From: Gallionella sp.
GTDB lineage: Bacteria > Pseudomonadota > Gammaproteobacteria > Burkholderiales > Gallionellaceae
DNA: 64,000 nt
Reading direction: 5' to 3'
Assembly (NCBI GenBank): GCA_028699065.1
Contig: JAQVVH010000001.1
Coordinates: 1 to 64,000 of the forward strand
Shown piece by piece: positions 1 through 64,000 of this stretch. A model generated the notes under the pieces. The model was not told where the DNA came from, searched no databases, and was given only the letters and a program-made list of their open reading frames with translations. A program made the position numbers and the translations under genes. Position 1 is the first letter of the stretch; each line of letters opens with the position of its first letter.

Positions 1-45
1 GAAGAAATTATTGAGTGGACGAGCAAGCTGCGAGCCGCAGCTTGA
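1..45 (+). CDS. 3' end of an unidentified upstream gene (partial)
   Basis: The first reading frame is open from the window edge for 14 codons (ending 'SKLRAAA') and stops at a TGA at 43-45. It is too short to assign a family. It is only a candidate: a short open frame at an edge can arise by chance. A terminator hairpin about 95 bases downstream would suit the end of a plus-strand transcript. Confidence 0.3.
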   Translation, partial: EEIIEWTSKLRAAA

Positions 46-318
46 ATTTTTTAATCACAACAAAATCACAACATGACCTTTGAAACCGGCACCACTAAAG
101 GCTTGATGAGTCCTCTCCTGGGCACCATCGAATTGACATTAACGCACCTTACGGTGCGTTTTTTGTTTGTGGCGGTGAATCCTCGAAATTGCTTCAACAC
201 GCCATCATACGATGGCGCGCATCATAGCACAGGGCATTTGCCCGCCACGGGTTTGTCGCGACTCCGAAGCACGTGATATTCTCCAACCCGCCCAGACCTT
301 CAGGCCAACATTACACTC
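46..318. other. Intergenic region upstream of map
   Basis: This 273-base stretch has no convincing gene. The ORF-track entry at 73-276 reads straight through the terminator hairpin and its product has no recognisable family features. Besides that terminator there is a 7-bp inverted repeat (cgccatc-atac-gatggcg, 200-217) without a T tract. No strong promoter for map is obvious. The 46-140 segment, sitting just before a good terminator, could encode a small RNA, but I cannot identify one. Confidence 0.4.
141..168 (+). terminator. Rho-independent terminator
   Basis: An 8-bp perfect stem (aacgcacc / ggtgcgtt) with a TTAC loop is followed directly by a T-rich tract (ttttttgttt). It would end a plus-strand transcript coming from the left edge, or a short transcript starting in the 46-140 region. 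It lies upstream of map, so map probably has its own promoter in 169-318. Confidence 0.75.
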
Positions 319-1110
319 ATGTCCGTTTCGATCAGAACTCACCAAGAAATTGAAAAGATGCGCATCGCCGGTCGTTTGACCAGCGAAGTCCTCGATTACA
401 TCACGCCGTTTGTCAAAGCGGGTGTCACGACCAACGCGCTCGACAAGTTGTGCCACGACTACATCGTCGATGTGCAGCAGGCAATCCCTGCGCCGCTCAA
501 CTATGCGCCCCACGGGCACACGCCCTACCCCAAGTCGATCTGCACCTCGATCAACCATCAGATATGTCACGGGGTTCCCTGCGACAAGGCGCTCAAAAAT
601 GGTGACATCGTTAACATTGATGTCACGGTCATCAAGGATGGCTGGCATGGCGACAGCAGCCGCATGTTCATTATCGGCGAGCCCTCGATTCAGGCCCGCA
701 GACTGTGCGATACGACTTACGCGGCCCTGTGGCGTGGCATCCGGGCGGTTCAGCCAGGTGCCTATCTCGGAGATATCGGGCATGCTATTCAGAGTTTCGT
801 CGAACCGCTGGGTTACAGTGTCGTGCGGGAATTCTGCGGCCATGGTATCGGGCGACGGTTTCATGAAGAACCGCAGGTACTGCATTACGGCAAACCGCGA
901 ACCGGTATTCGCCTCGAACCGGGCATGACCTTCACTATCGAACCGATGATCAACGCCGGCAAGGCGGCGATCAAACAATTGGGCGACGGCTGGACGGTCG
1001 TCACCAAAGATCACAGCCTTTCGGCGCAGTATGAGCATACGATCCTGGTCACTGAAAGCGGCTTTGAAGTACTGACTCTTTCCGATGGTTGCCCACCCCC
1101 GCCAAACTGA
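319..1110 (+). CDS. map: Type I methionine aminopeptidase
   Basis: Cytosolic metalloprotease that removes the initiator methionine from nascent proteins. All five metal ligands of the pita-bread fold are visible: Asp101 in 'NIDVTV', Asp112 in 'GDSSRMF', His175 in 'CGHGIG', Glu208 in 'TIEPM' and Glu239 in 'QYEHT', plus the substrate-binding His84 in 'CHGVP'. The length of 263 residues is normal for bacterial type I enzymes without the zinc-finger extension. The chosen ATG gives the expected N-terminus ('IRTHQEIEKMRIAGRL'), although its Shine-Dalgarno is weak. The last 26 bases overlap the start of glnD, so the two are probably translationally coupled and co-transcribed; this pairing is common in proteobacteria. 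Confidence 0.97.
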   Translation: MSVSIRTHQEIEKMRIAGRLTSEVLDYITPFVKAGVTTNALDKLCHDYIVDVQQAIPAPLNYAPHGHTPYPKSICTSINHQICHGVPCDKALKNGDIVNIDVTVIKDGWHGDSSRMFIIGEPSIQARRLCDTTYAALWRGIRAVQPGAYLGDIGHAIQSFVEPLGYSVVREFCGHGIGRRFHEEPQVLHYGKPRTGIRLEPGMTFTIEPMINAGKAAIKQLGDGWTVVTKDHSLSAQYEHTILVTESGFEVLTLSDGCPPPPN

Positions 1111-3640
1111 AATCGACATCTCCCGCTTGCGCGAGGAATTGCGCGAGGCTCGAGCAGTCCTTCAGGAACGTTTCCTGCACAATCCCCGGCCGGCGTATTT
1201 GCTGGCGAATCACAGTGCGCTGATTGACGGTTTTCTTGCTCGTATCTGGTCCGATCTGGAAATGCCGGCCGAATTTGTGCTGGCCGCTGTCGGTGGCTAC
1301 GGTCGCGGCGAACTCTATCCAAAATCCGACATTGACCTGCTGGTCTTACTGCCCGAACAAGCCTCTGCCCCCTCGCAGGAAAAACTGCAACAGTTTGTCG
1401 GTGTGCTCTGGGACATCGGACTCGAAGTTGGCCATAGCGTCCGGACACTCGCCGAATGTCTGGAAGCGGCAGAAGACATCACGGTCGAAACCAACTTACT
1501 GGAATCCCGCCAGCTTTGCGGCGCCAAAATTTTGTTCGATTCTTTTGTAAATACATTCTTGCAACACCTAGATAAAAAAGAATTTTTTACTAAAAAATCT
1601 GCGGAACAACAGCGCAGGCATGAGCGTTTTGCCGAGGCCGACTACAACCTTGAACCCAATCTAAAGGAAAGTCCCGGTGGCCTGCGTGATTTGCAAACCA
1701 TCGGCTGGATCGCACGCGCTAGCGGTCTGGGAACCTCTTGGAAGTCTCTTGCCGAGGCCCATCTCATCACGCCTGCCGAGGCCAGGCAAATCGCCCGCCA
1801 GGAAACCTGGCTGAAAAATCTGCGCATCCGTCTGCACTATCTCGCTGGGCGGCGTGAAGATCGCCTGCTCTTTGATTTTCAAACGGGGCTCGCCGGACAA
1901 ATGGGATTGAATGACACGGCCCACCGCCGCGCCAGCGAGCATCTGATGCAGCACTACTATCGCACACGCCAAAGCGTGCGCCAGATAAATAGCATCCTGA
2001 TTCAGAATCTTCGGGAACGAGTGTTTCCGGAACAACCCCTGCAGCACACGCTGAATGCGCGATTCCGTGCAATCGGTGATTTGCTGGATATCCGTGATGA
2101 CGCCCTGTTCGAGCATACGCCGGGGGCGATGTTAGAACTGTTTCTGCTGTTGCAGCGCCATTCGGAGCTGCGTGATCCGAGTGCCCGCACCTTGCGGATG
2201 TTGTGGCGAAACCGCCAGCGCATTGATGCCGAATTCCGGCGCAACCCGGAAAATCGTGCCATGTTCATGGCGCTGCTGCGCGCCCCGTGTGGTCAAATCC
2301 ACGCCTTGCGCCGAATGAATCAGTACGGTCTCCTCGGTCGTTACATTCCCGCCTTCGGTCGTATCGTAGGCCAGATGCAGCACGATCTTTTCCACGTGTA
2401 CACCGTGGATGAACATATCCTCATGGTCATTCGAAATCTCCGGCGTTTTGCGCTCGACAAGCATGCCCACGAGATTCCGCACTGCAACCAGCTAATGAGC
2501 GAATTTGCCCGCCCCGAAGTGCTGTATCTGGCCGGACTATTCCATGATATTGCCAAGGGACGAGGCGGTGACCACTCCCGGCTTGGCAAGCAGGATGCCT
2601 TACGCTTTTGTCGCCAGCACGGGCTGGCGGAGGACGATACCCGTTTGGTGGCATGGCTGGTCGAGCATCACTTGGTACTATCGGCAACCGCCCAGAAACA
2701 GGACATTTCCGACCCCGAAGTGATACGGCAATTCGCAGAACAAATTCCCGGCGACCGCTATCTTGTCGCGCTTTATCTGCTGACCGTCGCGGACATTCGC
2801 GGCACCAGCCCCAAGGTTTGGAACGCGTGGAAAGCCAAGCTCATGGAAGATCTCTTCCGGGCAGCCCGGCGTTATCTTTCCGGAGGTCTGGCAATTGACC
2901 GTTTACGCGAGATTCGCACGGAAGCCGCGACGCAGTTGAATCTCTACGCGCTCGGACCGGATGCCTACCGTCTGCTTTGGGCGCAACTGGACGACAACTA
3001 TTTCATGGATCACGAGGCGCACGAAATTGCCTGGCACACGCGCTTACTGGCGTTTCGCGCCAATACCGCAACACCCGTGGTGAAAGCCCGCCTCAGCCGA
3101 GCCGGGGAAGGTTTGCAAGTGCTGGTCTACTGTCAGGACCAGCGCGGCCTGTTTGCCCGCACCTGCGATTTTTTTGCGCGCATGAACTACACCATCGCCG
3201 AAGCAAAGATTCACACAACCCGCCACGGCTACGCGTTAAATAGCTTCCAAATCATGGAAGCGGTACGCAGTGACGCCGCGTATCGCGACATCATGACTTA
3301 CATCGAGTTTGAACTGGCTCAGCAAATCACCCGGTCAGCGCCGGTCAGCCCGAGCAGCAGCGGCCGCATCAGCCGGCAGCTCAAACACTTTCCCATTCAG
3401 CCGGAGATTGAGCTTCGCCCGGACCACAAGGGGCTATACATGCTATCGCTGACAACGGGCGATCGGCCGGGACTGCTGGCCCGAATCGCGCTGATTCTGG
3501 ACCGGCATGACATTCGCGTACACCGGGCGAAGATCAATACCCTGGGCGGACGTGCCGAGGATGTATTCTGGATCAGTGGAGACACGCTGGCCCAGCCGGC
3601 AAAGCGCCAATCGTTGGAAATTGCGCTGCAACAGGCTTAA
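1085..3640 (+). CDS. glnD: Bifunctional PII uridylyltransferase / uridylyl-removing enzyme
   Basis: Primary nitrogen sensor that uridylylates PII proteins when glutamine is low and removes the UMP when it is high. At 851 residues it has the full architecture: a nucleotidyltransferase domain with 'GGYGRGELYPKSDIDLL' (about 70-86, catalytic DID at 82-84), a PII-uridylyl helical domain, an HD hydrolase domain around residue 486 ('FHDIAKGRGGDHS'), and two C-terminal ACT domains (about 679-740 and 785-851) that bind glutamine. The start lies inside map and overlaps it by 26 bases. The 3' end overlaps the convergent deacetylase gene by 4 bases, so no terminator fits between them. No PII or glutamine synthetase gene is in the window. 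Confidence 0.96.
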   Translation: MVAHPRQTEIDISRLREELREARAVLQERFLHNPRPAYLLANHSALIDGFLARIWSDLEMPAEFVLAAVGGYGRGELYPKSDIDLLVLLPEQASAPSQEKLQQFVGVLWDIGLEVGHSVRTLAECLEAAEDITVETNLLESRQLCGAKILFDSFVNTFLQHLDKKEFFTKKSAEQQRRHERFAEADYNLEPNLKESPGGLRDLQTIGWIARASGLGTSWKSLAEAHLITPAEARQIARQETWLKNLRIRLHYLAGRREDRLLFDFQTGLAGQMGLNDTAHRRASEHLMQHYYRTRQSVRQINSILIQNLRERVFPEQPLQHTLNARFRAIGDLLDIRDDALFEHTPGAMLELFLLLQRHSELRDPSARTLRMLWRNRQRIDAEFRRNPENRAMFMALLRAPCGQIHALRRMNQYGLLGRYIPAFGRIVGQMQHDLFHVYTVDEHILMVIRNLRRFALDKHAHEIPHCNQLMSEFARPEVLYLAGLFHDIAKGRGGDHSRLGKQDALRFCRQHGLAEDDTRLVAWLVEHHLVLSATAQKQDISDPEVIRQFAEQIPGDRYLVALYLLTVADIRGTSPKVWNAWKAKLMEDLFRAARRYLSGGLAIDRLREIRTEAATQLNLYALGPDAYRLLWAQLDDNYFMDHEAHEIAWHTRLLAFRANTATPVVKARLSRAGEGLQVLVYCQDQRGLFARTCDFFARMNYTIAEAKIHTTRHGYALNSFQIMEAVRSDAAYRDIMTYIEFELAQQITRSAPVSPSSSGRISRQLKHFPIQPEIELRPDHKGLYMLSLTTGDRPGLLARIALILDRHDIRVHRAKINTLGGRAEDVFWISGDTLAQPAKRQSLEIALQQA

Positions 3641-4560
3641 AACCCGCTCAAGCGCTTTAGGTGTGCCAGTACGGAACGTGCCAAGGAGTTCAGCTCGTAG
3701 CCGCCTTCCAGCACGGACACAATCCGCCTTCCAGCATGGCGTTCGGCAACGGCCATCAGTTTTGCGGTGATCCAATCGTAATCGGCATCGCTCAGCCCCA
3801 GCATGGACATGTCGTCGTCACGATGCGCGTCAAAACCGGCCGAGATCAGCAGAAGCTCGGGGCGAAACTCCTCCAGTGCGGGCAGCCAGTGCTGTTCTAT
3901 CGCCGCCCGAAAATCTTCGCCTGTTGTCCCTGCGGCAAGAGGCACGTTGATAATATGAGCATTGCCGCTATCCGCGCCCGAGTAAGGATAGAACGGGTGC
4001 TGAAACGTGGAACAGAGCATGACCCGATCGTCGTCCCGAAAAATATCTTCGGTGCCGTTGCCGTGGTGTACGTCAAAATCGGCAATCGCGACACGGCTCA
4101 GGCCATGTACCGCCAGTGCGTGGGCAGCGCCGACCGCCACATTGTTGAAAATGCAAAACCCCATTCCCTGCGCACGTTCAGCGTGATGTCCGGGCGGACG
4201 AATGCAACAGAACGCGTTTTCCACCTCGGCGCGCATCACCAGATCCACCGCCTCCACCACCGCGCCGGCTGCACGTAACGCTGCGGGATAGCTGAAAGGG
4301 TTCATTAATGTGTCACCATCCAGCGCTACCATGCCCTCGCTGGGTGCAATATCGGCAATACGCTGCAAATATTCGGGCGCGTGTACGCGCAGCAATTGTT
4401 CGTGCGTCGCTTCGGATGCCTCGTAACGTTGCAGCCAATCCATGAGACCGGCTGCAATCAAGCGGTCTTCAATAGCCTGAATGCGTGCAGGACACTCCGG
4501 ATGATGACTCCCCATGTCGTGTTTCAGGCATAAAGCGTGAGAAATATAAGCGGTATGCAT
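3637..4560 (-). CDS. Histone deacetylase-family (class II/AcuC-like) deacylase
   Basis: Zinc-dependent amidohydrolase of the arginase/deacetylase fold. The family signatures are intact: 'RPPGHHAE' (catalytic His125-His126), 'DFDVHHGNGT' (zinc ligands Asp163 and His165), 'SAGFDAHRDD' (zinc ligand Asp244) and the 'EGGY' tyrosine near the C-terminus. The length of 307 residues is normal. Family members remove acetyl groups from proteins, polyamines or other small amides; the substrate cannot be read from the sequence. It is transcribed away from the PatZ-like acetyltransferase, with starts only 74 bases apart, which makes a protein-acetylation role attractive. That link is inference. The 3' end overlaps glnD by 4 bases. 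Confidence 0.9.
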   Translation of the reverse strand: MHTAYISHALCLKHDMGSHHPECPARIQAIEDRLIAAGLMDWLQRYEASEATHEQLLRVHAPEYLQRIADIAPSEGMVALDGDTLMNPFSYPAALRAAGAVVEAVDLVMRAEVENAFCCIRPPGHHAERAQGMGFCIFNNVAVGAAHALAVHGLSRVAIADFDVHHGNGTEDIFRDDDRVMLCSTFQHPFYPYSGADSGNAHIINVPLAAGTTGEDFRAAIEQHWLPALEEFRPELLLISAGFDAHRDDDMSMLGLSDADYDWITAKLMAVAERHAGRRIVSVLEGGYELNSLARSVLAHLKRLSGF

Positions 4561-4587
4561 TCTGGAATATTAGCAAAGGGTTATAAT
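4560..4587 (+). promoter_or_regulatory. Candidate sigma-70 promoter for the PatZ-like gene
   Basis: A perfect TATAAT at 4582-4587 lies 47 bases before the start codon of the acetyltransferase gene. The best -35 match is weak (TTCTGG at 4560-4565, 16-base spacer). The 12-mer ggttataattcg around the -10 recurs upstream of the receptor-cyclase gene. Confidence 0.45.
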
Positions 4588-4634
4588 TCGCGGCAATTAT
4601 CCTTCGATCAAACTATTCAATCAAACCCACCACC

Positions 4635-7313
4635 ATGAGCAAACATTACCTTAACGTTCTTTTCGCCCCCAAATCTGTCGCCGTTTTTGGCGCCACCGAC
4701 CGCCCGGACGCCGTCGGTCAAATCGTGTTCCACAACATGCTGGAAAGCGGTTTCAGCGGTGGCCTCTATCCGATCAACCCGAAAAATGCCGAGGTCCAGG
4801 GGCAGAAAGCCTACAAAGAAATAAGCGAAATTGGCGAGCCCGTGGAGTTGGCCGTTATTGCCACCCCCCCGCAAACTGTGCCGGGCATTATCGAGCAATG
4901 CGGCATACACGGCGTTAAGGCTGCGGTCATTATCACCGCAGGTTTCGGCGAAGCCGGTCCGGAAGGCGTTGCCTTGGAGCGCGAACTCATCGAAGCCGCC
5001 CGGCGTTATGGTATTCGTCTGATCGGTCCTAATTGTCTCGGCATCATGCGTCCGGGCATCGGTTTGAATGCGACCTTCAATAAAGGCGGGGCCAATAGCG
5101 GCAACATTGCATTTATCTCGCAATCGGGCGCACTGTGTACCGCAATTCTGGATTGGGCGCACAGCAATGACGTCGGATTTTCCAGCGTGGTTTCCATGGG
5201 CTCCTCGACCGATGTGGATTTCGGCGAAATTCTCGACTTCCTAGTGTCTGATCCGGAAACCCACAGCATTCTGCTCTACATCGAGGGTATCCGTAATGCG
5301 CGCAGTTTTATGAGCGCCGTACGGGCGGCGGCGCGGTTCAAGCCGGTGATTCTGGTTAAGGTCGGACGTCATGCTGCGGGTTCCAAGGCAGCCATGTCGC
5401 ATACGGCTTCGCTGGTTGGTGCCGATGACGTTTTCGACGCTGCCGTCAGCCGGGCCGGCGTTGTTCGCGTGCAGACCATCACGCAATTGTTTACGGCGGC
5501 CAAAGCCTTGTCCTGCGGTTTCCGTCCTGTCGGCAACCGGCTCGCTATTGTCACCAATGGTGGCGGACCGGGCGTGATGGCTACAGACCGCGCGGCCGAT
5601 CTCGGGCTCGCGATGGCGGAATTATCGGAAGGTACCATTGAATATCTGAACCAGTATCTGCCGCCGAACTGGCCGCACAGCAATCCGGTGGACATTATTG
5701 GTGATGCGCAAGCGGACCGTTACCACCACGCCGTTAAAGCCTGTCTCGAGGACAGCAATGTGGATGGCGTCTTGGCCATTCTGACACCGCAGGCCATGAC
5801 CAAACCGCTGGAATCAGCCCAGGCACTGGTCGAGTTGGCCAACACACACAGCAAGCCGCTGTTGACCTGTTGGATGGGCGAGGAGCAGGTCAACGAAGCC
5901 CGCGCCGCATTTGCCCAGGCACATCGTCCGCATTTTCGGACTCCGGAACCGGCCGTGGAAGTGTTCTCACACCTTTCGGATTATTACCGCAACCAAAAGT
6001 TGCTGATGCAGATGCCGGGACCGTTGTCGCACCATGTCGAACCGGATGTCGAAAGCGCGCGGCTAATCATCGAGGGTGCCATGCAGGAACATCGCAAGGT
6101 CCTCAGCGAGATGGAATCGAAAGCTCTGCTCTCCGCCTTTCACATCGATGTCGCACGTACGATGATCGCGCATTCCCCCAACGAAGCCCTGCTGATTGCC
6201 CAGCAGCTCGGTTTCCCGGTTGCCATGAAAATCAACTCGCCCGATATCAGCCACAAGAGTGATGCGGGGGGCGTCATGCTGAATCTGCGCAACGCACCGG
6301 AAGTTCGGGCCGCTTACCAGCACATCATCGACAATGTAAAACGCAATCGCCCCAACGCCACGATTGATGGGATTTCGATTGAGCCCATGATTGTTAAACC
6401 CAACGGACGCGAGCTAATGATCGGCGTGACCAGCGACCCCGTCTTTGGTCCGGTAATCACGTTTGGCGCGGGTGGCACCATGGTTGAAGTCATGGGCGAT
6501 CGTTCGGTCACACTGCCTCCGCTGAACCGCTTCCTCGTCAAGGACCTGATTCAGGGCACCCGTGTTTCAAAAATGCTGGGGGCCTTCCGCAACATGCCAC
6601 CGGCGAACATGGACGCGCTGGAGGATGTTTTGCTGCGTGTTTCTGAACTGGTCTGCGAGCTGCCGCTGGTCAAGGAAATGGACATCAACCCGCTGATTCT
6701 GGACGAGCATGGCGCACTGGCCGCAGATGCGCGGGTCGTGGTTGAATTCCGCCAACCGAGTGCGGATCGTTATGCCCACATGGCGATCTATCCCTACCCG
6801 ACCCATCTGGTCAGCCAGTGGCAATTGGCCGATGGCACCAATATTACGATTCGTCCCATCCGTCCCGAGGATGCCGAGCTGGTGCAAAGTTTCGTGCGTA
6901 ATCTTTCCGAGGAAGCCCGCTATTTCCGCTTCATGAACAGTATTCAGGAACTAACCGAAAGTATGCTGGTACGTTTCACTCAGATTGATTACAGCCGCGA
7001 AATGGCCCTGATTGCTGTTACCGCAGATCAGAGCGGTGAGCTCGAATTGGGCGTGGCACGCTATGCGATTAATCCGGATGGCGGTTCCTGCGAATTTGCA
7101 CTCGTCGTTGCTGACAAAATGCAAGGGAAAGGTTTGGGGCAAAAACTGATGTCATCGCTGATGGAGGCCGCCCGCTCCAACGGACTATCAACCATCGAGG
7201 GTGAGGTACTCCGCAACAATCACAAGATGCTTAAATTGGTCGCCCGCCTTGGCTTCAATCTCAAACCAAGCACTGAAGATAGCGGCATTACCAAGGTTAG
7301 CAAGAAACTTTGA
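4635..7313 (+). CDS. PatZ-like fusion: ADP-forming acyl-CoA synthetase plus GNAT acetyltransferase
   Basis: Two-part protein of 892 residues. The first ~700 residues are an NDP-forming acyl-CoA synthetase: CoA-binding Rossmann domain near the N-terminus ('VAVFGATDRPDAVGQI'), succinyl-CoA-ligase-like domain, and an ATP-grasp domain. The last ~170 residues form a GNAT domain with the acetyl-CoA-binding 'QGKGLGQKL' loop. This matches the Pat/PatZ (YfiQ) class of protein lysine acetyltransferases, which acetylate enzymes such as acetyl-CoA synthetase. His256 in 'SHTASL' falls where ADP-forming synthetases carry the phosphorylated histidine, so synthetase activity may be retained; that is inference. 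Its divergent neighbour is an HDAC-family deacetylase. No clear Shine-Dalgarno precedes the ATG. Confidence 0.88.
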   Translation: MSKHYLNVLFAPKSVAVFGATDRPDAVGQIVFHNMLESGFSGGLYPINPKNAEVQGQKAYKEISEIGEPVELAVIATPPQTVPGIIEQCGIHGVKAAVIITAGFGEAGPEGVALERELIEAARRYGIRLIGPNCLGIMRPGIGLNATFNKGGANSGNIAFISQSGALCTAILDWAHSNDVGFSSVVSMGSSTDVDFGEILDFLVSDPETHSILLYIEGIRNARSFMSAVRAAARFKPVILVKVGRHAAGSKAAMSHTASLVGADDVFDAAVSRAGVVRVQTITQLFTAAKALSCGFRPVGNRLAIVTNGGGPGVMATDRAADLGLAMAELSEGTIEYLNQYLPPNWPHSNPVDIIGDAQADRYHHAVKACLEDSNVDGVLAILTPQAMTKPLESAQALVELANTHSKPLLTCWMGEEQVNEARAAFAQAHRPHFRTPEPAVEVFSHLSDYYRNQKLLMQMPGPLSHHVEPDVESARLIIEGAMQEHRKVLSEMESKALLSAFHIDVARTMIAHSPNEALLIAQQLGFPVAMKINSPDISHKSDAGGVMLNLRNAPEVRAAYQHIIDNVKRNRPNATIDGISIEPMIVKPNGRELMIGVTSDPVFGPVITFGAGGTMVEVMGDRSVTLPPLNRFLVKDLIQGTRVSKMLGAFRNMPPANMDALEDVLLRVSELVCELPLVKEMDINPLILDEHGALAADARVVVEFRQPSADRYAHMAIYPYPTHLVSQWQLADGTNITIRPIRPEDAELVQSFVRNLSEEARYFRFMNSIQELTESMLVRFTQIDYSREMALIAVTADQSGELELGVARYAINPDGGSCEFALVVADKMQGKGLGQKLMSSLMEAARSNGLSTIEGEVLRNNHKMLKLVARLGFNLKPSTEDSGITKVSKKL

Positions 7314-7347
7314 ATGACAAGCTGGAAACTGCTCCGAATATGAAGGT

Positions 7348-7353
7348 TATAAT
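7348..7353 (+). promoter_or_regulatory. Candidate -10 element for the receptor-cyclase gene
   Basis: A perfect TATAAT 45 bases before the start codon, within the same 12-mer (ggttataattcg) that precedes the PatZ-like gene. No good -35 is visible at normal spacing, so an activator may be needed if this is a real promoter. Confidence 0.4.
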
Positions 7354-7397
7354 TCGGACAGTTTTCAGCCCTGTCCGGCGCACATAAACGCAAACGA

Positions 7398-9413
7398 ATG
7401 ACGCCTATTTTATCCCGACTGTTTCTTGCCACCATGCTTTGGCTCTGCGCCAGCGGCGGTGCATGGGCGATGGAAACCGTCACGCTGAAGCTGAAGTGGT
7501 CGCATTCTTTCCAGTTTGCCGGCTATTACGCCGCTAAAGCCCAAGGCTACTACCGGGATGCCGGTCTGGATGTCCATTTCAGCGAAGGCAATCCTGGGGA
7601 TGATGCCGTTGCCGATGTTATATCAGGCCGAGCGCAATTCGGTTCAGGCAGCAGCAGCTTGCTTCTGAATCGAACGGCTCATGCCCCCGTTGTTGTGCTG
7701 GCTGTGATTTTTCAGCACTCCCCTTATGTATTAATTGCCAATCCGGCCAATGGCATCAGAAACATCCATGACTTGGCAGGAAAACGCATCATGGTGGAAC
7801 CCTTGGCGGAGGAACTGGAGGCCTACCTTCTGCGCGAGGGGATCTCCCCGAAAGACTATCGGCAAATTCCTTTGAGCCATGATATTCGTGATCTCACGGA
7901 AAACCGGACAGACGCGATCTTCGCCTACAACAGTGTCCAACCCTTTTATCTTGACCAAGCCGGATTTGAATACCGCATTTTTTCACCGCGTGCGGCCGGG
8001 ATTGATTTTTACGGGGACAATCTGTTTACCTCGGAGTATTACCTGAACAGCCACCCCCAAGAGGCTAAGGCGTTTCGCGAAGCCAGCCTCAAGGGATGGG
8101 ATTATGCGATGGCGCATCCGGATGAAATCATCGATCTGATTTTGCGCGAATATTCCCAACAGCAACCGCGCGAAAAGCTGCAATTTGAAGCCCGGGAAAT
8201 GCGCAATCTGATCCAGCCCGAGCATGTGGATATCGGTTATATGTATCCGGGACGCTGGCAACATATCGCCAGCGTATATACTGAACTGGGTATGCTGTCG
8301 GATGATTTTTCAATCGAGGGTTTTCTCTATGACCCCAATCCAAAAGTTGATTTAACCTGGCTTTATTACAGCTTGCTGATCAGTCTGGGAGGCGTGATCG
8401 TTTTGGGCGGATTTGCCAGTTTTATCCACACTACCAACCGCCGACTCAAAATTAGTCTAGCCGAGCTTAACGAAGCCAAGATCCAACTGGATATCAGCCA
8501 TCAAAAGTATCAGACGCTGACTGAAAGTATGCGGGATGTGGTTTGGATCATTGATGCCGAATCCCGGCGATTTACCTACATCAGCCCTTCCGTTCAGGGC
8601 TTGCGCGGTTACATGCCGGAAGAGGTCTTGGCGGCGTCTCTGGCGGATTCCCTGATGCCGGAAAGTTTCGCGCGTGTACAGGAAGGCATCGCCGAGCGTT
8701 TACCCAAGGCACGCTCGGGCGAGTTGAAAGAAGACCAATATTTCACGCACGAACTTGAGCAACGCTGCAAAAACGGTGGCAGTGTCTGGACCGAGGTTAT
8801 CCTCCATTACTGCCGTAATCCGCAAAGCGGCAGAATCGAGATTCGCGGCGTAAGTCGTGATATTAGTGAGCGCCGTCTGGCCGAAGAAAAAATCCGGCAC
8901 ATGGCCCAGCATGACTCATTGACCAGCCTGCCCAATCGCATGCTATTTTCTGAATTGACCGAACGTGCTCTGGCTTCCGCGCGCCGGGAGCAGACCCGAC
9001 TGGCCTTGGTCTTTGTTGATCTAGATAAATTTAAACCTGTTAATGACACTTATGGTCACGGCGTGGGCGATTTGCTCTTGAAGGAAGTGGCGATCCGCAT
9101 CCGGCAATGTCTTCGTGATTCCGACACTGTGGGCCGGATTGGCGGTGATGAGTTTGTCATGTTGCTGCCACAGGTGGGTTCGGCAGAAAACGCGCTGGTC
9201 ATTGCCAACAAAGTCCGCGAGACCCTGAATCGCCCCTTCCTCATCTCGGGTAAAACGCTGGCGATCTCTTCCAGCATGGGCGTGGCGCTGTATCCTGAGC
9301 ATGGCGCCAATCAGATCGACCTGGAGGCCCATGCAGACTTTGCGATGTATCACGCCAAAGCCAGTGGCCGCAATCAGGTCAGCCTGTTTAGCCCGAATAC
9401 ACCACAGCAATAA
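7398..9413 (+). CDS. Periplasmic NMT1/THI5-like binding domain - PAS - GGDEF diguanylate cyclase
   Basis: Membrane receptor predicted to make cyclic di-GMP in response to a small ligand. Residues 1-24 look like a signal peptide ('LCASGGAWA'). Residues about 25-310 form an NMT1/THI5-type solute-binding domain ('LKWSHSFQFAGYYAAKAQGYY'), a family that otherwise delivers pyrimidines or related solutes to ABC transporters. One membrane helix follows (about 320-340), then a PAS domain (about 365-485) and a GGDEF domain. The GGDEF motif is intact at about 582, and an RxxD inhibitory site ('RDSD') lies five residues before it, so product inhibition is expected. No ABC transporter genes are nearby, so the binding domain probably serves as a sensor. 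No EAL domain is present. The ligand is unknown. Confidence 0.9.
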   Translation: MTPILSRLFLATMLWLCASGGAWAMETVTLKLKWSHSFQFAGYYAAKAQGYYRDAGLDVHFSEGNPGDDAVADVISGRAQFGSGSSSLLLNRTAHAPVVVLAVIFQHSPYVLIANPANGIRNIHDLAGKRIMVEPLAEELEAYLLREGISPKDYRQIPLSHDIRDLTENRTDAIFAYNSVQPFYLDQAGFEYRIFSPRAAGIDFYGDNLFTSEYYLNSHPQEAKAFREASLKGWDYAMAHPDEIIDLILREYSQQQPREKLQFEAREMRNLIQPEHVDIGYMYPGRWQHIASVYTELGMLSDDFSIEGFLYDPNPKVDLTWLYYSLLISLGGVIVLGGFASFIHTTNRRLKISLAELNEAKIQLDISHQKYQTLTESMRDVVWIIDAESRRFTYISPSVQGLRGYMPEEVLAASLADSLMPESFARVQEGIAERLPKARSGELKEDQYFTHELEQRCKNGGSVWTEVILHYCRNPQSGRIEIRGVSRDISERRLAEEKIRHMAQHDSLTSLPNRMLFSELTERALASARREQTRLALVFVDLDKFKPVNDTYGHGVGDLLLKEVAIRIRQCLRDSDTVGRIGGDEFVMLLPQVGSAENALVIANKVRETLNRPFLISGKTLAISSSMGVALYPEHGANQIDLEAHADFAMYHAKASGRNQVSLFSPNTPQQ

Positions 9414-9440
9414 AAAACCCGCCGAAGGACTTTCGGCGGG
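9411..9440 (-). terminator. Rho-independent terminator of glgP
   Basis: Stem cccgccgaa / ttcggcggg with a short loop. Read on the minus strand it is followed by a run of six T, 27 bases after the glgP stop codon. On the plus strand the hairpin is not followed by T, so it mainly serves glgP, though the hairpin may also protect the cyclase mRNA end. Confidence 0.8.
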
Positions 9441-9466
9441 CACTCTGTTGCTCCAGAAAGATTAGA

Positions 9467-11983
<2,517 letters not shown>

Positions 11984-12067
11984 TTAAATCAAATAAAAAA
12001 TCATAGCAAGTCTGCACTCGCAAAATTCGTGCCCATCAAGGGGAACGGCAACTAGTGCCGGAATTAA

Positions 12068-14554
<2,487 letters not shown>

Positions 14555-14555
<1 letters not shown>

Positions 14556-14746
14556 CACAAATTTCTAGCCAAATAAATCAACAAAAGTCCCATCAACATC
14601 AACGTCAACCCAAGAAAGCGCAACTGCCCATCCTGGAATTGCACCAGCCGCAAGAGCGTCTCGCGCCAAGCCGAGGGAAACAGAAAAGGCATCATGCCCT
14701 CCAGCACCAGCATCAAACCCAACGCCAACCATAGATAATCCAGCAC
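14555..14746 (-). CDS. DUF2065 (YjeT-like) small membrane protein
   Basis: A 63-residue protein with two hydrophobic helices ('LWLALGLMLVLEGMMPFLF' and 'LGLTLMLMGLLLIYLA'), matching the DUF2065/YjeT family. The family is almost always found next to hflC-hisZ or hflC-purA, as here, and its function is unknown. The start is a GTG. It sits 6 bases after hflC and overlaps hisZ, so it is translationally coupled within the operon. A role connected with the HflKC membrane complex is plausible from context only. Confidence 0.88.
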
Positions 14747-14752
14747 GGCGAA

Positions 14753-15631
14753 TTATTTGTTGCTGCGCGACGTCCCTTTCAGATACTTGAAAAAGGACGA
14801 GCTTGGATCCAACACCATCACATCGCTCTTATTCTTGAAGCTCTGCTTATAAGCGTCAAGGCTGCGATAGAAGGAATAAAACTCGGGGTCGCGGCCAAAC
14901 GCTGCCGAATAAATAGCGGTCGCCTTGGCATCGCCCTGCCCCTTGATTTTCTGGGCTTCGCGATACGCCTCCGCCAGAATCACTTCGCGCTGCTTGTCGG
15001 CGTCCGCCTTGATTTTTTCACTCTCTGCGGCACCGGAAGCCCGCAACTCATTGGCAACCCGCTTGCGCTCGGCATCCATCCGCCGATAAACGGACTCACT
15101 GATTTCCAAAGGATAATCCACACGTTTCAACCGAACATCAAGAACTTCCACACCAATCTTGCGGGCGTCCACATCCGCCTTCTCCCGCAAAACGGTCATG
15201 ATCTTGTCACGTTCACCGGAAACCACTTCATGAATGGTGCGTTTGCCAAACTCCTCACGCATGCTCGCATTCACGGTTTGCGTAAGACGCGTCTTGGCAC
15301 GCACCTCGTCGCCACCCACGCTGATGTAGTACTGGCTAACGTCCACAATGCGCCATTTGATGAAAGAGTCCACCAGTACGTTTTTCTTCTCGGCAGTAAT
15401 GAAACGCTCAGGCTCGCTTGATTCCAGCGTCAAAATTCGCGCATCGAAATAACGCACGTTCTGCATCAGAGGAATTTTAAAGTAGAGTCCGGGTTCCAGC
15501 TTCACGCCCACTACTTCACCCAGCTGAAAGACAATTGCCCTCTGACGCTGATCAACTACGAAAATGCTCATGCTGAGCAGCACCAGAACAGCGACCAGTC
15601 CGATCAAAATATTGCCGATTTTCTTGTCCAT
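14753..15631 (-). CDS. hflC: HflC, SPFH/band-7 modulator of FtsH protease
   Basis: Inner-membrane SPFH protein that assembles with HflK into a large periplasmic cage around the FtsH protease. There is one N-terminal membrane helix (about 6-24, 'ILIGLVAVLVLLSMSIFVV'), then the band-7 domain and a long charged helical region rich in 'ADADKQREVILAEAYREAQK' type repeats. The length of 292 residues is normal. Its ATG overlaps the hflK stop codon by one base, as expected for two subunits made in equal amounts. FtsH itself is not in the window. Confidence 0.96.
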   Translation of the reverse strand: MDKKIGNILIGLVAVLVLLSMSIFVVDQRQRAIVFQLGEVVGVKLEPGLYFKIPLMQNVRYFDARILTLESSEPERFITAEKKNVLVDSFIKWRIVDVSQYYISVGGDEVRAKTRLTQTVNASMREEFGKRTIHEVVSGERDKIMTVLREKADVDARKIGVEVLDVRLKRVDYPLEISESVYRRMDAERKRVANELRASGAAESEKIKADADKQREVILAEAYREAQKIKGQGDAKATAIYSAAFGRDPEFYSFYRSLDAYKQSFKNKSDVMVLDPSSSFFKYLKGTSRSNK

Positions 15632-16815
15632 TATCTGGTCTCCCTGTCACGAGTCAGCCCGGATTCACGCGGGCGCGGTGTCGTGCCGTTCTCAGATGCT
15701 GTCGCGGCAGCTGAGGCGGCAGCTGTAGCCGCCGCTTCGGCAGTAGTCGAGGCGCGCGTGCTTTCAATAAGTTTATCGAGGGGAAGATACAGCAGGCTGT
15801 TTCCGTTTTTCTGGTCCACCAACACTTTACTGACGTTACTCAAAACCTGCTGCTGCATATCTAGGAACATACGCTCGCGAGTGACTGCCGGAGCCTTTTC
15901 ATACTCCACCAGAATCTGCTTGAAGCGGCTGGCATCACCTTCAGCGTTGGCAATCACACTCTGTTTGTAGCCATCAGCTTCCTGCATCAGGCGCGCGGCA
16001 GTACCACTGGCACGTGGGATAACGTCATTGGCATAAGCCTGCCCCTCGTTCTTTTGGCGCTCGCGATCCTGACCCGCCTTGACCGCATCGTCAAAAGCTG
16101 CCTGCACCTGTTCCGGAGGCTGGGCGTTCTGCATGGTCAGCTTGCTGATGACGATACCGGATTTGTAGCGGTCCATAATATCCTGCATCAGTTTGGTTGC
16201 CGCGGCGGCAACTTGTTCGCGTCCTTCATAAAGCACGTAATCCATTTTGCTTTTGCCGACCACCTCCCGAATGGCAGTTTCTGCCGCCTGGCGTACGCTC
16301 TCGTCCGGCATGCGATTGTTAAACAGGTATTCTGCGGGATCTTTGAGGAAATATTGCACCGCAAACTGGATGTCGACGATGTTTTCGTCATCCGTAAGCA
16401 TCAGCGATTCCTTCAGCATTTTGTTCCGGACGTTATCGCGATAACCGACTTCAACCGTACGCACCTGACTAAGATTCACCACCTCAACGGTTTCGATAGG
16501 AAACGGCAAATGCCAGCGCGGGCCAGGCTGGGTTGCCTCGAGATATTTGCCGAATCGCAACACCACGCCGCGCTGGCTTGCATCCACAATATAAAAACCA
16601 CTGGCGAGCCAGATCAGCAAACCAATGATGACCAGCAATCCAAGACTCCCCCCCTTGAATTGCGGCGCTTGTCCGCCGCCACCGGCAGTCTTCTGGCGCC
16701 GTCCTATCCCGCCAAACAAGCTGGAAATGCGGGCATTTAGCTTCCGAAGTACTTCTTCCAGATCCGGCGGACCGCCGCCATTCCGGTTACCCCATTGCGG
16801 ATCATTCAATCCCAT
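15631..16815 (-). CDS. hflK: HflK, SPFH/band-7 modulator of FtsH protease
   Basis: Partner of HflC. The N-terminus is glycine-rich and cytoplasmic ('NDPQWGNRNGGGPPDLEEVLRKL'), as in other HflK proteins, followed by one membrane helix (about 54-74) and the band-7 domain. A coiled region follows, then a low-complexity Ala/Thr-rich tail ('TTAEAAATAAASAAATASENG'), a common loosely conserved feature of HflK tails. It is 394 residues long. The gene lies 3 bases after hflX and overlaps hflC by one base. Confidence 0.96.
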   Translation of the reverse strand: MGLNDPQWGNRNGGGPPDLEEVLRKLNARISSLFGGIGRRQKTAGGGGQAPQFKGGSLGLLVIIGLLIWLASGFYIVDASQRGVVLRFGKYLEATQPGPRWHLPFPIETVEVVNLSQVRTVEVGYRDNVRNKMLKESLMLTDDENIVDIQFAVQYFLKDPAEYLFNNRMPDESVRQAAETAIREVVGKSKMDYVLYEGREQVAAAATKLMQDIMDRYKSGIVISKLTMQNAQPPEQVQAAFDDAVKAGQDRERQKNEGQAYANDVIPRASGTAARLMQEADGYKQSVIANAEGDASRFKQILVEYEKAPAVTRERMFLDMQQQVLSNVSKVLVDQKNGNSLLYLPLDKLIESTRASTTAEAAATAAASAAATASENGTTPRPRESGLTRDRETR

Positions 16816-16818
16816 GTC

Positions 16819-18000
16819 TTATCCTGTCTGATTATCAAGTGGATGCCAAGCCTGTGCAGTCGTCTGGACGGGTTCCGTATCACGCACTTCGCACAAGGCG
16901 GCACGCAGCACATCCATCCCGACACCGGTTTTGGCGCTTAATCGAATGGACGCGATTCTATCATATTCATCTCGGCTCACACCCGCCTGCAGACCGCTAA
17001 TATCGATCTTGTTGAACACAATGATTTGCGGAATGTTTTCGGCCCCAATCTCGGCCAACACCTTGTTGACTTCCTCAATTTGCACATCGTGGTGCGGGTT
17101 TCCGCTGTCAACAACATGCAGCAGCAAATCGGCATGAATCGTTTCTTCCAGCGTGCTGCGGAAGGCGGCCACCAGCGAATGCGGCAAGTGGCGGATGAAA
17201 CCAACGGTATCGGAAACCACCACGTTCGATTCCGTATATTCAGGCCGGTGTTCGCTCTCGGCATTTTCCCGCGCTTCAAGGAAAACACGCCGGGTTGTCG
17301 TGTCCAGCGTGGCGAACAGCTGGTTGGCCGCATACACCCCCGCGCCCGTCAACCGGTTGAACAAGGTTGATTTTCCGGCGTTGGTATAACCCACGATGGA
17401 AACCGAGAGCACATCGCCGCGCTGGCGGGATCTGCGTTGCAGCACACGCTGTTTCCGCAGCTTGTCCAGCCGCTGTTTAAGCAGGTGCACCCGTTTATCC
17501 AATTTGCGCCGGTCCAGCTCAAGCTTGGTCTCGCCGGGACCGCGCGCACCGACGGCGTGTTTCTGCTGGCCCATGTCGGTATTCATCCCGACAAGACGCG
17601 TTGACAGATAACGCAACTGGGCCAACTCGACTTGGACTTTGCCTTCATGGCTCTGCGCACGCTGGGCAAAAATATCCAGAATCAACATGGTGCGATCAAT
17701 CACCCGGACACCCAAACGGCCGGTCAGATTACGCATTTGGGCGGGAGAAAGATCGTGATTGAAGATGACAAGATCGGCGGGCTGCGCCAACAGAGTATCG
17801 GCAACTTCCTGCACTTTTCCGGTGCCGGAAAACCAGGCGGCATCCGGCCGGCTGCGCTTACCCTCTACAACGCCCGTGACTGAAACGCCTGCAGATTCTG
17901 CCAGCAGGCGCAATTCATCCAGACTGTCGGCATAGTCAGACTCACCAAAGTCAAGACTGACCAGTAACGCCGCTTCGGCTGCGGCAACAGGCTGCGGCAT
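16819..18000 (-). CDS. hflX: HflX ribosome-splitting GTPase
   Basis: GTPase that binds stalled 70S ribosomes and separates the subunits, notably after heat stress. It has the N-terminal HflX domain, a glycine-rich linker with 'GARGPGETKLELDRR', a basic coiled region, and the GTPase domain with G1 'GYTNAGKSTL' (about residue 200), G3 'DTVGFI' and G4 'NKID'. The length is 393 residues. The start codon shares one base with the hfq stop (TAATG). The order hfq-hflX-hflK-hflC is conserved in many proteobacteria. Confidence 0.96.
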   Translation of the reverse strand: MPQPVAAAEAALLVSLDFGESDYADSLDELRLLAESAGVSVTGVVEGKRSRPDAAWFSGTGKVQEVADTLLAQPADLVIFNHDLSPAQMRNLTGRLGVRVIDRTMLILDIFAQRAQSHEGKVQVELAQLRYLSTRLVGMNTDMGQQKHAVGARGPGETKLELDRRKLDKRVHLLKQRLDKLRKQRVLQRRSRQRGDVLSVSIVGYTNAGKSTLFNRLTGAGVYAANQLFATLDTTTRRVFLEARENAESEHRPEYTESNVVVSDTVGFIRHLPHSLVAAFRSTLEETIHADLLLHVVDSGNPHHDVQIEEVNKVLAEIGAENIPQIIVFNKIDISGLQAGVSRDEYDRIASIRLSAKTGVGMDVLRAALCEVRDTEPVQTTAQAWHPLDNQTG

Positions 18001-18233
18001 TATTGATTGTCGTCGGCAGGAAGGCTGACTGCGCGTGCAGGAACAATGGTGGAAATGGCATGCTTGTAAACCATCTGTGTCACGGTATTTTTCAGCAAAA
18101 CCACGTATTGATCGAATGAATCGATCTGTCCCTGAAGCTTGATCCCGTTAACAAGATAAATGGCGACCTGAACATGCTCCTTGCGCAACACATTCAGGAA
18201 CGGATCTTGGAGCTGCTGTCCTTTGACGGTCAT
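18000..18233 (-). CDS. hfq: Hfq RNA chaperone
   Basis: Hexameric Sm-like protein that pairs small RNAs with mRNAs. At 77 residues it has the compact core without a long C-terminal tail: Sm1 ('[34 protein letters not shown]' region, including Gln8, Asp9 and Phe42-type RNA-contact residues) and Sm2 ('[14 protein letters not shown]', with the proximal-face 'YKH' motif). It is the first gene of the operon running to purA within this window. A 163-base divergent region separates it from the CNB/GGDEF protein. I could not find a strong promoter for it on the minus strand. Confidence 0.98.
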
Positions 18234-18352
18234 TTGAATTACTCGTTTGAATTTTGGATGGCTGTAACTCTACTGGATTCGCTGCCGTCTGTGAACAGGG
18301 AAAATTACAAATAAACAGAAACCAAGGACTGGCTGCAGTAGGTCACAAAGGT

Positions 18353-18361
18353 TGGTATGAT
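18353..18361 (+). promoter_or_regulatory. Candidate extended -10 promoter for the CNB/GGDEF-like gene
   Basis: TG at 18353-18354, one base, then TATGAT at 18356-18361: an extended -10 arrangement, which can work without a good -35 (none is visible). It lies 35 bases upstream of the start codon. Confidence 0.4.
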
Positions 18362-18396
18362 TCCGAACACGCTTAAAGAACTGCAAAAAACACAGC

Positions 18397-19356
18397 ATGA
18401 GTCAATCCTCTGAAATTCTTAATCTTCTTGAAACCTCCCCGCTTTTTCTGGGTGTTTCTCACCGTGACATTATCGCTGTGCTGCGCAAATCAAAACTGGT
18501 CACTCTTGGCAAGGGCGACATTCTGCTGAAGCGCGGCGAATACAACAACAACTTCTATCTCATATTATCCGGACGTCTGAACATTCAGATGACCGAGCGT
18601 AGCGCACCCTTCGCGCTGGCCGGCCAAAGTGAATGTGTCGGCGAGATGTCCACGCTCGGCGACGGATTTGCTTCGGCCTTTGTAGTTGCCGCAACGGAAT
18701 GCAAACTTGTCGCGATTAGCCAGGCAGCCATCTGGGAGCTGATTGACACTTCACATCAGGCCGCACTGAACATCCTGCGCATCCTCAGTCACCGGTTCAG
18801 CTTCAATAGTCGCGCTCTAAGCGAACCCGCTGACCAGCAAGGCGGGTATATAGAGCCCAGCATGGTGGACGAGTTGACCGGCCTGTATAACCGAAAATGG
18901 ATGAATGACAAGCTGGAACGCTATTTGCAACGGGGCATGACCCAAAATCAGCCGGGCTGCCTCGTCATGCTGGAAATGGATAAACATCAGCAATTTGCAG
19001 AAGAATTTGGCGCTTTAGGTGCGGATCTGGCGTTACGCTCCATTGCTCACACCACACTGACCTGCCTGCGTCCGGATGATCAGGCGGGCCATTACATGGG
19101 CCCCAAATTTAGCATCTTCCTGCCCAACACCCACTCGCTGCACGATGCAGGCATCGCGGCGGAGCGTCTGCGTATCGCCATCAATAACACGCCGATCGTC
19201 TTGCCCAGCGGCGATAGCCTGCCATCCATCAGTGTCTCGCTGGGCGTCAGCCAGGCACGCCCAAACGATCGGCTGGCAACGCTGTTGGAGCGCGCCATGA
19301 ACGCGCTTCAACAAGCTCAAAGTGCCGGCGGCAACCGTGTAAAAATTGACGTCTGA
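18397..19356 (+). CDS. Cyclic-nucleotide-binding domain protein with degenerate GGDEF domain
   Basis: Cytosolic protein of 319 residues. Residues about 15-130 form a CNB (Crp-type) beta-roll, with 'FYLILSGRLNIQ' and 'VGEMSTLGDG' at the phosphate-binding cassette position. Residues about 155-319 are a GGDEF-family fold beginning 'DELTGLYNRKWMNDKLERYL'. The signature GGDEF is replaced by 'MGPKF' (about 234-238), and the metal-binding Asp of the preceding strand is 'LEMDKHQQF' rather than 'VDLDxFK'. It is therefore unlikely to make cyclic di-GMP and may bind nucleotide as an effector. There is no helix-turn-helix. It is divergent from hfq and followed by a bidirectional terminator. Role unknown. 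Confidence 0.85.
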   Translation: MSQSSEILNLLETSPLFLGVSHRDIIAVLRKSKLVTLGKGDILLKRGEYNNNFYLILSGRLNIQMTERSAPFALAGQSECVGEMSTLGDGFASAFVVAATECKLVAISQAAIWELIDTSHQAALNILRILSHRFSFNSRALSEPADQQGGYIEPSMVDELTGLYNRKWMNDKLERYLQRGMTQNQPGCLVMLEMDKHQQFAEEFGALGADLALRSIAHTTLTCLRPDDQAGHYMGPKFSIFLPNTHSLHDAGIAAERLRIAINNTPIVLPSGDSLPSISVSLGVSQARPNDRLATLLERAMNALQQAQSAGGNRVKIDV

Positions 19357-19366
19357 CAGAAAAGAA

Positions 19367-19390
19367 AAAAGCCGCGCTAGCGCGGCTTTT
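19367..19390. terminator. Bidirectional Rho-independent terminator
   Basis: Perfect stem aaaagccgcg / cgcggctttt with a CTAG loop. On the plus strand it ends the CNB/GGDEF-like gene (stop at 19356). On the minus strand it is followed by ttttttcttttc and ends the tRNA-Ala/tRNA-Glu transcript, just after tRNA-Glu. Confidence 0.85.
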
Positions 19391-19396
19391 CATATT

Positions 19397-19472
19397 TGGC
19401 GTCCCCTACGAGATTCGAACTCGTGTTATCGCCGTGAAAGGGCGGTGTCCTAGGCCTCTAGACGAAGGGGAC
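19397..19472 (-). tRNA. tRNA-Glu (anticodon TTC)
   Basis: A 76-nt cloverleaf on the minus strand, starting GTCCCCTTCGTCTAG and ending with an encoded CCA. The anticodon arm CCGCC-CTTTCAC-GGCG has anticodon TTC, and the T-arm GTTCGAATC is intact. It is the second gene of a two-tRNA unit with tRNA-Ala. Confidence 0.97.
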
Positions 19473-19493
19473 GTGGTTGCTACCTCTTCTTTT

Positions 19494-19569
<76 letters not shown>

Positions 19570-19588
19570 GTACCTCGAAAGAGCGCGC

Positions 19589-19617
19589 ATTATAGAGATG
19601 GCCTCTTGGCTTGTAAA
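19589..19617 (-). promoter_or_regulatory. Sigma-70 promoter for the tRNA-Ala/tRNA-Glu unit
   Basis: On the minus strand: TTTACA, a 17-base spacer, then a perfect TATAAT, followed by a GC-rich discriminator (gcgcgctc). This near-consensus promoter with a GC-rich discriminator is typical of stable-RNA genes under stringent control. The expected start is about 12 bases before tRNA-Ala. Confidence 0.8.
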
Positions 19618-19650
19618 GTCGAGTTTTGAAAAATTTCTCGCCTTGGATAA

Positions 19651-20055
19651 TTAGCGGGTCAGCGTGACAAAGGTGAGCTTCGTAACACCCGAACGCTGAG
19701 CCAATGCCATCAGTTCAGCCACTCGCCCGTAAGCGACTTCCTGATCTGCCTCGATCTGTAATTGGAATTGAGGATCGGCAGCTCTTTGTTGCAATATCTC
19801 AGCCAGCACCTCATCACTTATATGAGCCTGATCCAAGGCAATATTGCCTTTGGCATCAACCTCCAGACTCACCTTTTGCAGTTTATCGATTTGCTGTACG
19901 GCGTCAGTCTTGGGGAGGCTGATCTTGAGCGACTGCGGAGAAAGCAAGGGCGCGGTAATAATAAACACCACCAACAAGACCAGCATCACGTCAACCAAAG
20001 GCGTGACGTTGATCTCACTCATCATGTCGCCTTCCGAATTATTCCCGATGGCCAT
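19651..20055 (-). CDS. exbD: ExbD/TolR-family proton-channel subunit
   Basis: Inner-membrane protein of 134 residues with one N-terminal helix ('TPLVDVMLVLLVVFIITAPLL'). The helix holds the Asp that carries protons in ExbD, TolR and MotB-type motors. The periplasmic domain ends 'VTKLTFVTLTR'. It lies 5 bases after exbB in tonB-exbB-exbD, so it energises TonB rather than TolA; no tolA, tolB or pal is present. Confidence 0.92.
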   Translation of the reverse strand: MAIGNNSEGDMMSEINVTPLVDVMLVLLVVFIITAPLLSPQSLKISLPKTDAVQQIDKLQKVSLEVDAKGNIALDQAHISDEVLAEILQQRAADPQFQLQIEADQEVAYGRVAELMALAQRSGVTKLTFVTLTR

Positions 20056-20060
20056 CGCGG

Positions 20061-20717
20061 TTATCCTTTGAAATTATGCTTGAGTGCGAGACGTAAAAAA
20101 TCATGTGCAAAATTATCCAGCTCAGTAATACGCACTTTCAGCCCGCGTAAAAAATAGTTATAGGCCAAAACGGCCGGGAGCGCCGTCGCAATCCCGATCG
20201 CGGTCGCGACCAGCGCCTCGCCAATCGGGCCAGCCACAACATCCAGCGAAGCCGAGCCACTTTGCCCAATGTTCTGCAGGGCATTCATAATGCCCCACAC
20301 CGTACCAAACAACCCCACAAACGGCGCCGTCGAGCCTATGGTTGCCAGTTCCGCCAAGCCGCGCTCATGATAACGCTGGAGATTTTGAACCTGCTGTTGC
20401 AACTGACGTTGCAACACCTCTTGCGGTGCGCCGGTGTGCATCAAATCCTGACGATCCGAATCCAGCATTTTCAGCTCAGCGAAACCAGCTTGCGCCAGAC
20501 GAGCAATATCCCCCTCACCTTGGCGAGCAATTGCAGCCGCAGCTTCCCAATCGCGCGCCGCCCAAAAATTCTTTAGAAAACCCCGGTTGCAATTGCGATC
20601 CAGGCGCTGTCGCCAAAGTTTATAAAAACCAATTGACCAAGTTACAACCGAGAGTGAAATCAGTATCAACAAAGCACCGGAAACTATTGGCGATTCGGCG
20701 AGAAAAAAGCCGCTCAT
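20061..20717 (-). CDS. exbB: ExbB/MotA/TolQ-family proton-channel protein
   Basis: Polytopic inner-membrane protein of 218 residues with three helices: one near the N-terminus ('GALLILISLSVVTWSIGFYKL') and two in the C-terminal half ('TAPFVGLFGTVWGIMNAL' and 'GEALVATAIGIATALPAVLAYNYF'). It forms the pentameric channel in which ExbD turns. The start overlaps the tonB stop by 4 bases and exbD follows after 5 bases. Confidence 0.93.
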   Translation of the reverse strand: MSGFFLAESPIVSGALLILISLSVVTWSIGFYKLWRQRLDRNCNRGFLKNFWAARDWEAAAAIARQGEGDIARLAQAGFAELKMLDSDRQDLMHTGAPQEVLQRQLQQQVQNLQRYHERGLAELATIGSTAPFVGLFGTVWGIMNALQNIGQSGSASLDVVAGPIGEALVATAIGIATALPAVLAYNYFLRGLKVRITELDNFAHDFLRLALKHNFKG

Positions 20718-21388
20718 GTTTTATCCTCGAGTGAAAAATGAATGGGCACCCTAAACCACTGCGTTACCGCTTGCCCGCCTTGTTGCGCCGGCACAAAACG
20801 CCAACGCCTGACTGTATTCAGCGCAACCCTGTCCAGCACGTCGTGCCCGCTGCTCTTAAAGACCTGAACTTCCCCGCAAGCACCATCTGATCGCACCTCC
20901 ACATTCAGGATTACTTTTCCGCTCCATCCCATGCGACGCGCCATCATGGGATAGTGCGGGCGCGGGTTGTTTAAATAGCTCGCCTGATAATCCGGTGCGC
21001 TATCTACAATTGGCGCGGTTGATGCTGCAACTGGCACGACAGGTATCGTTTCCGGCTGCACGGCAATAACCGGTTCGGAGAGCTCAGGGACTTGAGGGGT
21101 TAATTGAACGCGCTCTATTCTGACAGGCATCTTCCGGAAAACTGGGGAAGCCGGTGCAATCGGCACTACCGTCTGCACAACAGCTGCCTGTTGCATGACC
21201 ACTGAAACGGACAACTCCTGCACCACAATCGTCGGGGGCATTGGGCGCGACAACCACAGCATGACCACAGCGAAATGCATCACCACCACCACAGTGACGA
21301 TAATAATCTGCTCCCGATTCGGGAAATTGTAAAAATGCAAACTTCGGGACGACATGAATTGGTTTAACAAGGAAAATTTGCGTGCCAT
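20714..21388 (-). CDS. tonB: TonB energy transducer
   Basis: Periplasm-spanning protein of 224 residues that passes proton-motive energy to outer-membrane receptors. It has a membrane anchor (about 28-46, 'IIIVTVVVVMHFAVVMLWL'), a Pro/Val-rich linker and a C-terminal TonB domain beginning near 'YPMMARRMGWSGKVILNVEV' and ending 'WFRVPIHF'. An in-frame ATG 11 codons downstream is a possible alternative start, but it lacks a ribosome site. No TonB-dependent receptor is encoded nearby, so the substrate (iron complexes, vitamin B12 or others) cannot be inferred. Confidence 0.92.
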   Translation of the reverse strand: MARKFSLLNQFMSSRSLHFYNFPNREQIIIVTVVVVMHFAVVMLWLSRPMPPTIVVQELSVSVVMQQAAVVQTVVPIAPASPVFRKMPVRIERVQLTPQVPELSEPVIAVQPETIPVVPVAASTAPIVDSAPDYQASYLNNPRPHYPMMARRMGWSGKVILNVEVRSDGACGEVQVFKSSGHDVLDRVALNTVRRWRFVPAQQGGQAVTQWFRVPIHFSLEDKT

Positions 21389-21475
21389 CCTACCAGCGTC
21401 TTCCTAACTGCAACAGCATTTAGCGCCGCGCCCCACGTTCATACCCGTTAATGTAAGCCGATTCACAACACACCG

Positions 21476-21498
21476 CCCTGCGACATTTTGTCGCAGGG
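21476..21498. repeat. Perfect 23-base inverted repeat, candidate operator
   Basis: ccctgcgaca-ttt-tgtcgcaggg is a perfect 10-bp palindrome with a 3-base centre. It lies between the divergent tonB and tolC-like genes, 68 bases before the efflux operon. There is no T tract on either side, so it is not a standard terminator. The core TGCGACA-N3-TGTCGCA resembles a dimeric-repressor site. No regulator gene is adjacent. Confidence 0.55.
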
Positions 21499-21565
21499 GA
21501 AGGCATCAAACACCTGGTTACAAATCAAACATGGGCACACCTGCAACTGAAGCTAGAATGTCGCC

Positions 21566-22942
21566 ATGCAGAATCACGGCTTTATAATTTTCTCGATCTT
21601 TTTCGCAAGCGCGCTCCCCGCATTTGCTGCGGATCCTTTTAATACTGAGCTGATGACGGCACCCATCCGGCCCGCCACAAATACTTCGACCTGTCCTCCA
21701 CCCGCCCCTCTGGAGCACCCCTTGGCCTTGGCTGATGTCGTAAATTTGACGCTCTGCAATAATCCGCAAACCCGTCAAGCGTGGGCAAACTCTCTCTCGC
21801 AAGCCGCCCAGCTTGGCGTAAGCAACTCAGCTTATCTGCCGACGGTTAGCGCCAATATCTCTGGGGATAGAAGCTCCAATTCAACAACTGCACGCAGCGC
21901 GGGATTAACGTTGTCCTACTTGCTGTTTGACTTCGGTGGTCGCGCGGCAGGACGTGAAAACGCGAAGCAACTCCTAGCGGCGGCCAAGGCATCGCGGGAC
22001 AGCACTATTCAAAGTATTTTTCTGACTGCTGTTCAGAGCTATTACAACACATTGGCCACACAAGCCGCGCTTTTCGCCGCCAATAAATCCGAGCAAGCCG
22101 CAGCGCTTAGCTATGCTGCATCGTCTGCACGCTATCGGGCAGGCACGGCTACGCCTGCTGACAAGCTTTCAGCGCAAACTGCTTGGTCGCAGGCACGCCT
22201 TAACCGCATCAATGCCGAGGGTGTCTTACACAAAGCACGCGGCGCCTTGGCCAATACGCTCGGGCTGGATGCCAATCGGACGATTACGCTGGTTGAAGCC
22301 GTGGATCAACCGCCGGACATGTCTTTCGAACAAAACATTCAGACACTGATTGATGAGGCGAAGAGGCTGCGCCCCGATTTGCGTGCTGCCGAAGCGCAAA
22401 TCCGCGCGGCAGAAGCGGGTGTTACCGCTGCCGAGGCGGCAGGTAAACCTTCGCTGTCACTCGTTGCCTCGGGCAATCGGCGGGACAGTGCCGGATTGAC
22501 CTCCAATACCTCATCACTGGGCGTCAATTTGAGTGTGCCACTGTTTTCCGGATATGCCCCAACCTATCGCATTCGCGCGGCCGAAGCCCAAGTCGAATCC
22601 AGCAAGGCACGCGCAGAGCAGCTCAGCACACAGGTTGCCCTGGATGTCTGGAATGCCTACCACGCCTTGATGACTGCCACGGAGTCGGTTCGCACCAGTG
22701 ATGACTTGCTCGCAAGCGCCGAGCAATCAGAACGCGTAGCCTTGGGGCGCTATCAGGCAGGTGTCGGAAGCATGCTGGATGTGCTTAATGCCCAATCCGC
22801 TTTGGCTTCCGCACGCCAGCAACACATTCAGGCGCGGCTCGATTGGAATGTCGGGCGGGTCGCCCTGGCGCAAGCGATGGGAACATTGGATGGCACCCTG
22901 CTCGATACTCCGGCATACACCAAGGAGAATAGTAAGCGATGA
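21566..22942 (+). CDS. TolC-family outer-membrane efflux protein
   Basis: Outer-membrane channel of 458 residues with a cleavable signal peptide ('FIIFSIFFASALPAFAADP'). It has two OEP repeats of long helices with typical Ala-rich heptads ('LRAAEAQIRAAEAGVTAAEAAGKPSL', quoted region about 265-290, and the 'YRIRAAEAQVESSKARAEQL' region). The closing 'GRYQAGVGSMLDVLNAQSALASAR' is a family hallmark. It is the first gene of a four-gene operon with a MacA-like adaptor and a split MacB, and overlaps the adaptor by 4 bases (ATGA). The exported compound is unknown; candidates are macrolides, lipopeptides or secreted peptides. Confidence 0.93.
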   Translation: MQNHGFIIFSIFFASALPAFAADPFNTELMTAPIRPATNTSTCPPPAPLEHPLALADVVNLTLCNNPQTRQAWANSLSQAAQLGVSNSAYLPTVSANISGDRSSNSTTARSAGLTLSYLLFDFGGRAAGRENAKQLLAAAKASRDSTIQSIFLTAVQSYYNTLATQAALFAANKSEQAAALSYAASSARYRAGTATPADKLSAQTAWSQARLNRINAEGVLHKARGALANTLGLDANRTITLVEAVDQPPDMSFEQNIQTLIDEAKRLRPDLRAAEAQIRAAEAGVTAAEAAGKPSLSLVASGNRRDSAGLTSNTSSLGVNLSVPLFSGYAPTYRIRAAEAQVESSKARAEQLSTQVALDVWNAYHALMTATESVRTSDDLLASAEQSERVALGRYQAGVGSMLDVLNAQSALASARQQHIQARLDWNVGRVALAQAMGTLDGTLLDTPAYTKENSKR

Positions 22943-24114
22943 AATTTCCAATTCACTCACGCACGGCTTGGGGGTTGTTAATATTGGCCGGCTTGGTCGC
23001 GGTCGGCCTGCTCTATCGCACAGCCACACCATCCGTACAAACTTATCGCCTTGAAACCATCGAATCCGGAGAAATTCGCCAGAGCGTTTCGGCAAATGGC
23101 ACGCTGAATCCCGTTTCGCTCATCAGTGTTGGAACGCAAGTCTCCGGCACGGTCCGCAAAATTCATGTGGATTTCAACAGTAAGGTCGAGAAAGGCCAGC
23201 TGTTGCTGGAACTGGACGATGCCATGCTCGCGGCGCAACAGCGGCAAAGTAACGCAAACGTCCTGAGCGCGGCAGCCAGTCTGGAACTGGCCACGGCCAA
23301 CGAGGTACGCATGCGCGATTTATTTTCGCAGGAGTTTGTCTCGCGGCAGGAGCTGGATACCGCAGTACAGGCGAAAAAAACTGCGGCGGCCCAACTTCAG
23401 GCGGCCCGCGCCACCGCAGACAAAGACAAAGCCAATCTATCCTATTCGCTGATCCGTTCCCCGGTTTCCGGCATAGTCGTCGATCGCAGCGTGGATGTGG
23501 GCCAAACCGTGGCGGCCAGCCTGCAAACACCCACATTGTTCAAAATTGCACAGGATCTGTCGAAAATGCAGATCGACGCCAACTTTGCCGAAGCCGACAT
23601 CGGCAACATTCGCGTCGGACAAACGGCACAATTCAACGTCGATGCCTTCCCCGATCGGGGTTTTCAGGGCATTGTGCGACAAATCCGCCTCAATCCGACA
23701 ACGACGCAAAATGTCGTGACCTACGACGTCGTCATTGATGTTAATAATCCCGGACAAGTTCTCCTGCCGGGCATGACCGCCTACGTCAGTATTGTGGTAG
23801 CGGAACGCAGTGAAATTTTGTTGCTGCCAAATGCGGCTTTGCGCTTCAAGCCAACCACTTCAGCCGAAAAATCCGCGCCCAGAACCTACGGCGGCAAGGA
23901 GCCACAGAACGGCAAGAACACCGGTTTCCCCGGCAGAGTATTTGTATTGCGCGAGGGGAAACCGCAAGCCGTCAGTGTGACGCTGGGCATCACCGATAAC
24001 CGACATACCGAACTGATCGACAGCCCGTTGAAGCCGGGCGATCAGGTCATTGTGGGTGAGGCGATGGAAAATAATTCCGGCACCAGTTCGCCGATGCGCA
24101 TGAGAATGTTTTGA
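22939..24114 (+). CDS. MacA-like periplasmic adaptor (membrane fusion protein)
   Basis: A 391-residue RND/MacA-type adaptor with an N-terminal membrane anchor (about 13-30), a barrel-sandwich (lipoyl-like) domain split around a long coiled-coil hairpin ('SLELATANEVRMRDLFSQEF' and 'TAAAQLQAARATADKDKANL'), then beta-barrel and membrane-proximal domains. 'VSANGTLNPVSLISVGTQVSGTV' is typical of MacA. It couples the MacB-type ABC transporter to the outer-membrane channel. It overlaps the genes on both sides, so production of the three-part pump is coupled. Confidence 0.92.
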   Translation: MKFPIHSRTAWGLLILAGLVAVGLLYRTATPSVQTYRLETIESGEIRQSVSANGTLNPVSLISVGTQVSGTVRKIHVDFNSKVEKGQLLLELDDAMLAAQQRQSNANVLSAAASLELATANEVRMRDLFSQEFVSRQELDTAVQAKKTAAAQLQAARATADKDKANLSYSLIRSPVSGIVVDRSVDVGQTVAASLQTPTLFKIAQDLSKMQIDANFAEADIGNIRVGQTAQFNVDAFPDRGFQGIVRQIRLNPTTTQNVVTYDVVIDVNNPGQVLLPGMTAYVSIVVAERSEILLLPNAALRFKPTTSAEKSAPRTYGGKEPQNGKNTGFPGRVFVLREGKPQAVSVTLGITDNRHTELIDSPLKPGDQVIVGEAMENNSGTSSPMRMRMF

Positions 24115-24821
24115 TGGTTGATGCTGTTATTCGGATTGAGCATTTATATAAATCCTACGCCACCTCGGCGGGCGAATTTCCGGTGCTTAAAGACGTCAAT
24201 CTGACGATAGCCTCTGGAGATTTCGTGGCCATCATGGGACCTTCCGGCTCAGGCAAATCGACCTTCATGAATATTTTGGGTTGTCTGGATAAACCCAGTG
24301 GCGGCACGTACCGGCTGGATGGGCGCAACGTTGGGGAGCTCGCTCGTGATGAACTCGCGAAACTCCGCAATCGCACCATAGGCTTCGTTTTTCAGGGATT
24401 CAATCTGCTGCCGCGCATGTCACTGCAGGACAACGTTGCCCTACCCCTGATTTATTGCGGCATCGAGCGCGAAACACGCCGTGAACGCGCCCGCGAACTT
24501 CTGGCACGCGTCGGCCTGGAACGTTACGTCGATGCCATGCCGAACAAGATATCCGGCGGACAGCAACAGCGCGTCGCCATTGCCCGTGCGCTGGTCAATC
24601 ATCCGAGCCTGATTCTGGCCGATGAACCCACCGGCAATCTCGACAGCCACACCGGCGAGGAAATAATGGCACTGTTTGAATCACTGAATCGAGAAGGTAT
24701 CACCATCGTGCTGGTGACGCATGAGGCAGATATCGCGCAACATGCCCAACGCCAGGTACATTTCCTGGATGGCCGTATCGTGCGTGACCATCCCACCCTG
24801 CAAGTCGGAGCATGCGTATGA
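24114..24821 (+). CDS. MacB/LolD-type ABC transporter ATP-binding protein
   Basis: ATPase of 235 residues with Walker A 'GPSGSGKST', the Q-loop, signature 'SGGQQQRVAIARAL', Walker B 'LILADEPTGNLD' and the switch histidine in 'VLVTHE'. The ORF track begins at a TTG one codon earlier; I take the ATG at 24114, which overlaps the adaptor's TGA (TGATG). Classic MacB fuses this domain to the membrane part, whereas here they are separate genes with a 4-base overlap. Confidence 0.94.
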   Translation: MVDAVIRIEHLYKSYATSAGEFPVLKDVNLTIASGDFVAIMGPSGSGKSTFMNILGCLDKPSGGTYRLDGRNVGELARDELAKLRNRTIGFVFQGFNLLPRMSLQDNVALPLIYCGIERETRRERARELLARVGLERYVDAMPNKISGGQQQRVAIARALVNHPSLILADEPTGNLDSHTGEEIMALFESLNREGITIVLVTHEADIAQHAQRQVHFLDGRIVRDHPTLQVGACV

Positions 24822-26038
24822 CGTTGGCTATGCTTGGTGAAGCCTGGCGTGCGATGGGCGCCAATCGGCTGCGCACCTTTCTGACCATGCTGGGCATGGT
24901 TATCGGCGTGGGCGCCGTCGTGTTGATGATGTCTATTGGTCAGGGCGCGCAGCATGCCATTAAGCAAAGCATCTCCGCGATGGGCAGCAATTTATTCATC
25001 CTGCTCTCGGGGAGCACATCTTCCGGCGGCGCTCGCTCGGGCAGCGGCGGCGGTTACACCCTAAAAGTCGAAGACGCCGAGGCTATCGCGGGACTATCTG
25101 GTGTGCAGGCCGTTGCGCCGATCCATTCCGGCAGTGCTCAAGTCGTTTACGGCCCCAACAACTGGAGTACGGCCATTATCGGCACGACACCCTCCTATCT
25201 GGATGCGCGCTCGTGGACCGTGATTGCTGGCAACGCCTTCACAGACTCGGATGTACGTTCCGCCACCCGCGTGGCATTGATTGGACAAACCTCCGCCGAC
25301 AACCTGTTTGGCGATGAAAATCCTCTCGGTAAAACTCTTCGAATCCGGCAAAGTCCGTTTGTTATTGTTGGCATCCTAGCATCCAAGGGTCAGGGCATGG
25401 ATGGACGCGACCAGGACGATACGCTCATCATTCCTCTCACCACCGCACAGCGCCAGGTCTTCGGTTCACAATTTCCCGGCTCGGTGCGGATGGTCATGGT
25501 GCAAACCACTACACAAGAAGTCATGCCTGCGGTGGAGAAAAGCATGACGGGTCTTCTGCGCCAGCGCCATCGAATCCGCGAGGGTTTCGATAACGATTTC
25601 TATTTGCGCAACCTGACGGCAGTTGCCGATTCGGCTGCGGAAAGTACCCGCATTATGTCCATGTTGTTGGGTGCGATCGCCTCGGTTTCACTGCTGGTCG
25701 GCGGGATCGGCATCATGAATATCATGCTGGTATCGGTGACAGAGCGCACCCGTGAAATTGGCATTCGTATGGCGATCGGCGCACGCGAGCGCGACATTCT
25801 GCTGCAATTTCTGTTTGAGGCCATCATCATCTCGGTGATCGGCTGCCTGATCGGGCTGGGGCTTGGGGTTGTCGCCGCGCTCTTGGTGGAATCGCTGACC
25901 GGCACCATCGTCATCATCTCTGCCGGAACAGGCGCTGTCGCTTTCGGAGTTGCGGCCTTTGTGGGTATCTTCTTCGGCTTTTATCCTGCCCGGAAAGCCG
26001 CGCGCCTCGATCCCATCGAGGCGCTGCGTTACCAATAA
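24818..26038 (+). CDS. MacB-type ABC transporter permease (FtsX-like)
   Basis: Membrane subunit of 406 residues from the chosen start, with the MacB layout: one helix near the N-terminus ('LTMLGMVIGVGAVVLMMSIG'), a large periplasmic domain (about 50-280) and three C-terminal helices in an FtsX domain ('SLLVGGIGIMNIMLVSVTER', 'EIGIRMAIGARERDILLQF'). The ORF track starts at 24812, but a GGAG lies 7 bases before the ATG at 24818, which also overlaps the ATPase stop as ATGA, so the later start is favoured. MacB-type machines drive substrates through TolC from the periplasm rather than across the inner membrane. The 3' end is 6 bases from the convergent ccmI gene. Confidence 0.93.
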   Translation: MTLAMLGEAWRAMGANRLRTFLTMLGMVIGVGAVVLMMSIGQGAQHAIKQSISAMGSNLFILLSGSTSSGGARSGSGGGYTLKVEDAEAIAGLSGVQAVAPIHSGSAQVVYGPNNWSTAIIGTTPSYLDARSWTVIAGNAFTDSDVRSATRVALIGQTSADNLFGDENPLGKTLRIRQSPFVIVGILASKGQGMDGRDQDDTLIIPLTTAQRQVFGSQFPGSVRMVMVQTTTQEVMPAVEKSMTGLLRQRHRIREGFDNDFYLRNLTAVADSAAESTRIMSMLLGAIASVSLLVGGIGIMNIMLVSVTERTREIGIRMAIGARERDILLQFLFEAIIISVIGCLIGLGLGVVAALLVESLTGTIVIISAGTGAVAFGVAAFVGIFFGFYPARKAARLDPIEALRYQ

Positions 26039-26044
26039 ACGGAA

Positions 26045-27313
26045 TTACTTAACGAGGCTATTGATCTGCAGATCAATATGTTTGGCGCCCGGTTTGAGAT
26101 TTTCGACGCTGCCTTCCAGATCGCCGGGCTGTCCCATCGGCGAACCGGATTTCGACACACGTGCCACGACGACCACGCGATCAAATCCGGATAGTTTCAG
26201 CTGCGGCTGCATCGCCATACTGTCATCCAAGGTAAATTCCAGCGGCAGATCCTTCACCTGCTTGCGCAACACTGCCAGCGGCATTTTCGGGCCTTCCGCC
26301 GCGCGCGCCAGAATGAAGACAGTGTCGTCAGGCGACACACTGGCAGCCAACGCAGGCGCCAGCGTCACTTTGCCGCTAATCGCCATCGCCGGATCAGCAG
26401 ACTGCGCTTGGGATGAACCACCGGCTTTGCGTTCGGCTTCGATACGTGCCAGTTTTTGTTTGCCACCGGGCTGCATGGATAAAAACTCCTTGGCCTGTGC
26501 CAACCCCTGCTGAATCATTTCCGCACCCGGATAATCGGGCGGCAATAACTCCAGTAATTTTTGCCAATGCGTAACGGCCGCAGCGTAATCGCCCCGCTCC
26601 ATCGCGGCCGAACCCGACAATGCGCGCGCCGACGCATTATTGGCGTCAAGCGCAACCGCCTTATCGAGGAATTTTGTGGGCTCACCGAGCAGTGACTGGT
26701 TGTTCGTCATTGCTCTTGCATCCGCATAATCCGCCCAAAGCTGGGCTTCGTTGGGTACCAGTTTCACCAGGTTGGCATAGCAACGTACTGCATCATCGTA
26801 GCGCTCCAGTTCGACATAAGAGCGCGCCAAAAGCAACCAGCCATCCGGATTTTCCGGCAGGCGTTCCATCTTCTTTTCGAGCTCCTGGATTGCCACCTCG
26901 GAACGCAGCGTGCCAAAACCGGCGGCCAGGGCAGGCTCCTCTTGTGGCGACAAAGCCTGGGGTTTGCCTATCGTCAAATACAACGGAATGGCAAACACTG
27001 GCAACAGGATTGCCAGCACAACGGCCAGCTTCCTCGCGGGATGATGGGCAAGCGCGGATGCGCCGCCCTGAGCCTGCACTTCGTCCAGCAATCTGGCCTG
27101 TAGTTCACGTTTGCCCTGTTCGTAGGCTTCCTGTGTCAGAAGCCCATTGCGCAAATCGTTTTCCATCTCGACCGACTGATCGCGCAAAATTTCCAAATTG
27201 GCCGTATCGCGCAGCACGTCATTGCCGTTGGCACTCGCACGCCATAACGGCAGCACGAGGAAAAGTGCCGCCACAATCAGCAGCAGCGCACAAAGGATCC
27301 AGAACAATGTCAT
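26045..27313 (-). CDS. ccmI: Cytochrome c maturation protein CcmI (CycH)
   Basis: Inner-membrane protein of 422 residues that holds apocytochrome c for heme attachment. There are two N-terminal helices ('LFWILCALLLIVAALFLVLPLW' and, about residue 88-108, 'KLAVVLAILLPVFAIPLYL'), then periplasmic TPR-like repeats ('PDGWLLLARSYVELERYDDA', 'AQLWADYADARAM') and a C-terminal beta-rich domain. It is the last gene of the ccm operon and overlaps ccmH by 4 bases. The end lies 6 bases from the convergent macB-type permease, with no terminator visible between them. Confidence 0.93.
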   Translation of the reverse strand: MTLFWILCALLLIVAALFLVLPLWRASANGNDVLRDTANLEILRDQSVEMENDLRNGLLTQEAYEQGKRELQARLLDEVQAQGGASALAHHPARKLAVVLAILLPVFAIPLYLTIGKPQALSPQEEPALAAGFGTLRSEVAIQELEKKMERLPENPDGWLLLARSYVELERYDDAVRCYANLVKLVPNEAQLWADYADARAMTNNQSLLGEPTKFLDKAVALDANNASARALSGSAAMERGDYAAAVTHWQKLLELLPPDYPGAEMIQQGLAQAKEFLSMQPGGKQKLARIEAERKAGGSSQAQSADPAMAISGKVTLAPALAASVSPDDTVFILARAAEGPKMPLAVLRKQVKDLPLEFTLDDSMAMQPQLKLSGFDRVVVVARVSKSGSPMGQPGDLEGSVENLKPGAKHIDLQINSLVK

Positions 27314-27798
27314 GCTTGTATATCTTTCGGTTGGGTTTGACTATCCTGCCGTTCGGACAGCAATGCCGCGGCACGTGCCGATTGCTCTTCTGTCAGCTGC
27401 GGCTCGGCAATTTCAGACTTGCGTTTTCGCAACTGCAAAAACAATACGCCAGCCCCTAACAGCAGCAGGGCAAACGGTCCATACCAAAGCACCAGCGTGG
27501 TTTTCTTCATGGGCGGATCGTACAGAACGAAATCGCCATAGCGGGAAACCAGATAGTCGAGAATTTCCTGATCGCTCATACCCTTCTGCATAAGCTCGCG
27601 TACTTCGCGGCGCAGATCTTCCGCCAATTCGGCGTGCGAGCTGGCCAGCGACTCATTCTGGCAAACCAGGCAGCGCAATTTCTCCGCCAGTCCGATCATG
27701 CGTTTTTCCAGCACCGGGTCGGCGGCCATATCCTGAGCCTCGCCTGCGAGGGCAAAAGTGGGCAACAGACAAAACAACAAAATCAGAAGGCGTTTCAT
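27310..27798 (-). CDS. ccmH: Cytochrome c maturation protein CcmH (CycL), thiol oxidoreductase
   Basis: A 162-residue protein with a signal peptide ('LLILLFCLLPTFALAGEA'), the redox motif 'LRCLVCQNES' that defines the family, a three-helix periplasmic bundle and a C-terminal membrane helix ('LVLWYGPFALLLLGAGVLFLQL'). It reduces the CXXCH cysteines of apocytochrome c together with CcmG. CcmH and CcmI are separate genes here, unlike the fused E. coli CcmH. It overlaps ccmG by 4 bases. Confidence 0.95.
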   Translation of the reverse strand: MKRLLILLFCLLPTFALAGEAQDMAADPVLEKRMIGLAEKLRCLVCQNESLASSHAELAEDLRREVRELMQKGMSDQEILDYLVSRYGDFVLYDPPMKKTTLVLWYGPFALLLLGAGVLFLQLRKRKSEIAEPQLTEEQSARAAALLSERQDSQTQPKDIQA

Positions 27799-28322
27799 TT
27801 GGCTTGCAACTCCGCAACCATGGGCAGGATTTTTTCACGAAGATTATCCGGTGTCACCGGGCCGATCTGTTTGTAGCGAATGACGCCCTGCTCGTCGATC
27901 ACATAAGTTTCCGGCACACCATACACACCATAATCAATACCAATGCGGCCTTCGGTGTCCGTTACACTCAGCACATAAGGATCACCGCCCCTTTGCAGCC
28001 AGCGCTGGGCCTCCACAGGGTTATCCTTGTAATCGAGACCGTAGATCGGCACGATGTTTTGCTGCGCCAAATCCATCAGGACCGGGTGTTCTTCCCGGCA
28101 GGAAACGCACCACGAGGCCCAGACATTCAGCAGCCAGACCTTGCCTTTCATGTCGGCAGGCGAAAAGTTTTGTTGCGGTTCATGCAACTGCGGCAGAACG
28201 AATCCTGGTGCGGGCTTGCCGATCAATGGCGAGGGTACTTCGCGGGGATTCAGATTGAGACCTTTAAACAGGAAAACCGCCAACACCACAAAGACAACAA
28301 AGGGCAGAATAAAACGCATCAT
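27795..28322 (-). CDS. ccmG: CcmG/DsbE periplasmic thioredoxin for cytochrome c maturation
   Basis: Membrane-anchored thioredoxin-fold protein of 175 residues. It has an N-terminal anchor ('FILPFVVFVVLAVFLFKGL'), the active site 'WASWCVSCREEHP', the central 'NPVEAQRWL' insert typical of CcmG, and a cis-proline loop 'YGVPETYVID'. It keeps apocytochrome thiols reduced. Two tandem ATGs start the gene; the first overlaps the ccmF stop. Confidence 0.95.
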   Translation of the reverse strand: MMRFILPFVVFVVLAVFLFKGLNLNPREVPSPLIGKPAPGFVLPQLHEPQQNFSPADMKGKVWLLNVWASWCVSCREEHPVLMDLAQQNIVPIYGLDYKDNPVEAQRWLQRGGDPYVLSVTDTEGRIGIDYGVYGVPETYVIDEQGVIRYKQIGPVTPDNLREKILPMVAELQAK

Positions 28323-30301
28323 GCAGTTTTCTCCTCAAGAGCAGTGTCCAGTTGCGCGCCGCTGCGCTTGCTGTGAATACGATATCTGCGATCACTTATC
28401 GCAAGAATACCCCCCAGTGCCATCAGCACACAGCCGGCCCAAACCCAGTCTACAAAAGGCTTGATATAAATTCGCACGGCCCATGCACCGTTGCTTCCTG
28501 GAATCGGCTCGCCGAGCGAGACATACAAATCCCGTAGCAGGCCGGTACGGATAGCGGCTTCGGTCATCGGCATTCCGGAAACGTTGTACTGTCTTTTTTC
28601 CGGATAGAGCTCGGTCACGGCTTGTCCATTCCTAGTCACAGTCACGTGGCCTCGCCCACCGATGTAGTTGGGGCCTTCGATTTCCCGTACACCATCAAAA
28701 CGGAATACATAACCGCCGGCGGAGACGGTGTCGCCAATATCCATGCGGACATCACGCTCAGTCTCGTAACCTTTGACCAATGTCACGCCGATGATGAATA
28801 CAGCCACGCCAAGATGCGCCAGCTGCATGCCGTAATAACTCAATGACTGATTGCGGACACGCTGCAAGAAATCATTCCGGCCCAGCAGGCGCTCGCGCAA
28901 ATTAAGCAACATGGTCGCGATGATCCAGAACGCCAGCAGCAATCCCAGCGCGATCATGGCGGTCCACATACCCATTGCGAATGGCAATAACAGCGCAATC
29001 AGCAAAGCACTCAGAAAAGCCCAACGCACGCGCTTGGCCAGCTCGAGCCCGCCGATTTTCTTCCAGCGGGCAAGCGGCCCCAGCCCCATCATCAGAATCA
29101 TCGGCACCATCAGCGGTACAAATACCGCGTGAAAATACGGGGGACCGACGGACAGTTTGCCAAAACCCAGCGCATCCATGAACAAGGGATACAACGTACC
29201 GATGAATACCGAAGCCGCGGCAACCGAAAGCAGCACATTGTTTGAGAGCAGCAGGGATTCGCGCGACAGGATGTCGAACTTTCCACCCAGCCCGACTTTG
29301 GGTGCCCGCCATGCGAACAGAAGCAGGGAAACCCCAATGACAACCACCAGAAAAGACAGAATGAAAATACCGCGTTTCGGATCGGCCGCAAAGGAATGCA
29401 CCGAGGTCAGAACACCAGAACGCACCAGAAAGGTTCCCAGCAAACTCAGGGAAAAAGCCGCGATAGCGAGCAGTACCGTCCAGCTCTTGAATGCGCCACG
29501 CTTTTCGGTGACCGCAAGCGAGTGTATCAACGCCGTCCCCAACAACCAGGGCATCAGGGACGCATTTTCTACCGGATCCCAGAACCACCAGCCACCCCAG
29601 CCCAGTTCGTAGTATGCCCACCAACTGCCGAGGGCAATTCCCAGCGTCATGAAAACCCAGGCTACCGTCGTCCACGGACGCGACCAGCGGGCCCAGGTAG
29701 TATCGAGCTTCCCTCCCAGCAGTGCCGCAAGCGCAAAAGCAAAGGCAACCGAAAATCCAACATATCCCATATAGAGCATCGGTGGGTGAATCACCAATCC
29801 CGGATCCTGCAACAAAGGATTCAGATCGCGCCCGTCCGCCGCGGCAGGCAGCAAACGATCAAACGGATTTGAGGTCAGCAGCATGAATAACAGAAACCCG
29901 ATCGCAACAAACCCCATCACGCCAAGCACTCGCGCCACCATTTCGTCCGGCAGGTGGCGGCTGTAAATCGCGACTGCCAATGTCCATCCGCCCAGAATGA
30001 AGGCCCACAGCAACAATGATCCCTCATGGCCGCCCCAGACTGCCGAAATCCGGTAAATCACCGGAAGCTGCGAGTTGGAATGCTGCGCCACGTAAAGTAC
30101 GGAAAAGTCATTGGCCACAAAGGCATAAGTCAAACAGCCCAGCGCAATAACGAGAAAAAGAAACTGGCCATATGCCAACGGGCGTGCAATCGCCATCAGG
30201 ACGGCGTTATTTCTTGCCGCACCGATGATAGGCAACACCCCCAGACAAACAGCGATAAACAGGGCGACAATCAGGGAGAAATGTCCGATTTCAGGAATCA
30301 T
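28319..30301 (-). CDS. ccmF: CcmF heme lyase subunit
   Basis: Large polytopic membrane protein of 660 residues that transfers heme from holo-CcmE to apocytochrome c. The tryptophan-rich heme-handling motif 'WGGWWFWDPVENASLMPW' is present, with flanking conserved histidines, about fifteen hydrophobic helices and a periplasmic loop near the C-terminus. The position between ccmE and ccmG, 17 bases after ccmE, is standard for system I. Confidence 0.97.
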   Translation of the reverse strand: MIPEIGHFSLIVALFIAVCLGVLPIIGAARNNAVLMAIARPLAYGQFLFLVIALGCLTYAFVANDFSVLYVAQHSNSQLPVIYRISAVWGGHEGSLLLWAFILGGWTLAVAIYSRHLPDEMVARVLGVMGFVAIGFLLFMLLTSNPFDRLLPAAADGRDLNPLLQDPGLVIHPPMLYMGYVGFSVAFAFALAALLGGKLDTTWARWSRPWTTVAWVFMTLGIALGSWWAYYELGWGGWWFWDPVENASLMPWLLGTALIHSLAVTEKRGAFKSWTVLLAIAAFSLSLLGTFLVRSGVLTSVHSFAADPKRGIFILSFLVVVIGVSLLLFAWRAPKVGLGGKFDILSRESLLLSNNVLLSVAAASVFIGTLYPLFMDALGFGKLSVGPPYFHAVFVPLMVPMILMMGLGPLARWKKIGGLELAKRVRWAFLSALLIALLLPFAMGMWTAMIALGLLLAFWIIATMLLNLRERLLGRNDFLQRVRNQSLSYYGMQLAHLGVAVFIIGVTLVKGYETERDVRMDIGDTVSAGGYVFRFDGVREIEGPNYIGGRGHVTVTRNGQAVTELYPEKRQYNVSGMPMTEAAIRTGLLRDLYVSLGEPIPGSNGAWAVRIYIKPFVDWVWAGCVLMALGGILAISDRRYRIHSKRSGAQLDTALEEKTA

Positions 30302-30318
30302 GCGGCAGCTTTCAGGAA

Positions 30319-30768
30319 TTATTTGGATTCAACAGCAGCATTGGCCGCCGCGGCTTTTTCGAGCGCGTCTTTAGCTTCAGGCGGCATGTAATTTTCATCG
30401 TGCTTGGCGAGCACTTCATCCGCATGCATGATGCCATCCGGGCCCACCGTTCCCTGGGCGACGACGCCCTTTCCTTCTTTGAATAAATCGGGAAGGATTC
30501 CCTTGTACACCACAGGAATCCGCTTGCTGGTATCGGTAATAGCAAAGTTGACGGTAAGCCCGTCGGCTTCGCGTTGTACGCTGCCCTCTTCCACCAGACC
30601 GCCAATACGAAAACTCCGGCCATGCGGTGCTTCATCGTTAAAAACTTGTGTCGGCGTAAAGTACAGGCTCACATTCTTGTCGAGCGCATTCAGCACCAGC
30701 CCGACTGCCAAACCAACGGCGGCAATCCCCACAAGGATAAACATCACTCTTTTTTGACGAGGTTTCAT
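30319..30768 (-). CDS. ccmE: CcmE heme chaperone
   Basis: Membrane-anchored OB-fold protein of 149 residues that binds heme covalently through a histidine, here in 'LAKHDENYMP' near residue 123, followed by the conserved tyrosine. The N-terminal anchor is 'VMFILVGIAAVGLAVGLVL'. The C-terminal tail is Ala/Glu-rich, as usual. The start codon shares one base with the stop of ccmD. Confidence 0.96.
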   Translation of the reverse strand: MKPRQKRVMFILVGIAAVGLAVGLVLNALDKNVSLYFTPTQVFNDEAPHGRSFRIGGLVEEGSVQREADGLTVNFAITDTSKRIPVVYKGILPDLFKEGKGVVAQGTVGPDGIMHADEVLAKHDENYMPPEAKDALEKAAAANAAVESK

Positions 30769-30938
30769 TAGTCTTCTTCTCCAGCTTCCCGCAACAAGCG
30801 GATTTGTTCCAAGGTCAATTTACGCTTATGGCGGACCAGCACAATTTCAACCGCAAATATCAGCAGAGCAACGACATAAGAGCCCAACCAGACGTAAGTG
30901 AGCGGATTTTCCCGCATCCAGATATCCAATCCGGTCAT
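30768..30938 (-). CDS. ccmD: CcmD small heme-exporter protein
   Basis: This 56-codon gene is absent from the ORF track because of its length. Translation begins 'MTGLDIWMRENPLTYVWLGS', followed by a membrane helix ('YVVALLIFAVEIVLV') and a positively charged tail ('RHKRKLTLEQIRLLREAGEED'-like, cytoplasmic), which is the standard CcmD pattern. It stabilises the CcmABC-CcmE complex and releases holo-CcmE. The ATG overlaps the ccmC stop by 4 bases and its stop overlaps the ccmE ATG (TAATG), exactly the position expected. Confidence 0.93.
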   Translation of the reverse strand: MTGLDIWMRENPLTYVWLGSYVVALLIFAVEIVLVRHKRKLTLEQIRLLREAGEED

Positions 30939-31672
30939 GTTCGCACCTCCGATAGTTCAGCAACCCATTTAGTCTGATGCTCACGCTCCAAAATAATACT
31001 GCGCACCCGTGCCAGGACAACCGCAATCGCATACAACCAGCAAGCTGCAAGGGTAATGAACATGGCCTGCTGCATCGCCACGTGCATACTTGTCCCGCTG
31101 AATTTGATCGTAGAGCCCTGATGCAGGGTATTCCACCACTTCACCGAAAAATAAATGATGGGCACATTGACCGAACCCACAATCGCCAACAACGCACTGG
31201 CGCGATCGGCGCGGCGCGGATCGTCAATCGATGAATGCAGCGCCATATAACCCAGATAGAGAAACAGCAAAATAAGTTCCGAAGTCAGGCGCGCATCCCA
31301 CACCCACCAGGCGCCCCACATCGGTTTACCCCAAAGTGCCCCGGTCCACAGGGAAATGAAGGCAAACAGTGCTCCCGTCGGTGCAATGGCGGTCGCCATC
31401 ATCGCGGACAGGCGGGTGTTGAAAATCAGTCCCAGCGCAGCATAAGCAGCCATCACAAGATAGAGAAACATCGAGAGAATTGATGCCGGAACATGGATAA
31501 AAATGATGCGGTAAAACTCGCCCTGCTGATAATCCACCGGCGCCACGAAAAATCCGATGTACAGACCAACCGCAAACAGCATAGCGGCAGAAACTGCAAA
31601 CCACGGAATCAGTTTTCCCGCCAATGCGTAAAAAGTACTGGGGGCCGAATATTTGAACCAGTTAATCGCCAA
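30935..31672 (-). CDS. ccmC: CcmC heme-handling membrane protein
   Basis: Six-helix inner-membrane protein of 245 residues that loads heme onto CcmE. The signature tryptophan-rich loop 'WGAWWVWDARLTSELILLF' and flanking histidines are present. It is 6 bases after ccmB and overlaps ccmD by 4 bases. Confidence 0.96.
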   Translation of the reverse strand: MAINWFKYSAPSTFYALAGKLIPWFAVSAAMLFAVGLYIGFFVAPVDYQQGEFYRIIFIHVPASILSMFLYLVMAAYAALGLIFNTRLSAMMATAIAPTGALFAFISLWTGALWGKPMWGAWWVWDARLTSELILLFLYLGYMALHSSIDDPRRADRASALLAIVGSVNVPIIYFSVKWWNTLHQGSTIKFSGTSMHVAMQQAMFITLAACWLYAIAVVLARVRSIILEREHQTKWVAELSEVRT

Positions 31673-31678
31673 AATTGA

Positions 31679-32362
31679 TTACTCCATCGAAATACGTAAT
31701 GCTTGCGCCGCTACCCAAGGCGCAAAGGTCAGTGCAAGAACCAGTAGCGCCCCCAGCAGAGACAAATGCGATACCGGGCTCAAACCGGTAGCAACCGCAT
31801 CAACAGCGGCCGTCCCGAAGATCAAGATCGGAATACACAGCGGCAACACCAGCAATGACAACAGAACACCGCCACCGCGCAAACCCAATGTCAGTGCCGC
31901 ACCGATCCCACCGATCATGCTCAACACCGGTGTTCCCAACAACAACCCCAGAATCAAAATCCCCAACGTTTCTGCCTGCATGTCGAACTGTATGCCAAGC
32001 ACCGGCGCTATCAGTACGAGCGGCAAGCCGGAAACCATCCAGTGCGCAACGATTTTTCCCAACACAATAACTGCCAGCGGTTGTGGCGTCAGCATCATCT
32101 GTTCTAGCGTGCCATCCTGATGATCGGCAGAAAACAGCCGCCCCAGCGACAACATGGACGCAAGCAACGCAGCCACCCACAAAACCCCCGGCGCGATTTT
32201 ACGCAACATTTCCATTTCAGGCCCGACACCGAGTGGAAACAGGCTGACCACCATGACGAAAAAAATCAGGGTTGTCAGTACATCGGCCCGGCGACGCATC
32301 GCCAGTATCATGTCGCGCCGAATGACGAGCTTAAGCATGCTGAACAAAGTAAGCTCTTTCAT
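31679..32362 (-). CDS. ccmB: CcmB ABC-type permease
   Basis: Membrane subunit of 227 residues of the CcmAB transporter, which releases holo-CcmE from CcmC using ATP. It has the CcmB signature 'DHQDGTLEQMMLTP' after an initial helix pair, then repeated hydrophobic segments. It overlaps ccmA by 4 bases. Confidence 0.95.
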   Translation of the reverse strand: MKELTLFSMLKLVIRRDMILAMRRRADVLTTLIFFVMVVSLFPLGVGPEMEMLRKIAPGVLWVAALLASMLSLGRLFSADHQDGTLEQMMLTPQPLAVIVLGKIVAHWMVSGLPLVLIAPVLGIQFDMQAETLGILILGLLLGTPVLSMIGGIGAALTLGLRGGGVLLSLLVLPLCIPILIFGTAAVDAVATGLSPVSHLSLLGALLVLALTFAPWVAAQALRISME

Positions 32363-32973
32363 GACAAGGCCAGCGTCCGCACGGTCATACCGTCAATCTG
32401 CAAGGGCTGGTGAGTCGTAAATATCGCCATCCCACCGCGGGACAAGTGATCCGCGATCAATTCCTGAATCAGTGCCACGGCTCGGACATCCAATGCCGCC
32501 AATGGTTCATCCAGTATCCATAATCGCGCTTCACTCACCAGCAAACGCGCCAAAGCAACCCGCCTGCGTTGCCCCTGAGAGAGCACTTTGCATGGCAGCA
32601 ACTCCCGGCCCTTCAGTCCCAACCGACGCAACGCCGATTTGACGGCCGCATCTTGCAGCGTGATCCCGGAGAACGCAGCCGAAATTTTCAAATTCTCAAG
32701 CGCACTCAGGTCATCCTTGATGGCATTCAGGTGGCCGAGATAAAGAATCTCCGCATGAAATGCGTCCCCAAGACTGGCAACCTGCGCCCCATTCCAGACA
32801 ACGCGCCCCTCGTCGGCGGACACAAACCCGCACAGCGTCCGTAACAACGTCGTTTTCCCGCTGCCGTTTTCTCCTTGCACTTGCATGATCTGCCCGGGAT
32901 GCAGCACAAAGCTCAATCCGGAAAACAGACGCTGATCACCTCGACTGCAGGCAAGATTGCTGACTTCCAGCAT
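32359..32973 (-). CDS. ccmA: CcmA ATP-binding protein
   Basis: ATPase of 204 residues. Walker A 'GENGSGKTTLLRTL', signature 'LSQGQRRRVALARLL', Walker B 'LWILDEPLAALD' and the histidine in 'FTTHQ' are all present. It opens the ccmABCDEFGHI operon, a complete system I set, implying the cell makes several c-type cytochromes. A perfect minus-strand -10 lies about 33 bases upstream of the start. Confidence 0.96.
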   Translation of the reverse strand: MLEVSNLACSRGDQRLFSGLSFVLHPGQIMQVQGENGSGKTTLLRTLCGFVSADEGRVVWNGAQVASLGDAFHAEILYLGHLNAIKDDLSALENLKISAAFSGITLQDAAVKSALRRLGLKGRELLPCKVLSQGQRRRVALARLLVSEARLWILDEPLAALDVRAVALIQELIADHLSRGGMAIFTTHQPLQIDGMTVRTLALS

Positions 32974-33005
32974 GTATGAGAAACCTGTTGTTTGAATGGC
33001 CGGGC

Positions 33006-33011
33006 ATTATA
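33006..33011 (-). promoter_or_regulatory. Candidate -10 element of the ccm operon
   Basis: A perfect TATAAT on the minus strand (within gtatataatgcc), 33 bases upstream of the ccmA start codon. No recognisable -35 sits at 16-18 bases, so the operon may depend on an activator, which would fit regulation of cytochrome c synthesis by growth conditions. Confidence 0.45.
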
Positions 33012-33107
33012 TACGATGGCCGCCCGAAACGCCGTACTGCCCCCGTACTCACAAGCCCCTACTCCCTGAATATTCCGATTTGGCAATCAGCTACACACGC
33101 TTCCGGT

Positions 33108-33135
33108 TTGGATAAAGACCAATTCAGGCTATCAT
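33108..33135 (+). promoter_or_regulatory. Candidate promoter for the FabMG-like gene
   Basis: TTGGAT (33108-33113), a 16-base spacer and TATCAT (33130-33135), about 45 bases upstream of the ATG at 33180. Both boxes are imperfect. Confidence 0.35.
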
Positions 33136-33179
33136 TAGCGCCGAAATTTTTACTGTTCGTTAGCTGGAAGGTAGATTCT

Positions 33180-34499
33180 ATGAGTGCGCGCGTATCGCTG
33201 AGGGAAATTCCGTCGAAAAACATTTTCCGCAAGAATGATGTTTTTGTGCTGTTTGGAGAGCTGTTTGGTCGAGGTTACGCCAATGGTCTTGTCGAGGAGG
33301 CTCGCAAAAATGGCATGACCATTCTGGGAATTACGGTGGGCCGGCGTGACGAAAACAATCTTCTGCGACCTCTGACGGAAGAAGAACTGGCAGTCGCCGA
33401 AAGTAATTTGGGCGGACGTATCATCAACATTCCGATGATGGCCGGATTTGATCTGGATGCGCCTCCGGGAGAGCCCACACCGACCGATTTGCTAGCTAAC
33501 ATGACTCTGAAGAGCTGGCAAACGGATACTCTCAACTGGGAACATATCGAAAAATGCCGCACAGCCGGCATTAAACGTTTCCGTGATTCTCTTGACCAAG
33601 TGATGCAATCGCTTGATGGCATGATTCCGGATGGAAGTAATGTATTTTTCGCCCACACCATGGCCGGCGGCATTCCCAAGGTTAAAGTTTTTCTGGCCAT
33701 TGCAAATCGCATTTACAAGGGGCAGGGCGATCGATTCATGTCTTCACGCGCCCTGCTCAACAGCGACTTGGGCAAACTCATTCTGATGAACTTCGACGAA
33801 GTCACGGCAAACACATTCCAGTATCTGATCGAAGGCAGCGCACGCCTCCGCACCCGGCTTGAAGGCAGTGGGGGGCAGGCGCGTTATACGGCCTACGGTT
33901 ATCACGGCACCGAAATTCTGATTGGTGAGACCTATCAGTGGCAAACCTATACCAACTACACTCAGGGCTACGCCAAAATGCGTCTCGAGCGGGTTGCTGA
34001 AACGGCTTGGGATAGCGGCATCAAGGCCACCGTATACAACTGCCCCGAAATCCGCACCAACTCCTCCGATATTTTCGTGGGTGTCGAGCTTTCGCTTTTT
34101 CCGCTGCTGCGCGCCCTCAATCAGGAAAATGGCGGCGACTGGACCGAAGCGCAGTGGAAAGCTTGCCGTGATTTATTGCAGGAAGGCGCCACGCTGGAAG
34201 AGCTGCTGGGGAAAATCGATCATTACAACGCCAGCGAAACCATGCAGAAATTCCGCAACTTCGAAGCCTGGCCAATGGATAACAGCCTAGAGTTGGCTGA
34301 TCTGATGATAGGCACCTCGGACAGCATCACGCAGATGCATAAAGACCGTAAGGCGCTGGTCACCGACCATCTGAGCGCGCTGGTGCTTGAAGGGACAGGA
34401 CCGCTCATGTTCTATGAAACTTCAGCCCCTGCCGGTCCGGTTATCTGGCTAAATCATGACATCATTGCCAAACAGCTGGTTGCGCTCCACTGCAAGTAG
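33180..34499 (+). CDS. Rossmann-like protein resembling the FabMG enoyl-ACP reductase family (uncertain)
   Basis: A soluble 439-residue protein. The ORF track begins 68 codons earlier, but the ATG at 33180 follows GGAAGG at a good distance and starts 'MSARVSLREIPSKNIF', so the longer form is unlikely. The N-terminus has a strand-turn-helix suggestive of a dinucleotide fold ('DVFVLFGELFGRGYANGLV'), and there is a conserved-looking 'AYGYHGTEILIGETYQWQTY' block with a Tyr-rich stretch. My recollection is that proteins of this type are labelled FabMG-family enoyl-ACP reductases, a triclosan-resistant group described from soil metagenomes. I am only moderately sure and could not compare sequences. 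It is a single gene with its own terminator, divergent from the ccm operon. Confidence 0.6.
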   Translation: MSARVSLREIPSKNIFRKNDVFVLFGELFGRGYANGLVEEARKNGMTILGITVGRRDENNLLRPLTEEELAVAESNLGGRIINIPMMAGFDLDAPPGEPTPTDLLANMTLKSWQTDTLNWEHIEKCRTAGIKRFRDSLDQVMQSLDGMIPDGSNVFFAHTMAGGIPKVKVFLAIANRIYKGQGDRFMSSRALLNSDLGKLILMNFDEVTANTFQYLIEGSARLRTRLEGSGGQARYTAYGYHGTEILIGETYQWQTYTNYTQGYAKMRLERVAETAWDSGIKATVYNCPEIRTNSSDIFVGVELSLFPLLRALNQENGGDWTEAQWKACRDLLQEGATLEELLGKIDHYNASETMQKFRNFEAWPMDNSLELADLMIGTSDSITQMHKDRKALVTDHLSALVLEGTGPLMFYETSAPAGPVIWLNHDIIAKQLVALHCK

Positions 34500-34516
34500 C
34501 ACCAAACGAATCACAT

Positions 34517-34546
34517 AAAAAAGCCACTCTTTCGAGTGGCTTTTTT
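34517..34546. terminator. Bidirectional Rho-independent terminator
   Basis: Stem aaaaaagccactc / gagtggctttttt with a TTTC loop, T-rich on both strands. It ends the FabMG-like gene (stop at 34499) on the plus strand and ppiD (stop at 34565) on the minus strand. Confidence 0.9.
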
Positions 34547-34564
34547 ATGATCGCAGCGCGGAGT

Positions 34565-36457
34565 CTACTGCGCTGTCGTTTCCGCCGTCACATTTATCTT
34601 GATTTCGGCGTTTGCCTTTGCATCCTCCAGAAAGGCCCGAAATAATTCCTCGCCCACGACACGGCGCAGCTGTTGCTGATAGCGCGTGAGATTGGCATCC
34701 TCCACTCCAGAAACGTCTGTCACCTTATCTACTCGGACCAGGAGATAGCCGCGACCTTCAACCTTTCCGCCTAGGTAGACCGGCGAACTGCTTGCTACGT
34801 CGGCCTGAAAGACCTTTCGCGCCAAAGCCTCGTCCAGCGGCTGAATCCGATTGCGGCTGATTGTTAGCGCCTGACTCCAGGTTGCCTGCGAAACCCTGCC
34901 AGCTTGAAATTCCGCAAGCATTTTTTCACCTTGTTTAATTGCCAAATCGCTTGCCTGCATTTTTTTCAGACGAACGAGGATGTCCGCTTCAACTTGTCCC
35001 AAGGGACGCACGCTGGCCGGCTGATGCGCCAGCACTCGCGCTGCAACCAGCATGTTCGGTGCCACCTCGATGGCTGCGGTATTGCGCTGGTTTTTAACGG
35101 CATCTTCAGAGAAGATCGCCGCCAGCAATTTGGCATTCCAAATCCCACCCGGCACGGAACCCTTATTGATCCAGTCGCTCTGCTGAATCTTGAGATCGGC
35201 AAGTTTTGCAGCTGGTTCCAGCGTGTCACTTTGCTCATAGGCGGTGTTACTAAAATTCTCGGCCAGCTCGGCAAATGCGTCGTTAGCCTTCTGCTGGCGC
35301 AGTTTCGTTTCGATGTCACCACGCACAATCTCCAGCGGCAACGCCTCGGAAGACTTAATTGCAAGCAATTTGATGATGTGATAACCAAAATCCGTTTTGA
35401 TTGGTTCGCTGATTTCACCAGTTTTCATTGAAAACACGGCATCCTCGAAGGGTTTCACCATCATACCGCGACCAAAACTATCCAACGCCCCGCCGTTCGC
35501 GGCTGACCCCGTATCTTGGGAGTGTTTTTTTGCAAGCTCGGCAAATTTTCCTGGATTTTGTTTGATCTGTCGCAACAAATCCGTCGCCTGTTTTCTGGCT
35601 GCATCCTGTTCTGTCTGGGGTGCAGTAGATGTGATCGCGATCAAAATATGTGCAGCTTGGCGCTGTTCCGGGATACCGTATTCGCTTTCATGCGCCTCAT
35701 AATACTGCCTGATTTCGGCCGCAGAAATTGACTGGCGGGCCTGCAATTCCGCAGCAGACAGCACAACGTACTCCGCGCGAACCTTCTCCGGCAGCTCAAA
35801 ATCTTTTTTATGGCTGTCGTAGTAACTACTGACCTCCGAAGCATCAACGGTCGTTTTGGCCATAAAAGCCTGCGGTGACAATTCAACTATCGCGACCGTG
35901 CGCAATTGCTCATTTAGGCGCAAAACATTCTCGGCAACAGCACGCGAGGCATATCCGTTTTGCAAGAAGTCCTGCTGTACCTGCTGCCCCAACAAATCAT
36001 CACGCAAACGCATTTCAAACATTGCCGGGGATAAATCTTTACTCGCCAACGCTTCCTCATAACGCTGCTTATCGAACACGCCATTTACCTTAAATGCATC
36101 AACGCCGCTGATAATGCGCGCCAGATCATCGTCGCCAATGCGGAGACCAGCACTTTGTGCAGACTGCACCAGCAGTCGTGCTTCAACCAAGCGATCAAGC
36201 ACCGCGCGCTTCATCTCCGGGGTATCGAACATCTCGGAATCGAAATTTTCCCCAAACATCTGCCGGAACTGGTTTTGCTGATTACGCATGGCCTCGTCCA
36301 GCTCCTGCGCCGAGACCTTGACATCATTTACAGTCGCCGGCGCTTCCATCTCACCCGAACGCTGATAGGAGTCCAAACCCCAGAATGCAAAAGGCAGAAT
36401 AATCAGTGCCAAAACAATCTGAACAAGGCGTTTTCTTTCATGCACAAAATCAAACAT
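34565..36457 (-). CDS. ppiD: PpiD-like periplasmic folding chaperone (SurA_N/parvulin)
   Basis: Inner-membrane-anchored chaperone of 630 residues that sits by the Sec translocon exit. A short cytoplasmic N-terminus and one helix ('[18 protein letters not shown]') are followed by a SurA-N/PpiD domain. A parvulin-like peptidyl-prolyl isomerase domain lies at about 265-370 ('[10 protein letters not shown]', '[19 protein letters not shown]', 'FGYHIIKLL'), then a large C-terminal chaperone domain. The place near hupB-lon matches the E. coli order lon-hupB-ppiD, here with two tRNA genes between hupB and ppiD. It is cut off from them by a terminator, so it has its own promoter. Confidence 0.93.
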
Positions 36458-36495
36458 AGCGGCACCAACGCTTCCTAGAGAAATGCTGAAAAAGA

Positions 36496-36523
36496 AAAAG
36501 GCGAACCTAAGTTCGCCTTTTTT
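36496..36523 (-). terminator. Rho-independent terminator of the tRNA-Val/tRNA-Asp transcript
   Basis: Stem aaaaggcgaac / gttcgcctttt with a CTAA loop, T-rich on both sides. It lies 6 bases beyond the 3' end of tRNA-Asp on the minus strand and upstream of ppiD. Confidence 0.85.
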
Positions 36524-36528
36524 GGTTT

Positions 36529-36605
36529 TGGCGGAGCGGACGGGACTCGAACCCGCGACCCCCGGCGTGACAGGCCGGTATTCTAACCAACTGAACTACC
36601 GCTCC
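36529..36605 (-). tRNA. tRNA-Asp (anticodon GTC)
   Basis: A 77-nt cloverleaf on the minus strand, GGAGCGGTAGTTCAG to an encoded CCA. The anticodon arm CCGGC-CTGTCAC-GCCGG gives GTC. It is separated by 6 bases from tRNA-Val and belongs to the same transcript. Confidence 0.97.
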
Positions 36606-36611
36606 AATTTT

Positions 36612-36687
36612 TGGTGGGTGCTGACGGGGTCGAACCGCCGACATTCGCCTTGTAAGGGCGACGCTCTACCAGCTGAGCTAAGCACCC
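36612..36687 (-). tRNA. tRNA-Val (anticodon TAC)
   Basis: A 76-nt cloverleaf on the minus strand, GGGTGCTTAGCTCAGC to an encoded CCA. The anticodon arm TCGCC-CTTACAA-GGCGA gives TAC. It lies 21 bases after the hupB stop codon, so it may be read from hupB or from a promoter within the end of hupB. Confidence 0.97.
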
Positions 36688-36708
36688 TGGCGAATCACCA
36701 ACAGCGCG

Positions 36709-36981
36709 CTAGTTTACAGCATCCTTCAGGTTTTTGCCAACACTAAATTTCGGTGTTTTACTCGCCGGGATGTGAATTTTTTCACCATTACTCGGATTGC
36801 GGCCTTCGCGTGCAGCGCGCTCAACAACCTTGAAGGTACCAAATCCGGCGAGACTTACAACGTCCCCCTGTTTCAGGGCGCCCGCGATGCTGTTGATTAC
36901 GGCATCAAGCGCCCTGCCTGCCGAGGCTTTTGAAATATCTGCCGATGTTGCAATTGCGTCTATCAAATCCGCCTTATTCAT
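36709..36981 (-). CDS. hupB: HU-type nucleoid protein
   Basis: Histone-like DNA-bending protein of 90 residues. It starts '[11 protein letters not shown]', has the HU core '[26 protein letters not shown]' including the DNA-intercalating 'RNP' tip of the beta-arm, and ends '[14 protein letters not shown]'-like. It follows lon after 20 bases, the same order as lon-hupB in E. coli. Confidence 0.97.
36711..36740 (-). promoter_or_regulatory. Candidate tRNA promoter inside the 3' end of hupB
   Basis: On the minus strand: TTGGCA, an 18-base spacer, TAAACT, then a GC-rich discriminator (agcgcgct). It overlaps the last codons and stop of hupB and would start about 17 bases before tRNA-Val. The layout resembles the stable-RNA promoter of the tRNA-Ala unit, though the -10 is weaker. 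Confidence 0.45.
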
Positions 36982-37001
36982 GCCCTATTTCCTTGTATTA
37001 A

Positions 37002-39419
37002 CTAGTGTTTGATAAGTGCCGAGGCCTCGACGGAAATCTCGGCAGATGCAAGGCTCGCAGGTTGCGCGGACTCAACCACCTCCGCCAGAGGCTCCGGCTG
37101 ACGCTCAAGAGCCACCTCAAGCACACGATCGATCCAACGCACCGGCAATATTTCCAGCTTGTTTTTGATGTTGTCCGGAATTTCCGCCAAATCCTTGGTG
37201 TTTTCTTCCGGGATCAGCACCGTTTTAATTCCACCGCGTTGAGCAGCAAGCAGCTTTTCACGCAAACCACCGATTGGCAGCACTTCACCGCGCAGGGTGA
37301 TTTCGCCTGTCATGGCAACATCCGCACGCACCGGGATGCCCGTCAAAGCAGAAACGATGGAGGTGCAAATACCGATGCCGGCACTCGGACCATCTTTCGG
37401 TGTTGCGCCTTCGGGTAGGTGAATGTGCAATTCGGTTTTCTGATAAAAATCTTCCTTGATACCCAAACGGCGGGCACGTCCCCGGACAACACTGATCGCC
37501 GCTTGGATGGATTCTTGCATAACATCGCCCAATTGCCCGGTCGTGGTTGTCTTACCCGATCCCGGCAGCACAGCGGTTTCGATGGTCAACAATTCGCCGC
37601 CAACCTCAGTCCAAGCCAAACCGGTTACCTGTCCCACTTGATTGGTTTTTTCTGCCACCCCATAGCTGTAGCGACGCACGCCCAAGTATTTATCAAGATT
37701 ACGCGCCGTTATGGTGACTCGTTCCTTGCGTTCCTTGAGTGCGAGTGACTTCACCACCTTCCGGCAGATTTTTGAAATCTCGCGTTCCAATCCGCGCACG
37801 CCGGCTTCACGCACGTAATAGCGGATAACATCGCGCAAGGCACTTTCAGTGATCGCAATTTCCTCCGGCTTCAGCCCGTTATTCTTAATCGCCTTTGGCA
37901 CCAGATAACGGATTGCAATGTTGACTTTCTCCTCTTCCATATAACTGGAGACATGGATGATTTCCATGCGGTCCAGCAAGGGCTCGGGAATATTCAACGT
38001 ATTCGCCGTGGCGACAAACATCACATCTGAAAGATCGTATTCCACCTCGACATAATGGTCGACGAATGTACTGTTTTGCTCGGGATCCAGCACCTCCAGC
38101 AAAGCGGATGAAGGATCCCCGCGCATATCCATGCCCATCTTGTCGACTTCATCGAGCAGAAACAGCGGGTTCTTCACCCCAACCTTGTTCATGTTTTGCA
38201 AAATCTTGCCGGGCATTGAGCCAATATAAGTGCGACGATGGCCGCGAATCTCCGATTCGTCACGCACACCACCTAGGGACATGCGCACGAATTTGCGGTT
38301 GGTTGCGCGGGCAATTGACTGCCCCAGGGAAGTCTTGCCGACTCCCGGAGGCCCCACGAGACAAAGAATCGGCGCTTTCAATTTATCCACGCGCTGCTGC
38401 ACCGCAAGATATTCGAGGATGCGCTCCTTGACCTTGTCCAACCCATAGTGATCCGTTTCCAGCACTTCTTCAGCTTGCTTCAGATCGGCACTGATCTTGG
38501 TCTTCTTTTTCCACGGGAGCCCGACCAGAACGTCAATATAATTGCGCACCACAGTGGCTTCGGCCGACATCGGAGACATCAGACGCAATTTTTTCAGCTC
38601 GGATTCAGCCTTGGTGCGCGCCTCCTTGGGCATGTGCGCAGCCTTGATCTTCTTTTCCAGCTCGTCGAAATCCGCGCCTTCTTCGCCCTCGCCCAGCTCT
38701 TTCTGAATCGCCTTGACCTGTTCGTTCAGGTAATACTCGCGCTGACTCTTCTCCATCTGGCGTTTGACACGGCCACGGATGCGTTTTTCCACTTGCAGAA
38801 TATCAATTTCGGCTTCGAGCAAGCCCAGCAAATGCTCAAGCCGCTGACGCAAGCCAAAGACTTCGAGAACCTCCTGCTTCTGTTCCAGTTTGAGCGGCAA
38901 ATGTGCCGCGATGGTATCCGCCAGACGGCCGGCGTCCTCGATACCCGCCAGCGAGGTCAAAATTTCCGGGGGGATTTTTTTGTTTAGTTTAACGTACTGG
39001 TCAAACTGGGCGATCAACGTGCGGCGCATCGCCTCGACCTCGCTGTTTATCCCATCTTCGGCGGGAACAACTTCGACTTCTGCTTCAAAATGATTGTCCG
39101 TGTCACTCACCCGCAACACACGAACGCGCTCTGTACCCTCGACCAGCACCTTGACGGTACCGTCCGGCAACTTGAGCATCTGCAGCACATTAGCCATGCT
39201 GCCAATTTCATACAGATCATCTTTACCGGGTTCATCCTTGGCGGCGGATTTCTGCGCCACAAGCACAATCCCCTTGCCAGCTTCCATGGCATTTTCCAAT
39301 GCCTTGATCGACTTGGCACGCCCGACGAACAGGGGAATAACCATGTGCGGAAACACCACCACATCGCGCAATGGCAATAGGGGGTACATGCTTGATGCTG
39401 GCAAATATTCGTTTGACAT
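37002..39419 (-). CDS. lon: Lon ATP-dependent protease
   Basis: AAA+ serine protease of 805 residues that degrades misfolded and regulatory proteins. It has an N-terminal substrate-binding domain, a coiled helical region, the AAA+ module with Walker A '[12 protein letters not shown]' (about 356) and Walker B '[11 protein letters not shown]', and a C-terminal protease domain. The catalytic Ser is in 'KDGPSAGIG' (about 680) and the catalytic Lys in '[14 protein letters not shown]' (about 720). A sigma-32-type promoter lies 32-59 bases upstream. clpX is upstream after 85 bases and hupB downstream after 20. Confidence 0.98.
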
Positions 39420-39450
39420 GGCGGTATCTCTGAGTTGACTGTGAGTCGTT

Positions 39451-39478
39451 AGATGGAGACAGCAGAAAAAAATTCAAG
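39451..39478 (-). promoter_or_regulatory. Sigma-32 (heat-shock) type promoter of lon
   Basis: On the minus strand: CTTGAAT (39472-39478), a 13-base spacer, then CTCCATCT (39451-39458). This compares with the sigma-32 consensus CTTGAAA-N(11-16)-CCCCATnT, and the -10 matches at 7 of 8 positions. The expected start site is about 25 bases before the lon ATG. Confidence 0.75.
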
Positions 39479-39504
39479 CGGCCCCGGCACATCAAGTTTT
39501 GAAG

Positions 39505-40755
39505 CTAGGCTACTTTGTGGGCATCCGTATAAATAAGAAGCGGCTTGATGTCTCCGGATGAAGCCGCCTCGTCGAGCACCACTTGGCTGACATTTTCCAT
39601 GGACGGCAGGTCGAACATGACGTCCAACAGGACATTCTCCAGAATGGAACGCAGCCCCCGCGCGCCGGTTTTTCGCGCCAATGCCTTGCGGGCAATCGCG
39701 GAAAGCACATGCTCCCGAAATTCCAGCTCTACACCCTCCATGGCAAAAAGCTTTTGATACTGCTTGGTCAGCGCATTCTTAGGCTCGGTCAGTATCTTGA
39801 TCAGCGCCGCTTCATCTAGCTCTTCCAGGGTAGCCACCACCGGCAGACGTCCGACAAATTCAGGAATCAGTCCAAATTTGACCAGATCTTCCGGTTCCAC
39901 ATCTTTCAGCGTTTCGCCGGTTTTGCGTTCAACCTTGCTGCTGACAGTTGCACCGAAACCGATGCCCGCCTTCTCCGAGCGATTGCGAATAACCTTTTCC
40001 AGCCCATCGAAGGCCCCGCCACAGATGAACAGGATATTGGTCGTATCCACCTGCAGAAATTCGGTATTCGGGTGCTTGCGCCCCCCTTGCGGCGGAATGG
40101 ACGCCTTGGTGCCCTCAATGAGTTTCAGCAATGCCTGTTGTACGCCCTCGCCGGACACATCGCGGGTAATGGATGGATTGTCGGATTTGCGCGAAATCTT
40201 GTCGATTTCATCCACATAGACAATGCCGCGCTGTGCCTTATTTACATCATAATCACAGGCTTGCAGCAACTTCTGAATAATATTCTCAACATCTTCACCA
40301 ACATAACCAGCTTCGGTCAAAGTCGTTGCATCCGCCATCACAAACGGCACGTCCAACAATCGTGCCAGCGTTTGCGCCAACAGGGTTTTCCCGGAACCGG
40401 TCGGGCCAACTAGGAGAATGTTACTTTTTGCGAGTTCAACTCCGTCGTCGGTGTCACTGCGCAGACGCTTGTAGTGGTTGTAAACCGCTACCGACAAAAT
40501 ACGCTTGGCGCGTTCCTGCCCAATGACATACTCGTCCAGCGAGGCGGAAATTTCTCTGGGAGACGGTAATGGCGGCTGATCACTCGCCGCACGCTCTCCC
40601 TTGGCTTCTTCGCGCATGATGTCATTGCACAAGCTGACACACTCGTCACAGACAAACACCGAAGGACCGGCAATGAGCTTTTTCACCTCATGCTGGCTCT
40701 TGCCGCAAAAGGAACAGTACAAAATTTTATCGCCGGATTTTTTATCGTCAGCCAT
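39505..40755 (-). CDS. clpX: ClpX ATPase subunit of ClpXP protease
   Basis: Unfoldase of 416 residues that feeds substrates to ClpP. The N-terminal zinc finger is complete ('[14 protein letters not shown]' and 'CDECVSLC'), as are Walker A '[10 protein letters not shown]' (about 120), Walker B '[10 protein letters not shown]', the pore loop 'GYVGED' and the IGF-type ClpP-docking loop region ('KAGIGFGA'). It lies 26 bases after clpP, so both are probably on one transcript with tig. Confidence 0.98.
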
Positions 40756-40781
40756 GTTTCTTATCCTTCAATGGGAAGACT

Positions 40782-41390
40782 TCAGGCGCGTTTTTCCAAC
40801 ACCTGATCGACGAGACCATAAGCCACTGCATCCAGCGCGCTCAGAAAATTATCGCGGTCGGTATCGCGGTCGATGGTTTCCTCGGATTGACCGGAGTGCT
40901 GCGCCAACAGCTGGTTCAGGCGCTTTTTGAGATACAGAATCTCCTTGGCATGAATCTCGATGTCAGATGCCTGACCACGGAAGCCGCCCAGCGGCTGGTG
41001 AATCATCACACGGGAGTTGGGCAGAACAAAACGCTTACCCTTCTCACCCGCCGCCAACAGAAACGCGCCCATACTCGCCGCCTGACCGATACACAAGGTG
41101 CTCACATTAGGCTTGATGAACTGCATGGTGTCGTAGATCGCCATGCCCGCCGTGACCGATCCGCCCGGCGAATTGATATAGAAGTGAATATCCTTGTCCG
41201 GATTCTCTGATTCAAGGAAGAGCATCTGAGCCACAATCAGGTTGGCAGTATGGTCATTGACCTCACCGACCAGAAACACCACACGCTCCTTGAGCAGGCG
41301 CGAATAAATATCGTACGCTCGCTCGCCCCGCCCACTGGTTTCGACCACCATGGGCACCATCCCGATATTTTGCGGCTCCTGATAGCTCAT
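40782..41390 (-). CDS. clpP: ClpP protease subunit
   Basis: Serine peptidase of 202 residues forming the tetradecameric chamber. The catalytic triad is Ser106 ('QAASMGAF'), His131 ('MIHQPLGG') and Asp180 ('DRDNFLS'). The first ~15 residues are a probable propeptide removed on assembly. It follows tig after 4 bases. Confidence 0.98.
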
Positions 41391-41394
41391 CCGA

Positions 41395-42693
41395 TCAATT
41401 CCCCATCAATTCCTGGAAAGTCAGCGATTTTTCGCCGGCCTTGCACTGGCCCAGCACCCAGGCCATGAGGTTTTCTTCGATCACCAGATTTTCGATTTCC
41501 TGCAAACGCGCCGGATCGGCGTAATACCAATTCACCATTTGCTCGGGCTCGTCATAACTTTCCGCCAGATCTTCAATCAGGGTGCGAATCTGCTCCGGCT
41601 TGGCTTTCATGTCATGCTTGTCGGCTAGATCGGCCAGAATCAATCCCAGCTTGACGCGGCGCTCGGCGCGGTCGCGAAACAGCTCCGGCGGCAGAGAAAC
41701 ACCTTGCATCTTCATGCCACGCGCTTCCATATCCTGCACGGTCTGCTGCATCAAACTTTGCATTTCCCAGTCAATCAGAGCTTTGGGCAAATCGAATGCG
41801 GCAACCTTGAGCAGCGCGTCCATGGCGGCCTCTTTGTTGCGCCCCTTCAATCGGCGTGCCACTTCACGACCCAGATTGCTGCGGATTTCCGATTCCAGTT
41901 TTTTAACATCGCCATCCTCGATACCGACCGATTTGGCAAATTCCGCATCCAGCTCGGGCAATTTCGGGGCCTCAACGCTATTCAGCGTCACGCTGAAAGT
42001 CACCTGTTTGCCGGCCACATCCTTGCCGTGATAATCCTCGGGGAATGTCATATCAAAAGATTTGGTTTCACCTGACTTCATGCCGGTAATTGCCGCTTCA
42101 AACTCGGGCAACATACGACCGACGCCCAGCACGAAAGGATAATCTTTTGCCTCGCCCCCCTGGAAAACCTCGCCATCAAGGGTACCGGTGAAATCGATTC
42201 GAACCTGATCTTCAGCCCGGGCTGCACGATCAGCCTGTTCGTACGTGACACGTTGCTTGCGCAAGGTTGCGACCGTGTTGTCGATGTCTTCCTGACTCAA
42301 CTCGAATACGCTGCGCTCCAGAGTTTCAGCTGTCAGGTCGCCCAGTGCAATTTCCGGATAGACTTCAAATGTCGCGCTATATTCGACTTCAGGCGCGTTC
42401 AGGTCTGCAGTTTTTACCTCAAATTGCGGATAACCGGCCACTTTCAGCGCATGCGTTTCCACCGCGGCGGCAAAGGATGCCTGCAGTGCATCGCCCAGCG
42501 CTTCCTGGTGGGCTTGTGCACCATAATGCTGTTCCAACACCTTGGTCGGCACTTTCCCGGGCCGGAAGCCGGCGATCTTGGCCGTGCGGCCAATATTTTT
42601 GAGTTTACCCGTGACTTGGCTACGGATGGCTTGTTGATCGACGACAGCATTCAGGCGGCGTTCGAGTGCGCTCAGGGTTTCTACGCTGGACAT
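41395..42693 (-). CDS. tig: Trigger factor ribosome-associated chaperone
   Basis: Chaperone of 432 residues that meets nascent chains at the ribosome exit. It has an N-terminal ribosome-binding domain with a close match to the signature loop ('GFRPGKVP'), a central FKBP-type prolyl isomerase domain (about 150-245, '[14 protein letters not shown]') and a C-terminal helical cradle. The start follows AAGGA. It lies 40 bases after tRNA-Leu and leads the tig-clpP-clpX set. Confidence 0.97.
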
Positions 42694-42733
42694 ACTAAAT
42701 ATTTCCTTGAATTAAATTGATTTTTTAGGCTAG

Positions 42734-42818
42734 TGGTGCGAAAGAAGAGACTCGAACTCTTACGCCTTGCGGCGCTGGAACCTAAATCCAGTGCGTCTAC
42801 CAATTCCGCCACTTTCGC
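42734..42818 (-). tRNA. tRNA-Leu (anticodon TAG)
   Basis: An 85-nt class II tRNA on the minus strand, GCGAAAGTGGCGGAATTGG to an encoded CCA. The anticodon arm CTGGA-TTTAGGT-TCCAG gives TAG, with a long variable arm (cgccgcaaggcg). It lies just upstream of tig. Confidence 0.97.
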
Positions 42819-42842
42819 TTTGCCATGCCCGACAGGCGGCGG

Positions 42843-42870
42843 ATTATAGCATCACTCGCGCCGCTGTCGC
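42843..42870 (-). promoter_or_regulatory. Promoter of tRNA-Leu (and possibly tig-clpP-clpX)
   Basis: On the minus strand: GCGACA, a 16-base spacer, a perfect TATAAT, then a GC-rich discriminator (ccgccgcc). The tRNA begins about 25 bases downstream of the -10. No terminator is visible between the tRNA and tig, so read-through is likely. Confidence 0.6.
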
Positions 42871-42881
42871 GGCCCGCAGAG

Positions 42882-43877
42882 TCAGTCTGCGGCAGGCAAT
42901 CGGATAACGGTTCTTCCCGACGACTGGTGCTGCACCATTGCCAGCAAAAGCGCCGGCAATTTTTCCCATTTGGCCTCATGCGCAACGAGCATTAATTGCT
43001 GCGGGTAGAGTTCGCTCGCGAGGCGCTGCCAAAGTTGCAGCCGCAACGGCATGGGCGTTGCCGCCGAATCGATTCCCAATAGACGAATGCCCCGCAAAAT
43101 AAACGGAAAAACCGTGGTTTCCAAGGTTGCCCCTGCGGTATTGCCAAAACTGGCAATCGCCCCGTTTTGCTGCATGCTGCGTGTCAGCCAGCCCAGCACT
43201 GGGCCGCCGGCGGCATCCAACGCACCGGCCCACAGACCTTTTTCCAGCGGACGCGTGCCACCAAGATCTATGTCGCTTAACAGCAGAACTTCAGCAGCGC
43301 CCAGAGATTTCAGATAATCGGTCTGATTGTCACGACTGGTCAGGGCCACGACATGATAGCCAAGCTGAGCCAGCATCTGTATGGCCAGGCTGGAGACCCC
43401 GCCCGAAGCACCGGTCACGATCACCTTGCCCCGTTGCGACGTTAATTCGTTTTGTTCCAGCCGATGAATCGCGAGCGCCGCCGTAAACCCGGCGGTACCC
43501 AAAGCCATCGCATCAAAAAGGGACAGGCCGGACGGCAACGGCACAACCCAGTCGGCGGGGACGCGCAGTCGCTCGGAGAACCCACCGTCATGGGCCACCC
43601 CCATGTCGTAGCCCGTCACCAGAACTGCATCCCCGGGCTGAAAGCGGGAATCTGCCGAGCTTTCGACAATCCCCGAAGCGTCAATGCCACCAATACAGGG
43701 AAAACGCCGGATAACCTTGCCAGCTCCGGTGGCCGCCAACGCATCCTTGTAATTCAGTCCGGAAAAATGCACCCGGACAATCACTTCGCCGGGATCCGGA
43801 TCAGACCGTTCGAGCTCGACAAAACGCGCGCTAACGACGCCGTTTTCCTCAAAAATACGGTACGCGCGAAAACGCAT
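42882..43877 (-). CDS. YhdH/AcuI-type zinc-free quinone oxidoreductase (acrylyl-CoA reductase family)
   Basis: Medium-chain dehydrogenase/reductase of 331 residues without the structural or catalytic zinc ligands. The N-terminal half is the GroES-like domain ('VRVHFSGLNYKDALAATG', 'GIDASGIV'). The Rossmann half has 'VIVTGASGGVSSLAIQMLAQLG' and 'TSRD', consistent with NADPH binding. AcuI-type members reduce acrylyl-CoA to propionyl-CoA. The ORF track begins at a TTG; the ATG is the next codon, 6 bases after the sucB stop. It fills the position where lpd often follows sucB, so it is probably co-transcribed with sucAB; its substrate here is unknown. Confidence 0.85.
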   Translation of the reverse strand: MRFRAYRIFEENGVVSARFVELERSDPDPGEVIVRVHFSGLNYKDALAATGAGKVIRRFPCIGGIDASGIVESSADSRFQPGDAVLVTGYDMGVAHDGGFSERLRVPADWVVPLPSGLSLFDAMALGTAGFTAALAIHRLEQNELTSQRGKVIVTGASGGVSSLAIQMLAQLGYHVVALTSRDNQTDYLKSLGAAEVLLLSDIDLGGTRPLEKGLWAGALDAAGGPVLGWLTRSMQQNGAIASFGNTAGATLETTVFPFILRGIRLLGIDSAATPMPLRLQLWQRLASELYPQQLMLVAHEAKWEKLPALLLAMVQHQSSGRTVIRLPAAD

Positions 43878-43883
43878 CAAAGC

Positions 43884-45059
43884 TTACAAATCCAGCAGCA
43901 CCTGCCCCGGATACTCGAGAAATTCCTTGATAGCGACAAGGAATTGCACCGCCTCACGCCCGTCAATGATGCGATGGTCGTAGGAGAGCGCGAGATAATT
44001 CATCGGACGGATAACGACTTGCCCATTTTCCGCCACAGGACGATCCTTGGTCGCATGAATACCCAGAATAGCGCTTTGCGGCGGATTAATGATGGGCGTG
44101 GACAACATCGAACCGAATACCCCGCCATTGGTAATCGAGAACGTACCTCCGGATAGCTCTTCCATCCCCAACTTGCCGTCCTTGGCACGTGCCGCAAAAT
44201 CAGCAATACGCTTCTCAATTTCCGCAAACGACAATTTGTCGGCATCACGGATGATCGGCACGACTAGGCCGCGTTCGCTGCCGATCGCCACGCCGATATC
44301 GAAATAGCCGTGATAAATGATGTCGGTGCCATCCACCGATGCATTGACGATGGGAAACTTTTGCAGCGCATGTACCGCCGCCTTTACGAAAAACGAGGAA
44401 AAACCCAGCTTCACGCCATGTTTTTTCTCGAACTTATCCTTGTAGCGTGCACGAAGATCCATCACCGGTTGCATGTTGACTTCGTTGAACGTGGTCAGGA
44501 TCGCCGCATTGGCCTGGGACTGCAGCAACCGTTCTGCAATTCGCTGGCGAATACGCGTCATCGGCACACGCTGTTCTGCACGCTCTCCGGCCGGCACAAC
44601 GACGCCTGATATTGGCGCGGATGGCAGAGGTACATTTTGCTGTACAACCTGCAAGACATCCTCTCTGGTCACCCGGCCATTTTTGCCACTGCCCTGCAAC
44701 TGGCCAGCATCAATGCCTTGCTCGTGCACCAGCTTGCGAACCGATGGCGACAATACGGGAGAGCCTGCGGATTCCATGACCGCCGGGGAGGATGCAAGCA
44801 CTGCTTTGGGTTCAGCGGCGACAGCGGTGTCTATTTGCGCAATCACCTCCCCGCTCTCAACCTTTTGGCCATCCCGCTTCAATACGTTGAGCAGCTTTCC
44901 CGATTTGATGGCGGGCAATTCCAGCACAACCTTGTCGGTTTCAATATCGATCAGATTCTCGCCCTCGTTCACATGTTCACCGGCTTGTTTGTGCCAGTTT
45001 AGGAGGGTGGCCTCAGAAACGGATTCGGACAATTGCGGGACTTTAACGTCAATGAGCAT
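43884..45059 (-). CDS. sucB: Dihydrolipoyl succinyltransferase, E2 of 2-oxoglutarate dehydrogenase
   Basis: A 391-residue E2 with a lipoyl domain (Lys43 in '[10 protein letters not shown]'), an Ala/Pro/Ser-rich linker, a peripheral-subunit-binding domain ('[27 protein letters not shown]' region, about 105-135) and the acyltransferase core with His362/Asp366 in '[10 protein letters not shown]'. It transfers succinyl groups to CoA. It overlaps sucA by 11 bases. The matching E3 gene (lpd) is not adjacent and must be elsewhere. Confidence 0.97.
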
Positions 45060-47913
45060 GGTGTTTGGCTCCGGGATTATTGGTAATACTCAAGTCGGGA
45101 CGGAAGGCGGCATCGATGACCGCCTTGTGCTGTTCATGATGAACGGCCAGATAACCGGCAGCGGGCGATGCCGAAGAGGGCCGGAGGGCATACCCCAGCT
45201 TCATGCCGGGCCGCATATGGCGCAACAAATAATGCTGGATTCGATGCCAGGCCCCCTGATTTCCCGGCTCTTCCTGACACCAGACCACCTCGGTGGCATT
45301 CGGATAAGCGGCGATCTGTGCGCTGAAATCAGCGTGCGGGAACGGATAGAGCTGTTCGATGCGGACGATGGCCATCTCATCGATCCCGCGCGCTTGCCTG
45401 GCTTTAAGCAAGTCGTAATAAATCTTGCCACTGCAGGCGATGACGCGTTTGACCCGGGCCGCCGGCAAATCCTCCATCTCGCCAATGACTGGGTGAAATT
45501 TACCTGTGGCCAGATCTGCCAACGGTGAGGCCGCATCCTTGCTGCGCAGCAAACTCTTGGGCGTAAAGACGATCAGCGGCTTGCGGATCGGTCGCAGCAT
45601 CTGCCGTCGCAACAAGTGGAATATCTGGGCTGAATTCGACGGGATACAGACTTGCACGTTGTAATCCGCACACAGCTGCAAATAGCGCTCGATACGGCCG
45701 GAAGAGTGCTCCGGCCCCTGCCCCTCGTACCCGTGCGGCAGCAGCATCACCAGCCCGCAGAAACGCCCCCATTTGGCTTCGCCGGAAGTAATAAACTGAT
45801 CGATCACCACCTGCGCGCCGTTGGCAAAATCGCCGAATTGCCCCTCCCAGAGGGTCAGCGTGTTCGGCTCGGCTGTCGCATAGCCATACTCGAATGCCAA
45901 CACGGCCTCTTCGGAGAGAATGGAATTGAACACCACGAATTCGGCCTGCTCCGGCTCCAAACTTTGCAGCGGCGTGTGATAGCCCTTGTCCCATTGCGTT
46001 CGCGTCTGGTCGTGCAGCACGGCATGGCGATGGAAGAAAGTGCCACGCTCGCTGTCTTCGCCCGACAGTCGTACCGGATAACCTTCGGTCAGCAACGTTG
46101 CATAAGCCAGCGTTTCGGCCATTCCCCAGTCCAGCGGCATCTCGCCCTTCGCCATAATCGCCCGGTCGGCAATCACCTTCGCGACGCGGGGATGAAGACT
46201 GAAACCTTCCGGCATCTCCGTCAACCGTTTGCCCAGCCGTTGCAAGCGATCGAGCGGCACCGCGGTTTCCACAGGTATGTGCCAAGGCAACTCGTGCGTG
46301 AATTTTTGCCAGCTGACCGCGTGCTCGCGCTTGAAGTCCGTCTTCATCGGATGCACCGGATTATGTCCTTCGTCCATCGCCCGGCGATAATCCAGAATCA
46401 TCTGCTCGGGTACATCTGCGGCAATCACGCTCTCTTCCAGCAGACGCTTGGCATATAACGCCCGCGTACCAATATGCTGGTTGATATAGCGATACATAAA
46501 GGGCTGCGTAACCAGCGGCTCGTCCTGTTCGTTGTGCCCCAGTTTGCGGAAACACACCAGATCGATGACCACATCGCGCCCGTACTGCATACGGAAATCC
46601 AGCGCAATTTCCGTGACCAGCAGCACTTTTTCAGGATCGTCGGCGTTGACGTGGAAAATGGGGGCCTCCACCATTTTCGCCACATCGGTGCAGTACTGTG
46701 ACGAACGCACATCCTGCGCCAGCGAGGTCGTAAAACCGATCTGGTTATTGATCACAATATGGACGGTGCCGCCTGTCCGGTAGCCGCGTGTCTGCGAGAG
46801 GTTGAATGTCTCCTGGTTGACGCCCTGTCCCGAAAATGCCGAGTCTCCGTGCAACAACACCGGCAGCACCTGTTTACCCTGAACATCCTTGCGCCGGTCC
46901 TGGCGGGCGCGGACGGAACCTTCCACCACCGGATTGACGATTTCCAGATGGGAAGGGTTGAACGCGACGGTGACGTGCATCGGCCCGCCGGGTGTGGGAA
47001 TGTCGGAAGAAAACCCCTGGTGATATTTCACATCTCCGGAGGACAGGTGCTCATGGTGAATGCCTTCGAATTCGGCAAAAAGCGACTTGGGTAACTTCCC
47101 GATTGTATTCACCAGGACGTTTAAACGCCCCCGATGCGCCATACCAACCACGGCTTCCTGTACGCCCTGCGATCCGGCGCGCTGCAACAAATGGTCCAGC
47201 AGCGGAATCAGCGTCTCGCCGCCTTCGAGCGAGAAACGCTTCTGCCCCACATATTTAGTATGCAGATAACGCTCCAGCGTCTCGGCGGCCGTCAGCCTTT
47301 CGAGCAGGCGTTTCTTGGTCTCCGGCGCATAGACCGGGTCACCCTGCGGACCTTCAAGCCGGTTCTGAATCCAGCGTTTTTGTGGCACGTTGCTAATGTA
47401 CATGTACTCGGCGCCGACGCTGCCGCAGTAAATATGCCGCAACCGGTGCAATATCTCGCGCAACGTCATGCGCGCGCCGCCCACCAGCGATCCGGTGTTG
47501 AAAGTCGTATCCAGATCGGCGTCACCGAGGTTGTAATACGACGGATTCAGCTCGGCAATTTCGGGTTTGACGTGGCGATTGAGCGGATCCAGATTGGCCA
47601 CTCGCACACCCAGAAAACGGTAGGCCGTAATCAGTTGCAATACGGAAGCCTGTTTGCGCATGAAATCCGTCTGCGGGAAACAGACATCCGCTGTTGCAGG
47701 CAAGGCAGAAAAACTTTTCTGGATCGGGCCATGCGCCACATCCGGCCGGGCACCTGCCGCAGCCAAACTTTCAAAATACGCTCGCCATTCCGCGGGCACA
47801 CTGGCCGGGCTGCGCAGAAAATCCTCGTACAAGCCCTCGATAAAAACGTTGTTACCGCCGAACAGCGCAGAGCTGTCCTGCATCAGCTTGAGAAAATTGA
47901 GCGGTTCGTTCAA
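45049..47913 (-). CDS. sucA: 2-oxoglutarate dehydrogenase E1
   Basis: Thiamine-diphosphate enzyme of 954 residues that decarboxylates 2-oxoglutarate. The start shows the E1o N-terminal peptide ('[20 protein letters not shown]') that binds the E2/E3 core, followed by the ThDP domain ('[13 protein letters not shown]', '[18 protein letters not shown]', 'NNQIGFTTS') and transketolase-like C-terminal domains ('[20 protein letters not shown]'). It overlaps gltA by 4 bases. It shows that the aerobic oxidative TCA branch is present. Confidence 0.97.
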
Positions 47914-49199
47914 CGCTGCTCCAGCGGCACAAAATCGCGTTTAACCTCGCCCCGGTAGAGCTGGCGAGGCCGACCAATCTTGTGATCGACATCCGAAATC
48001 ATCTCGTTCCATTGCGAAACCCAGCCTATGGTGCGTGCCAACGCAAAAATCACGGTAAACATATTGCTCGGGATACCCAGCGCCCGCAAAACGATACCGG
48101 AATAGAAATCCACATTCGGGTAAAGCTTGCGCTCGATGAAGTACGGGTCGCTGAGTGCGGTCTGCTCCAGCGCCATGGCCAGCTCGAACAGCTTGTTATT
48201 TTCGAGCTTCAGCTCCTTCAGCACCTCGTAACAAGTCTGCCGCATCACACTGGCGCGCGGATCCATATTTTTGTACACGCGGTGGCCGAAGCCCATCAGG
48301 CGATACTTTTTATCCTTAACGCCCTGCACATATTCCTTGACGCGCGACACATCACCGATCTCCTCCAGCATTTTCAGTGCCGCCTCATTGGCGCCGCCAT
48401 GCGCCGGGCCCCAAAGCGCGGCAATCCCGGAGGCAATACAGGCAAATGGGTTGGCACCACTGGAACCGGACAGTCGCACAGTAGATGTCGAAGCGTTCTG
48501 TTCATGGTCGGCATGCAGAATCAGAATGCGTTCCAGCGCGCGCACCAACACCGGGTTTGGCACAAAATCCTCGGCGGGCGTAGCGAACATCATGTACATG
48601 AAATTTTCCACGTAGCTGAAGTTGTTACGCGGGTACACAAACGGTTCGCCTATATTGTACTTATAAGCCATTGCGGCAATCGTCGGGACCTTGGACAACA
48701 GTCGGTGCGCAGACACTTCGCGATGATGGGGATTACTGATATCAAGCGAGTCGTGATAGAAGGCGGACATCGCCCCGACCACACCCACCATCACGGCCAT
48801 CGGATGCGCATCACGCCTAAAACCGTTGTAAAAACGGGCCAGCTGATCGTGCACCATCGTATGCCGGGTGATGATGCTGCCAAATTCCTTCTTCTGTTCG
48901 GCATTGGGTAGCTCGCCATTGAGTAGCAGATAGCAAACTTCCAGAAAATCGGATTGCTCCGCAAGCTGTTCGATCGGATAGCCCCGGTAAAAAAGCAGCC
49001 CGGCCTCGCCGTCGATGAACGTAATTTCGGAGGTGCAGCTGGCCGTCGCCATGAACGCCGGGTCATAGGTAAACATGCCGAGTTTGCTCAGCGCACGCAT
49101 GTCGACGACATCCGGCCCCAAGGTTCCCGAAAGGATGGGTAATTCAATGCTGCGACCGTCATCCAGCGTCAATGTGGCAATGCGTTGCTTTTCTTCCAT
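47910..49199 (-). CDS. gltA: Citrate synthase (type II, hexameric)
   Basis: A 429-residue enzyme joining oxaloacetate and acetyl-CoA. Conserved segments include '[31 protein letters not shown]' (catalytic His region) and '[16 protein letters not shown]' with the second catalytic His. The N-terminal domain marks the NADH-sensitive Gram-negative type. A GGGAGAAAAG ribosome site precedes the ATG. It lies 26 bases after sdhE. Confidence 0.97.
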
Positions 49200-49225
49200 T
49201 ACTTTTCTCCCGCGCCGGACTGTTA

Positions 49226-49459
49226 TTAGGCAGCCCTGATTTTATCCAGCAATGCCTGGGTTGCTTCCTGCCCAGCATCAGATTTTCCCGCAATCATATC
49301 CCAGAGCCGCGTATCCGGCATATCCAGCAAACCCTCGAAGAGCAGACGTTCATCGGCATCCAGTGTTTCGTAACAGGTGTCGATAAAACGTCCCAGCACA
49401 ATATCCAGCTCCAGCAATCCGCGCCGGGATCGCCAGCGCACACGTTCCAGTGTCTTCAT
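49226..49459 (-). CDS. sdhE: SdhE flavinylation factor for succinate dehydrogenase
   Basis: A 77-residue protein that helps attach FAD to SdhA. It carries the conserved '[15 protein letters not shown]' (RGxxE) motif. The ORF track entry begins 33 codons earlier inside sdhB; the ATG at 49459 gives the family length and overlaps the sdhB stop by 4 bases. The place directly after sdhB is typical of betaproteobacteria. Confidence 0.95.
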
Positions 49460-50151
49460 ACCATGCGCTTGATCATCATGTCCTTGATGTGCCCAATCGC
49501 CTCGGTCGGATTGAGCTCCTTCGGACAAACATCCACGCAATTCATGATGGTATGGCAACGGAACAGGCGATAGGGATCTTCCAGATCATCCAGACGTTCG
49601 CTGGTCGCCTGGTCGCGCGTATCGGCAATAAAACGGTAAGCCTGCAACAAACCGGCCGGGCCGACGAATTTGTCAGGATTCCACCAGAACGAAGGACAGG
49701 AAGTCGAACAGCAACCGCACAAAATGCACTCGTACAAACCATTCAAATGGGCGCGCTGTGCCGGCGACTGCAATCGCTCGGTTTCCGGCGGCGGATCATT
49801 ATTGATGAGGTAAGGCCTGATCGAATGATATTGCTTGAAAAACTGGGTCATATCCACAATCAGATCACGGATGACCGGCAGCCCCGGCAAGGGACGCAAC
49901 TCCACCGGCTGCTTCAGCGAAGCCAGCGGCGTAATGCAGGCTAGCCCGTTACGGCCATTAATATTCATCGCATCGGAGCCGCATACCCCTTCACGGCAGG
50001 ATTTGCGCAATGACAGCGTGTCATCCTGTTCCTTCAAGAGCAATAGGGCATCGAGCAACATCAGACCTTCAGGCGCGACGTCCAACTCGTAATCCTGCAT
50101 ACACGGCGCGGCATCAGTTTCCGGGTTGTAGCGGTAGATTCTGAATTTCAT
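49456..50151 (-). CDS. sdhB: Succinate dehydrogenase iron-sulfur subunit
   Basis: A 231-residue subunit with three clusters: [2Fe-2S] in 'CREGVCGSDAMNINGRNGLAC' region, [4Fe-4S] in 'CILCGCCSTSCPSFWW' and [3Fe-4S] around 'CHTIMNCVDVCPKELNP'. It passes electrons from SdhA to quinone. Two ATGs stand in tandem; the second lies 5 bases after a GAGG and is preferred. It is 9 bases after sdhA. Confidence 0.97.
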   Translation of the reverse strand: MKFRIYRYNPETDAAPCMQDYELDVAPEGLMLLDALLLLKEQDDTLSLRKSCREGVCGSDAMNINGRNGLACITPLASLKQPVELRPLPGLPVIRDLIVDMTQFFKQYHSIRPYLINNDPPPETERLQSPAQRAHLNGLYECILCGCCSTSCPSFWWNPDKFVGPAGLLQAYRFIADTRDQATSERLDDLEDPYRLFRCHTIMNCVDVCPKELNPTEAIGHIKDMMIKRMV

Positions 50152-50160
50152 CATCGCCTC

Positions 50161-51924
50161 CTAGTACACCCGAGCCTTGAGCGGAAAGGATTCCACCGAC
50201 AAGGGTTTCAAGCGCACCGGCTTGTAATCAAGACGGCTGTTTTCCCGGAAATACAGGCTGTGTTTGAGCCAATTCTGGTCGTCTCGTTGCGGGAAGTCCT
50301 CGCGCGCATGGGCACCCCGGCTTTCCTGTCTGGCCTCGGCAGAAATCATGGTCGCCATGGCAACCTCGATGAGATTGTCCAGCTCCAACGCCTCGATACG
50401 CGCGGTATTGAATACCCGGCTCTTGTCGCCAATTTCGGTGCACGCAACCCGCTCGGCCACCTGTCGGATCTGCGCCACACCTTCGGCCATCAGGTCCGGC
50501 AGACGGAAGACGCCACAGTGTTTTTGCATCACCTTGCGCATGGCATCGCCAACGTCGGCCACGCGCTCGCCATTCTTCTGGCCTTCCAGCCGCGCAAGAC
50601 GTGACAGCGGACGCTCCGCAGCATCGGCCGGCAAAGGTTTGGGATGCGGATGGTGTTGCAAATCCTCGACAATCTGACGCCCGGCTTCGCGCCCGAACAC
50701 CAGCAAATCCAGCAGGGAGTTGCAGCCCAACCGATTGGCGCCATGTACGGAAACGCAGGCGCACTCGCCCACCGCATACAGACCATGCACCACCTCATCC
50801 GGCCCGGTTTTATAAGGTGCAACAACCTGTCCGTGGAAATTGGTCGGAATGCCGCCCATCATGTAATGCGCTGTCGGCACGATGGGAATCGGCGCCTTGG
50901 CCGGATCGACATGGGCGAACTTCAGCGCAATCTCGCGTATGCCCGGCAGACGCTGGCGGATCACGTCATCGCCGAGATGGTCGAGTTTCAGCAAAATGTG
51001 GTCGCCATGCGGACCGCAGCCCCGCCCAGCGTTAATTTCCATCGTAATCGCGCGCGACACCACATCGCGACTGGCCAGATCCTTGGCCGTCGGCGCGTAA
51101 TTCGGCATAAAGCGTTCGCCGTCCTTGTTTAGCAGATAACCGCCCTCACCGCGCACGCCTTCCGAGATCAGAACGCCGGCGCCGTAAACGCCGGTAGGAT
51201 GAAACTGGAAAAACTCCATATCCTCAAGCGGAATTCCTGCGCGTGCCGCCATGCCCAGCCCGTCGCCGGTGTTGATGTAGGCATTGGTGCTGGAGGCAAA
51301 TATCCGCCCCGCGCCGCCGGTGGCGAACAGGGTCGCGCGGGCCTGAAAGATCATCACTTCGCCGGTTTCAATTTCCATCGCCGTGACACCAAGAACATCC
51401 CCCTCTTCATCGCGGATCAGATCCAGCGCCATCCATTCAACGAAGAAATGCGTATTGGCTTTCACGTTCTGCTGGTACAGCGTATGCAACAAGGCATGAC
51501 CGGTACGATCGGCGGCAGCGCAGGCGCGCTGCACTGGCGTCTTGCCATAGTCCTGCATGTGGCCGCCAAACGGCCGCTGGTAAATCTTGCCGCTGTCGAG
51601 CCGATCGAACGGCATACCGAAATGCTCAAGCTCGTAGACCACCTCAGGCGCGGCACGGCACATAAATTCGATCGCATCTTGGTCGCCCAGATAATCAGAC
51701 CCCTTGACCGTGTCGTACATGTGCCAGTGCCAGTTATCCTCGCTCACATTACCCAGTGAGGCGGCAATCCCGCCCTGTGCAGCGACCGTATGCGAACGCG
51801 TCGGAAACACCTTGGACAAGACCGCGACTTTCAGGCCGGCATGGGCCAGTTGCAACGCCGCACGCATACCGGCGCCGCCGGCGCCCACCACCACCACATC
51901 AAACGTTCGTTTGGAAACTGCCAT
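50161..51924 (-). CDS. sdhA: Succinate dehydrogenase flavoprotein subunit
   Basis: A 587-residue FAD enzyme oxidising succinate to fumarate. Visible features are the FAD-binding '[16 protein letters not shown]', the covalent-FAD histidine in '[13 protein letters not shown]', and the active-site segments '[16 protein letters not shown]' and '[10 protein letters not shown]'. The ORF track adds a GTG codon; the ATG at 51924 overlaps the sdhD stop (TGATG). Confidence 0.98.
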
Positions 51925-52271
51925 CACATGCCCCAGAGAATTTGTACCGACCAGATGCCGTATAGCACCAGTACCAAAACCGTGCCCACATGGATAAACA
52001 GGCGAACCACCGTGGGCTTCACATAATCCATGACGATGTCACGCACACCGATCCATGCGTGGTAGAACAACCCCAGCAGAAACAACAGACTGAAACTGCG
52101 CATCCACTGGCTGGAAAAGAGCGCCGTCCAAGTATCGTAATTGTGATACGGCTGCCAGAGTTCATAGCCGGCCAGCACAACAATATAAACCGCCATCACG
52201 ACAGCACTCACGCGCTGGACCAGCCAATCCCGCGCACCGTAATGCGCACCGACAACGACTCGTTTCACCAT
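51924..52271 (-). CDS. sdhD: Succinate dehydrogenase membrane anchor SdhD
   Basis: Three-helix membrane anchor of 115 residues. It begins with a basic segment ('[22 protein letters not shown]') and has a heme-ligand-type histidine in '[18 protein letters not shown]'. Together with SdhC it binds heme b and ubiquinone. It overlaps sdhC by 7 bases. Confidence 0.94.
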
Positions 52272-52639
52272 AATTTCGCTCCCAGCAGCAACGTCAGGAA
52301 CAGACTCAGCACCAGCACCCAGACGCCTGACTGACGCGCCCGTGCAAGGCCGCTCAACAGATGCATATCAATCAGCAAGTAACGCAGACCCGCAAAAAAA
52401 TGGTGCAGCAACGCCCAGAGCAAAACGATGAGCAGCAGCTTGACGGACGCATGATCAAAAAAAGATTGCAAACCGGTGAATGTCTCGATGGACATCAGAC
52501 TGGCCTGCAGCATCCACAGCAAAAAGGGCAAAGCGAGGAACAACAGGAGCCCGCTTGCCCGGTGCAGGATGGACACAAAACCGGGCAGTGGTAACTTGAT
52601 TTGAAACAGATTGAGATACTTGGGTCGGCACTTTTGCAT
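52265..52639 (-). CDS. sdhC: Succinate dehydrogenase cytochrome b556 subunit SdhC
   Basis: Three-helix anchor of 124 residues. It has the family segment 'LPGFVSILHRASGLLLFLALPFLLW' (SdhC signature with 'SILHRASG') and 'ALLHHFFAGLRYLLIDMH' with the heme-ligand histidine. The ORF track begins at a TTG six codons earlier; the ATG at 52639 is preferred. It is the first gene of sdhCDAB-sdhE-gltA-sucAB and is divergent from mdh, with 155 bases between the starts. Confidence 0.95.
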   Translation of the reverse strand: MQKCRPKYLNLFQIKLPLPGFVSILHRASGLLLFLALPFLLWMLQASLMSIETFTGLQSFFDHASVKLLLIVLLWALLHHFFAGLRYLLIDMHLLSGLARARQSGVWVLVLSLFLTLLLGAKLW

Positions 52640-52794
52640 GGCAATCACCGCAAACAAAAAATTCAGGCAGGATATTACACCCGATGCAGCCGTCTGTTTC
52701 CGGCAAATTATTACAGCATGAATTTCTCAAGCTTTTTCTTTTTGCGATGCTCGAAGACTGGCAGAATGTCGGGGTTATTTTTTAGGAGAATCCC

Positions 52795-53787
52795 ATGAAA
52801 GCCCCAATTCGGGTTGCCATTACCGGTGCCGCCGGCCAAATCGGCTACAACATGCTGTTCCGTATCGCCAACGGCGACATGCTGGGACGCGAACAACCTA
52901 TCATCCTGCAACTGCTCGATCTACCCCAAGCCCAGCAAGCCCTGCGCGGCGTCGCCATGGAGCTTGAAGATTGCGCATTCCCGATGTTGCAGCAAACCAT
53001 CACCACCGACGATCCGCGTGTCGCTTTCCGCGATGCCGAAGTCGTGCTGATGGTCGGTGCCCGCCCGCGCAGCAAAGGTATGGAACGCAAAGACCTGATC
53101 GCGGCCAACGGCGCGATCTTTTCCGAACAGGGACGCATCCTCAACGAAGTCGCCGCCCGTCATGTCAAGGTACTCGTCGTTGGCAATCCGGCCAACACCA
53201 ATGCGCTCATTGCGATGAAAAATGCGCCCGATCTCGACCCGCGCAACTTCAGCGCCATGATGCGTCTCGACCACAATCGTGCGATCAGCCAAGTTGCCCT
53301 GAAGCTGTTCCAGCCCATCCAGGACATCAAAAAAATGGTGGTTTGGGGTAATCATTCCGGCACCCAGTATCCCGACCTTTCCCATGCCGAGATTCGCGGC
53401 CGCAAAGTCATCGACGTACTGCGCCAGAACAACTGGGAAGACTGGATCGAAAATTCATTCATTCCGACGGTACAAAAACGCGGTGCGGCCGTCATCGAAG
53501 CGCGCGGTCTCTCAAGTGCGGCCAGCGCGGCCAACTCAGCCATCGCACACATGCACGACTGGCTGCTGCGCTCACACCACAACGACTGGGTAACCATGAG
53601 CGTCCCCTCGGACGGCAGCTACGGCATTCCGGAAGGCGTGATCTACGGCTTCCCCGTCACCTGCCGCAACGGTCATTACAGCATCGTACAGGGACTCCCT
53701 ATCAGTGAACTCGGCCAAAAACACATGCTCGACAGCTACCGCGAACTACTCGAGGAACGCGAGCACGTCACGCAGCTGCTGGGTTAA
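52795..53787 (+). CDS. mdh: Malate dehydrogenase
   Basis: NAD-dependent enzyme of 330 residues of the bacterial/cytosolic MDH type. It has the nucleotide motif '[17 protein letters not shown]', the substrate arginines in '[13 protein letters not shown]', '[10 protein letters not shown]' and the catalytic His in '[11 protein letters not shown]'. TTAGGAG provides a clear ribosome site 5 bases before the ATG. It is divergent from the sdh operon, and its last 20 bases overlap the 3' end of the EI24-like gene on the other strand. Confidence 0.97.
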
Positions 53788-54514
53788 TTGACACGTCTTT
53801 TTCTTGGCGCAAACGCTGCAGTTCAGACAAAGAAAGATGGATGAACGCCAGCCCGATAAAAACCGGCGCAAAAAAATTCAGAATAGGGACAAACTGCAGC
53901 AATCCGACCAGCATACCCAGCAGATAAAGTTTAGTGCTGGCGCGTTCTAGGATCTGCTGAAATTCTTCCCGGCTGGCGTGTTCCGCCAACGCGTCGTAAC
54001 GGAATAGCCGCTGGTTGAGGTAGGCCATCAACAAAAGCGGCAGAATGAGCGCGAAGGGTGTGAAAAGCCAGAGCGGCAAAGTGACAATCCAGCCCAAGCA
54101 ATAGATCGTGATCGCCAGCGCCGCATTGCCCACACTCCCCGCCACGCTGCCGCCGCGCTTGTGTTCCAATGCCGGATAGTATTTCGCCGCGACATGGCCG
54201 ACCATCGCCGGCATGGCAAACACGGTGGTAATGAGCAGCGCGGTGACATAGATCGCCGGCACCAGCAGCACAATCAACACGAAGGTCATCAAATAATGCG
54301 AGGCCACGGCAAAGAAGCCCTGTGCGATCCATTGTTCAGCCGGTGTCGCCTGAATCAGAGCGGTCAGACTGGTGAGCCAGCTGCTCCAGAAAAGCATTGC
54401 TGCAGCGCCCCATAACAAGCTCGCAAGCAACATCGGCCAAATGATGAGCGCGAGCATTTTGGGATGAAACAACCCCTTCAGCGCATCTCCCAGTGCAACG
54501 GCCACATCATTCAT
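53768..54514 (-). CDS. EI24/CysZ-like integral membrane protein
   Basis: A 248-residue protein with about four to six hydrophobic helices ('[21 protein letters not shown]', '[22 protein letters not shown]', '[26 protein letters not shown]') and the EI24 family segment '[14 protein letters not shown]'. Relatives include the CysZ sulfate permease, but many have no known function. It overlaps the thioredoxin-like gene by 4 bases and so appears to be the last gene of the hox-por operon. Its 3' end overlaps mdh by 20 bases, so convergent transcription could interfere. Confidence 0.8.
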
Positions 54515-54885
54515 TCAGCCACCGCAGCGTGATGCGCGATCAGTTTATCGATGAAACGTCGCAGGAACTGGTCCGGCTGGGCACTGTGAAAGCGGTCCGT
54601 CTCCGTGCCCCGGCTATATGCAATCACAGTCGGAAAGCCGCGCACCTTGTGGCGGCCGGCAATGCGCATGTTTTCATCGGCATCGACCCTAGCCAGAACG
54701 AATAGTCCCGCGTATTCCTGCACCAGCTTTTCCAGCCGTGGTCCGAGGACATTGCAGGGCGCGCACCAGTCGGCCCCGATGTCGAGCAGCACAGGGACCT
54801 CGTGCGAACGCGCGACAACCAGCTGATCAAAATTAGCCTCCTCCACATCGAAGGAAAGCCTGGAATGGGGATGTCCAAAACTCAT
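54511..54885 (-). CDS. Thioredoxin-fold protein
   Basis: A 124-residue cytosolic thioredoxin-like protein with the active site 'ADWCAPCNVLGPRLEKL' (CAPC rather than the classic CGPC) and a cis-proline in 'RGFPTVIAY'. The first domain resembles the N-terminal part of YbbN/CnoX, but the TPR half is absent. It lies 21 bases after hypA and overlaps the EI24-like gene. From context it might act on hydrogenase maturation or oxidative protection; nothing in the sequence proves it. Confidence 0.85.
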   Translation of the reverse strand: MSFGHPHSRLSFDVEEANFDQLVVARSHEVPVLLDIGADWCAPCNVLGPRLEKLVQEYAGLFVLARVDADENMRIAGRHKVRGFPTVIAYSRGTETDRFHSAQPDQFLRRFIDKLIAHHAAVAE

Positions 54886-54906
54886 CGTTATCTCTCGCTC
54901 CTGAAT

Positions 54907-55248
54907 CTAGCTGACCTCCAGCTCGTACACGCGCATGGCGTCACCGCCGGTAATCCGAATGCGGTAATTACCACACTCCGGGCAGGCATCATAACGGGAT
55001 TCCGGATGAAATTCAGCCGCGCAGTCTTCACATTTCCCCTGCCCGGCCACCTCGACGATCTGTAGCTCGGCTTGCTCGACCAGCGTCCCCTGCATGACGG
55101 AATCGAAACAGAAACGCAGCGCCTCGGGCTCGACACAAGAGAGTTTGCCGATCTCCAGGGTGACACGTTTGACGCGACTGAAACCCTGCTCGCGTGCGGC
55201 ATCCTCAATGATGTGTAGCACACTTTCAGCCAGCGACATCTCATGCAT
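54907..55248 (-). CDS. hypA: HypA hydrogenase nickel-incorporation protein
   Basis: Metallochaperone of 113 residues that delivers nickel to [NiFe] hydrogenase with HypB. The N-terminal 'MHEMSLAESV' holds the nickel-binding His2, and the zinc site is 'CEDCAAEF...CPECG'. The ORF track entry starts 52 codons upstream in another gene; the ATG at 55248 shares one base with the stop of the flavoprotein gene (TGATG). Other hyp genes are not in the window. Confidence 0.95.
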   Translation of the reverse strand: MHEMSLAESVLHIIEDAAREQGFSRVKRVTLEIGKLSCVEPEALRFCFDSVMQGTLVEQAELQIVEVAGQGKCEDCAAEFHPESRYDACPECGNYRIRITGGDAMRVYELEVS

Positions 55249-56870
55249 CAGATGTCTTCCGCCACCATCTTGATAGCGCCGCAAGGGCATTCGGCCACAC
55301 AAAGTCCGCAGCCCTTGCAGTAGTCGTAATTGAACTGGAAGCGCTTGCCGGGACCCAATTTGATCACGGCATTGTCGGGACATACGCCATAACAGTTGTC
55401 GCATTCAAAACAGTTGCCGCAGGACAGGCAGCGGCGTGCTTCAAACAACGCATTGCTTTCGTCCAATCCGCCCTGCACCTCGTCGAAACTGGTTTTTCGC
55501 CGCAAGATATCAAGCATCGGACGCACCGTTTTGTGCGCGTCGGAGTAATACCAGGTATTCAGTTTTCCGAACTCTGCGAGCTCGTGTTTCGGGGGCGGTG
55601 CATAGGTTTCGCCGCGCAGCCAGGCGTCGATATGCCGGGCGGCCTTTTTGCCATGCCCCACCGCAACCGTCACAGTCCGTTCGGAAGGCACCATGTCACC
55701 GCCCGCAAAAATTCCGGGGTGACCGGTCATCATGTTGGTGCCCACCTGCACGACACCATTCTTAACTTCCAGCCCGGCGACACCTTCCAGCAGCGACAGA
55801 TCCACGTCCTGCCCCAACGCCAGCACGACCGAGTCGGCGGCGAGCGTCTCAAATTCACCCGTCGGCTGCGGATAACCCGCCTCGTCGAGCGCCATTTTCT
55901 CGACCATGATTTCGCCTTCGCCGGCCTGCTTGATGGTGGACAACCATTTGATCATCACGCCTTCCTGCAGCGCCTCCTCAATCTCGAAGTCATGGGCCGG
56001 CGCCTTGTCACGCGTACGTCGATAGACGATGATCGGCTCGCCGCCCATGCGTTTCACCGTACGCGCCACATCCACCGCCGTATTGCCGCCGCCATAAACC
56101 ACCACGCGACGGCCCAGCATGGGCTTATCCTCATTCTCCATTGAGCGCAGCACCGACACCGCATCAACGATCTTGGTCGCGTCTCCGGCGGGAATATAAG
56201 TCCGTTTTCCGATATGCGCACCAACTGCCAGAAATGCGGCATCAAAACCGCCGTCCCGCAAACTTGCCTCGATATTTTCAATTTTGGTGTTGAGCTTCAG
56301 CACCACGCCCATATCCAGAATGCGCTGCACTTCAGCGTCCAGTACCTCGCGCGGCAAGCGGTATTTCGGAATGCCGAAACGCATCATGCCGCCGGCCAAA
56401 GGCCCGGCCTCATGAATCTCGACCCGGTGCCCCATGCGAGCCAGATGGTAAGCCGCTGACAAACCCGAAGGACCCGCGCCAACAACCAGTATCTTTTTAC
56501 CCGTAGACGTAGCGGGGGCATCGAATTTCCAGCCGCGCTTGATCGCTTCATCCCCCAGAAAACGCTCGACGGAATTGATGCCGACCGCTTCGTCAAGCTG
56601 GGATCGGTTACAGGCCGATTCGCACGGGTGATAACAGACGCGCCCCATCACCGCCGGCAGTGGATTGTTTTCCACCAGCGCGCGCCAAGCTTGCTCGTAA
56701 TCGCCCGATTCGGCATGAAACAACCACCCCTGAATATTCTCCCCGGCGGGACAGGCGTTGTTACAGGGCGGCAACCGATCCAGATATTCCGGCCGGGAAG
56801 TGCGCCAGGTGCCCGTCAGATTGGTCAGTGACGAACCGGGCTTAAGCGTAATGGCAAACGGTTTCTCCAT
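55248..56870 (-). CDS. GltD-like NAD(P)H flavoprotein with C-terminal 4Fe-4S ferredoxin domain, partner of Por
   Basis: A 540-residue fusion. The N-terminus has the Fe-S segment of the glutamate-synthase small subunit ('LPPCNNACPAGENIQGWLF'). FAD and NAD(P) Rossmann motifs follow ('VVGAGPSGLSAAYHLARMGH' near 132 and 'VVVYGGGNTAVDVARTVKRMG' near 265), with 'GIFAGGDMV' later. The last ~65 residues carry Cys-rich segments ('CLSCGNCFECDNCYGVCP' and 'CKGCGLCVAECPCGAIK'), suited to two [4Fe-4S] clusters. It lies 2 bases after porB and no porD is present, so it probably takes electrons from the Por core and exchanges them with NAD(P)H. No glutamate synthase large subunit is near. The pyridine nucleotide used is unknown. 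Confidence 0.85.
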   Translation of the reverse strand: MEKPFAITLKPGSSLTNLTGTWRTSRPEYLDRLPPCNNACPAGENIQGWLFHAESGDYEQAWRALVENNPLPAVMGRVCYHPCESACNRSQLDEAVGINSVERFLGDEAIKRGWKFDAPATSTGKKILVVGAGPSGLSAAYHLARMGHRVEIHEAGPLAGGMMRFGIPKYRLPREVLDAEVQRILDMGVVLKLNTKIENIEASLRDGGFDAAFLAVGAHIGKRTYIPAGDATKIVDAVSVLRSMENEDKPMLGRRVVVYGGGNTAVDVARTVKRMGGEPIIVYRRTRDKAPAHDFEIEEALQEGVMIKWLSTIKQAGEGEIMVEKMALDEAGYPQPTGEFETLAADSVVLALGQDVDLSLLEGVAGLEVKNGVVQVGTNMMTGHPGIFAGGDMVPSERTVTVAVGHGKKAARHIDAWLRGETYAPPPKHELAEFGKLNTWYYSDAHKTVRPMLDILRRKTSFDEVQGGLDESNALFEARRCLSCGNCFECDNCYGVCPDNAVIKLGPGKRFQFNYDYCKGCGLCVAECPCGAIKMVAEDI

Positions 56871-56872
56871 GG

Positions 56873-57874
56873 TTACTTGCCCTCCTCGTCCAGCAGGCCG
56901 TACTTGCGAATATTACGATCGGCGATGGCTTGCAGACGCTCAATAATTTCGGGATGCGCATTTTTGCCAAACAAGTGCGCGAAACGCCGTTGCGGCTTGA
57001 GATATTCCTCGACCGGCAAACGGTGGCGGATTTTCAACACACTCGTCACTTCGCCCTGTTCGGCCTCAAACACTGGGAACATGCCGGTTTCCTTGGCCAG
57101 CCGAGCCATACGAATCGTGTCGTGCGATGCCGTGCCCCAACCCAGCGGACAAGGCACAAACACGTGCAGGTAACGCGCGCCGTGCAAACTCATGGCCTTG
57201 TTCACCTTGTATTCCAGGTCACGTAAATCCGCGACCGTGGCGGTGGCCACATACGGAATACCGTGCGCCATGGCGATCTCAGGTACATTTTTCCCCTGCC
57301 CAAAGACGTTACCGGGCTCCGGTCCCAGCGGCATGGTGGTGGCGGTTCGTGCTGCCGGTGGCGTCGCCGAAGAGCGTTGCACCCCGGTATTCATGTAACC
57401 CTGATTGTCGTAACAAATGTAGAGCACATCATCGTTGCGCTCGAACATACCGGACAGACAGCCGAAGCCAATATCGGTTGTGCCGCCATCTCCGCCCTGC
57501 GCAACCACGCGAACGTCCTGTTTGCCCTTGACCTTGAGCGCGGCCGCAATTCCAGTCGCCACCGCCGCCGCATTACCGAACAGGGAGTGAATCCAGGGCA
57601 ACTGCCAGGACGATTCGGGATAAGGGGTGGAAAACACCTCCAGACAACCGGTCGCATTGGCGGCGATCAGTTTTCCGCCACTGGCCGCCATGGCGGCATC
57701 AATCGCATAACGCGCACCCAGCGCCTCGCCGCAGCCCTGGCAAGCGCGGTGACCTGAGTTAATCGCATTGCTGCGCTGCTGCCCGGCCTGCACGCTGCGC
57801 TCATCCGGCGCCAGCAGGCGGTTACCGACCGTGAACGTACCGGTCTGATAAAACTTCACGGGTTGAAAGCTCAT
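56873..57874 (-). CDS. porB: Pyruvate:ferredoxin oxidoreductase beta subunit (ThDP)
   Basis: A 333-residue ThDP-binding subunit. It has 'GHRACQGCGEALGARYAID' with two cluster-ligand cysteines, the ThDP/Mg motif 'GDGGTTDIGFGCLSGMFERNDD' to 'YDNQGYMNTG', and 'FVPCPLGWG' with a later conserved Cys. The 'YMNTGVQRSSATP' segment is more like pyruvate than 2-oxoglutarate or isovalerate enzymes. A GGGGGCAGC ribosome site precedes the ATG. It lies 9 bases after porA. Confidence 0.92.
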   Translation of the reverse strand: MSFQPVKFYQTGTFTVGNRLLAPDERSVQAGQQRSNAINSGHRACQGCGEALGARYAIDAAMAASGGKLIAANATGCLEVFSTPYPESSWQLPWIHSLFGNAAAVATGIAAALKVKGKQDVRVVAQGGDGGTTDIGFGCLSGMFERNDDVLYICYDNQGYMNTGVQRSSATPPAARTATTMPLGPEPGNVFGQGKNVPEIAMAHGIPYVATATVADLRDLEYKVNKAMSLHGARYLHVFVPCPLGWGTASHDTIRMARLAKETGMFPVFEAEQGEVTSVLKIRHRLPVEEYLKPQRRFAHLFGKNAHPEIIERLQAIADRNIRKYGLLDEEGK

Positions 57875-57883
57875 GCTGCCCCC

Positions 57884-59137
57884 TTAACCGAATTTGGCCG
57901 AGATAACACCCTTGTCGTGCAGAATGTTCTCGGCAATAGGACCGGAGCGCCGATTCAATCTTTCGCGCTCAAGCTGTTTATTGACGGCCGCCTCGTCCAG
58001 ATCCACAAAGGTGACGGGCGGCAGGTCTTCCTGCTCGGCCCGGCAGAACAAGGGATGCAGCGAGGCCTTGGGAATGGGACGACCCCCGAGTCCGGCAATG
58101 GCGGTAAAGCCCTTCAGTCCGGAGCCGGTAACTGCCATGCGGACGTCGGTCGCCAGAATGCCGCCCATACCCACCGCCAGACTTTTCTCCAACACAAGGA
58201 AACGCTTGCAGTTGGCCAGCGCGGCGCGCACCGCCTGCAACGGAAACGGCCGGTAGCTGATAATGCCCAGCACGCCGATCTTGTGTCCCTCGGCGCGCAT
58301 CTCGTCCACCACGTCCTTGATCGTGCCGAGTACCGACCCCATGGCAATAATGACCGTATCCGCGTCCTCAATACGATAGGGCCGTACCAGCCCGCCGCTA
58401 TCGCGGCCAAAAACTTGTTTGAATTCGCCGGCATATTGGGGAATCAGTTCCAGCGCCTGCATCTGTTTGGCATGGGCGAGATATCTGACTTCCATAAACG
58501 CCTCCGGTCCGACCATCGCCCCGATGGACACCGGTTCGGCCGGATCCAGCATCTGCCGTGGTTCGAATGCAGGCAGATAGACATCGACCTGCGCAGGTTC
58601 GGGAATATCGATCCTTTCAAACGCGTGCGTCAGAATAAAACCGTCCATGCAGACCATGATGGGCATGGACAACTCCTCCGCCAGCCGAAAAGCCTGAATG
58701 TGCAAATCCACGGCTTCCTGATTCGTTTCGGCAAACAACTGCATCCAGCCGGAATCGCGTTGCGAGAGGGAATCGGAATGATCGTTCCAGATATTGATAG
58801 GCGCGCCAATGGCACGATTGGCCACCGTCATCACAATGGGTAGCCCCAAACCGGAGGCGTTGTATACCGCCTCGGCCATGAACAGTAGTCCCTGCGATGC
58901 CGTCGCGGTGTAGGTTCGCGCGCCCGCCGCCGAAGAACCGATCGCGACCGACATGGCGGCAAATTCGCTTTCAACATTGATGAATTCGCACGGCGTCAAC
59001 TCACCGGATTTCACCATTTGTCCCAGCGCCTCCACGATGTGCGTTTGGGGTGAGATCGGATAAGCGCAGATGACCTCGGGCCGGCATAGCGCAACGGCCT
59101 CGGCAACGGCGTGGGAACCTTCGGTTTGCTTAAGCAT
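57884..59137 (-). CDS. porA: Pyruvate:ferredoxin oxidoreductase alpha subunit
   Basis: A 417-residue subunit with the pyrimidine-binding and transketolase-C domains. 'YPISPQTHIVEALGQMVKSG', 'ESEFAAMSVAIGSSAAGARTYTATASQGL' region and 'WNDHSDSLSQRDSGWMQLFAE' closely follow archaeal-type PorA and favour pyruvate as substrate. GGGAGG sits 6 bases before the ATG. It overlaps porG by 8 bases. Confidence 0.92.
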   Translation of the reverse strand: MLKQTEGSHAVAEAVALCRPEVICAYPISPQTHIVEALGQMVKSGELTPCEFINVESEFAAMSVAIGSSAAGARTYTATASQGLLFMAEAVYNASGLGLPIVMTVANRAIGAPINIWNDHSDSLSQRDSGWMQLFAETNQEAVDLHIQAFRLAEELSMPIMVCMDGFILTHAFERIDIPEPAQVDVYLPAFEPRQMLDPAEPVSIGAMVGPEAFMEVRYLAHAKQMQALELIPQYAGEFKQVFGRDSGGLVRPYRIEDADTVIIAMGSVLGTIKDVVDEMRAEGHKIGVLGIISYRPFPLQAVRAALANCKRFLVLEKSLAVGMGGILATDVRMAVTGSGLKGFTAIAGLGGRPIPKASLHPLFCRAEQEDLPPVTFVDLDEAAVNKQLERERLNRRSGPIAENILHDKGVISAKFG

Positions 59138-59711
59138 GGGCGCCTCCCTTCATTTGGGCCCGAACCCGTTCATAAGCCTCGGTTGCGGCGGCAACGTTAC
59201 CCTCGGCCACTTTTCCGGAAAACTTTTCGTTGATTGCCAGCACCACGGATTCGAGTTTGATCAGACCTGAAAGCGCCGCAAAACCACCCAGCAAAGGCAC
59301 GTTGGGAATCGGTCGACCAATGTGTTTGAGTCCGATCTCCGTCGCCGGCAAGGCTGCCAGATGTGAAGCCTTGTGCGTGGCGGCAAATTCGCCCAGCCCG
59401 ATATCTTCAAAACTGTGCGAAGTGTTGATCAGAACGTAGCCTTCGGGTTTGAGTCCGGCAAATACATCGATCTGATGCAGCAAGGTGGGATCCTGAATAA
59501 TCAGCGCATCCGGCTGCATGATGGGTTCGCGCAAGCGAATCTCCTTGTCATCAATGCGGCAAAAAGCCACCACCGGCGCGCCGGTGCGCTCCGAACCGAA
59601 GCTCGGAAAAGCCTGCGCGTGTCGTCCCTCCTCAAAGGCTGCGATCGACAACATCTCGGTGGCAGTCACTACACCCTGCCCGCCACGACCATGAATACGT
59701 ATCTGAAACAT
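59130..59711 (-). CDS. porG: Pyruvate:ferredoxin oxidoreductase gamma subunit
   Basis: A 193-residue subunit with the family signature 'RIHGRGGQGVVTATEMLSIA' and 'SFGSERTGAPVVAFCRID'. GTG-ATG-ATG stand in tandem at the start; the last ATG is 5 bases after GGAG and is preferred. It is 17 bases after hoxW, so the por genes are read from the hydrogenase operon unless a promoter lies inside hoxW. Confidence 0.92.
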   Translation of the reverse strand: MFQIRIHGRGGQGVVTATEMLSIAAFEEGRHAQAFPSFGSERTGAPVVAFCRIDDKEIRLREPIMQPDALIIQDPTLLHQIDVFAGLKPEGYVLINTSHSFEDIGLGEFAATHKASHLAALPATEIGLKHIGRPIPNVPLLGGFAALSGLIKLESVVLAINEKFSGKVAEGNVAAATEAYERVRAQMKGGAHA

Positions 59712-59728
59712 CATCACTCCTTAAAATT

Positions 59729-60187
59729 TCAACAGGCTGACTGTCCGCCCCTCGCCAGCCAGCAGCGTGCGGCTTGCAGGGCGCCCGCCAGATTACTCTC
59801 CGCTTCCTTACTCAGGGACGAACCCAGCTCAAAACCGTGACCGCGGATGCGCAATACAAATGCAGGCGGTGGTTCCGCAGCATAGACCTGCCGATAGGCA
59901 TGCAGCAAAGCGGCCGGACTCATGGCATGCGTACTGAAACTATTGTCGTGACTGGCGCCGATTTCGGAAAGTTCAAAGGGTGCGTAACAGGAAACGTCCG
60001 CGTCAACGAACAGAATGGCATCGCGACTGTGCAGATCAGTGACATGTTCCACCTGCCACTGGAAATCCTCGAGAAATTCGGCCTGACCATCCGCCTCGGT
60101 TTGCAACTGACGCAGGAGCAACGGCCCGAGTGCATCATCTCCCCGCGATTCATTGCCAACAGCAAATACCAGCAACGTCTGCGCCAT
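59729..60187 (-). CDS. hoxW: Hydrogenase maturation protease (HoxW-type)
   Basis: Endopeptidase of 152 residues that trims the C-terminus of the hydrogenase large subunit after nickel insertion. It has the family N-terminus 'FAVGNESRGDDALGPLL' (nickel-sensing acidic residue), the second Asp in 'ILFVDADVSC' and a His in 'STHAMSPAALL'. It lies 3 bases after hoxH, which has the matching uncleaved tail. Confidence 0.92.
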   Translation of the reverse strand: MAQTLLVFAVGNESRGDDALGPLLLRQLQTEADGQAEFLEDFQWQVEHVTDLHSRDAILFVDADVSCYAPFELSEIGASHDNSFSTHAMSPAALLHAYRQVYAAEPPPAFVLRIRGHGFELGSSLSKEAESNLAGALQAARCWLARGGQSAC

Positions 60188-60190
60188 TCG

Positions 60191-61687
60191 TCAGTCACTC
60201 GGGCAGGAAACCCCGTCCATATTGCGGGTCAAAACGTCGAGACGTGCACCGTCGGCGGCAAGTAACTCCACTTCCAGCGGCATCTTGCCCAGCGCATGGG
60301 TCGCGCAGGACAGGCAGGGATCGAAAGCACGGATCGCCACTTCGATGTGATTCAGCAGTCCCTCGGTCAATTGATGGCCGTCCAGATGTTGCATCGCCAC
60401 GCGACGGATCGATTCGTTCATGGACTGGTTATTGTGTGTCGTCGAAACAATCAGATTGCAACGCACGATCTGGTCATGCTCGTCCACTTTATAGTGGTGA
60501 ATCAGGGTGCCGCGCGGCGCCTCGATCACGCCGACCCCGCGTTCCTGCCGTTCACCCAGACTGACCAGATCCGTTCCCTGTAAATCGGGGTCCAGTAGCA
60601 ACTCGCGGATCATTTCCGCGGAATGCAGCATCTCAATCATCCGCGCCCAGTGGAATCCCAATGTTGATCGTGCGGGACGGCCGTCATCAAATGCCACGAA
60701 CACGCGGCGCTCGGCCTCGGCCAGTGGTGTCGGAATGAAATCGCACTGTGTCACCCGGGTTAGTGGCCCAACGCGATACCAGCCCTCTTCCGGACCAAGG
60801 CTGCGCAGGAAGGGGAATTTCATATAGGACCAAGGTTTGACGTCCTCGAAAATTACATCCCAGTAATGCCCGTAGTCATAGTGGTCGAACAGCGTATTGC
60901 CCTGCTTGTCGCGCGCGCGCAGCCCCCCGTGATACAAATCCATCGCGCCATCTGCCCGAATCAGTCCCAGAGTGTGCGCGTCAAAACTGCCAAAGGCGTT
61001 GTACAGCGGCAGATTTTGCTCGAAAGCCTGCCGGATGATGCCCACGGCATCTCGGCTCCAGGCGATCATCTGATCGGCATCTTTCAGAAGATAATCGCGC
61101 TCTTCCAGGCTGACATTTTTATTCATCCCGCCGGGAATCGCGCCGGTGCCATGCACCCGCTTGCCGGCGGTCACACGAATGACTTCCTGTCCGAATTTGC
61201 GCAACAGCACGCCTTGCTTCGCGATCTCCGGATATTGGGCGGCTACGCCGACGATGTTGCGCTTGGCCACGTCGGAGTCGAAACCGAACAGAAGATCCGG
61301 CGAAGACAAATGGAAAAAATGCAGCGCGTGCGATTGCAGAATCTGGCCGTAGTGCATCAGGCGGCGAACCTTCTCGGCCGTCGGCGTGAGCGTTGCACCG
61401 ACGATCATGTCCATCGCCTTCGAAGCCGCGAGGTGGTGGCTGACCGGACAAATGCCGCACAGACGTTGCACCATCACAGGCGCTTCCCAATAGGGACGAC
61501 CCTGAATGAATTTTTCGAAACCGCGAAACTCAACGATATGCAAACGCACCTGATGGATGCGATTGTCATCGTCCAGCAGCAGCGTGACCTTGCCGTGCCC
61601 CTCCACCCGCGACACGGGGTCTATCGCGACACGACGGAGATTCTCCGGATGCGCGGCCGTTTCAAGATTTGTGCTGGAATCACTCAT
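60191..61687 (-). CDS. hoxH: NAD-reducing [NiFe] hydrogenase large subunit HoxH
   Basis: Catalytic subunit of 498 residues. The four nickel-iron cysteine ligands are present: Cys77/Cys80 in 'RLCGICPVSHH' and Cys458/Cys461 in 'DPCLSCATH'. A 34-residue tail after His464 is the extension that HoxW would remove. These motifs and the partner genes place it in group 3d (bidirectional, NAD-linked). The ORF track begins at a TTG five codons earlier; the ATG at 61687 is used here, though neither start has a strong ribosome site. It follows hupE after 39 bases, the longest gap in the hox-por cluster. Confidence 0.96.
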   Translation of the reverse strand: MSDSSTNLETAAHPENLRRVAIDPVSRVEGHGKVTLLLDDDNRIHQVRLHIVEFRGFEKFIQGRPYWEAPVMVQRLCGICPVSHHLAASKAMDMIVGATLTPTAEKVRRLMHYGQILQSHALHFFHLSSPDLLFGFDSDVAKRNIVGVAAQYPEIAKQGVLLRKFGQEVIRVTAGKRVHGTGAIPGGMNKNVSLEERDYLLKDADQMIAWSRDAVGIIRQAFEQNLPLYNAFGSFDAHTLGLIRADGAMDLYHGGLRARDKQGNTLFDHYDYGHYWDVIFEDVKPWSYMKFPFLRSLGPEEGWYRVGPLTRVTQCDFIPTPLAEAERRVFVAFDDGRPARSTLGFHWARMIEMLHSAEMIRELLLDPDLQGTDLVSLGERQERGVGVIEAPRGTLIHHYKVDEHDQIVRCNLIVSTTHNNQSMNESIRRVAMQHLDGHQLTEGLLNHIEVAIRAFDPCLSCATHALGKMPLEVELLAADGARLDVLTRNMDGVSCPSD

Positions 61688-61726
61688 AATTTTAAAGGGC
61701 AATACGAAAATAATCGGTCCGGTTCA

Positions 61727-62314
61727 TCAGGCAAGCACGAGTAATTCAATACCAACCACCGCGATCGCTCCTCCCGAGATTTTGGCCAGCAGGGCATATT
61801 TTTCACGCATCAGCCTCCCCGCCAGAATTCCGGAAAAATGCAACAAGGCGGTTGCCGAAAGGAATCCGATGGCATACGTGAAGGAATTCGCAGATTCAGG
61901 CAGCTCCAGCCCATGTGCATAGCCGTGAAAAACCCCAAACAGGGCGGCAATTCCCACGCTTATCCCCACAGTCAAACGCACGGAAAGCGTAATCAGCAAA
62001 CCGATTGCCAATACCGACAAGGCTATGCCGGTTTCAAGCGCGGGCACAGGATGCTGCCAATTCATCGAAACGACAGCACCGGCCGCAAGCGCGGACATAA
62101 AAGCGGCCGGTAACAGCCATACTCTGCGACCCTTGCTCTGTACAGCCCATAGCCCCACGGCTAGCATCGCCAGCATATGATCCAACCCCGAGAAGGGATG
62201 TATCCATCCGGCAGACCATCCCGACACCGAATGACCCGTATGGGCAAACGCTGTGCCACTCACCGCAACCAGCAGCATCGCGACCATCAATCGGGCAGTT
62301 CCCAGCTTAATCAT
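61727..62314 (-). CDS. hupE: HupE/UreJ-family nickel permease-like protein
   Basis: Membrane protein of 195 residues with a signal peptide-like N-terminus ('LMVAMLLVAVSGTAFAHTGH'), the family motif 'HPFSGLDHMLAMLAVGLWA' and a histidine pair in 'FGVFHGYAHGLELP', followed by further helices. Relatives import nickel for hydrogenase or urease. GGAG lies 6 bases before the ATG at 62314, which favours it over the upstream ORF-track start. It is inserted between hoxY and hoxH, an unusual place for this gene. Confidence 0.9.
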   Translation of the reverse strand: MIKLGTARLMVAMLLVAVSGTAFAHTGHSVSGWSAGWIHPFSGLDHMLAMLAVGLWAVQSKGRRVWLLPAAFMSALAAGAVVSMNWQHPVPALETGIALSVLAIGLLITLSVRLTVGISVGIAALFGVFHGYAHGLELPESANSFTYAIGFLSATALLHFSGILAGRLMREKYALLAKISGGAIAVVGIELLVLA

Positions 62315-62344
62315 GATTTCTCCTGGCAAATTGAGCCGGTGCGC

Positions 62345-62890
62345 TCAATCGTATTTAATCAATCCGTGGCCCAGCTCAGGCGTCTTGCCCGCCAGCAATT
62401 CGGTGAGGAATTTCCAGATGGCATCGCCCGAAGGCGGACAGCCGGGGATGAAATAATCCACTTTCACCACTTCGTGCAGCGGATGTACCTTGTCCAGCGG
62501 CAACGGCAATTCCGGATCGTTGGGAATTCCGCCATGCGCAAGTCCAGGCTCAGTCAGATAAACCTCGGTCAGGCAGCTGCCCAAATCCAGATGGTTGCGC
62601 TGTGCGGGAAGACCACCGTTGATGGCGCAAGCACCGACGGCAATCAAAATTTTGCAGCTCTTGCGGAACTCGCGCAGCACGTGCACGTTCTCTGCATTGC
62701 AGATTCCCCCCTCGACAATCCCAATATCACAGGGGCCGCAATGTTTGATGTCAGTCAGCGGTGAACGATCGAATTCAATCAGATCGAGCAGCGGAAACAA
62801 ACGCTCGTCGATATCCAGAAACGACATGTGACAACCAAAACATCCCGCCAGCGAAGTTGTCGCGACGCGAAGTTTTTTCTTCTCACTCAT
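62345..62890 (-). CDS. hoxY: NAD-reducing hydrogenase small subunit HoxY
   Basis: A 181-residue subunit holding the proximal [4Fe-4S] cluster. The cysteines are in 'LAGCFGCHMSFLD', 'HCGPCDIGIVEGGICN', 'VGACAINGG' and 'IPGCPPSGDAIW', the typical short group 3 small subunit without a Tat signal, so the enzyme is cytoplasmic. The ATG at 62890 (start 'MSEKKKLRVAT') overlaps hoxU by 8 bases; the ORF track start 33 codons earlier is within hoxU. Confidence 0.95.
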   Translation of the reverse strand: MSEKKKLRVATTSLAGCFGCHMSFLDIDERLFPLLDLIEFDRSPLTDIKHCGPCDIGIVEGGICNAENVHVLREFRKSCKILIAVGACAINGGLPAQRNHLDLGSCLTEVYLTEPGLAHGGIPNDPELPLPLDKVHPLHEVVKVDYFIPGCPPSGDAIWKFLTELLAGKTPELGHGLIKYD

Positions 62891-63614
62891 GACTATCTCC
62901 CGCTGGCACGCGCGGTGCATCCTCCAGCGCCTGCGCGCTGATCGGCCGCGCATCGTAGCGGCGCATACCGATCGGCTGACTGAAACCAACCTCCTTGCGC
63001 AGTATCACGCCCACCGGGCAAACCGCCATCGCCTTGTCGTTCACTGAAAAATGGGTATCGGCCAGCTGGCCCGATTCGGCATTGACGATGAGATGCTTCT
63101 CTATCCCGCGTCCCGCCAGTGCAAATACATGTTTGCCATCCACTTCGGCCGACGCGTGAACACACAGTTCGCACAAAATGCAGCGATTGAAATCCAGCAA
63201 AACCTCGGGATGGGAAGCATCCACGGGCCGATCCGGATACTGATGGCGAAAGCCGGTCGAGTGAACTTCGAGGTCGTAACCCAGCGCCTGCAGCACACAG
63301 TTACCGCTCTTCTCACAGGACGGACAGAAATGATTGCCCTCGGCAAATAGCATCTGCACCAGCGTGCGGCGCAAAGCATTCAACTCGTCGGTATTGCTTT
63401 CCACTTCCAGTCCGGCCTCGGCTGGCATTGTGCAGGAAGCCAGCGTGCGCCCGTTGACCTTGACCGTACAGAGCTTGCAACTGCCATGCGGCTTGAATTC
63501 AGGGTGATAGCACAGGTGCGGGATGTAATGCCCGGCCGCCAGCGCGGCTTGCATGACGGTCTGCCCCGGCTCGAAGCCGATATTGGCACCATCCAGTTGA
63601 AAAGTATGACTCAT
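62883..63614 (-). CDS. hoxU: NAD-reducing hydrogenase diaphorase subunit HoxU
   Basis: A 243-residue NuoG-like subunit. It has an N-terminal [2Fe-2S] domain ('HGSCKLCTVKVNGRTLASC'), a His/Cys-ligated cluster region ('HFCPSCEKSGNC') and a C-terminal 'CILCELCVHAS...AVCPVG' [4Fe-4S] motif. It carries electrons between HoxF and the HoxYH module. It overlaps hoxF by 4 bases. Confidence 0.95.
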   Translation of the reverse strand: MSHTFQLDGANIGFEPGQTVMQAALAAGHYIPHLCYHPEFKPHGSCKLCTVKVNGRTLASCTMPAEAGLEVESNTDELNALRRTLVQMLFAEGNHFCPSCEKSGNCVLQALGYDLEVHSTGFRHQYPDRPVDASHPEVLLDFNRCILCELCVHASAEVDGKHVFALAGRGIEKHLIVNAESGQLADTHFSVNDKAMAVCPVGVILRKEVGFSQPIGMRRYDARPISAQALEDAPRVPAGDSHE

Positions 63615-64000
63615 ACGTCCTCCGCCTTGAGATGCGCACCGGCATCGTCGCGACCGGTCATCCGGCGGGCACGAGCCAATGCGCCATCCAGATCAAATGC
63701 CGGTTCGAAATCCAGCGATTTGAGTTTACTTTCATAGGCTGGCCGAAAATGCTTCAAGGTGTGCAACACGGGGTTGCAGGCCGTGCGTCCTAAGCCGCAA
63801 TGCGATGTCGTTTGCAAGACGAGATCAAGATTTTCGACCTCGGCCAGATCGTGGCGGGTGCCGTGTCCTTCGGCAATCTTATCCATAGTTTGTTTCAGCA
63901 TCGATGTCCCCACGCGGCAGGGGGTGCAAAAACCGCAACTCTCGTGCGCAAAAAAGTGTACGAAATTGCGCGCCACTTCAAACATGTCACGGCTGTCGTC
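63611..64000 (-). CDS. hoxF: NAD-reducing hydrogenase diaphorase subunit HoxF (C-terminal part)
   Basis: The frame stays open past the ORF-track Met to the window edge ('DDSRDMFEV...'), so this is only the last ~129 codons. 'ESCGFCTPCRVG' and 'HCGLGRTACNPVLHTLKHF' supply the four cysteines of the NuoF-type [4Fe-4S] cluster. The missing N-terminal part should hold the FMN and NAD(H) sites. As the window's first gene in the minus-strand operon, its promoter lies outside. Confidence 0.93.
   Translation of the reverse strand, partial: DDSRDMFEVARNFVHFFAHESCGFCTPCRVGTSMLKQTMDKIAEGHGTRHDLAEVENLDLVLQTTSHCGLGRTACNPVLHTLKHFRPAYESKLKSLDFEPAFDLDGALARARRMTGRDDAGAHLKAEDV

Follow-up and report, generated by a model that had tools for sequence, protein, structure and literature searches.

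In many Proteobacteria a flavoprotein that combines the two parts of the PFOR delta subunit, PorD, with a GltD-type reductase probably lets PFOR hand electrons from pyruvate directly to NADP+, bypassing a separate ferredoxin. For the flavoprotein of the Gallionella por operon described here, we hold with good confidence that it is both delta subunit and pyridine-nucleotide reductase, in one chain, of a four-polypeptide PFOR, in which an NADP(H)/FAD module lies inside PorD, the PorD arm and core are docked on PorGAB, and electrons pass from pyruvate to NADP+ without bifurcation. The linkage to por genes and the family to which the protein belongs are already known; for the split PorD layout we found no earlier description in the open-access literature.

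The por locus and its genome

The window, meaning the whole stretch of 64,000 nucleotides that was analysed, is the start of its contig, and the source assembly (1.96 Mb) is 99.94% complete. The original prediction placed a 540-residue GltD-like flavoprotein 2 bases after porB, and both the open reading frame and the domain calls confirm it. The reading frame starts 2 bp past the porB stop and is preceded, in the same orientation, by porB, porA and porG:

55248..56870 (-), flavoprotein gene, 540 aa: PorD arm, GltD-like NADP(H)/FAD body and PorD-type ferredoxin core; family PRK12771
56873..57874 (-), porB, 333 aa: a TPP site and, as presumed ligands of the proximal [4Fe-4S] cluster, C45, C48, C77 and C242
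57884..59137 (-), porA, 417 aa: PF01855 and PF17147; PorA_Arch 451 bits, cut-off of 550 not reached
59130..59717 (-), porG (gamma), 195 aa: PF01558; TIGR02175 above cut-off
59729..61702 (-), genes for a hydrogenase maturation protease and for the large subunit of a NiFe hydrogenase: adjacent, outside the enzyme

The same genome encodes a second 2-oxoacid oxidoreductase alpha subunit, a separate DsrL within a dsr operon, and the PDH E1 subunit (aceE). The presence of aceE led us to reject the PFOR as the sole route from pyruvate to acetyl-CoA, and it makes the physiological need for a pyruvate oxidoreductase less evident. The neighbouring hydrogenase was likewise rejected as an obligatory partner, because among 80 related loci, drawn from public genomes of mostly beta- and gammaproteobacteria, only about 7 have hydrogenase genes beside por. 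At positions 63611-65413 of the window's contig (L012:1112-2914) the hydrogenase diaphorase subunit, as judged by eye from its sequence, looks like a NuoE-NuoF-type fusion of 600 aa.

PorD parts and flavin body in one chain

A por set lacking the small delta subunit had been claimed from the sequence of this locus, and a profile search extends this to the whole genome: the only PorD_KorD match near cut-off is the tail of the flavoprotein, the next best match (39 bits) being the tail of DsrL, and no separate porD was found elsewhere. There is strong support from the sequence comparisons for both parts of PorD being carried by the flavoprotein itself, at opposite ends of the chain and with the NADP(H)/FAD body between them. 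The N-terminal arm and an N-terminal Fer4_20 domain had both been overlooked in the first reading of the sequence. The elements of the protein, in order from its N-terminus, are:

56781..56864 (-), PorD-type N-terminal arm, residues 3-30, from a gapless alignment to Pyrococcus furiosus PorD (9bt4_G)
56532..56771 (-), N-terminal iron-sulfur domain (Fer4_20), residues 34-113: C36, C40, C79, C83, C87 and E102
55611..56495 (-), FAD/NADP(H) body (Pyr_redox_2), about residues 126-420, with YRR at 283-285
55416..55433 (-), RCLSCG linker motif, residues 480-485, whose C481 and C484 do not vary across the whole-family alignment
55251..55415 (-), PorD-type 2x[4Fe-4S] core, residues 486-540: C487, C490, C493, C497, C518, C521, C524 and C528

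The arm shares with PorD the motif PGSxLxNxTGxWRxxRPxY, and its gapless alignment to 9bt4_G (PFAITLKPGSSLTNLTGTWRTSRPEYL) scores 76, compared with a maximum of 48 among 20,000 shuffles. The core has the delta-type residues, namely the eight cysteines, CPD and YCKGCG. With the full-length protein as query, PorD_Arch (75 bits) and TIGR02179 (65 bits) match at the tail, and the core piece alone gives 61 and 62 bits, respectively. When residues 1-31 are joined to the core, the PorD_Arch score of 61 bits becomes 98 and the TIGR02179 score of 62 becomes 89, whereas control joins reach only 68 and 69 bits with a shuffled N-terminus and 71 and 72 bits with the N-terminus of a NifJ-linked paralogue. 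The match to 9bt4_G rises similarly, from 54.7 bits for the 75-residue tail to 83.6 bits for arm and core joined. The joined sequence is artificial and served as a search query only; the shuffle test on the arm is independent of it. Arm and core are about 450 residues apart, unlike in the contiguous, small form of PorD (~80-105 aa).

Between these two ends the protein resembles known NADPH-dependent flavoproteins. Pfam assigns the body to Fer4_20 and Pyr_redox_2 and the C-terminus to a 4Fe-4S dicluster domain, while the whole protein belongs to NCBIfam NF009410/PRK12771 (774 bits, cut-off 516), a known family that includes DsrL. The predicted structure has a mean pLDDT of 89.6, residues 1-16 not being confident, and the PDB structures closest to it are those of NfnABC, StnC and NfnL. 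The NADPH/FAD body and the arginine at the FAD site are common to NfnB/NfnL (5jca_L), StnC (8oh5_C) and the flavoprotein; Glu102 matches the glutamate ligand of the NfnB proximal cluster, a position at which StnC has a lysine. Unlike these proteins, the flavoprotein has the PorD parts and lacks both a second flavin subunit and the upstream distal-cluster cysteines.

The ligand roles in the Fer4_20 domain were assigned by comparison with NfnB, as in PMC7596348. Glu102 and the other ligands of the proximal cluster are invariant, but the two upstream cysteines that ligate the distal cluster in NfnB are absent, which leaves a gap in the route that would join the PorD core to the cluster on the FAD side. 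The two cysteines of the RCLSCG motif, C481 and C484, fall outside the eight ferredoxin ligands and yet are invariant throughout the family. Together with C36 and C87, they might complete the incomplete distal cluster of the N-terminal domain.

Distribution and partners of the family

Our survey covered 399 genomes of one phylum, the Pseudomonadota, with gene adjacency read by hand from position tables. A PorB of this type is present in 21 of them, PRK12771 scores above its cut-off in 86, and PorD is matched at E<=1e-11 in 20. In 18 of these 20 the PorD match is the tail of a flavoprotein adjoining porB; the other two genomes (G049 and G084) have a genuine delta domain in the por cluster, and in both the flavoprotein lies elsewhere, beside NifJ. 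The flavoprotein-fused and the separate delta are therefore mutually exclusive in this 399-genome sample. In the 21st PorB genome (G208), PorB is near a contig end and a flavoprotein starts just downstream. One of the two separate delta domains, in G084, is part of a 315-aa fusion of PorG and PorD in the por cluster (L179:5298-6245).

The linkage is equally consistent in the 80 related loci, where porB lies upstream of the flavoprotein gene in 79 and the remaining locus begins at a contig edge. Across the loci scanned, no PorD-type motif was found outside the flavoprotein, except for one unrelated-looking match (L092). The suggestion that the flavoprotein stands in for PorD is thus backed more strongly than when it was proposed, by the arm, by the CPD and YCKGCG residues of the core, by the lack of a separate PorD and by this conserved arrangement. 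Three deep-branching PorGAB-linked members (L144, L145 and L146, about 40% identity) keep TGxWR, CPD and CKGCG and are without YRR, so that they may use NAD(H). At another locus (L098:2-3813) porB is followed by two flavoprotein genes in tandem, which fall on different branches of the family tree and would reflect duplication, transfer or an assembly artefact.

Members of PRK12771 are found with three kinds of partner: they adjoin PorGAB, directly precede a single-chain NifJ-type PFOR, or accompany dsrAB, as DsrL. For the comparison of their motifs, the PorGAB-linked set numbers 92 after removal by hand of two rows mislabelled by distance (in L093 and L095, where the proteins taken for Por are other proteins). 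The DsrL set numbers 25; in four of its rows the fetched stretch includes dsrA or dsrB, and the rest were assigned by length and similarity. Both TGxWR and CPD are present in all 92 PorGAB-linked members and in none of the 29 NifJ-linked or 25 DsrL members; YCKGCG is present in 90 of the 92 and again in none of the 29 or the 25. The YRR motif is found in 88 PorGAB-linked members, compared with one of the 25 DsrL. Similarity to the arm survives faintly in the NifJ-linked form, as an eroded trace (median z 4.7), and is absent from DsrL. The family tree groups the NifJ-linked members in a single clade (100/99) that branches among the PorGAB-linked rows and places DsrL outside, though neither its root nor its deep branching is firm.

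The flavoprotein thus differs from each of its relatives in a definable way. PorD itself (P. furiosus 9bt4_G; TIGR02179, NF040684) likewise has an arm and a 2x[4Fe-4S] core with CPD and YCKGCG, and has PorG-PorA-PorB as its partner, but in the flavoprotein the two are split by a module of about 450 residues in the same chain. DsrL (PMC7596348) matches the same PRK12771 model, with the same Fer4_20 domain, FAD/NAD(P) body and C-terminal 2x[4Fe-4S] domain. Its partner, however, is DsrAB, it is usually longer, and in the members examined YRR is mostly absent and the PorD arm, CPD and YCKGCG are never present. The third DsrL criterion of PMC7596348 is that there be no link to pyruvate/ketoisovalerate oxidoreductase genes, and the flavoprotein is por-linked. 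Two DsrL-like genes are in tandem at one locus of the survey (L178, G329:C225:7802-11826). The NifJ-linked members resemble the flavoprotein in family, in YRR and in lying beside a PFOR gene, but the three NifJ partners that were scanned each have their own EKR and 2x[4Fe-4S] domains, and the accompanying flavoproteins are without CPD and YCKGCG and have the eroded arm. This pairing, with the flavoprotein gene immediately before that of a single-chain NifJ-type PFOR, is seen in another proteobacterial family (f51) and a few other genomes (L109-L136, L139-L141 and L143), and it is possible that the pair is a two-gene pyruvate:NADP+ oxidoreductase.

Löffler et al. 2020 excluded from their analysis DsrL-like genes that are linked to pyruvate/ketoisovalerate oxidoreductase subunits (PMC7596348), so the linkage has been seen before. 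We found no description in the open-access literature of the PorD arm, the split layout or the partner-specific signature, nor did we find the flavoprotein described in open-access work on KorC, PadH, the Accumulibacter PFOR and PorD-GltD proteins.

Proposed electron transfer from pyruvate and its implications

What would such an enzyme do? In the arrangement that we favour, a GltD/NfnB-type NADP(H)/FAD module lies between the N-terminal arm and the 2x[4Fe-4S] core of PorD, and arm and core would dock on PorGAB at the site that PorD would take. PorGAB without a delta subunit would miss the two clusters that lead outward, and the flavoprotein would provide both. Electrons from pyruvate and CoA would enter at the TPP in PorAB and pass to the [4Fe-4S] cluster of PorB (presumed ligands Cys45, 48, 77 and 242), then to the pair of clusters in the C-terminal PorD core, and from there through the N-terminal cluster or clusters to FAD and NADP+. 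The net reaction would be pyruvate + CoA + NADP+ -> acetyl-CoA + CO2 + NADPH, making the likely activity that of a CoA-acetylating pyruvate:NADP+ oxidoreductase. With pyruvate oxidation at about -500 mV and NADP+ at about -320 mV, the transfer is downhill, so that the oxidative direction is expected and bifurcation would not be needed. The PorD arm and core, the fold of the body, the NADP motif, the conserved operon and the mutual exclusion with a separate delta can all be read directly from the sequences; that the complex forms, how electrons would run through it and what it would catalyse we infer. By analogy with NfnB and DsrL-2, in which a YRR motif has been described as binding NADP(H) (PMC7596348), the YRR at residues 283-285 predicts NADP(H) as the cofactor.

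Neither the substrate nor the cofactor need be exactly as we propose, and the same architecture could serve another 2-oxoacid physiologically, or NAD(H) in place of NADP(H), although we regard this as unlikely. PorG exceeds the cut-off of its NCBIfam subfamily. PorA and PorB have archaeal-type pyruvate models as their best NCBIfam matches, but both score below the curated equivalog cut-offs, so that pyruvate is a presumed substrate. A characterised relative of the core subunits is PadEFGHI, the phenylglyoxylate:NAD+ oxidoreductase, whose models match here at lower scores. The pyruvate models are nevertheless clearly ahead of the phenylglyoxylate, oxalate and isovalerate models for both PorA and PorB, and YRR is conserved.

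PadEFGHI too is a PFOR-type 2-oxoacid enzyme equipped with a delta subunit and a flavoprotein, which in its case reduces NAD, but these are two polypeptides, PadF (delta) and PadH (flavoprotein). In the pyruvate:NADP+ oxidoreductase of Euglena, PFOR is joined to an NADPH flavoprotein in a single chain; that module is of the P450-reductase type and is unrelated to GltD.

Could the flavoprotein instead be a loosely associated NADPH:ferredoxin oxidoreductase, re-oxidising a soluble ferredoxin that PorGAB has reduced? Gene linkage alone would fit such a role, related flavoproteins work with separate partner proteins (PMC7596348), and the NifJ-linked paralogues adjoin a PFOR that already holds its own ferredoxin domain. 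It is, however, unlikely, because the delta-less PorG-PorA-PorB has no clusters of its own leading out to ferredoxin, these being supplied by the flavoprotein alone, and because the PorD arm and the PorD-specific core residues are retained only in company with PorGAB.

The original prediction had also raised the possibility of two flavin/Fe-S routes and electron splitting, and this part is not supported. The body is indeed NfnB-like, and Arg171 and Glu102, the equivalents of NfnB R201 and of the glutamate ligand of its proximal cluster, are invariant. A flavin-based bifurcating complex is nonetheless very improbable, given the single FAD site, the incomplete distal N-terminal cluster, the lack of an NfnA-like second flavin subunit within the operon region, and a transfer from pyruvate to NADP+ for which coupling is unnecessary; StnC retains the same arginine, yet its FAD has been described as non-bifurcating (PMC10482914).

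Despite its GltD-like fold and GltD-type family matches, a glutamate synthase small subunit lying by chance beside por can be dismissed, as a search for such a partnership instead found a complete gltB with its own adjacent gltD elsewhere in the genome, GltD models score the flavoprotein far below cut-off (174-261 bits, cut-offs 448-483), the por linkage is conserved and the PorD parts are present.

The origin of the family can be addressed only tentatively. One scenario, which we consider rather doubtful, is that a GltD-type flavoprotein was inserted inside PorD, giving rise to a proteobacterial family of soluble pyruvate:NADP+ oxidoreductases, and that the module of this PFOR-bound ancestor was later passed to single-chain NifJ-type PFORs, with loss of the PorD features, and to DsrAB. 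If this were true, DsrL, the electron partner of reverse sulfite reductase, would derive from a PFOR delta subunit.

For the family as a whole, the split PorD layout gives a clean sequence rule that separates the PFOR-bound members from DsrL and from the NifJ-linked form, all of which are lumped together by one family model. The reading of the flavoprotein as a combined delta subunit and NADP+ reductase predicts that PFOR in many beta- and gammaproteobacteria, including the Gallionellaceae, the Rhodocyclaceae (Accumulibacter, Propionivibrio), Rhodoferax and purple sulfur bacteria, would feed NADP+ and not ferredoxin. If that is true, metabolic models of polyphosphate-accumulating, iron-oxidising and sulfur-oxidising bacteria, in which PFOR is usually taken to supply low-potential ferredoxin, would change.
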